A stretch of 27,549 nt of DNA. Source: Bacteroidota bacterium. Lineage in GTDB: Bacteria > Bacteroidota > Bacteroidia > UBA8524. A program made the translations under genes and the position numbers. The notes below the pieces were generated by a model that worked only from the letters and a program-made list of their open reading frames with translations, had not been told where the DNA came from and ran no database searches. Location: positions 15,102-42,650 of the forward strand of contig DQHT01000109.1 of assembly GCA_003531115.1 (NCBI GenBank), read 5' to 3'. Shown here piece after piece: positions 1 through 27,549 of the stretch (position 1 is the stretch's first letter; every line of letters starts with the position of its first letter).

Positions 1-1376
1 AGGAGGTAATGGGCCAGCATGGTGTCGAACAGTTTGCCGCCGAGTTCGATGCCGTAATTTTGCATCACCATGAGGTCGTATTTGATATTTTGGGCAATGA
101 TGACCTTGGTTTTGTCCTCCAGAACAGGCCGAAAGCGCTCAACCAGCTTCCGGGCTTCGCTTTGATCTTCGGGAACCGGTACATACCAGGCCTGATGGGC
201 TTTGGTGGCAAAAGATAAACCGACCAATTCGGCATCCATGGCATTGAGCGAGGTGGTTTCCGTATCAAAACAATACTGATCGGCAATTTTCAAGGCGCTA
301 AGCAGTTGATGGATACCGGCTTCATCCTCCACAAGAACATATTCGTGGGCGACGTCATGAATGGTTTTCAGGTCGATCTGTTCGGTTTGCGGATCTTCTT
401 CATTTTCCTCTTCTTCCTGAACAGGTGCAGGTGAATTTGCTGCGGGCTGGCTGAAAAGATCTCCCTGGGCGGTAACAACTGGCGCGCGCCTCGGTTCACC
501 ACTATCGCTAAAAATCCGTTTTGCCAGGGTACGAAATTCGAGCTCGGCAAAAAGTTCTCTCAGTACTTCTTCATTCGGTGCCTCCAAAAGGAGTTCTTTT
601 TCATTCAATTGAACAGGAGCATCAATAATAATGGTTGCTAAACGTTTGGATAAGATCGCTTTATCTTTATTTTCTTCAACCTTTTCTTTTAACTTTCCTT
701 TTAGTTTGTCGGTATTGTTGAGCAGGTTTTCGATGGTGTCGAATTCAGCGATCAGTTTAATGGCTGTTTTTTCGCCAACTCCCGGGATGCCCGGGATATT
801 ATCAACAGCATCGCCCATAAGTCCCAGGATATCGATAACCTGATCCACCCGTTTGATTTGCCAGCGATTTAAAATTTCATCTACGCCCAAAACAGAGGCG
901 CCATTACCCAGGTGGGCGGGTTTATAAATTTTTATATTCTCGCTGACGAGTTGTCCAAAATCCTTATCCGGGGTCATCATGTAGGTTATGAACCCGGCCT
1001 TTTCGGCTTGTTTGGCAAGTGTTCCGATGAGGTCATCGGCTTCATAGCCATCCAGGGTGATCAGAGGAATATTAAAGCCTTCGATGAGGCGGAAAATATA
1101 AGGAATGGATTTGGCCAGGTCTTCAGGCATTGCTTCCCGGTTGGCCTTATAGGCTTCAAATTCTATATGACGGTCGGTAGGTGCCTCAGTGTCAAAGATA
1201 ACAGCCAGATGACTCGGTTTTTCTTTTTGAATAACCTCAAGCAGGGTATTCACAAAACCGAAGGTGGCCGAAGTATTTATTCCGGTGCTGCTGATCCGGG
1301 GATTTTGGCTAAAAGCGAAGAAGGCACGGTAGATGAGGGCCATTCCATCGAGTAAAAAAAGGCGTTTCTGCTCCAT
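1..1376 (-). CDS. polA: DNA polymerase I, N-terminal part (truncated by window edge)
   Basis: Pol I fills gaps and removes RNA primers in replication and repair. The frame opens at the ATG complementary to 1374-1376 and runs off the left edge after 458 codons, so the polymerase domain lies outside the window. Residues 1 to about 290 form the 5'-3' nuclease domain, with the acidic metal ligands visible: D10, EADD at 112-115, TPDKDF at 136-140 and GDAVDNIPG at 188-196. An acidic linker (about 295-335, rich in Glu) leads to the 3'-5' exonuclease domain, which has an intact DTE motif (371-373) and NIKYD (430-434). Proofreading is therefore probably active, unlike in polymerases such as Taq where these residues are lost. 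The gene is divergent from the glycosyltransferase at 1463 and has a TAnnTTTG box 14 bases upstream of its start. Confidence 0.96.
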   Translation of the reverse strand, partial: MEQKRLFLLDGMALIYRAFFAFSQNPRISSTGINTSATFGFVNTLLEVIQKEKPSHLAVIFDTEAPTDRHIEFEAYKANREAMPEDLAKSIPYIFRLIEGFNIPLITLDGYEADDLIGTLAKQAEKAGFITYMMTPDKDFGQLVSENIKIYKPAHLGNGASVLGVDEILNRWQIKRVDQVIDILGLMGDAVDNIPGIPGVGEKTAIKLIAEFDTIENLLNNTDKLKGKLKEKVEENKDKAILSKRLATIIIDAPVQLNEKELLLEAPNEEVLRELFAELEFRTLAKRIFSDSGEPRRAPVVTAQGDLFSQPAANSPAPVQEEEENEEDPQTEQIDLKTIHDVAHEYVLVEDEAGIHQLLSALKIADQYCFDTETTSLNAMDAELVGLSFATKAHQAWYVPVPEDQSEARKLVERFRPVLEDKTKVIIAQNIKYDLMVMQNYGIELGGKLFDTMLAHYL

Positions 1377-1389
1377 AGATCTAAGTCCT

Positions 1390-1397
1390 CAAACTTA
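1390..1397 (-). promoter_or_regulatory. Bacteroidota -7 element for polA
   Basis: On the minus strand the sequence reads TAAGTTTG, a full match to the Bacteroidota -7 consensus TAnnTTTG, ending 13 bases before the polA ATG. I see no TTG at the usual -33 spacing, so only half of the promoter consensus is present. Confidence 0.45.
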
Positions 1398-1462
1398 CTA
1401 ATTTATCGCTTAGGAGTGGGGGTTCGCTTCAGTTTCCTTTTCTTTGCACAAATTCTTGTGCT

Positions 1463-2179
1463 TTGATCAAAAAGTTATCCATCGTTATTCCCGCTTACAA
1501 TGAGGGAAGAACCATTCACTTCATCCTTGATAAGGTAAAAGATGTTGTGCTTATTGGCGACATTGAAAAGGAAGTTATTATCGTGAACGACTGCTCAAAA
1601 GATAATACCGTGGAGGCCGTTGAGAAGTATATGGCCGATAATCCCGAACTGGCGATCACCTTTTATTCGCACGAAGTGAACAAGGGTAAAGGAGCAGCGC
1701 TTCATACAGGTATTGAAAAGGCTACAGGCGATGTTGTCATCATACAGGATGCAGATCTTGAATACGACCCGCGTGAATACAATGATGTGTTAAAACCTTT
1801 TCGTGAGAGAGTAGCCGATGTGGTATACGGATCGCGATTTATGGGTGGTAATCCTCACCGTATTCTGTTCTTTTGGCATACGATCGGGAATAAGTTCCTG
1901 ACTCTTTTGTCGAATATGTTCACCAACCTGAACCTTACTGACATGGAAACCTGTTATAAGGCGTTTAAAAGGCAAATCATCCAGGGTCTTGATCTAAAAG
2001 AGAAACGTTTTGGTTTTGAGCCGGAGGTTACAGCGAAAATTGCGCGTATTGAAAATATCCGGATCTATGAAGTGGGGATCTCCTATTATGGCCGTACGTA
2101 TGAAGAAGGGAAAAAAATAGGCTGGAGAGATGGGTTCCGGGCTATCTGGTGTATCCTCAAATACAATCTATTTCTCTAA
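1463..2179 (+). CDS. GT2 family glycosyltransferase (dolichyl/polyprenyl-phosphate sugar synthase-like)
   Basis: This is a 238-residue GT-A fold glycosyltransferase of family 2, most like DPM1/GtrB-type enzymes that move a sugar from a nucleotide donor to polyprenyl phosphate at the inner membrane. The N-terminus has the [11 protein letters not shown] strand-loop (5-15), VNDCSKD (41-47) for the nucleotide, and QDADLEYDP (95-103) carrying the DxD-like metal site D96/D98. YGSRFMGG (122-129) is also typical of the family. There are no C-terminal membrane helices, so it is the short soluble form. The reading frame starts with TTG at 1463; no in-frame ATG precedes the conserved strand. It ends inside the convergent receiver gene, overlapping it by 12 bases. 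Donor and acceptor cannot be read from the sequence. The GT2 assignment is firm; the polyprenyl-phosphate acceptor is an inference. Confidence 0.92.
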
Positions 2180-2548
2180 GAGGTCCTTCAACTCTTTTAC
2201 ATTCAGCGGTTTTTTGATAAACTCAGCAACCAGAGGATTGGCTTTGGCTTTGGAAATATCACCAAAATCAAGCGATGACGATACCATAAAAATGCGGGTG
2301 TTTTCTTTATTGATATGGGTCATTTGCTCATAAACTTTTAAAAAATCGAAGCCGTCCATTTCCGGCATTTGAATGTCCAAAAGTATAATATTGGGTATCA
2401 CTGTATTCTTTGCCAGGCTTTCCAGGGCTTCCCTTGCGGTGGTAAAATGAACAATATGTTCACTGATGCCGCTGAGCCGGATCAATTTTTCATGCAGAAA
2501 AAGATCTATTTCATTGTCGTCGACAAGCATGATATATGGTAATTCCAT
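2168..2548 (-). CDS. Single-domain response regulator (CheY-like REC)
   Basis: This 126-residue protein is a complete receiver domain with no output domain. Its acidic pocket is D10/D11, the phosphoacceptor is D58 in [12 protein letters not shown]90-S92 occupies the switch Ser/Thr position and K113 in KKP is the conserved lysine. It is the last gene of the five-gene operon: one base separates its ATG from the stop of the REC-kinase upstream. It is therefore a likely phosphorylation partner of one of the two kinases in the same transcript, acting by protein-protein contact or as a relay. Its 3' end overlaps the convergent glycosyltransferase by 12 bases. The REC fold is certain; the partner is inferred from gene order. 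Confidence 0.93.
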
Positions 2549-2549
2549 C

Positions 2550-3641
2550 TCAGTTCGATAAATTAGGTAATACTAGTTCAAAGGAAGTGCCTTCTCCATA
2601 TACGGAATGCACCTTGATCTCGCCTCCGATTTTGGACAAGGCTTCTTTTACGATGTAAAGGCCAATTCCGGTTCCGGGTGTCCTGTTCAAAGTTTTCGTA
2701 CGGAAGAACATTTTAAAAATACTTTCCAAATGTTCCTGGAGGATTCCTACGCCATTGTCTTTGATCTGAATGATGGCTTTTTGGGCGTCGGATTTGATCA
2801 TGATATCCACTTCCGGGTTGCTGGCATCATTTTTTTGATATTTGATGGCATTGGATATCAGGTTGCTCAGAATAACATGGATTCGGAATTCATCGCTGTG
2901 AAAGGGCGCATCCTGCTGTACATTGATATGAAAATTTACAGTAGGGTCCGTATTTTTTAAGGTTTCGACGACTTCCTGAACCAGAGATTCAAACATCACC
3001 TGGCCATGATTGGATTCGGCACGGGCATTCTGGTAATATTCGATGATGTTTTGAATAAAGCTGTCGAGCTTTTGAACGCTTCGTTCTATCATGTCGAGAT
3101 AGACATAGGGATCCCCGTTACCTTTTTCCAGCCGGGATAATTCCACCAGACCGAGTATGGACATCAGAGGTGCACGAAGGTCATGCGACGCGCTGTAAAC
3201 AAAGCGATTCAGTTCGTCGTTTGTTTTGATCAGCTCTTCATTTTTGATTTTGAGTTCCTTTTTAACGCGAAACGCCTCATAGGAAGAGTCAATGATGTTT
3301 TTCAGATTCTGGGGATCCCAGGGTTTAACAACATATTGATTGATTTTTCCTTTGTTTACCGCATCGATGATGGTTTGTGAATTCGTGTAGGCGGTAATCA
3401 GGATGCGAACCACATCCGGATGTTTCTTTTGGATCTTTTCAAAAAAGTCGACTCCGGAAACCTTAGGCATCCGCTGATCAGCGAGAGCTACATGGATCTC
3501 GATTTCATCTAATAAACGGTAAGCTTCGTTGGCATCGGATACGGTGTATATCTCGAAATCGCGACGAAAACTGGCTTTGAATGCCTTGAGGTTATTGTCT
3601 TCATCGTCGATATACAGAATACGGGCACGTTCTTTACTCAT
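2550..3641 (-). CDS. Hybrid REC-histidine kinase (N-terminal receiver, HisKA, HATPase)
   Basis: This is a 363-residue cytoplasmic kinase with no membrane segment. Residues 6-125 are a receiver with D12/D13, phosphoacceptor D55 in ADQRMP and K106 in VVKPWD. A helical linker (125-148) leads to a HisKA domain with H153 in SASHDLRAPL. The ATPase domain has N260/N264 in the N box, DNGVGI (295-300) and GTGIGL (323-328). Input therefore appears to be phosphorylation of its own receiver rather than ligand binding. By eye, the receiver is about 45% identical without gaps to the stand-alone receiver encoded at 8878, which points to a common origin. Seven bases separate this gene from the 7TMR kinase upstream and one base from the REC gene downstream, so the three are probably co-translated parts of one relay. 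Confidence 0.94.
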   Translation of the reverse strand: MSKERARILYIDDEDNNLKAFKASFRRDFEIYTVSDANEAYRLLDEIEIHVALADQRMPKVSGVDFFEKIQKKHPDVVRILITAYTNSQTIIDAVNKGKINQYVVKPWDPQNLKNIIDSSYEAFRVKKELKIKNEELIKTNDELNRFVYSASHDLRAPLMSILGLVELSRLEKGNGDPYVYLDMIERSVQKLDSFIQNIIEYYQNARAESNHGQVMFESLVQEVVETLKNTDPTVNFHINVQQDAPFHSDEFRIHVILSNLISNAIKYQKNDASNPEVDIMIKSDAQKAIIQIKDNGVGILQEHLESIFKMFFRTKTLNRTPGTGIGLYIVKEALSKIGGEIKVHSVYGEGTSFELVLPNLSN

Positions 3642-3648
3642 AGCAGGA

Positions 3649-5799
3649 TCAGTTCGTATTCAATTTTGCGGTGACGGGCAAGGTAATGATAAATTCAGTT
3701 CCCTTTCCCACTTCAGTATTAACCTGGATGTGGCCACCATGCGTTTCGATGATTTTAAACACGATCGACAATCCGAGTCCGGTACCTTCACCCACATCTT
3801 TGGTTGTGAAAAAGGGTTCGAATATCCGCGCTTTTACCTCATCGGTCATCCCAGGACCAGTATCCTTTATTGAAAAAAAGACGTTTTCCTCGTCGGTGGT
3901 AGAAGTGATTGTGAGCACATGCTTTTCATCGATAGACTTTCCCTTCATCGCCTGGAGCGCATTGCTTAAAATATTCATAAAGATCTGATTGATCTTGCCC
4001 GGGAAACATTCCACCGGAGGCAAATCAGCCAGATCGGTAACGACTTCCACATTATCGGGAATAGAATTTCGTAACAGTACGAGTGTTGACTGCAAACCTT
4101 CATTCAGGTCGGCAGGTTTTAGATCTGACTCATCAAGCCGGCTAAATGTTTTTAGTCCTTTTACGATCTCGGAGGTCCTTAGTGCACCATCTTCTATACC
4201 TACAAGAAGTTCGCTGATCTCATTCCGGATATATTCAAAATCGATCTCAGTTTTGAAATTTTCGACTTCTTTAATACGTGCTTCGACATCGTCAGCTGAA
4301 AATGCCTGGCTGTATTGATCAATGATGGACAACATATCCTGGATGTCCAAACGCAGGGGCTGAACATTGGCGCTTACGAAATTGATCGGATTATTGATCT
4401 CATGGGCAATTCCGGCAGTAAGCTGGCCAAGGGAGGCCATTTTTTCAGCGTCTACCAGTTGAGCCTGGGTTTCTTTCAAATGATTCAGGGTTACCACCAA
4501 TTCTTCATTGGTTTCCTGCAACTCAATGGTTCTTTCCTGCACCTTTTGTTCCAGGTAGGCATTTTGTTCCCGGATGATCCGCTCATTTTCCAAAGAAATA
4601 CGGAGGGCTTCTGCCTGCGAGGCTTCTTTTTCTTTTTTGAGGATATTGATACGGTCTGCCAGAGCGAAGGAAAGTAACATTACTTCGATCGCAGAGCCAA
4701 CCGGCATCATGTAATACGTGAAGTTATTGTATGGCAATACGCCAAAATCCTTCATAACATAGAGGGCAACGCCAAAAAGGAATACGGCCCATGCAATGGA
4801 GAAGAAGAAGGCGGGTCTGTCGCCGGTACGTGCAATGCGAACCGCCATGATCATCATTGAGGTAGCCGCAACCACAGCACATGCTTCAATAAGAATAAAA
4901 CTTCCGGCGAAAACGCCGAAGAATGAAAGCAGCGTACCTAATAAATAACCGGCAGTTACCCCATAAAAGAGTTTGTCAAATATTTTGGAATGCCGTCGGG
5001 TATGCAGGAATACCCGCATAAACTGCATGCCACTGATGCCCACAAGGGAGGGAAAGAGGAAACTATTGTAAACAGCGATTACCGGTAAATTGGGCCAGAG
5101 GTACTGAAAACTGTAGCCATGAATACTGGATTGTGTAAGGATCACAAACAGTAAATAGATCACATAATAGAAATATGAACGGTCGCGGGTGCTGATGTAG
5201 ATAAAAGCGTTGTACAACAACATTACTAACATGATCCCCAGATAGATCCCGGAAAAAACGTCCTTCTTTTTGGTTAATGCAAGCATGGCCTGGCGCGACC
5301 CGATCAGCATAGGAACCTGGACATTTTCTTTCGCCTGCACTTTCAGGAAGAGTGTTTTGGTGCTTTCGGGTTCTATTTCAAACACATAGAGGTAATTCGG
5401 ATCGTAATAGAGCCTTTCTTTAAACGTACGGTGTTCTCCCAGATCAATAGAAATATAGCCAGAATCCGTTTTATCAAAAAACTCAACATAGTCGAGGATG
5501 GGCTGAGCTACCTGAAGCACATAGTCGGATTCCCGGGTTTCGTTCTTCACCTCAACTTTCAGCCAAAAGGTAGAGGAGCTGATCCCAAAATTCGGTACAT
5601 CCTTGTGTACCGGAATAAAGTCCAGGCCCTCAACGGCATGAATAGTTGCTGTATCTTGGGTAAATTCAAGATAGGAGCAATTGTTTTTTACATGCACCAC
5701 CTGATGCTCATCAACCAACCTGATGGTTTGTCCAAAAACAAGGGACGATTGCTGGACCAAAATCAGAACAAGGAGTAAAGGGTAGATTCCTCTGATCAT
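3649..5799 (-). CDS. 7TMR-DISM membrane sensor histidine kinase
   Basis: This 716-residue sensor kinase has a signal peptide (about 1-23) followed by an extracytoplasmic 7TMR-DISMED2-type beta domain (about 26-175), the family thought to bind carbohydrate-like or other small ligands. Seven hydrophobic helices (about 182-385) form the 7TMR-DISM core. A coiled coil (about 386-450) connects to HisKA with H466 in GIAHEINNP. The HATPase domain has N609/N613, DTGPGM (646-651) and GEGTGLGL (670-677). The ATG lies in an ATGA overlap with the stop of the acyltransferase-like gene upstream, indicating translational coupling. In this context it is a candidate sensor for a product of the two upstream enzymes, but the ligand is not visible in sequence. 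Confidence 0.94.
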   Translation of the reverse strand: MIRGIYPLLLVLILVQQSSLVFGQTIRLVDEHQVVHVKNNCSYLEFTQDTATIHAVEGLDFIPVHKDVPNFGISSSTFWLKVEVKNETRESDYVLQVAQPILDYVEFFDKTDSGYISIDLGEHRTFKERLYYDPNYLYVFEIEPESTKTLFLKVQAKENVQVPMLIGSRQAMLALTKKKDVFSGIYLGIMLVMLLYNAFIYISTRDRSYFYYVIYLLFVILTQSSIHGYSFQYLWPNLPVIAVYNSFLFPSLVGISGMQFMRVFLHTRRHSKIFDKLFYGVTAGYLLGTLLSFFGVFAGSFILIEACAVVAATSMMIMAVRIARTGDRPAFFFSIAWAVFLFGVALYVMKDFGVLPYNNFTYYMMPVGSAIEVMLLSFALADRINILKKEKEASQAEALRISLENERIIREQNAYLEQKVQERTIELQETNEELVVTLNHLKETQAQLVDAEKMASLGQLTAGIAHEINNPINFVSANVQPLRLDIQDMLSIIDQYSQAFSADDVEARIKEVENFKTEIDFEYIRNEISELLVGIEDGALRTSEIVKGLKTFSRLDESDLKPADLNEGLQSTLVLLRNSIPDNVEVVTDLADLPPVECFPGKINQIFMNILSNALQAMKGKSIDEKHVLTITSTTDEENVFFSIKDTGPGMTDEVKARIFEPFFTTKDVGEGTGLGLSIVFKIIETHGGHIQVNTEVGKGTEFIITLPVTAKLNTN

Positions 5800-6482
5800 C
5801 TGAGCTTCATTTTTAAATGGTATTCGATATGCAATGTAGATTTAGCAGTTATTTCATCAAAATCCTGATCTGGATTTTCACGAAGACTTAACATACGCAA
5901 ACGATCTTCTTCGTTCGCCGTTCCAAGGTTCTTCGCATTCAAAATACCCAATACACGTGCAATATAATTTTCATTTGGATAAACAAACTGTCCGGAATCG
6001 CCGAGTGTTTCATCGACCACAAACCCGACACGCCGGAACATACTCAGGGTATAATCAGCACAAATGCCCACCATGGTTGAAATTCCGACTTGAGAACAAA
6101 TGGCAATTCCTGCACGGGAAAGCAATAAGCTCAATCCAATACCCGCTACATCTTTGGCATTCCATAAAGCACACAATTCACCCACTCCTTCAGGAAGATA
6201 GGAAGCAACTATAGTGTGAATATTCGGATCCCGGTAGCCAATGGCCCTTTCAACGGGAAGTTGATGGATACCGTCGGCTTTTTGCATGCGAATTCCACCA
6301 ACCATTTTGCCCTGCCTGTTTATCACGACTACGCAATAAACGCACTCCATCGACGACCATTCCTCGTTATTAGAGGTAATATTCGTGATGCCGTAATCTT
6401 TCAATACGCGCACATGGCCAGCGGCATATTCCCTACATAACTCTGGTTCGTCAATCGCCCGGAATGCTTTAAAAATGAACAT
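5796..6482 (-). CDS. GNAT-fold putative acyltransferase, LuxI/FeeM-like
   Basis: This 228-residue protein resembles the acyltransferase fold shared by GNAT enzymes, LuxI autoinducer synthases and FeeM N-acyl amino acid synthases. Visible parts are a beta strand pair with VVVINRQGKMVGGIRMQ (51-67), the segment GVGELCALW (99-107) matching the strand that carries a conserved Glu in LuxI/FeeM proteins, a long helix rich in small residues (113-130), and STMVGICADYTLSMFRRVGF (135-154), which is GNAT-like with an RxGF turn. The last 40 residues are charged and unrecognised. Its ATG overlaps the E1-nitroreductase stop by 14 bases and its stop overlaps the sensor kinase ATG by 4. Acyl transfer is supported by fold-like motifs only. 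A signal-synthase role is inference; a plain N-acetyltransferase remains possible. Confidence 0.7.
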   Translation of the reverse strand: MFIFKAFRAIDEPELCREYAAGHVRVLKDYGITNITSNNEEWSSMECVYCVVVINRQGKMVGGIRMQKADGIHQLPVERAIGYRDPNIHTIVASYLPEGVGELCALWNAKDVAGIGLSLLLSRAGIAICSQVGISTMVGICADYTLSMFRRVGFVVDETLGDSGQFVYPNENYIARVLGILNAKNLGTANEEDRLRMLSLRENPDQDFDEITAKSTLHIEYHLKMKLR

Positions 6483-8748
6483 CTCCCCTGATTAGTATAT
6501 TTTTATTGAGAAGTCGAAGCGAACGCTTGCTGGGTGGTTCGCACCAGCTCAGGCGGAATAAAAACACCCCTCTTCTCGAACGCAATATGGTGGTTATTTT
6601 ATCTATTTCTGCTTTTAATAGCCGGATTTCTTTGATTATTTCTGAATCCAGTCCATTATTTGCCTTTTCAATCCGGTTAAAAAAGAACAATGGAGCTGAA
6701 ACCGGATGCACGGACCAACCCTGAACATTGGCTGTTATCCATGCCCGCAAGATTGCAGCTCCCAATGCTAAACTTGATTCCGGAATGGCGGGATCACAGG
6801 TGATCAAACATAAGGCAGATGAAGCTTTTACGGCATCTATTCCTCCTTGCGCAAATCCGTCACCAACTTTCCACTGGCGGATAAGTTCCAATACCTCCGG
6901 ATCACTGCTTACGTGAAGCCCCGCTTCCTGAACCGGCGTCAGTTCCATTGTTCCTACATCAAGTCCGTCGCGGGTTTCAAGGGCTTCTTTTTCAGTCCAG
7001 CGAACCTCGTCGTGGAAAAATTCATAATGTGCCTGGGCATTCAGTGAACGGATCTTTTCAGTCTGTCCTACTACCTTAGCCCATGTTTCGAGACTGTTTT
7101 TATCGGAAAAAATATCGGCCTGCAAGCCGGGAATTTCAGCAACATTTTGCTGAATGGAGGTGATCAGCGATTCAGGAACAGGAACATAAGGCGCTTTTTT
7201 TCTGTTAGAACAGCGCATTTCTATACCCATAGCCAGTTCGCTGACTTTTAAACCCGGATCTTTTGTGATCTTAAAGGCAGCCACCAGCTGGTTTTTTCCT
7301 ATAGGATGAATTTCGACCCTATAGCCCATACGCCCGGCTGCCAGCCTTAAGGATTCAGAGCAGGCGCCTAAAGAAAGATAAGCCAGCGAATCATCATAAT
7401 CGGTCCAGGAATAAGTACGCGACTTTTCGTGGAACAAAAAGAGGTGTCCGTTCAAACTCACCCATTTCCAGGGCTGGTTATTTCCTGCCGAAGGGGCCAT
7501 AGAGGTTAAAGAGATCAGCGGGTCGATATCTTCTTCTTTTAAACCTCCTTTTTCCCAGGCAAGTTCGTTAAGGGTATGTTTGGCCTCATGGATCAGGTTT
7601 TCTGTGATAAGCGCAGGAAAGCTATATTTCTGAGGTATGAAGTGGAAGGATTTCTGGTCCTTATCCTGGATAAGCTGGTCAAGGTCTATAAAATAGCGTC
7701 CTGAATCGTGGAACTGATCCAAAAAGATCCTACGTACTGTATCTGCAGCCAGGGCGCCTCCCATGGCGACGGAAGTGGCCAATTGTGGCCATGTATGTAT
7801 GGTTTCTCCGATCTCTACCATCGATGCTTTCAAACGTTTACTGATCGTATCCATACCAAATATAGGAAGCATATAGGGTACTTTTTCCTCATTGGTCAGA
7901 TTATTCAGACCGGTAAGATCAAGATGGTCGACCCAGCCGTGCATGATCGGGCGTCCGGGTTCCAGATCAAAACGTTCTATATCGATCGTCCCCCGGTCGC
8001 TCATGTCCATAACCACAGGTATTTTCATGCTTCGTGCTTTTTCGCGGAGAAGAATCTTTATATCAATGCTATCGCACTCATCCACAACAAGGTCGAGGTC
8101 GCCTTCCCCGTTAAAAAAAGCATCCATATTTTCCCTTAACAGTCCTTCCGGAAAACAGCGAATTTTAAAATAGGGATCAATTTCAAGAATTTCACGGGCT
8201 ACTAACACGGTCTTATTCAGCCCCATATTGTGCAAACCCGTACGTATCCTGTTCAGGTTGGCCAATTCAAGCTCGTCGAAATCGGCAATACGGATCTCAC
8301 CACAAATACGTTCCATAGCCAGTACCAGGGAAATGGATTGCCCAACCGATAAACCGACCACGCCAATTTTTTTGGTCCGGAGCAGGGCTTGTTCGTTCAA
8401 TGTGATCTTGGGATTATTCGGACTGATTCGGGTAGCAACAAAGTCTTCTTCCTTCAGAATATGCACAAGTCTTCTGCTCCAGGGATAATATACCCAAATT
8501 CCATATTCAGCCGGATCGATCTTTTCAAAAAAATCTTCGATCGCTTTTTTCAGGCTTTCATCTTTTAGCTTTTTCTTTGGAAAACGCGATTTTAACATCT
8601 CACCTACCTGTGCATGTATGGTGTCATACACATGTACCGAGACATCCTTAAAAAGTGCTGCTAATTGTTGTTTACCTTCGGAACTACTGGGGTCAATAAA
8701 ATGAGGGACCCAATCTGAATCGGAACATTTTTGAAAAGCTAATTGCAT
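6469..8748 (-). CDS. E1/ThiF adenylyltransferase-nitroreductase fusion (Rv1355c/MoeY-like)
   Basis: This is a 759-residue two-enzyme fusion. After an N-terminal helical region (about 1-115), residues 120-345 form an E1/ThiF-type Rossmann adenylation domain. It has a divergent nucleotide loop IGVVGLSVGQS (128-138), ADFDELELANLNRIR (155-169) matching the DxDxxxxxNLNR motif, and VDECDS (222-227) at the position of the usual DxxDN motif. The CxxC zinc pairs of MoeB/ThiF are absent. Residues about 385-715 form a flavin nitroreductase-like domain with APSAGNNQPWKW (418-429), the FMN/substrate loop. The architecture matches the family around M. tuberculosis Rv1355c, whose MoeY (molybdopterin) name is weakly founded. 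It is the first gene of the five-gene operon. The likely chemistry is adenylation of a carboxylate plus a flavin redox step; the substrate is unknown. Confidence 0.88.
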   Translation of the reverse strand: MQLAFQKCSDSDWVPHFIDPSSSEGKQQLAALFKDVSVHVYDTIHAQVGEMLKSRFPKKKLKDESLKKAIEDFFEKIDPAEYGIWVYYPWSRRLVHILKEEDFVATRISPNNPKITLNEQALLRTKKIGVVGLSVGQSISLVLAMERICGEIRIADFDELELANLNRIRTGLHNMGLNKTVLVAREILEIDPYFKIRCFPEGLLRENMDAFFNGEGDLDLVVDECDSIDIKILLREKARSMKIPVVMDMSDRGTIDIERFDLEPGRPIMHGWVDHLDLTGLNNLTNEEKVPYMLPIFGMDTISKRLKASMVEIGETIHTWPQLATSVAMGGALAADTVRRIFLDQFHDSGRYFIDLDQLIQDKDQKSFHFIPQKYSFPALITENLIHEAKHTLNELAWEKGGLKEEDIDPLISLTSMAPSAGNNQPWKWVSLNGHLFLFHEKSRTYSWTDYDDSLAYLSLGACSESLRLAAGRMGYRVEIHPIGKNQLVAAFKITKDPGLKVSELAMGIEMRCSNRKKAPYVPVPESLITSIQQNVAEIPGLQADIFSDKNSLETWAKVVGQTEKIRSLNAQAHYEFFHDEVRWTEKEALETRDGLDVGTMELTPVQEAGLHVSSDPEVLELIRQWKVGDGFAQGGIDAVKASSALCLITCDPAIPESSLALGAAILRAWITANVQGWSVHPVSAPLFFFNRIEKANNGLDSEIIKEIRLLKAEIDKITTILRSRRGVFLFRLSWCEPPSKRSLRLLNKNILIRGDVHF

Positions 8749-8759
8749 TGTTTATATTC

Positions 8760-8782
8760 GATACGGGATAGTTGAGCGTATC
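8760..8782. repeat. Inverted repeat GATACG-N11-CGTATC in the operon leader
   Basis: Perfect 6-bp arms at 8760-8765 and 8777-8782 flank 11 bases. They lie between the predicted -7 box of the E1-nitroreductase operon and its ATG at 8748, so the RNA leader could form a small stem-loop, or the repeat could be a protein-binding site. No T run follows, so it is not a terminator. Confidence 0.35.
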
Positions 8783-8788
8783 ATTCTG

Positions 8789-8818
8789 CAAATAAGATAC
8801 TATTGTTGAATTATTCAA
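8789..8818 (-). promoter_or_regulatory. Candidate promoter of the E1-nitroreductase/kinase operon
   Basis: On the minus strand a TTG (complement of 8816-8818) is followed after 19 bases by CTTATTTG (complement of 8789-8796). The spacing and the TTTG half match the Bacteroidota -33/-7 promoter, but the TA of TAnnTTTG is replaced by CT. The predicted start leaves a leader of roughly 36 bases. The -33 triplet lies inside the palindrome at 8805-8819. Confidence 0.35.
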
Positions 8819-8819
8819 C
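8805..8819. promoter_or_regulatory. 15-bp perfect palindrome, operator candidate
   Basis: GTTGAATTATTCAAC has seven-base arms that match perfectly around one central base. It sits in the 129-base divergent region between the five-gene operon and the receiver gene at 8878 and overlaps the predicted -33 element of the operon promoter. Position and symmetry fit a dimeric regulator site. The binding protein is unknown. Confidence 0.45.
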
Positions 8820-8831
8820 CTATTTCACCCA

Positions 8832-8861
8832 TTGTTTAGGACTTAGTATTTTCTAAATTTG
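8832..8861 (+). promoter_or_regulatory. Bacteroidota promoter (TTG-N19-TAAATTTG) for the receiver gene
   Basis: TTG at 8832-8834 and TAAATTTG at 8854-8861 are separated by 19 bases, matching the Bacteroidota -33/-7 consensus in both sequence and spacing. The ATG at 8878 follows 16 bases after the -7 box. It fires away from the E1-nitroreductase operon. Confidence 0.65.
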
Positions 8862-8877
8862 TACGGGAGAGAATAAC

Positions 8878-9339
8878 ATGACACAATTATTAAATGTACT
8901 CTATGTGGATGATGAGCAGAATAACCTGCTTTCCTTCAAAGCGGCCTTCAGAAGAGACTTCAATGTCTTTACTGCCATATCCGGGCAGGAGGGTTTAGAC
9001 ATTGTAAAAAACGAAGACATCCATATTATCATAACGGATCAGCGGATGCCCAACATGACCGGTGTTGAATTCCTGCAAAAAGTTATTCCTGTCGCACCGG
9101 ACCCGATCCGGATTTTGTTAACCGGCTATAGCGATATCAATGCGGTTGTTGATGCCATCAATAAAGGAGAAGTATATCGCTACCTTACAAAGCCCTGGGA
9201 CAATGAATTTCTTAAAACGACAATACGCCAGGCTTATGAGGTGTTTATCCTGCGTCGTGAAAACGAGCGGCTCATTGATGAATTGAAACGGGCCAATGAG
9301 CAGTTGGAGTTTTATCTGCGCCAAAAGCTCCTTTCCTGA
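8878..9339 (+). CDS. Stand-alone response regulator with C-terminal coiled coil
   Basis: This 153-residue protein has a receiver domain (about 5-122) with a DDE acidic pocket in LYVDDEQNN, the phosphoacceptor Asp in ITDQRMPN and the conserved lysine in LTKPWD. A charged helix (about 122-150) follows and looks like a coiled coil or the stub of a lost output domain; there is no DNA-binding, kinase or cyclase domain. Without gaps, the receiver matches the N-terminal receiver of the REC-kinase at 2550-3641 at about 45% identity, including RRDF and DQRMP. Divergent from the five-gene operon across a shared control region, it is likely a further component of the same phosphorelay, which is an inference. 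A five-base gap separates it from the convergent phosphohexomutase. Confidence 0.93.
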   Translation: MTQLLNVLYVDDEQNNLLSFKAAFRRDFNVFTAISGQEGLDIVKNEDIHIIITDQRMPNMTGVEFLQKVIPVAPDPIRILLTGYSDINAVVDAINKGEVYRYLTKPWDNEFLKTTIRQAYEVFILRRENERLIDELKRANEQLEFYLRQKLLS

Positions 9340-9344
9340 TCCTT

Positions 9345-11078
9345 TTAGAGACTCAAGGCCTTTTTTATTCCCTGAATTTTTTCCCCTAATGCTGCAAGTG
9401 CCAGTTCATAGGAGCTGTGACCAGCAACCTGAGTACGTACGCTGATATAAAACTTGATCTTTGGTTCAGTTCCTGACGGGCGTGCTGTGATGCAGGAATT
9501 ATCCTCCAGGATAAACTGAAAAACATTGGACTTTGGCAGATTTATAGGCTTTGATTCACCGGTTTTAATATTTTTTTCCGTACCAGATTCGTAATCGCGT
9601 ATGAGGGAAACAGCCTGACCGTTTATTTCTTCAAATGGATTGTTGCGAAAATCTTCCATCATTTGCCTGATCTCATCGGCTCCGCTTTTGCCTTTTTTGG
9701 TAATGGATACCAGATCTTCCTTATATGCAGCGCATTGTTTATGGATGCGTTCCAGATAATCAGGGAGGGTCATTCCTTCACTTTTCGCCCAGGCAGCCGA
9801 TTCGGCGATAAGGGCTGCCGAACTTACCGCGTCTTTATCCCGCACAAAATCACCGATCAGGTAACCATAACTTTCTTCTCCGCCAACCAGATAGGTTTCT
9901 TTTCCTTCTTTTTCACGGATCAGTTCGGCGATGTATTTAAAGCCGGTGAGGCATTCGTAGACCTTTACTCCAAAATGTGCGGCAATGTCGCTGATGAGAT
10001 CGGTGGTGACGATCGTTTTAGCGACAAATTGATCGCCTTTTAATTCTCCGCGTTTTTGTTTTTGGGAGAGGATATAATGAACCAGAATTGCCGCAGTTTG
10101 GTTCCCATTCATCAGCACCATTTCCCCGTTTTTTGCGCGTACGGCAATACCCACCCGATCAGCATCGGGATCGGTTCCGAGAACCAGGTCGGCTTTAGTT
10201 TCCCGGGCCCTCTCAATAGCCAGATTCAGGGCAGCTGCCTCTTCAGGATTGGGAGAATGAACGGTTGGGAAATTTCCGTTAGGTGTTTTTTGACTTTCCA
10301 GTACTTCGACTCGCGAAAAGCCCATTTGTTTCAAAACCTGGGGAACCCCGTTGATCCCTGTTCCATGAATGGGGGTATAGATGATCTTCAGGTCGTTTTT
10401 ACCGACATTGTTCAGGCTTAATTTGCTTACCTCGTCCCAATAAAGCTTGTCCATTTCAGCCCCAAGACCATGAATTTTGTTTGGATCAGGGGTGAATTTG
10501 ACCTGTTCGGGTCCTGAAATTTTCCTTACCTCTGCGATGGTGTTTTTATCGTGAGGGGGCACCAGTTGACCTCCATCAGCCCAATAAACTTTATATCCGT
10601 TGTATTCTTTCGGATTATGGGATGCGGTAATAACGATACCAGCCTGTGCACCTAAATTCCTTACGCTGAAAGAAAGTTCGGGAGTGGGTCGTAAAGTCTC
10701 AAACAGGAAAACATCAATGCCGTTGGCTGAAAGCACGCCTGCAGTGGTTTCTGCGAAGAGGCGACTGTTGATGCGGCAGTCGTGGGCTATAGCTACTTGT
10801 ACAGGGATATTCGGATATACCTGGAGCAGATAGTTGGCAAGCCCCTGAGTGGCCATCCCCACCGTATACACGTTCATTTTGTTGGTACCGGCACCCATAA
10901 TGCCTCTTAATCCACCCGTGCCAAATTCCAGATCCTTATAGAAGGCGTCAAGCAGTGCATTTCCCCCTTCGCGGATCAAAGCTTCTACTTCTTTTTTTGT
11001 GGCTTCATCAAAAGCCTCACCCAGCCAGGATTCGGCACGTGACAACAAGTGGGGATCGATCATTTGGTTGCTATTCAT
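9345..11078 (-). CDS. Phosphohexomutase (phosphoglucomutase/phosphomannomutase, PGM2-like)
   Basis: This 577-residue enzyme of the alpha-D-phosphohexomutase superfamily interconverts hexose 1- and 6-phosphates, or pentose phosphates in some PGM2-type members. All four active-site signatures are present: the phosphoserine loop TASHNP with S153, the metal loop DPDADR (303-308), the sugar-specificity loop GGEESYG (399-405) and the phosphate-binding loop RPSGTEPK (533-540). Length and N-terminal segment GTGGLRG (53-59) fit the long PGM2-like bacterial form rather than the approximately 460-residue ManB/GlmM form. The ATG at 11078 fits the family; M6 is an alternative. It lies downstream of a terminator-like hairpin, and I see no clear promoter of its own. 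It likely supplies glucose-1-phosphate or related sugars for glycan and nucleotide-sugar synthesis. Confidence 0.94.
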   Translation of the reverse strand: MNSNQMIDPHLLSRAESWLGEAFDEATKKEVEALIREGGNALLDAFYKDLEFGTGGLRGIMGAGTNKMNVYTVGMATQGLANYLLQVYPNIPVQVAIAHDCRINSRLFAETTAGVLSANGIDVFLFETLRPTPELSFSVRNLGAQAGIVITASHNPKEYNGYKVYWADGGQLVPPHDKNTIAEVRKISGPEQVKFTPDPNKIHGLGAEMDKLYWDEVSKLSLNNVGKNDLKIIYTPIHGTGINGVPQVLKQMGFSRVEVLESQKTPNGNFPTVHSPNPEEAAALNLAIERARETKADLVLGTDPDADRVGIAVRAKNGEMVLMNGNQTAAILVHYILSQKQKRGELKGDQFVAKTIVTTDLISDIAAHFGVKVYECLTGFKYIAELIREKEGKETYLVGGEESYGYLIGDFVRDKDAVSSAALIAESAAWAKSEGMTLPDYLERIHKQCAAYKEDLVSITKKGKSGADEIRQMMEDFRNNPFEEINGQAVSLIRDYESGTEKNIKTGESKPINLPKSNVFQFILEDNSCITARPSGTEPKIKFYISVRTQVAGHSSYELALAALGEKIQGIKKALSL

Positions 11079-11098
11079 ATCAGGCTACATAAACTGGC

Positions 11099-11121
11099 AA
11101 AAAAAAACCCACCTGAGTGGG
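11099..11121 (-). terminator. Rho-independent terminator after the Cys-rich protein gene
   Basis: Read on the minus strand, CCCAC-TCAG-GTGGG (complement of 11108-11121) is followed by nine T residues (complement of 11099-11107). It starts 15 bases after the stop of the 106-residue exported protein and ends 20 bases before the phosphohexomutase ATG. It would end the unit that begins at the glutamate dehydrogenase promoter or at the small gene's own promoter. Confidence 0.75.
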
Positions 11122-11136
11122 CTTTTTAGAATTTTA

Positions 11137-11457
11137 TCAGGGCTTCGGGGTTTCTTCTTTTTTCTTTTCCGGACTGCAACATCCCTTTTTTTCTTCCTTG
11201 TTGCAGGTTTTTCCTTCTTTTTCTTTTACCTCTTTTTTGCAACAGGATTTGCCTTCTTCAGCACCTTTTTTGCAGCACTTTTTGTCTTTCACCTCCCCTT
11301 TAACAGGCACTGGTGCCGGAACGGGAGCAGGTGTTGGAGCAGGAGCGGGGGCAGTTACAGGCGGTTTACCTTCTTTTTTCTCTTCCGGTTTTGACTGGGC
11401 TGACGCGAATGCCACGCCGGCGATCAAAATTCCTAATGTAAGGATGTATCTTTTCAT
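11137..11457 (-). CDS. Small exported Pro/Ala- and Cys/Lys-rich protein
   Basis: This is a 106-residue protein of unrecognised family. A clear signal peptide (about 1-20, ending ASAQ) is followed by a Lys/Glu patch, a low-complexity Pro-Ala-Val stretch (about 34-52) and a tail rich in Lys and Glu. Seven cysteines in the tail are mostly in CC pairs: DKKCCKKG, GKSCCKKE, GKTCNKE and KGCCSPEKK. The repeated CC-basic units suggest metal binding or disulfide cross-linking in the periplasm, but no domain is recognised. A TATATTTG box lies just upstream and a strong terminator just downstream, so it can be expressed alone. Codon use is skewed by the low-complexity composition. That it is a real gene is supported by signal peptide, promoter and terminator; its function is unknown. 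Confidence 0.75.
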   Translation of the reverse strand: MKRYILTLGILIAGVAFASAQSKPEEKKEGKPPVTAPAPAPTPAPVPAPVPVKGEVKDKKCCKKGAEEGKSCCKKEVKEKEGKTCNKEEKKGCCSPEKKKEETPKP

Positions 11458-11475
11458 GGTGTTTGTTTAGATAAT

Positions 11476-11483
11476 CAAATATA
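11476..11483 (-). promoter_or_regulatory. Bacteroidota -7 element for the Cys-rich protein gene
   Basis: The minus strand reads TATATTTG, a full TAnnTTTG match, inside the 32-base gap between psd and the small gene. It ends 18 bases before the ATG. No TTG is seen at the -33 spacing. Confidence 0.45.
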
Positions 11484-11489
11484 CATTTA

Positions 11490-12152
11490 TCATTCCGAAA
11501 ATTCAGCGATCACGCTTTCTCCGGATATTGTCTTATCGCCCAACTTCACATTTATTTTTGTTCCCAAAGGCAGATATAGATCGACACGGGAGCCAAATTT
11601 GATAAATCCCATTTCCTTACCCTGTTGCACCCGCATGCCTTCTTCAACATAACAACAAATCCTCCTGGCCATTGCACCCGCAATTTGACGGAATAAAACC
11701 TCATGACCCTGATTGTCGCGGACGACAATGGTAGTCCGCTCATTTTCTGTTGACGATTTCGGATGCCATGCTGCCAGGTATTTGCCAGCATGGTAACGGT
11801 AAAAACGAACCATACCCGCGATCGGGTTTCGATTCACATGAACATTTATGGGACTCATAAAGATGGAAACCTGAATACGGCGGTCTTTGAAATATTCTGT
11901 TTCTTCCACTTCTTCGATCACTACTACTTTGCCATCGGCGGGAGCGATAATATGATTATCGTTTACCGGTGTAAAGCGGTTCGGGTTTCTAAAAAACTGG
12001 AGAACGAGAACAAACAGGACGATTGCCAGTACCACAAAAATAGACCGTATTACTTCACTGTACGGAAACAGGTACTCTGCTCCATAAATGATGCCTACGG
12101 AAATAAGCGTGGTGATCAGCAGTATCAGGTATCCTTCCCTATGGATCTTCAT
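11490..12152 (-). CDS. psd: Phosphatidylserine decarboxylase proenzyme (short, Psd-A/PSD-B-like)
   Basis: This pyruvoyl enzyme decarboxylates phosphatidylserine to phosphatidylethanolamine at the inner membrane. The 220-residue proenzyme has two N-terminal membrane helices (about 8-25 and 35-53), APADG (70-74) with the conserved Asp, SPINVHVNRNP (100-110) and a conserved His in AWHP (128-131). The self-cleavage site lies in IKFGSRVDL (184-192), where G187-S188 would be split and S188 becomes the pyruvoyl group. This FGS form is typical of the short bacterial/archaeal-type enzyme instead of the LGST of E. coli. Nine bases separate its ATG from the stop of glutamate dehydrogenase, so the two are probably co-transcribed. 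CdsA and PssA, the two preceding steps, are also in the window. Confidence 0.95.
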   Translation of the reverse strand: MKIHREGYLILLITTLISVGIIYGAEYLFPYSEVIRSIFVVLAIVLFVLVLQFFRNPNRFTPVNDNHIIAPADGKVVVIEEVEETEYFKDRRIQVSIFMSPINVHVNRNPIAGMVRFYRYHAGKYLAAWHPKSSTENERTTIVVRDNQGHEVLFRQIAGAMARRICCYVEEGMRVQQGKEMGFIKFGSRVDLYLPLGTKINVKLGDKTISGESVIAEFSE

Positions 12153-12161
12153 TCTTATTCG

Positions 12162-13436
12162 CTAAAATACTCCCCGGTATGCCAGGGCTTTAGAAACTTT
12201 ATCGATCGCCACGATATAGGCGGCAATACGCAGGCTGGTGCCATATTTTTGCGACGCAGCGTATACTTCTTCAAAGGCCTGTTTCATGGTCCTGTCGGCG
12301 CGACGGTGTACCCGTTCTTCAGTCCAGTAGTAGCCAATTTTGTTTTGAACCCATTCGAAGTATGACACGGTAACTCCACCGGCATTGGCTAAAATATCCG
12401 GAACGACCATCACGTTGTTCTCATTCAGGATAAGATCTGCGTTGGCGGAAGTCGGACCGTTTGCACCTTCCACAATGAGTTTGGCTTTGATTTTAGCCGC
12501 ATTATGTTTGGTAATCTGGTCTTCCATTGCTGCAGGAACCAGCACATCCACATCGAGTTCAAGGATTTCTTCGTTGGTAATACGGCTTTCCGCGTTGAAA
12601 CCTTCGAGGGTTCCTCCGTTTTGATTGCGATAGGCAATGGCTGCTTCAATATCTATCCCTTTTGGATCATAATAGCCTCCGGTAATATCCGAAATGGCCA
12701 CAATTTTTAATCCCTGAAGTTGGATCAGTTTTGCAGAAATAGAACCCACGTTACCAAATCCCTGAACGGCACAAGTAGCCTCCATCGGATTGATGCCCAA
12801 TTTGCCCATGGCAGCACGGGCGGTAACCATTACACCACGTCCTGTTGCTTCAACACGACCGGATGATCCGCCAAGTACCAATGGTTTTCCTGTTGTAACA
12901 GCCGGAGTATAAAGTCCCTGTATTTTAGAATATTCGTCCATCAACCAGGCCATTTCCTGAGGTCCTGTGTTCATGTCGGGAGCCGGAATGTCTTTTTCCG
13001 GACCAAAAACATCACGCATTGCGCCGGTATAGGCACGGGTGAGTCGTTCAAGTTCGCCTTTCGACATACTGCGCGGATCACATTTGATCCCTCCTTTACC
13101 ACCACCGTATGGGATACCCACCACGGCACATTTCCAGGTCATCCATGCTGCCAAAGCTTTCACTTCATCAAGATGCACATCCATCGAATAACGAATTCCT
13201 CCCTTGGAAGGACCCATCGCTTGAGAATGAACAACGCGATACCCTTCAAAAACCTGAACGGTGCCGTCATCCATAATTACAGGCAGGCTCACGATCACCG
13301 TTTTTGCAGGCGATTTGAGCACATTGTAGCTGTTTTTGTCTAGTCCTAAAATTCTAGCGGCCTCATCGAACCGGGACATCATCGATTCGAAAGGATTCTC
13401 CTGATTTTTAATTGGAGCAGGTTCTTGATAACTCAT
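12162..13436 (-). CDS. gdhA: Glu/Leu/Phe/Val-type glutamate dehydrogenase
   Basis: This 424-residue hexameric-type dehydrogenase links 2-oxoglutarate plus ammonia to glutamate using NAD(P)H. The substrate domain has KGGIRYS (78-84), WKCAVVGIPYGGGKGG (101-116) with the catalytic lysine K114, and PAPDMNT (151-157) with D154. The Rossmann domain has GFGNVGS (226-232). Length and motifs fit the RocG/GudB-like clade rather than E. coli GdhA, so NAD use and a catabolic or reversible role are likely but not certain. It has the best promoter in the window (TTG-N19-TAACTTTG) with a 13-bp palindrome over the -33 box, suggesting regulated expression. The psd gene follows after nine bases. Confidence 0.95.
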   Translation of the reverse strand: MSYQEPAPIKNQENPFESMMSRFDEAARILGLDKNSYNVLKSPAKTVIVSLPVIMDDGTVQVFEGYRVVHSQAMGPSKGGIRYSMDVHLDEVKALAAWMTWKCAVVGIPYGGGKGGIKCDPRSMSKGELERLTRAYTGAMRDVFGPEKDIPAPDMNTGPQEMAWLMDEYSKIQGLYTPAVTTGKPLVLGGSSGRVEATGRGVMVTARAAMGKLGINPMEATCAVQGFGNVGSISAKLIQLQGLKIVAISDITGGYYDPKGIDIEAAIAYRNQNGGTLEGFNAESRITNEEILELDVDVLVPAAMEDQITKHNAAKIKAKLIVEGANGPTSANADLILNENNVMVVPDILANAGGVTVSYFEWVQNKIGYYWTEERVHRRADRTMKQAFEEVYAASQKYGTSLRIAAYIVAIDKVSKALAYRGVF

Positions 13437-13459
13437 ATTCTAGCCTTAAAAACTGCCTG

Positions 13460-13489
13460 CAAAGTTATTTTTATTCATGCATTTAGCAA
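13460..13489 (-). promoter_or_regulatory. Bacteroidota promoter (TTG-N19-TAACTTTG) for glutamate dehydrogenase
   Basis: On the minus strand TTG (complement of 13487-13489) and TAACTTTG (complement of 13460-13467) are 19 bases apart, which is the consensus arrangement. The -7 box ends 23 bases before the ATG at 13436. Confidence 0.7.
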
Positions 13490-13498
13490 GTGACTTGC
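13486..13498. promoter_or_regulatory. 13-bp palindrome over the gdhA -33 box, operator candidate
   Basis: GCAAGTGACTTGC has perfect six-base arms around one central base and covers the -33 triplet of the glutamate dehydrogenase promoter. The single-base centre and the absence of a following T run argue against a terminator for cdsA and for a dimeric protein site. Confidence 0.4.
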
Positions 13499-13515
13499 TC
13501 CCGTGGAAAAAAAAT

Positions 13516-14337
13516 TTAAAACCTAAGTAAAAAGAGGTAAATATGGATGGCAGGCAATGCAATGAAAAAGCCGTCAAAACGATCGAGCAAACCGCCATGT
13601 CCCGGCATGATCGTTCCTGAATCTTTGATGCCCAATTGGCGTTTCCACATGGATTCTACCAGATCACCGAGGGTACCAAAAACAGCGATCAGGCCACCGA
13701 TTATCATCCAGTGCCGGAGTGAAAAACTAAGTGAATACAGCGAAAGTACATAAGCAGCGCCCAGACAAAGCAGTGCTCCCCCGATCAGTCCCTCCCAGGT
13801 TTTTTTAGGTGATACTGCCGGAAACAAGGCGTGCCTGCCCAATTTTCGTCCGGATAAATAGGCCCCGGTATCATTGGTCCAAAATAGGATGAAAATACCG
13901 AGTAGCGGTGAAAGTCCCGAGCCTGAAATGTGCCATAGGTCGATTGACGTGAGTAAAACGAAAGGCACAACGATATAAAGGAATGAAAGGAAAAGCCAGG
14001 CAGCATCCTGAAAATTTGATTCTGCAGGCTGAAACAGTCCAAGAAGGATCACAAGAAGAGGCAGAGCAAATAAAAATGGAAGATACCACAACAGGGAGCT
14101 TTCTCCCTGGAGCCCATAGGCACTGATGATAAAAAGCAGGGTGCCTCCGATAACGCCAAGGAGTTTGGCCGGGCTTCCACTTTTTACCTGCGCATTTAGA
14201 AATTCCCATATACAAACGGCAGTGACCAGGGCAAAAAGAGGAATAAAATATTTTATTCCGGCGAGGACTGTCCCGATAACCAGCCCGATATAGACCGCAC
14301 CCGAAAGAGATCTTTTTACAAAATTATTCATGCTCAT
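13516..14337 (-). CDS. cdsA: Phosphatidate cytidylyltransferase (CDP-diglyceride synthase)
   Basis: CdsA makes CDP-diacylglycerol from phosphatidic acid and CTP, the branch point for phospholipids. This 273-residue polytopic protein is hydrophobic throughout. It carries the family signature in its C-terminal half: WTNDTGAY (153-160), SPKKTWEGLIGG (176-187), GDLVESMWKRQLGIKDSG (224-241) and PGHGGLLDRFDG (245-256), the last with the catalytic Asp/metal residues. Its ATG overlaps the end of the CPBP protease gene by 14 bases, so the two are one operon. The MSMNNF start could also be the second Met. The downstream gene gdhA has its own promoter. Confidence 0.97.
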   Translation of the reverse strand: MSMNNFVKRSLSGAVYIGLVIGTVLAGIKYFIPLFALVTAVCIWEFLNAQVKSGSPAKLLGVIGGTLLFIISAYGLQGESSLLWYLPFLFALPLLVILLGLFQPAESNFQDAAWLFLSFLYIVVPFVLLTSIDLWHISGSGLSPLLGIFILFWTNDTGAYLSGRKLGRHALFPAVSPKKTWEGLIGGALLCLGAAYVLSLYSLSFSLRHWMIIGGLIAVFGTLGDLVESMWKRQLGIKDSGTIMPGHGGLLDRFDGFFIALPAIHIYLFLLRF

Positions 14338-15286
14338 TTGTTTCTGTTACCGTTACTTGTCTCTTTTTCAAAAGTATAAGGATAAGGCTGCTTAGCAATA
14401 CCGACAAGGCAAAGCCGACAAGCGGATGCCCCAGATCCGGTTCACCGGCGTTCGGGTTTTCGGCACTTGCACCACCGAAATAACTTAAGGTGAGGGCAAA
14501 GGCATTATTGATAAAATGAGCGAGTACCGGTAGCCACAAACTTCGGCTCCAGTACGCCAGGTACCCGAGAACCAATCCAAAGAGAAAGATGGGAATGATA
14601 TTAAAGAACTGGCTGTGGATCAATGCGAATAAGATGGCTGAAATAGTTATTGAAACATGAACATTTCCTGTTGTATCATACAATAAGCGCAAACCTACGC
14701 GTCGGAAAAATAGTTCTTCTACAAAGGCCGGGACCAGGGCCATCATAAAAAGATTAAAAATAAAATCAAGGACGGATTGATCTTTTAGAAAGGAATGCTG
14801 GAGATTAATAGAACGCTCATGCAAATTTCTCAATTGTAACTCGATTTCAGACATGGATTCCGGAAATTCCCAGCCCAGGCTCCAGGTGGCGAGAAAAGAA
14901 ATGGCCGGCTGCATGCACAAAATGAGAATGATGCTCAGTGCTGCCATTACGGGCGTTATTTTCTGGCGTACTCCCAGGCCTTCAAGCAGAGGCTCGCGCA
15001 TAAATATAATTTGGGTGACTGCGGCAAAGGCAAATGTTCCAATGCTTTGCATGATCAGGATATAGCGAAAAGCGTAAAGCACATTTCTCTGGTTAATGTC
15101 AGGATTCTCAGCAATCAGCTCAGAGCCATCAACACCAAATAAAAAATTACTGGAATAGGCAGCTAACTGAACAAAGAGGAGATTGCCAATTAACGCCATA
15201 AGAATCAAAGAAATGAACTGAATAAAATACCAAATCCGGGGTTTTGGTATTTCATCAAAAGCTTCTGGTTCCTGATTTTCCGCCAT
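14324..15286 (-). CDS. CPBP family intramembrane protease (CAAX-protease-like)
   Basis: This 320-residue protein has about eight hydrophobic segments and the three motifs of the CPBP/Abi glutamic protease family: EELFFRR (190-196), FALIH (220-224) and HFINN (257-261), which hold the catalytic Glu and His residues. Substrates of bacterial members are mostly unknown. I place the start at the ATG complementary to 15284-15286 (MAENQEPEAF). A longer frame exists upstream, but its extra residues would lie antisense to dusB and over that gene's promoter. It is divergent from dusB with almost no spacer and overlaps cdsA by 14 bases. Its charged C-terminal tail follows a final helix (about 288-306). 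Confidence 0.9.
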   Translation of the reverse strand: MAENQEPEAFDEIPKPRIWYFIQFISLILMALIGNLLFVQLAAYSSNFLFGVDGSELIAENPDINQRNVLYAFRYILIMQSIGTFAFAAVTQIIFMREPLLEGLGVRQKITPVMAALSIILILCMQPAISFLATWSLGWEFPESMSEIELQLRNLHERSINLQHSFLKDQSVLDFIFNLFMMALVPAFVEELFFRRVGLRLLYDTTGNVHVSITISAILFALIHSQFFNIIPIFLFGLVLGYLAYWSRSLWLPVLAHFINNAFALTLSYFGGASAENPNAGEPDLGHPLVGFALSVLLSSLILILLKKRQVTVTETNEHE

Positions 15287-15290
15287 GTTG

Positions 15291-15298
15291 TATCTTTG
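15291..15298 (+). promoter_or_regulatory. Bacteroidota -7 element for dusB
   Basis: TATCTTTG matches TAnnTTTG fully. It lies inside a longer open frame that begins with ATG at 15285. This argues that translation starts downstream, at TTG 15318. No clear TTG is seen at the -33 position. Confidence 0.5.
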
Positions 15299-15317
15299 TA
15301 ATCTGAAAGCTGCAAAG

Positions 15318-16325
15318 TTGGTAAAAATAGGCGATATCGAATTAGGAGATTTTCCCATCCTCCTTGCCCCCATGGAAGACGTGAGTGATCCTCCCTTTCG
15401 TTATGTGTGCAAGCAATATGGGGTGGACTTGATGTACACCGAGTTTATCAGTTCGGAAGGATTGATACGCGATGCCGCCAAAAGCCTTCAAAAGCTCGAT
15501 ATTTTCGAATATGAACGCCCGATAGGCATCCAGTTGTTTGGAAGTGAAATTGACTCCATGACCGAAGCCGCCGAAATTGCTACCGCGGCAAACCCGAACC
15601 TCATCGATATCAATTATGGTTGTCCGGTAAAAGCTGTTGCCTGTAGAGGTGCCGGTGCCGCCCTCCTTCAGGATATACCGAAAATGGTATCCATGACCGA
15701 AGAGATCGTAAAAAGCACCCATCTTCCGGTTACAGTAAAAACCCGGCTTGGCTGGGATGAGGAAACCAAAAACATCGTTGAAGTAGCGGAACGATTGCAG
15801 GATATCGGCATTAAAGCATTGTCGATCCATGGCCGAACCCGTAAACAGATGTACAAAGGAGAAGCCGACTGGACGCTTATCGGGGAGGTTAAAAACAACC
15901 CGCGCATCCATATCCCGATTTTTGGAAACGGGGATGTGGACAGTCCGGAAAAAGCAGCCAGACTCAAAGCAACTTACGGCATTGACGGGATCATGATCGG
16001 CCGTGCGTCAATTGGATATCCCTGGATATTCCGGGAGATCAAACATTACCTCAAAACAGGTGAAATCCTTCCCGGCCCGACATTAGAGGAGCGCATCGAC
16101 GCCTGCCAGACTCATTTTGAAAAAAGTTTGGAATGGAAAGGACCCCGGGCGGGAATTTTTGAAATGCGCCGCCACTACAGCAATTATTTTAAAGGACTGG
16201 ATCACTTCAAACCTTATCGCACCTCCCTTGTTACCTCAGAATCGGCCGATGAAATTCGGGGGCTGTTTGAGGAGATCACAGAAAATTATTCGCTGCAGCC
16301 GGCTGATACTTTCCCTTGTCCATAA
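15318..16325 (+). CDS. dusB: tRNA-dihydrouridine synthase, DusB-like
   Basis: This FMN-dependent enzyme reduces uridine to dihydrouridine in tRNA. The TIM barrel shows LLAPMEDVSDPPFR near the N-terminus, YTEFISSEGL, INYGCPVKAVACRGAGAALL with catalytic cysteine C102, VKTRLGW with K141, IHGRTRKQMYKGEADW with H171, and FGNGDV plus GIMIGRASIGYPW for flavin phosphate binding. Numbering is from TTG 15318, giving 335 residues. This start is preferred over ATG 15285 because it yields MVKIGDIELG, the usual beginning for Bacteroidota homologues as I recall them, and because a -7 promoter box lies between the two. The C-terminal helical domain (about 245-330) binds tRNA. No other modification genes are adjacent. 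Confidence 0.95.
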   Translation: MVKIGDIELGDFPILLAPMEDVSDPPFRYVCKQYGVDLMYTEFISSEGLIRDAAKSLQKLDIFEYERPIGIQLFGSEIDSMTEAAEIATAANPNLIDINYGCPVKAVACRGAGAALLQDIPKMVSMTEEIVKSTHLPVTVKTRLGWDEETKNIVEVAERLQDIGIKALSIHGRTRKQMYKGEADWTLIGEVKNNPRIHIPIFGNGDVDSPEKAARLKATYGIDGIMIGRASIGYPWIFREIKHYLKTGEILPGPTLEERIDACQTHFEKSLEWKGPRAGIFEMRRHYSNYFKGLDHFKPYRTSLVTSESADEIRGLFEEITENYSLQPADTFPCP

Positions 16326-16364
16326 GGATGATCCGAATGAAATAACCGATTTTTGAATAGCCAA

Positions 16365-18848
16365 ATGAAAAAATATCTCTCTTTATTCCTGGTAGCCGGC
16401 GCGCTTAGCGCATTTTTCCTGATCGACCTGAAAAAGGAAGATGGTGAAACAAATAAACCCAAAACCGGTCCGGGTCACTTTGAATTTATTCGCAGCATTA
16501 AAGGTGATGCCCCTTTTAACGTGGTGAACAATTGGGAAAAACAACTTCTTTTTGCCAAAAAAGGCGGAGCATTGCTCGACAGTATTGAGGAAATCGGTCC
16601 CTTTAATATTGGCGGACGAACCCGCGCTCTTGTGCTGGACCAAACGGATGCAAATCGCATTTTTGTCGGAGCCATCACCGGAGGAATGTGGGTGTCTGAA
16701 GCGTCGGGAAGGGGATGGAAAAAGCTGAATGACAATGAAATAACCCTGAATATTTCCCATCTGACACAGAATCCCCTTAATCCGGATGTGTTTTATTATT
16801 GCACCGGTGAGGGAGCAGGAAATTCGGGAGGAGCCCCGGGAGCGGGAGTTTTTAAGTCGACCGATCATGGCAAAACTTTTTTTCAACTTCCGGCAACGGC
16901 CATAGGAGTATTCGATTATACCTGGAGAATAGCCTGTAGTCCCACCGACAGCAATACGCTCTATGTCGCTACGAATTCAAACGGGCTATACCGGTCAAAA
17001 GACGGCGGACAAAGTTTTGAGCGGGTGGTTTTTACCAGCCGTCAGGTTTATGATATGGAGGTTTTCCCCGATGGTTCCCTGATCATTGCCATACGTGGGC
17101 AGGGAGTATATACGAGTCCGAACGGGGATGACGGCACCTGGACTTCACGGCCAAGCGGAATGCCTACCCTGAGCACAACCGGCCGTATAGAAATGGCTTA
17201 TTGTGCCACCCAGCCGAATATCGTTTATGCCGCGGTTTCAAATAGTTCAAATACGGCATTGTTGGGCGTTTATAAGAGCATAGACCAGGGAATTACCTGG
17301 AATGAAGTGAATGCAAATCCGGCAGGCGATGGAGGAAGTTATCCTTTCACCTGGTATTGTCTGGCCATGCATGTAAAACGCGACGATCCGAATACGGTCA
17401 TTCTTGGTTCAGTAAACCTGATGTATACAAGCAATGGAGGCTCCAACTGGGCAAAAGCCTCTAACTCCCATGCCGATTACCACGTAATGGCTGACCACCC
17501 CTCAAAACCGGGTAAGTTGTATATAGGAAATGACGGAGGTGTTCACGAATACGACTGGAATAATCTGGGTACGCATCAAAACCTCAATTGGGGACTGAAT
17601 ATTACCCAGTTTTATACCGGTGCCTTTGCTCCACAGGCTGTGAGCCTGATGGCCGGAACACAGGATAATGGTACCAACTTTTCCCTGAATGCGAATGATA
17701 CGTTTAAAAAGGCATATGGAGGAGATGGTTCCTATACCCAGATCAGCCAGCAGGATCCTTCCCTTGCTTACCTGTCATTTCAAAACGGTCGCTTGTTCCG
17801 TGTTGACGGCTTCGGGTCAAAGAACTTATATACTACCGATATCATTGCGGATATGGACAATGACGGCAACAAGACTATCGATGATGGCGCCTGGTTTATC
17901 AACCCTTTCGATATCAACCCGCAAGACGGAGAAATGGTTTTCTTCCCTACAAAAAAGCGGGTTTACCGTTCTAATAATGGGGGAATCCTTTTTGACCCGA
18001 TCACGAACCCGATCAATATTGGAACAAGTATTCAACCCTTTTGTATCGGGATCAGCAATCAATTGAATCCGGCTGTTTATGTGGGGGGAAGCAATTCCCT
18101 CTTCTATCGGATAAAAAACGCAGCAGAAGCAAAACCCGGCGACGAAAATAACCTGCGCACTTTTGTTCCTGCTTCGCTGTATTCCAGTTTTATGGGGTGC
18201 ATAAAAGTCAACCCGATCGACCCCTCCGTTTTGTATGTGAGTTTTGTCAACTATTCTTCCATCTCCCGGGTATGGAAGGTAATCCGTGCAGACAGTGATA
18301 CACCTGAGTTTATTGATATCAGCGGGAACCTGCCCTCAGGAATGCCCGTAAACTGGATAGAAGTAGATCCTGCTTCCCCTGATTCCGTGTTTTTTGCGGG
18401 TTCAGACCGCGGACTATTTTATACCACGGATGGAGGAAATACCTGGTTTCAGGAAACAGCCATCCCGAATGTGGTTGTTGACATGGTACGTTTGCGTATG
18501 AGCGACCGCCGTTTGTTTATATTCACCCATGGACGCGGGGTCTTTACGGCAAGAGTGACGCCTTATGGTAAGCCAATTCCGGCGCATAATACCGTAGGAT
18601 TGAAAACGCCGGTTTCAGGGCCTGTGAATGTTTACCCGAATCCGGCAAATGAAGCGATCACCTTGAAATGGGAAATGCAGGAGAGCAGGCAAAAAAAGGT
18701 AAGTCTCTACGACGCAAAAGGAATGCTGGTGAAAGAAGATCTGATTGAAAATGGAGGAAGCATGGATGTCCATAACGTAGCCGGTGGCCTCTATTATGTA
18801 AAGGCAGTGGGCTTAAATACCCGCAAGATATTAATACAGCACCCTTAG
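16365..18848 (+). CDS. Exported beta-propeller (BNR/Asp-box) protein with T9SS sorting domain
   Basis: This is an 827-residue secreted or surface protein of the sortilin/Vps10-like BNR propeller type. A hydrophobic N-terminus (about 4-22) directs export. At least six Asp boxes (S/T-x-D-x-G-x-T/S-W/F) are visible: about 165-172, 211-218, 305-312, 355-362, 536-543 and 687-694. DMDNDGNKTIDD (496-507) matches an EF-hand calcium loop in a propeller connection. The C-terminal region (about 754-827), with VNVYPNPANEAI and ending in RKILIQHP, is a Por/T9SS type A sorting domain removed on secretion. No glycosidase catalytic residues can be assigned, so binding or adhesion is more likely than sialidase activity. 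ATG 16365 is preferred over the in-frame TTG at 16353. It overlaps the convergent AraC-type regulator by four bases. Confidence 0.92.
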   Translation: MKKYLSLFLVAGALSAFFLIDLKKEDGETNKPKTGPGHFEFIRSIKGDAPFNVVNNWEKQLLFAKKGGALLDSIEEIGPFNIGGRTRALVLDQTDANRIFVGAITGGMWVSEASGRGWKKLNDNEITLNISHLTQNPLNPDVFYYCTGEGAGNSGGAPGAGVFKSTDHGKTFFQLPATAIGVFDYTWRIACSPTDSNTLYVATNSNGLYRSKDGGQSFERVVFTSRQVYDMEVFPDGSLIIAIRGQGVYTSPNGDDGTWTSRPSGMPTLSTTGRIEMAYCATQPNIVYAAVSNSSNTALLGVYKSIDQGITWNEVNANPAGDGGSYPFTWYCLAMHVKRDDPNTVILGSVNLMYTSNGGSNWAKASNSHADYHVMADHPSKPGKLYIGNDGGVHEYDWNNLGTHQNLNWGLNITQFYTGAFAPQAVSLMAGTQDNGTNFSLNANDTFKKAYGGDGSYTQISQQDPSLAYLSFQNGRLFRVDGFGSKNLYTTDIIADMDNDGNKTIDDGAWFINPFDINPQDGEMVFFPTKKRVYRSNNGGILFDPITNPINIGTSIQPFCIGISNQLNPAVYVGGSNSLFYRIKNAAEAKPGDENNLRTFVPASLYSSFMGCIKVNPIDPSVLYVSFVNYSSISRVWKVIRADSDTPEFIDISGNLPSGMPVNWIEVDPASPDSVFFAGSDRGLFYTTDGGNTWFQETAIPNVVVDMVRLRMSDRRLFIFTHGRGVFTARVTPYGKPIPAHNTVGLKTPVSGPVNVYPNPANEAITLKWEMQESRQKKVSLYDAKGMLVKEDLIENGGSMDVHNVAGGLYYVKAVGLNTRKILIQHP

Positions 18849-19588
18849 TGCAGATTTTTGATCTTGCTTGGGGGAACACCGAAGTATTCCTTGTAGCTGT
18901 TACTAAAATAGCTGAGGCTGTTAAAACCTACGGCCAGGGCTATTTCGCTTAAGAAGCCTGCATCCTGCTGGATAAGCTGACGGGCACGTTCCAAACGGAA
19001 TTCGCGAATAAGTTGGGAGGTCGTTTTTCCGGTCAATACTTTGATCTTCTTTTGGATGGAAGAGCGGCTGTAGCCAATTTCTCTGGCCAGGTCGTCGATG
19101 GAAAAATTAAAATTGTCCATGTTTTTTTCAACCGCAGTGATCACTTTCCTCAGGAAAACATCGTCTTTGGACTCTACATCCTTTTCGCTCGGCGAAATTT
19201 TAATCTTCTGGAGAACGCGGCGCCGGTTTTGAATGGCTGATTGCACCCGGGCAAGGAGTTCTTCAAACTCAAAAGGTTTGGTTACATAATCGTCGGCTCC
19301 TGTTTTTAGCCCGATTATTTTTGATTCCAACATGCTTTTTGCGGTGAGCATGATAACCGGAATATGCATGGTTCGTGCATCGTTTTTAACCGCATCCAGA
19401 AATTCAAACCCATCCATAACGGGCATGATCACGTCCGAAATAATGACATCGGGAATAATTTCGCGGGCCTTTTCATAGCCGATCTGTCCGTTTTCAGCGG
19501 TGAATACGGTAAAACTCCGGTTCTCGAATAACTCAGAAAGATTCTCTCTGATGTCAACTTCGTCTTCAATAAGTAAAATTCGATCCAT
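18845..19588 (-). CDS. Response regulator with AraC-type DNA-binding domain
   Basis: This 247-residue transcription factor has a receiver domain (1-120) with E8/D9, phosphoacceptor D52 in ISDVIMPVMDG, T82 and K104 in VTKPFEF. A linker (about 121-145) leads to an AraC/XylS double helix-turn-helix domain (about 145-245), with FSIDDLAREIGYSRSSIQKK as the first helix pair and the SEIALAVGFNSLSYFSNSYK signature in the second. It starts five bases after the stop of the PAS/GAF kinase, so the two form a cognate pair. It faces the T9SS propeller gene across a four-base overlap. Its target genes are unknown. Confidence 0.96.
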   Translation of the reverse strand: MDRILLIEDEVDIRENLSELFENRSFTVFTAENGQIGYEKAREIIPDVIISDVIMPVMDGFEFLDAVKNDARTMHIPVIMLTAKSMLESKIIGLKTGADDYVTKPFEFEELLARVQSAIQNRRRVLQKIKISPSEKDVESKDDVFLRKVITAVEKNMDNFNFSIDDLAREIGYSRSSIQKKIKVLTGKTTSQLIREFRLERARQLIQQDAGFLSEIALAVGFNSLSYFSNSYKEYFGVPPSKIKNLH

Positions 19589-19593
19589 GATTA

Positions 19594-22344
19594 TTAGTCG
19601 ATTGGTAATTCAACAGTCACTAGTGTTTCTTCATTAAGACGGCTTTCAATTGAAATCCTTCCTTTATGCAATTCTACGAATTCTTTTGTTATCACAAGTC
19701 CAAGTCCTGTTCCCGGCACTTCGATGGCATTTTTTGCCCGGTAGAAGGTTTGGAATACCAAATTTATATCGTCCGGAGGAATTCCAATACCAAAATCGCG
19801 AATTCCGAGGCGAACCTGGTCTTTTTCAAAGGTAATTTCAAGCCTTGGATTGGGCCTGTTTACCGAGTATTTAAAGGCATTTGCGATCAGGTTCAACAAT
19901 ACGTGGGTCATTAAACTGGTATCGAAAGATACGGGTTTATGTTGTCCTTTTACATGTATGCTAATTTCTCTTCCATCGTTCATATTCGAAAAATGGTCGG
20001 CGACAAGCTCTTCGCAAAAACGGACAATATTCTGCGGGGAAGCGTGAAATGGCGTTTTTCCGGCGTCAAATTTTCCCAGAGTGAGCACATCATTCATCAA
20101 GCGTGTTACCCGTTCAATTTGTTCTTTGATCCGTGCATAGTGTTTTTCCATTTTGAGCTTTTGCTCTTCCGGAGCTGATTTTCCATATTCCTCCAAAAGC
20201 TGCATGCTCGAACGGATCGTGGTAAGCGGGGTGCGGAATTCGTGAGAAGCCATGCTGATAAAGTTCGATTTGAGCTCATTCAGTTCGCGTTGTTTATCGA
20301 GGGCTGTTTTCAGATTTTGTTCCGCTTCTTTAAAGGCAGAGATATCCCGGGTAGTAGATTGAATGATAAAGCGGTCTCCATCATCTGTATAGACCAGGGT
20401 GCGCAAGGTTTCCAGCCAGATCTCTTCCTCATTTTCTTTGGGAAAGCGGTAACTTTTTCTGTTTTGCTGTTTGGGATCGAAGAGGTCTCTTTCCCAGGAG
20501 GTATCTTTTAATATTTCCGGGGCCCAGATCTGCCTTGGTGTTTTATTGAGCATAGAATCGGGATTGAGTCCAAGGATATTCTGAACCGAAGGCGACACAT
20601 AAATAAAGTGCCCAAGTTCATCCTGCAGGGTAACCAGGTCGCTGAGGTTTTCTGAAATAAGGCGGTAACGCATTTCGCTGTCCTTAAGTTTCTGCTGGGT
20701 GATCTGGCGCTCACTTACGTCGATAATGGTTCCAAGAATATAGGGTTCATTCCCTTTTTTATTAAAACTCCGCGCATAAATTTCTGCCCAGGTGATGGTA
20801 TCCGATTTTTTCCGGTCAATACGCACCAGACAACTGAGGTAGGCATTTTTATTCTGTTGAAGGTGATTGAGCAATTCGTCGAATTTGGCCCGGTCATCTT
20901 CCACGATAAATTCCCGGAAAGGTTTTCCAACGCTGCCTGACACGTTATGGCCACTCAGAATATGCCAGGCCTCATTGAGGAATATGATGTTCCCGGAGAA
21001 GTTTATCTGGAATACAATTTCTCTCAGGTTATCAATGAGTTCAATGTATTTTTCCTGACTTTCCGCAATTTTGGATTCGTAAATTTTTTCGAGGGTAATA
21101 TTCGTATTGGAACCAGAAATACGCAGGGTATTGCCACGCAGGTCTGTGCTGGGTTTTGCAGAAACACGAATCCATATCAGGTCCTTGTTTTTTGCCAGCA
21201 AACGAATTTCAAAACCATTGATCTCCCGGCCGGAATTCACAACGTACTGAAGGCCTTTAAAAATTTTGTACAGGTCTTTGGGGTGAACGATCTTATCCAG
21301 GTCGCTCAGGTTACCTTCCAGTTCATGTTCCTGATAGCCAAGCATTTCCAGGAATTGCGGGGAGTAATAGATCTTCTCCTTACGCACGTCGTAGTCCCAC
21401 AAGCTGTCTTTGGATCCACGGATCGCTGATTCAAGCTGCAGGTTTTTTCGCTGGAGTTCGATCCGCAACTGAGAATTGCTCAATACAGAAGATAAACTAT
21501 TGGTAAGCAGCCTAAGACTGGCAATTTCCTGTTCATCCCATATCCTGGGGTGCTGGCAATCATCAAAACCCATGAATCCCCAAAGTTGTCCATCCTTAAA
21601 AATAGGGAGGCAAATAAAGGACTGGATCATGCGTGACTTCAGGTATTTTCTGGAGTTACCGCTGAGATTGTCCTGGGTTTTGGAATAGGCTTTATCGCTA
21701 AGGAGGGTTTCGTAAAATTCAGGAAAAATGGTATAGCTGATCATCCCGATCAGTTCATCCGAAGTACTCAGGGTAGAACGGGTCCATTGCGCCACCAGGC
21801 TGGCATAGATCTGGTCGGAGTCAGGTAAATAGGTGCTTTCAAAAATATAACATCGGTCAGCCTGGACGGCTTTACCTATGGTTTCTGCAATACGTCCGAG
21901 TACATCTGCGAAATCTTCAGAAAGAATAAGTAATGTCGACGACTCGCTGGCCGCTTTGAGCAGTTGGCCCTGCCTGAAAATCCTTCTTCTGGCTTCATTG
22001 GTCTCTGTAAAGTACAGGGCAACATACTGTTTTCCTGAAGTCTGGATCAAGCTGGCTTTAACTTTGAGAACGATCTCTTCTCCACTGTTTTTACTCAGGA
22101 TGGCGTAAGAATCCCAGTCGCCCTGATAGTTAAGGCTTTCGATGATCTGCTCCCAGTTTTCTTCGTTGACAAAACGTCCGGATATATCTTCCTCCCCTTT
22201 CCAGCCATCCCTGAAATAGAGGGAATATGCATCATTCAGGAAAACGGATTTTCCTGAGAATTCACAAACTGCAACAGGAAGACTGGATTGCTCCAATACT
22301 TCCAGAGAGGGGAAAATAGGATCTGAATCGTGTTTTTTGGCCAT
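19594..22344 (-). CDS. Cytoplasmic PAS/GAF multidomain histidine kinase
   Basis: This is a 916-residue kinase without membrane segments. Approximate domains in order are PAS (10-118), GAF (143-290), PAS of the PAS_3 type (302-420), PAS (429-548), PAS (558-673), HisKA (690-758) with H701 in SMASHEFRTPL, and HATPase (808-915). The ATPase domain has N818/N822, DFGIGI (850-855) and GTGLGL (878-883). The GAF domain retains ADRCYIFE and LPIFKDGQLWGFMGFDDC, so it may bind a soluble ligand or cofactor. I chose the ATG complementary to 22342-22344 over the one 21 bases upstream, since the latter overlaps the promoter box. The AraC-type regulator follows after five bases and is its likely partner. Confidence 0.94.
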   Translation of the reverse strand: MAKKHDSDPIFPSLEVLEQSSLPVAVCEFSGKSVFLNDAYSLYFRDGWKGEEDISGRFVNEENWEQIIESLNYQGDWDSYAILSKNSGEEIVLKVKASLIQTSGKQYVALYFTETNEARRRIFRQGQLLKAASESSTLLILSEDFADVLGRIAETIGKAVQADRCYIFESTYLPDSDQIYASLVAQWTRSTLSTSDELIGMISYTIFPEFYETLLSDKAYSKTQDNLSGNSRKYLKSRMIQSFICLPIFKDGQLWGFMGFDDCQHPRIWDEQEIASLRLLTNSLSSVLSNSQLRIELQRKNLQLESAIRGSKDSLWDYDVRKEKIYYSPQFLEMLGYQEHELEGNLSDLDKIVHPKDLYKIFKGLQYVVNSGREINGFEIRLLAKNKDLIWIRVSAKPSTDLRGNTLRISGSNTNITLEKIYESKIAESQEKYIELIDNLREIVFQINFSGNIIFLNEAWHILSGHNVSGSVGKPFREFIVEDDRAKFDELLNHLQQNKNAYLSCLVRIDRKKSDTITWAEIYARSFNKKGNEPYILGTIIDVSERQITQQKLKDSEMRYRLISENLSDLVTLQDELGHFIYVSPSVQNILGLNPDSMLNKTPRQIWAPEILKDTSWERDLFDPKQQNRKSYRFPKENEEEIWLETLRTLVYTDDGDRFIIQSTTRDISAFKEAEQNLKTALDKQRELNELKSNFISMASHEFRTPLTTIRSSMQLLEEYGKSAPEEQKLKMEKHYARIKEQIERVTRLMNDVLTLGKFDAGKTPFHASPQNIVRFCEELVADHFSNMNDGREISIHVKGQHKPVSFDTSLMTHVLLNLIANAFKYSVNRPNPRLEITFEKDQVRLGIRDFGIGIPPDDINLVFQTFYRAKNAIEVPGTGLGLVITKEFVELHKGRISIESRLNEETLVTVELPID

Positions 22345-22362
22345 GTATGCGGCTATACCCTT

Positions 22363-22370
22363 CAAATTTA
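22363..22370 (-). promoter_or_regulatory. Bacteroidota -7 element for the PAS/GAF kinase operon
   Basis: The minus strand reads TAAATTTG, a full TAnnTTTG match, 18 bases before the ATG at 22344. A TTG lies 23 bases further upstream, a little farther than the usual 19-21. The box covers the alternative ATG at 22365, which supports the shorter protein. Confidence 0.5.
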
Positions 22371-22406
22371 GGCAATCATATAGAAGCAGCGTACAATTTC
22401 CTGCTG

Positions 22407-22414
22407 TATATTTG
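22407..22414 (+). promoter_or_regulatory. Bacteroidota -7 element for pssA, almost at the start codon
   Basis: TATATTTG matches TAnnTTTG, and only seven bases separate it from the ATG at 22422. Transcription from it would give a leader of only a few bases. No -33 TTG is visible. Confidence 0.45.
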
Positions 22415-22421
22415 TTTCGGT

Positions 22422-23147
22422 ATGAAATTCATTCCCCACCTCCTTACCTCAGGTAACTTGTTTAGTGGTATTCTGGCGCTGATGTTCATCAGTCAGGGCG
22501 ACTTTATTTACGCCACGTATTGCATCTTTATTGCGGGTTTACTGGACTTTCTAGACGGTTTCGCAGCCCGCTTGCTCAAGGTCACCGGAGAATTTGGCAA
22601 ACAGCTTGACTCGCTCGCCGATGTGGTTACTTTTGGCGTGGTACCGGGGTTTATGTTGTTCCAGATCTCCCGGCAGTTATCCGCCTGGCCCATGAATCAG
22701 GAAGCTCCGATGCTGATCGTTTATTTTCCGCTTCTTATTGGTGTTTTTTCTGCTCTTCGGCTGGCTAAATTCAATATTGATACGCGCCAAAGCAATTCGT
22801 TTTTGGGCTTACCGGTACCTGCCAACGCCTTATGGATATCGGCTGTTCCCTATTGCATCCGTGATATTGACCCGGGATTGGAAAGCGGACTTATCCATCC
22901 CTATTCCATCGCTTTACTGGCGCTTGTTTCCTGCTTTTTGCTTGTGAGTGAGATCCCCCTCTTGTCACTCAAAGTAAAAAACCTGGGTATTAAAGACAAT
23001 TGGGCGAAATACCTGTTGCTCCTGACTATGGGAATTAGCCTCCTGTTTTTTGCCTTTGCCGGGCTCCTGGTGTTGGTGCCTGTTTATCTTATATTTTCCA
23101 TCATTGATAATCAAATGAATAAGAATGAGATACATGCTGGAAATTAA
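22422..23147 (+). CDS. pssA: CDP-diacylglycerol-serine O-phosphatidyltransferase
   Basis: PssA condenses CDP-diacylglycerol with L-serine to form phosphatidylserine, the substrate of Psd. The 241-residue integral membrane protein has the exact CDP-alcohol phosphotransferase signature DG-x2-AR-x8-G-x3-D-x3-D: D45, G46, A49, R50, G59, D63 and D67. It has about six to eight helices and, being of the B. subtilis-like membrane type, lacks the PLD fold of E. coli PssA. The start is ATG 22422 (MKFIPHLLTSGN). An upstream in-frame ATG at 22347 adds residues that do not fit the family and lies over the divergent promoter. Its end overlaps the M28 peptidase gene by 23 bases, so the two are probably co-transcribed. 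Confidence 0.95.
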   Translation: MKFIPHLLTSGNLFSGILALMFISQGDFIYATYCIFIAGLLDFLDGFAARLLKVTGEFGKQLDSLADVVTFGVVPGFMLFQISRQLSAWPMNQEAPMLIVYFPLLIGVFSALRLAKFNIDTRQSNSFLGLPVPANALWISAVPYCIRDIDPGLESGLIHPYSIALLALVSCFLLVSEIPLLSLKVKNLGIKDNWAKYLLLLTMGISLLFFAFAGLLVLVPVYLIFSIIDNQMNKNEIHAGN

Positions 23148-24417
23148 AGTATTACATTTAGCCTTTTTGGCGGCATTTTTGGCCCTTTTCCCGGTTGGTT
23201 TAAAGGCCCAGGATAACTACCGGAATGACATTCGTTATTTATGCAGCGAAAATTTGTCGGGAAGGGGCTATGTGAATGATGGACTGAACAAAGCAGCGGC
23301 ATTTATTGCGCAGGAATTTGAGGCAGCCGGATTGGAAACAATAGACGGGAGCTGGTTTCAACCCTTTCGTATGTCGGTAAACACTTTCCCCTCAGCCATG
23401 GAGGTAAAAGCAGGAGGCCGTACCCTTAAAGGCGGAGAAGAGTATCTGGTTAAGGCTTCGAGCGCATCCCTGAGGGGGAATTTCCCTCTGAAGCATGTTC
23501 TGTTAAAGGATCTGAGCAGCGATAGTGCATTTAAACTATTATCCAATGGTGACTGGTCGGAGTACTTGCTGGTACTGGATACAATGACTTATGAAGAGGA
23601 CCGGATCGATAGGCGCTATAAAAGTATTCTGCATAACAAGCTGCGGGCCCAGGGTATTGTTGTAAAATCGAAACGCAGGCTGATCTGGACCGTTGCCCGG
23701 GACCAGGCGGCGTTTTTTACATTAGAATGTCTGCCTGAGGCAGTGCTTATTACCGACACGCTGATGTGGGTAGATATCAGGGCAAAATTTCACAAACAAT
23801 TTAAGGCAAAGAACGTGTGGGGCCAGGTTCGCGGAACCTTGTATCCGGACTCTTTTTTGGTGGTGAGTGCACATTACGACCATTTGGGAAAAATGGGGAA
23901 ATCGATCATGTTCCCGGGGGCAAATGACAATGCCAGCGGAACCGTGATGATGCTGGAGCTTGCCCGTTATTATGCCAGAAACCCGCAGCCTTTTACGCTG
24001 GTATTTCTTGCCTTTACTGCTGAAGAAGCCGGATTGGTCGGGTCGAAATATTTTACGGAGCACCCTCCCTTTCCTTTGCAGTCAATCCGTTTTTTGATGA
24101 ATCTCGATCTGGAAGGGACCGGGAAAGACGGGATCACTGCCGTGAATGCCACCCTTTTTGAAAAAGATTTCCAAACCTTGCAGGGGGTCAACGATTCGGG
24201 TAAGTATATGGTGAAGATCGTTCCCAGAGGAAAAGCGGCAAATAGTGACCATTATTGGTTTAGTGAAGCAGGTGTGCCCTGTTTTTTTATTTATCAGATG
24301 GGTGAATACGGGCATTATCATGATCCCGGAGACCAGGCGGAAAAATTGCCACTTGATGCATTTATTGAGACCCAGAGCCTGATCCGGGCTTTTTTTAATC
24401 GCCTTCAATCGGGTTAG
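23125..24417 (+). CDS. Exported M28-family zinc aminopeptidase-like protein
   Basis: This is a 430-residue secreted or periplasmic metallopeptidase-like protein. It has a signal peptide (about 1-29, ending LKAQ), an N-terminal lobe (about 30-235) typical of Bacteroidota M28 members, and the catalytic domain. Likely zinc ligands and catalytic residues are H250 in VVSAHYDHLG, D268 in GANDNASG, E300/E301 in TAEEAGLVGS, D328 in MNLDLEG and H399 in HYHDPGDQ; SDHYWF (374-379) is also typical. The first Met overlaps pssA by 23 bases; M4 at 23134 is an equally good start. The family removes N-terminal residues from peptides, but some members act on other amides, so the substrate is open. Confidence 0.92.
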   Translation: MRYMLEIKVLHLAFLAAFLALFPVGLKAQDNYRNDIRYLCSENLSGRGYVNDGLNKAAAFIAQEFEAAGLETIDGSWFQPFRMSVNTFPSAMEVKAGGRTLKGGEEYLVKASSASLRGNFPLKHVLLKDLSSDSAFKLLSNGDWSEYLLVLDTMTYEEDRIDRRYKSILHNKLRAQGIVVKSKRRLIWTVARDQAAFFTLECLPEAVLITDTLMWVDIRAKFHKQFKAKNVWGQVRGTLYPDSFLVVSAHYDHLGKMGKSIMFPGANDNASGTVMMLELARYYARNPQPFTLVFLAFTAEEAGLVGSKYFTEHPPFPLQSIRFLMNLDLEGTGKDGITAVNATLFEKDFQTLQGVNDSGKYMVKIVPRGKAANSDHYWFSEAGVPCFFIYQMGEYGHYHDPGDQAEKLPLDAFIETQSLIRAFFNRLQSG

Positions 24418-24422
24418 GGCAC

Positions 24423-24454
24423 TTGAAATAAAAGCAAATTTCAGCGTACATTAG
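24423..24454 (+). promoter_or_regulatory. Candidate promoter for the GH3 gene (TTG-N21-TACATTAG)
   Basis: TTG at 24423-24425 is followed after 21 bases by TACATTAG (24447-24454), one mismatch from TAnnTTTG. The ATG at 24459 follows after only four bases, so the transcript would be essentially leaderless. Confidence 0.35.
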
Positions 24455-24458
24455 CAGC

Positions 24459-25997
24459 ATGTCTTTGATGTCGTCATTTTTCTCCTGGTATTTCAGGAAA
24501 CGCTGGCCCGAACTGGAAAACCAGATCCGGATGGCAGACGACGTTCAAAAAACAACTTTGCTATCGCTGATGAATGATGCGAAGTATACCGAGTTTGGCA
24601 AGCTCTACGATTTTAAATCCATCAATACTTACGAAACCTTCCGATCGCGCGTACCTATTCGCGATTATGAAAGTATGAAACCGTTTATAGAACGGACCAT
24701 GAAGGGTGAACAGAACGTGATCTGGCATTCAGACATTCGTTGGTTTGCGAAATCGAGCGGCACCACCTCGGATAAGAGCAAGTTTATACCGGTGAGTTTT
24801 GAAGCCCTGGATAAATGTCATTATCAGGGCGGCCGGGATGTATTGACCTTATACAGCAATTCCTTCCAGGAAACCGAGATATTTAGCGGCAAGAGCCTTG
24901 TAATTGGTGGTAGTCATAAGGTGAATACCTTCTCAGAAAATTCATTTTATGGAGACCTTTCGGCCGTGGTGATATCAAATACCCCCTTCTGGGTTGATTT
25001 TTTGAGAACGCCTGATAAATCGATCGCCTTAATGGAGGAGTGGGAACAAAAGCTCGAAATGATGGCCAATGCTACCCTCAATGAGGACGTAACCACTATT
25101 TCCGGTGTTCCAACCTGGACCCTGGTTTTGATCGAACGCCTTTTTGCCATGACGGGTAAAAGGGATTTGCACGATATCTGGCCAAACCTTGAACTGTACA
25201 TTCACGGAGGCGTAAGTTTTACCCCCTACCGGGAACGTTTCCAAAAATTGATGCCATCAAAGGGGATACGCTATTTGGAGACCTACAATGCTTCCGAAGG
25301 ATTTTTTGGGATACAGGGCGCTTTTAACGGGGAGGAAATGTACCTCATGCCAGGTTATGGAATTTTCTTCGAGTTTGTCAAAGCCGAGCATATCCACAAT
25401 GAAAATGCACATGCCATTCCGCTCTGGGAGGTCGAAAAAGGAGTGAATTATGCAGTGGTTATCAGTACCAATGCGGGTTTGTGGCGCTATATAATTGGCG
25501 ATACCATCAAGTTCAGTTCGCTTAAACCTTACCGCTTCAGCATCACAGGAAGAACCAAGCTATTTATAAATGCCTTTGGAGAAGAGCTGGTAATTGAAAA
25601 TGCAGAACGGGCCATTGCTAAGGCCTGTGAGCTGACCAATGCGGTTGTCAGCGATTATACAGCAGCCCCGGTTTATATGGAATTGGGCCAGGATGCCGGT
25701 CACGAATGGTTGATCGAATTTGAAAAAATGCCGGAGAATCTGGAGGAATTCAACAAGGTACTCGATACCACCTTAAAGAATGTAAATTCGGATTACGAGG
25801 CTAAGCGACATAAGGATATCGCCTTAAAAGCGCCAAAGATCGTTTGCCTTAAAAAAGGCGCCTTTTTGAATTGGATGCGGGAACGGGGCAAATTAGGAGG
25901 CCAGCATAAGGTTCCCCGTCTGTCTAATAACCGTTCGATCGTTGATGAATTACTGAAGATCGAAGGAAAAGAGATGCCCCTTAGCGGGCAGGTTTAA
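24459..25997 (+). CDS. GH3 superfamily acyl-acid-amido synthetase
   Basis: This 512-residue member of the GH3 family belongs to the ANL-type adenylating superfamily, whose plant members join amino acids to jasmonate or auxin through an acyl-adenylate. The nucleotide loop SSGTTSDKSK (99-108), ETYNASEGFFG (274-284), GDTIKF (347-352) with the ribose-binding Asp, and GRTK (364-367) are all present. LGGQHKVPR near the C-terminus carries a lysine typical of the mobile domain. The protein has full family length and appears intact. Bacterial GH3 proteins are widespread in Bacteroidota, but their substrates are mostly unknown. It shares a strand with the M28 peptidase but has its own promoter-like sequence, and overlaps the convergent membrane protein by 17 bases. 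Confidence 0.93.
   Translation: MSLMSSFFSWYFRKRWPELENQIRMADDVQKTTLLSLMNDAKYTEFGKLYDFKSINTYETFRSRVPIRDYESMKPFIERTMKGEQNVIWHSDIRWFAKSSGTTSDKSKFIPVSFEALDKCHYQGGRDVLTLYSNSFQETEIFSGKSLVIGGSHKVNTFSENSFYGDLSAVVISNTPFWVDFLRTPDKSIALMEEWEQKLEMMANATLNEDVTTISGVPTWTLVLIERLFAMTGKRDLHDIWPNLELYIHGGVSFTPYRERFQKLMPSKGIRYLETYNASEGFFGIQGAFNGEEMYLMPGYGIFFEFVKAEHIHNENAHAIPLWEVEKGVNYAVVISTNAGLWRYIIGDTIKFSSLKPYRFSITGRTKLFINAFGEELVIENAERAIAKACELTNAVVSDYTAAPVYMELGQDAGHEWLIEFEKMPENLEEFNKVLDTTLKNVNSDYEAKRHKDIALKAPKIVCLKKGAFLNWMRERGKLGGQHKVPRLSNNRSIVDELLKIEGKEMPLSGQV
25975..25990. terminator. Weak hairpin over two convergent stop codons
   Basis: TGCCC-CTTAGC-GGGCA spans the end of the GH3 and membrane protein genes. On the minus strand it is followed by a T-rich stretch (ATCTCTTTTCC). 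The stem is only five pairs and the T run is broken, so this is a weak, possibly shared terminator. Confidence 0.3.
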
Positions 25998-27549
25998 AGA
26001 CAAATTCATCGGTAAAAACAAAATTGTTCAGCCGATAGTGAAAAGGCTGTCCATCCCTTACAAGTACACATTCATCAAGCACTAGCTGTTGGTTAACAGG
26101 GCCCGTATAATGGATGGAAAGCCGGCAGGGGAAATTCCAATATTGCTTTGACAAACGTATGCGCGCAAAGCCATCAACCACATTGTCGATCAATGAAGCC
26201 GCATTGTATTGCCATATTTCTCCTGTCAAGGTATTTTCCAGTAAAAGGTGGTAAGAGTGAAATCCATCCTTAGTCGCGTCGAGCCAGAGAAAAAGGCTCA
26301 GGGTATCCTGGAAGCCTGTACCCTCATAAATCACGGTTTTTTGTCCATTCGGGAGCAAGAGGCCGGCTTCATTGGCCATTCCTTGTCCGTTTCCATCCTT
26401 AAACCCATCATAAAACAGGAATGGAACCAAACTATCGTGCACTGCCGTGGGCTTTGAATTTTCTTTCAATGCCAATAATTCCGAAGGGCTAATGGAATAC
26501 AGTTTCAGTGTGTCGAGAACGGCGTCTGGTAAAGGTGGGAGGAGTTGGCTGATTCGGTTGGAATACGCCGGGGCATGGGTGATCAGCCAGGGTTTTTCCT
26601 CGTACATGAGCGGTCCGGAGAGGTTCCAGGCCATTTCGAAATGCTCAAGCGTCTGATTCAGGGAAGTTCTGCTCATCATACTCGCATAAGTAGGCATGCC
26701 CGATGCGAGGCTAAGCGCCATGGTTTGTTCAGCCAGATAACTTTCAGAATGCCGGGTGCTGATGTTTTCAGATCCCACGTGAAAGTACGGCAGAGGAAAT
26801 AGAACATGGTTCGGGAAGGCAGCAAGGACTTCTTCTCCGGGTTGAACGCTCCTTTTTACTCCGATCGAAGGGCTATAATTGCTATGGAAATAGAGGCCTT
26901 CAAGAAAGAGTATTAAAATAGCCAGACTACTCAGGAGCATACCCAAACGTTTTCTACGCCCGGCCAATTGCAGGAACATGAAAATGTTCAGGGAATAAAA
27001 AAAGATCCAGCTCAAACGGCCCAGACTGCGGAATTGAAGCAATGGCCCCCCATATTTTGCCCCCCAGGGGGTGTCGAGGGCAAAGGGAAGGGTGGCTGCC
27101 AACACAAATACAAGTAAGCCGGCCAGCATGATGCCATGTGCTTTTAGCATTTTTGCGGAAGCAGATTTCAGGAATAACACTTTGATCCGGCTTATCAGAA
27201 AATAGACAAAATACAGCGTTGCCGGTAATCCGACATAAGAAAGCGCTTCATCATTCACCTTTCTGACCCCCAGGTTCTTAAATAGTTGGGAATCTCCAAA
27301 TTCGTGGTAAGGAAGAAAGACGCCTTCCCACAGCGCCATGTACTCCCTCATTCCATAAGGAATATTCGGACGGTCTAAAACCTGATCCGTAGTTTTCATC
27401 CACAGCATATAAAGGCCGAAGGGCAGTATTACCTGAAATAAATAAGCCAGCAGGTATTTCCATAAAGCCATGTTTTTCCTTCTCAGGGCTTCTATCAGGT
27501 AATAGATACCAATAAACGCCGCAGCCATCAGGAAATAATAGAGGTGTAA
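25981..27549 (-). CDS. Polytopic membrane protein, C-terminal part (truncated by window edge)
   Basis: The frame is open through the right edge, so the N-terminus is missing; 522 residues are visible. About six hydrophobic helices fill the first half, near 1-20, 28-47, 100-122, 137-158, 177-197 and 204-223. A soluble region of about 290 residues follows, probably extracytoplasmic. LLQFRSLGRLSW resembles the FRxPGRF-like loop of YfhO and GT-C type glycosyltransferase-related proteins, which would suggest lipid-linked sugar transfer at the outer face of the membrane. This is a weak resemblance. The C-terminal domain looks beta-rich and is unrecognised. It overlaps the convergent GH3 gene by 17 bases. 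Membrane location is firm; function is not assigned. Confidence 0.8.
   Translation of the reverse strand, partial: LHLYYFLMAAAFIGIYYLIEALRRKNMALWKYLLAYLFQVILPFGLYMLWMKTTDQVLDRPNIPYGMREYMALWEGVFLPYHEFGDSQLFKNLGVRKVNDEALSYVGLPATLYFVYFLISRIKVLFLKSASAKMLKAHGIMLAGLLVFVLAATLPFALDTPWGAKYGGPLLQFRSLGRLSWIFFYSLNIFMFLQLAGRRKRLGMLLSSLAILILFLEGLYFHSNYSPSIGVKRSVQPGEEVLAAFPNHVLFPLPYFHVGSENISTRHSESYLAEQTMALSLASGMPTYASMMSRTSLNQTLEHFEMAWNLSGPLMYEEKPWLITHAPAYSNRISQLLPPLPDAVLDTLKLYSISPSELLALKENSKPTAVHDSLVPFLFYDGFKDGNGQGMANEAGLLLPNGQKTVIYEGTGFQDTLSLFLWLDATKDGFHSYHLLLENTLTGEIWQYNAASLIDNVVDGFARIRLSKQYWNFPCRLSIHYTGPVNQQLVLDECVLVRDGQPFHYRLNNFVFTDEFVFKPAR

Follow-up and report, generated by a model that had tools for sequence, protein, structure and literature searches.

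A Bacteroidota cassette of an N-acyltransferase, variable tailoring enzymes and a 7TMR-DISM receptor kinase as a probable pheromone system

Main finding

Related Bacteroidota appear to trade enzymes that putatively make a signal, together with the sensor half of the neighbouring receptor kinase, as a single unit, and the cassette that contains them is probably a pheromone (quorum-sensing-like) system in which the kinase would sense an N-acyl-amino-acid-derived product. The cassette was analysed in the window (the whole stretch of 27,549 nucleotides, from contig DQHT01000109.1 of a Bacteroidota bacterium), where the enzyme pair is, judged by the sequence profile of one protein and the predicted fold of the other, of a kind recently characterised, namely the OxzAB/TrzAS N-acyl oxazolone synthases. 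The first-pass annotation of this DNA had proposed a synthesis-and-sensing system for an unknown signal. The co-occurrence of its parts and the co-inheritance of the sensor with the enzymes bear this out, and we infer that the kinase binds the product; the signal is less obscure than was supposed, as the chemistry of N-acyl oxazolones is partly known (PMC12856293, PMC10404671).

Operon layout

Five minus-strand open reading frames occupy 2168..8748, joined by overlaps of exactly 14 and 4 bases and gaps of exactly 7 and 1 bases. The ORF list confirms the coordinates, overlaps and gaps of the five-gene operon described in the first pass, and the gene order given there (enzyme, enzyme, membrane sensor, REC-kinase, REC) is not only correct but recurs across Bacteroidota. 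The count of five holds for these ORFs but overlooked a sixth member, REC2, on the opposite strand. The features are:

6469..8748, minus strand: TrzS/OxzB-like protein (TrzS), 759 aa, with a predicted N-terminal ThiF (E1) adenylating cyclase and C-terminal FMN flavin-dependent oxidase (NF005901, ThiF PF00899)
5796..6482, minus strand: TrzA-like putative N-acyl amino acid synthase (TrzA), 228 aa, GNAT fold in the predicted structure
3649..5799, minus strand: 7TMR-DISM receptor histidine kinase, 716 aa (PF07696, PF07695, HATPase_c)
4651..5685, minus strand: sensor half of this kinase, DISMED2 (residues 39-166) and 7TM (residues 181-383), co-inherited with TrzA/TrzS by sliding windows and tree tests, the DISMED2 part matching the RetS periplasmic domain
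4450..4599, minus strand: history-switch zone of this kinase, residues 401-450, from sliding-window correlations
2550..3641, minus strand: REC-HisKA-HATPase kinase of the relay (REC-HK), 363 aa, from domain profiles and motifs
2168..2548, minus strand: single-domain receiver of the relay (REC), 126 aa (PF00072, 55 bits)
8878..9339, plus strand: divergent single-domain receiver REC2, 153 aa (PF00072, 70 bits)

The enzymes and their variants

TrzS matches NF005901 ('Rv1355c family') with 722.2 bits against a cut-off of 476, over profile positions 8-717 of 722, and its ThiF domain (PF00899) scores 60.8 bits (cut-off 28.1), with the motifs GVVGLSVG at 129-136 and DFDELELANLNR at 156-167. The E1-nitroreductase fusion named in the first pass is upheld, with a nitroreductase half that scores marginally below the Pfam cut-off (22.2 bits against 23.5) and is Acg-like: it matches NF047509 (E 2e-30, 106 bits, short of the family cut-off of 199), contains the Acg-like stretch APSAGNNQPW and has the Acg nitroreductase 2ymv as the best PDB sequence match of TrzS (E 1.3e-5, residues 412-481). 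All 64 relatives in the alignment keep D226, within LVVDECD of the ThiF region; M. smegmatis TrzS, which lies outside this alignment, has the ATP-site aspartate D217 and the FMN oxidase residues R540 and Q651.

The gene that overlaps TrzS by 14 bases encodes the putative N-acyltransferase, TrzA. Neither Pfam nor NCBIfam has a family that this protein matches at E 1e-3, and a PDB sequence search with its alignment gave no significant match. Its predicted structure (pLDDT 92) retrieved AHL synthases or FeeM in all of the best ten Foldseek rows, and with a second aligner ordinary GNAT acyltransferases tied with these. The LuxI/FeeM-like label given earlier is therefore kept for the fold and withdrawn for the sequence family: since no profile matched, TrzA is not filed under LuxI, with which it has the fold alone in common. 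On the structural model, TrzA may be N-acyl amino acid synthase-like, with AHL synthases and FeeM nearest in Foldseek and ordinary GNAT enzymes equally near in the second aligner.

The tailoring enzyme varies between cassettes (ThiF-oxidase, ThiF alone, an ICMT-like methyltransferase, a SAM methyltransferase, an FAD oxidase, or none), so that the E1-oxidase is one of several interchangeable tailoring enzymes and the core consists of acyltransferase and kinase. A stand-alone oxidase finishing the pathway in ThiF-only genomes was considered and rejected: the search covered 17 of the 18 genomes of this type (all but G415), none of the 17 had a relative of the oxidase half at E<=1e-5, and both positive controls were matched. 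A distant ICMT (29-37%) was found in three of eight 'none'-type genomes and also in a TrzS-type genome, which makes its presence elsewhere in 'none' genomes uninformative. Several cassette variants would presumably yield just the untailored N-acyl amino acid.

The receptor kinase and its relay

DISMED2 (89.8 bits, cut-off 22) and 7TMR-DISM_7TM (177.8 bits, cut-off 29) precede the kinase domains, as expected from the 7TMR-DISM receptor call of the first pass; HATPase_c scores 90.7 bits, and HisKA falls marginally below its cut-off, with the H-box LTAGIAHEINNPI at 460-472. This kinase is the sole protein in its genome above the PF07695 cut-off, and the best structural match of its DISMED2 part is the periplasmic domain of RetS. 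RetS and LadS of Pseudomonas are likewise 7TMR-DISM kinases built of DISMED2, 7TM and kinase; we know of no link between either and a signal synthase. The 7TM part also matched GPCR-like structures (Wntless, GPR156, CaSR); these were dropped as evidence because helical bundles reach such Z through their general arrangement.

Profiles likewise recovered the REC-kinase and REC reported earlier. REC-HK has the order REC-HisKA-HATPase, with the REC Asp motif ADQRMP at 54-59 and the H-box SHDLR at 152-156, and the single-domain REC (PF00072) has the motif LLDIQMP at 56-62. REC is the least constant cassette member (45/67, 3/12 and 31/58 in three sets), and REC2, which lies near the kinase in 60/67, 10/12 and 48/58 cassettes of these sets, is usually part of the cassette.

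Co-occurrence of enzymes and kinase

The acyltransferase and the 7TMR-DISM kinase were found in the same 13 of 395 Bacteroidota genomes, adjacent in 13/13, with no orphan of either among the 395, and beyond the 13 the next kinase match drops from 502 to 306 bits. Such an overlap is one set among C(395,13), or 1.3e-24 with phylogeny ignored. Within one family, the acyltransferase lies upstream of 57 of 58 kinase orthologues, irrespective of which tailoring enzyme is present, and the remaining contig begins inside the kinase. When loci were collected by their E1-oxidase, 67 of 71 contained both acyltransferase and kinase, and the other four lack both. Altogether the cassette recurs in 127 full-length copies, including some loci present twice in two collections. 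Members were tallied by tblastn, which recovered TrzA in L015, L024 and L063 and REC-HK in L084, all missed by ORF picking. The first-pass annotation had suggested scoring how often a kinase adjoins the enzymes and regarded enzymes usually found without signalling genes as a sign of accidental coupling; Bacteroidota show the opposite. Outside this phylum, tblastn of seven actinobacterial plasmid contexts detected relatives of neither kinase within 6 kb, and these are poor comparisons, since a TrzA relative was recognised in only one of the seven.

Shared history of enzymes and sensor half

Among 64 TrzS-type cassettes, constraining the sensor data to the TrzA tree costs 502 lnL and to the TrzS tree 939, against 4121 for the tree of the sensor's own kinase half, and the kinase data lose 254 with the REC-HK tree and 411 with the REC2 tree, against 1833 with the sensor tree. 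Log-likelihood differences rather than p-values were relied on here, as IQ-TREE warns that 1000 resamplings, the number run for the AU test, are too few. Distance correlations over 91 cassettes separate a block of DISMED2, 7TM and TrzA (0.50-0.68) from one of kinase half, REC-HK and REC2 (0.80-0.84), with just 0.38-0.45 between the sensor and its own kinase half; in the 64 TrzS-type cassettes, TrzA correlates at 0.71 with the 7TM part, 0.57 with the periplasmic part and 0.32 with the kinase half. In sliding windows, the correlation with TrzA falls from 0.52 (residues 361-410) to 0.26 (401-450) and 0.29 (441-490), and over the same windows the correlation with REC-HK increases, from 0.27 through 0.55 to 0.76, so the history of the kinase switches from enzyme-like to relay-like at residues ~400-450. 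The relay reference of a first window run included both REC-HK and REC2, and a rerun against independent references left the outcome unchanged.

Differences in rate alone do not explain the blocks: HK 441-490, directly past the switch, is highly conserved (mean distance 0.21), but the divergent segments HK 481-530 (0.62) and REC-HK 201-250 (0.66) follow the relay nonetheless. Of 117 pairs whose relays are at least 75% identical, 81 have a sensor identity below 45% and a mean TrzA identity of 45%, compared with a mean TrzA identity of 81% in the remaining 36. The Pedobacter loci L015, of Pedobacter sp. KBW06, and L056, of P. caeni, differ by in-place replacement of enzymes and sensor, with REC-HK 97%, REC 92% and flanking genes 74-99% identical, compared with TrzS 45%, TrzA 42% and sensor 30%. 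In most of these cassettes REC2 is located beyond TrzS, yet it co-evolves with the kinase half (r 0.82, versus 0.25 with TrzA), which indicates that enzymes and sensor are exchanged between co-evolving flanks.

This pherotype-like pattern, with maker and sensor polymorphic together, is present in the 64 TrzS-type cassettes and in all 91 pooled, and is barely visible in the 27 non-TrzS cassettes, where the blocks hardly separate (TrzA-7TM 0.65, TrzA-kinase half 0.62; DISMED2-TrzA 0.51, DISMED2-kinase half 0.47). With all types included, 17 of 500 random half-samples did not favour 7TM-TrzA over 7TM-kinase half. Partial correlations of TrzA with REC-HK given the kinase half (0.15) and with the kinase half given REC-HK (0.08) were also at the permutation floor. 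Each gene tree rejects the others, pointing to exchange within each block too, and the contiguity of enzymes and sensor half means that linkage could hold them together without function. Tailoring type and sensor divergence at equal relay distance are weakly associated (0.43 vs 0.37; 0.36 vs 0.32), and ICMT and 'none' cassettes have sensors in common.

Proposed signal system and alternatives

By analogy with characterised relatives, TrzA would couple an acyl group to an amino acid, and TrzS would use ATP to cyclise the carboxylate to an oxazolone, and FMN and oxygen to desaturate the ring; the resulting N-acyl oxazolone would resemble an acyl-homoserine lactone. The product would then leave the cytoplasm, and the adjacent kinase may detect it through its DISMED2/7TM half, with the signal presumably relayed by the REC-kinase and two single-domain receivers. 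Lineages would swap the whole maker and sensor unit, sometimes with the tailoring chemistry, and keep the kinase half, relay and REC2, giving rise to distinct signal types. On balance we also favour a broader reading, a Bacteroidota pheromone family with an N-acyltransferase and 7TMR-DISM core, whose tailoring enzymes and matched sensors are recombined into private signal types and whose ring closure or carboxyl methylation would cap the carboxylate to yield a membrane-permeable signal. A point against the pheromone reading is that tryptazolones of Actinomycetota are enriched in cell pellets, not in supernatant (PMC12856293).

The product might instead be an antimicrobial or toxic electrophile, the kinase a self-inducing or self-protection sensor and the diversity the outcome of an arms race, not a language. 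Antimicrobial activity is ascribed to the N-acyl tyrosines of Stieleria, and oxazolones are hydrolysed by acid and ring-opened by alcohols, and are thus reactive (PMC12856293). Product sensing of this sort predicts equal co-inheritance. We nonetheless consider it unlikely, given that variants making only an untailored N-acyl amino acid would fit it poorly and that the stretch between enzymes and relay showed neither a transporter nor an immunity gene, a weak argument as most flanking ORFs carry no annotation. Lantibiotic autoinduction offers a parallel for such a product-sensing kinase.

It is quite unlikely that the kinase responds to a cue from outside or from the envelope and does no more than time oxazolone synthesis, the block being co-inherited through neighbourhood with recombination in the H-box region and REC2. 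The contiguity of enzymes and sensor, the conserved HK 441-490 as a likely recombination site and the small difference between the histories of sensor and enzymes and that of the kinase in non-TrzS cassettes all fit such a cue sensor, as does the likeness to RetS, for which we know of no self-made lipid ligand. Against it stand the divergent relay segments, for which rate is insufficient, and REC2, which follows the kinase block from beyond TrzS, so that flanks are kept and enzymes and sensor alone move; nor is there an evident reason for a cue sensor to change alongside an acyltransferase.

The higher correlation of TrzA with the 7TM part than with the periplasmic part could reflect contact of TrzA or TrzS with the cytoplasmic face of the 7TM domain, reporting metabolic state with no diffusible signal. 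This is very improbable: DISMED2, a presumed periplasmic domain, likewise tracks TrzA rather than the kinase, which is beyond what cytoplasmic contact requires, and unrelated enzyme families substitute for TrzS. Accidental clustering of metabolic and signalling genes, with which the seven actinobacterial plasmid TrzS genes lacking a kinase neighbour would agree, is already refuted for Bacteroidota by the shared 13 of 395 genomes and the 127 cassettes.

Comparison with known systems

TrzAS (Rv1356c-Rv1355c) makes N-acyl tryptazolones in mycobacteria and Rhodococcus and was described alongside OxzAB of Pseudoalteromonas rubra (PMC12856293). The pair studied here resembles both in combining an N-acyltransferase with a fused ThiF cyclase/flavin-dependent oxidase that belongs to NF005901, and differs in being accompanied by a 7TMR-DISM kinase and relay; PMC12856293, in which the word 'kinase' does not occur, reports no such receptor for the TrzAS/OxzAB loci. 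The three activities of TyzACB, which makes tyrazolone in M. tuberculosis, are identical to those predicted for this cassette (PMC10404671), although ThiF and oxidase are separate proteins there and are here fused, or ThiF occurs without the oxidase. The physiological role of N-acyl oxazolones is a major unresolved question according to the TrzAS group (PMC12856293). With a receptor kinase inherited alongside the synthase, this role becomes directly testable in harmless soil bacteria, and the pheromone reading, if true, would supply the missing function of these lipids.

Among small-molecule systems, LuxM-LuxN, AinS-AinR, CqsA-CqsS and RpfF-RpfC also place the synthase beside a membrane receptor kinase, with synthases and receptors different from those of this cassette and no DISM receptor; we know of no comparable recombining maker-sensor module among them. 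In ComQXPA of Bacillus subtilis, the break in history is located inside comP. PMC4408185 describes joint diversification of the maker and the sensing region of its receptor kinase, with a conserved relay, and in-place replacement between relatives, as here; ComX, however, is a modified peptide processed by ComQ, whereas this cassette has a putative small-molecule N-acyltransferase and changeable tailoring enzymes in a Gram-negative phylum. The pherotype signature of Gram-positive peptide systems would thus be built from small-molecule chemistry, and the cassettes point to a receptor partner for each biosynthetic variant. Among the matches listed from open-licence PMC text, none described this cassette, which, if the pheromone reading is true, would represent a widespread, diversifying chemical language not recognised in Bacteroidota before.

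Intergenic region and output

No DNA-binding output gene was found among the recognised cassette members, a further point against the pheromone reading. The palindrome GTTGAATAATTCAAC in the divergent TrzS-REC2 gap was rejected as an operator, as the two nearest relatives, L012 and L013, have no such repeat. TAnnTTTG, which we take to be the Bacteroidota-type promoter consensus, was rejected as a general cassette promoter, with a match in just 7 of the 60 intergenic regions listed (of 97). The exact matches, which are oriented towards REC2 at 12-16 bases, occur in the window and in L012, L013, L015, L016 (the P. steynii locus), L018 and L024.

Conservation of the cassette in Bacteroidota

Acyltransferase and kinase were found to be tightly associated in three partly overlapping samples. 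Among 71 loci from named genomes drawn with a TrzS query (set a), 67 encoded both TrzA and the 7TMR-DISM kinase, and four (L051, L062, L067 and L075) encoded neither. Across 395 evenly drawn Bacteroidota genomes (set b), TrzS-like proteins were detected in 11 (E ≤ 1e-20), TrzA in 13 (E ≤ 1e-10), and a kinase orthologue (at least 500 bits) in the same 13, adjacent to TrzA by coordinates in every case. The next best kinase scored 306 bits, with the two best first-look candidates per genome scored, such that a lower-ranked orphan could escape. In two of the 13 loci (L111 and L112), an ICMT-like carboxyl methyltransferase occupied the TrzS position (PF04140, 71 and 66 bits). In 195 genomes of one family, that of genome G126 (set c; five first-look candidates scored per genome), the kinase was present in 58 (E ≤ 1e-120), with TrzA upstream in 57; the exception, L219, lies on a contig that begins inside the kinase. 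A second class yielded the kinase in one of 197 genomes, namely one already found, and the window's kinase was the sole protein above the PF07695 cut-off in its own genome.

Relay members were scored as follows: REC-HK in 60/67, 11/12 and 55/58 cassettes of sets a, b (besides the window) and c, respectively, the divergent receiver REC2 in 60/67, 10/12 and 48/58, and the last receiver, REC, in 45/67, 3/12 and 31/58. Set a cassettes in which REC-HK was not scored include four reaching contig ends (L021, L022, L035 and L068) and L040, where a REC2-like receiver follows the kinase and the contig stops 0.6 kb on. An alternative relay, a REC-PAS-HisKA_3-HATPase kinase in place of REC-HK, was found in three cassettes, L092 being from set b:

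L027:15110-16528, REC-PAS-HisKA_3-HATPase kinase
L061:15128-16504, REC-PAS-HisKA_3-HATPase kinase
L092:3244-4653, REC-PAS-HisKA_3-HATPase kinase

All seven set a cassettes without REC2 are bounded by a contig end on the flank that holds it in relatives, as are four of the ten in the G126 family (upstream end; L178, L197, L214 and L219), the other six (L088, L173, L176, L177, L222 and L224) having no upstream contig end. In five Pedobacter loci (L015, L016, L024, L056 and L059), REC2-like genes form a tandem pair upstream of TrzS. The cassette fragment L021 is on a contig labelled Candidatus Saccharibacteria, which is probably a misbinned Bacteroidota contig. L051, L053 and L075 belong to one MAG, in which L053 is a full cassette and L051:12702-14120 is a TrzS paralogue without TrzA or kinase. 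This paralogue adjoins a beta-eliminating lyase (PF01212, 261 bits), of a family that includes tryptophanase and tyrosine phenol-lyase; a similarly sized gene lies at L075:12635-14020.

The sensor is inherited with the enzymes and the kinase half with the relay

The fetched loci and the window yielded 127 cassettes in which the kinase was 660 aa or longer and TrzA 200 aa or longer. REC-HK and REC2 were both present in 106 of these, and dropping kinase halves 95% alike left 91, a set that excludes SAM-methyltransferase types and cassettes without REC2. Distances in these 91 fell into a sensor/enzyme block (DISMED2-7TM r = 0.68, DISMED2-TrzA 0.50, 7TM-TrzA 0.58) and a kinase/relay block (kinase half-REC-HK 0.84, kinase half-REC2 0.81, REC-HK-REC2 0.80), with r = 0.28-0.45 between blocks, including the sensor versus its own kinase half (0.38 and 0.45). 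Given kinase half and REC-HK, partial Mantel correlations were 0.51 for TrzA-7TM and 0.43 for TrzA-DISMED2, each as significant as 499 permutations allow, and 0.02 for TrzA-REC2 (p = 0.23); weak partial correlations of TrzA with REC-HK given the kinase half (0.15) and with the kinase half given REC-HK (0.08) likewise reached this limit. The contrast was sharper in the 64 TrzS-type cassettes (TrzA-7TM 0.71, TrzA-DISMED2 0.57, TrzA-kinase half 0.32, kinase half-REC-HK 0.86), where the ThiF and oxidase halves gave r = 0.62-0.75 with TrzA and sensor versus 0.45 and 0.38 with the kinase half. Separation was scarcely visible among the 27 non-TrzS cassettes (TrzA-7TM 0.65, TrzA-kinase half 0.62).

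Trees agreed with this division. Quartet agreement between length-matched trees of all 91 cassettes was 0.63 for 7TM-TrzA, 0.44 for 7TM-kinase half and 0.82 for kinase half-REC-HK (chance 0.33). With 64 taxa, imposing foreign trees on the sensor data cost least for TrzA (lnL -502), followed by TrzS (-939), REC2 (-3966), REC-HK (-4089) and its own kinase half (-4121). Costs for the kinase data were -254 (REC-HK), -411 (REC2), -1501 (TrzS), -1833 (sensor) and -2112 (TrzA), and for the TrzA data -682 (sensor), -1191 (TrzS) and -3753 (kinase half). Because every foreign tree was rejected, exchange also takes place within each block.

The switch was located by scanning the genes of the 64 TrzS-type cassettes in windows of 50 residues. 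Correlations with TrzA and with the relay cross within kinase residues 401-450, directly past the 7TM domain, whose Pfam match ends at 383. Kinase windows that begin at 361, 401, 441 and 481 gave r with REC-HK alone of 0.27, 0.55, 0.76 and 0.79, and r with TrzA of 0.52, 0.26, 0.29 and 0.28. REC2 windows tracked the kinase half (0.58-0.80; TrzA, 0.17-0.25) and TrzS windows tracked TrzA (0.37-0.59; relay, 0.16-0.46), the first 130 TrzS residues being mixed; the flanks (REC2 on one side, kinase half and relay on the other) thus share one history and the middle has another. Evolutionary rate is not the cause, since enzyme windows track TrzA even where conserved (TrzS 121-170, mean distance 0.28) and relay windows track the relay even where divergent (HK 481-530, mean distance 0.62).

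Swaps were also evident between close relatives. Among 117 non-independent cassette pairs with relay identity of at least 75%, sensor identity was below 45% in 81, with a mean TrzA identity of 45%, versus 81% in the 36 pairs with higher sensor identity; r was 0.87 for sensor and TrzA versus 0.48 for sensor and relay. At least one swapped partner was found for 47 of the 58 cassettes having a close relay partner. Pedobacter sp. KBW06 (L015) and P. caeni (L056) carry the cassette at a common chromosomal site (left flank genes 74-99% and right flank 74-95% identical, small antisense ORFs omitted), with REC-HK (97%), REC (92%) and kinase half (86%) alike and TrzS (45%), TrzA (42%), DISMED2 (21%) and 7TM (40%) unlike; their TrzS-adjoining REC2 copies are 67% alike and the outer ones 87%. 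Similarly, L200 and L223, both of genus label g220, share REC-HK (93%) and REC2 (92%) and differ in sensor (32%), TrzA (65%) and tailoring (ThiF+oxidase versus none).

Tailoring enzymes

Tailoring was classed in 55 G126-family cassettes, leaving out three incomplete at contig ends (L178, L197 and L219). ThiF+oxidase was present in 22, ThiF without a recognised oxidase in 12 (including L207, with an unrecognised C-terminal half), ICMT in 8, a SAM methyltransferase in 3, none of which has REC-HK, and a FAD_binding_4 oxidase in 2; 8 had no tailoring enzyme, one of them (L204) with an unassigned 0.6-kb gap. We infer that ring closure and carboxyl methylation would each remove the carboxylate charge. 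The FAD_binding_4 oxidases lie between TrzA and kinase:

L180:6184-7800, FAD_binding_4 oxidase
L191:4278-5885, FAD_binding_4 oxidase

Oxidases of the vanillyl-alcohol-oxidase type often act on phenols, and a phenol-acting enzyme here would fit N-acyl tyrosine. L193:6296-8260 holds two different TrzA genes in tandem ahead of the sensor, possibly a transition between types.

Relation to known systems

If the sensor reads the product of the acyltransferase pathway, sensor and acyltransferase would be expected to change together, with no matching change in the kinase half of the same protein. The ComQXPA pherotypes of Bacillus have the same pattern, the break presumably falling inside comP. Phosphorelay order is suggested by domain content, and no DNA-binding output gene was found among the recognised cassette members.

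PMC4408185 covers comQXP polymorphism and ComX-ComP in Bacillus. According to PMC12856293, Rv1356c-Rv1355c, characterised in 2025, is TrzA-TrzS and yields N-acyl tryptazolones, with TrzA N-acylating L-Trp and TrzS performing ATP-dependent cyclisation followed by O2-dependent desaturation; the paper also raises a possible signalling role, given nearby cyclic-di-GMP genes. PMC10404671 describes tyrazolones as products of TyzACB and cites OxzAB of Pseudoalteromonas, PMC12479983 describes related N-acyl tyrosine clusters, and resemblance to AHLs is remarked on in both PMC12856293 and PMC10404671. The word "kinase" is absent from the main text of all three papers, and among the matches listed from open PMC literature none describes the cassette.

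Contexts beyond Bacteroidota and other window genes

Enzyme-kinase coupling was observed in Bacteroidota only, the outside comparison being seven actinobacterial plasmid contexts fetched from 22 plasmid records matched by TrzS. By tblastn, none of the seven had relatives of either kinase within 6 kb; no histidine kinase was named in the six annotated contexts, and one Streptomyces plasmid had a "sensor domain-containing protein" 5.4 kb away. Since a TrzA relative was found in just one of the seven (L233; tblastn), plasmid TrzS genes may belong to different pathways. Two Rhodococcus plasmids encode GGDEF proteins two genes upstream of TrzS, reminiscent of Rv1354c, and on two Streptomyces plasmids ThiF relatives adjoin a beta-ketoacyl-ACP synthase III or GNAT protein, perhaps other acyl-oxazolone variants:

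L228:3829-4809, GGDEF protein
L232:3872-4807, GGDEF protein
L230:7056-8105, ThiF relative
L231:7044-7679, ThiF relative

Two further genes of the window are listed here:

11137-11457 (-), small protein rich in Lys and Cys, its start resembling a signal peptide, no Pfam matches
24459-25997 (+), GH3-family protein (PF03321, 207 bits), 15 kb from the cassette

GH3 enzymes in plants conjugate acids to amino acids, and the window's GH3 protein is possibly another candidate amino-acid-conjugating enzyme.
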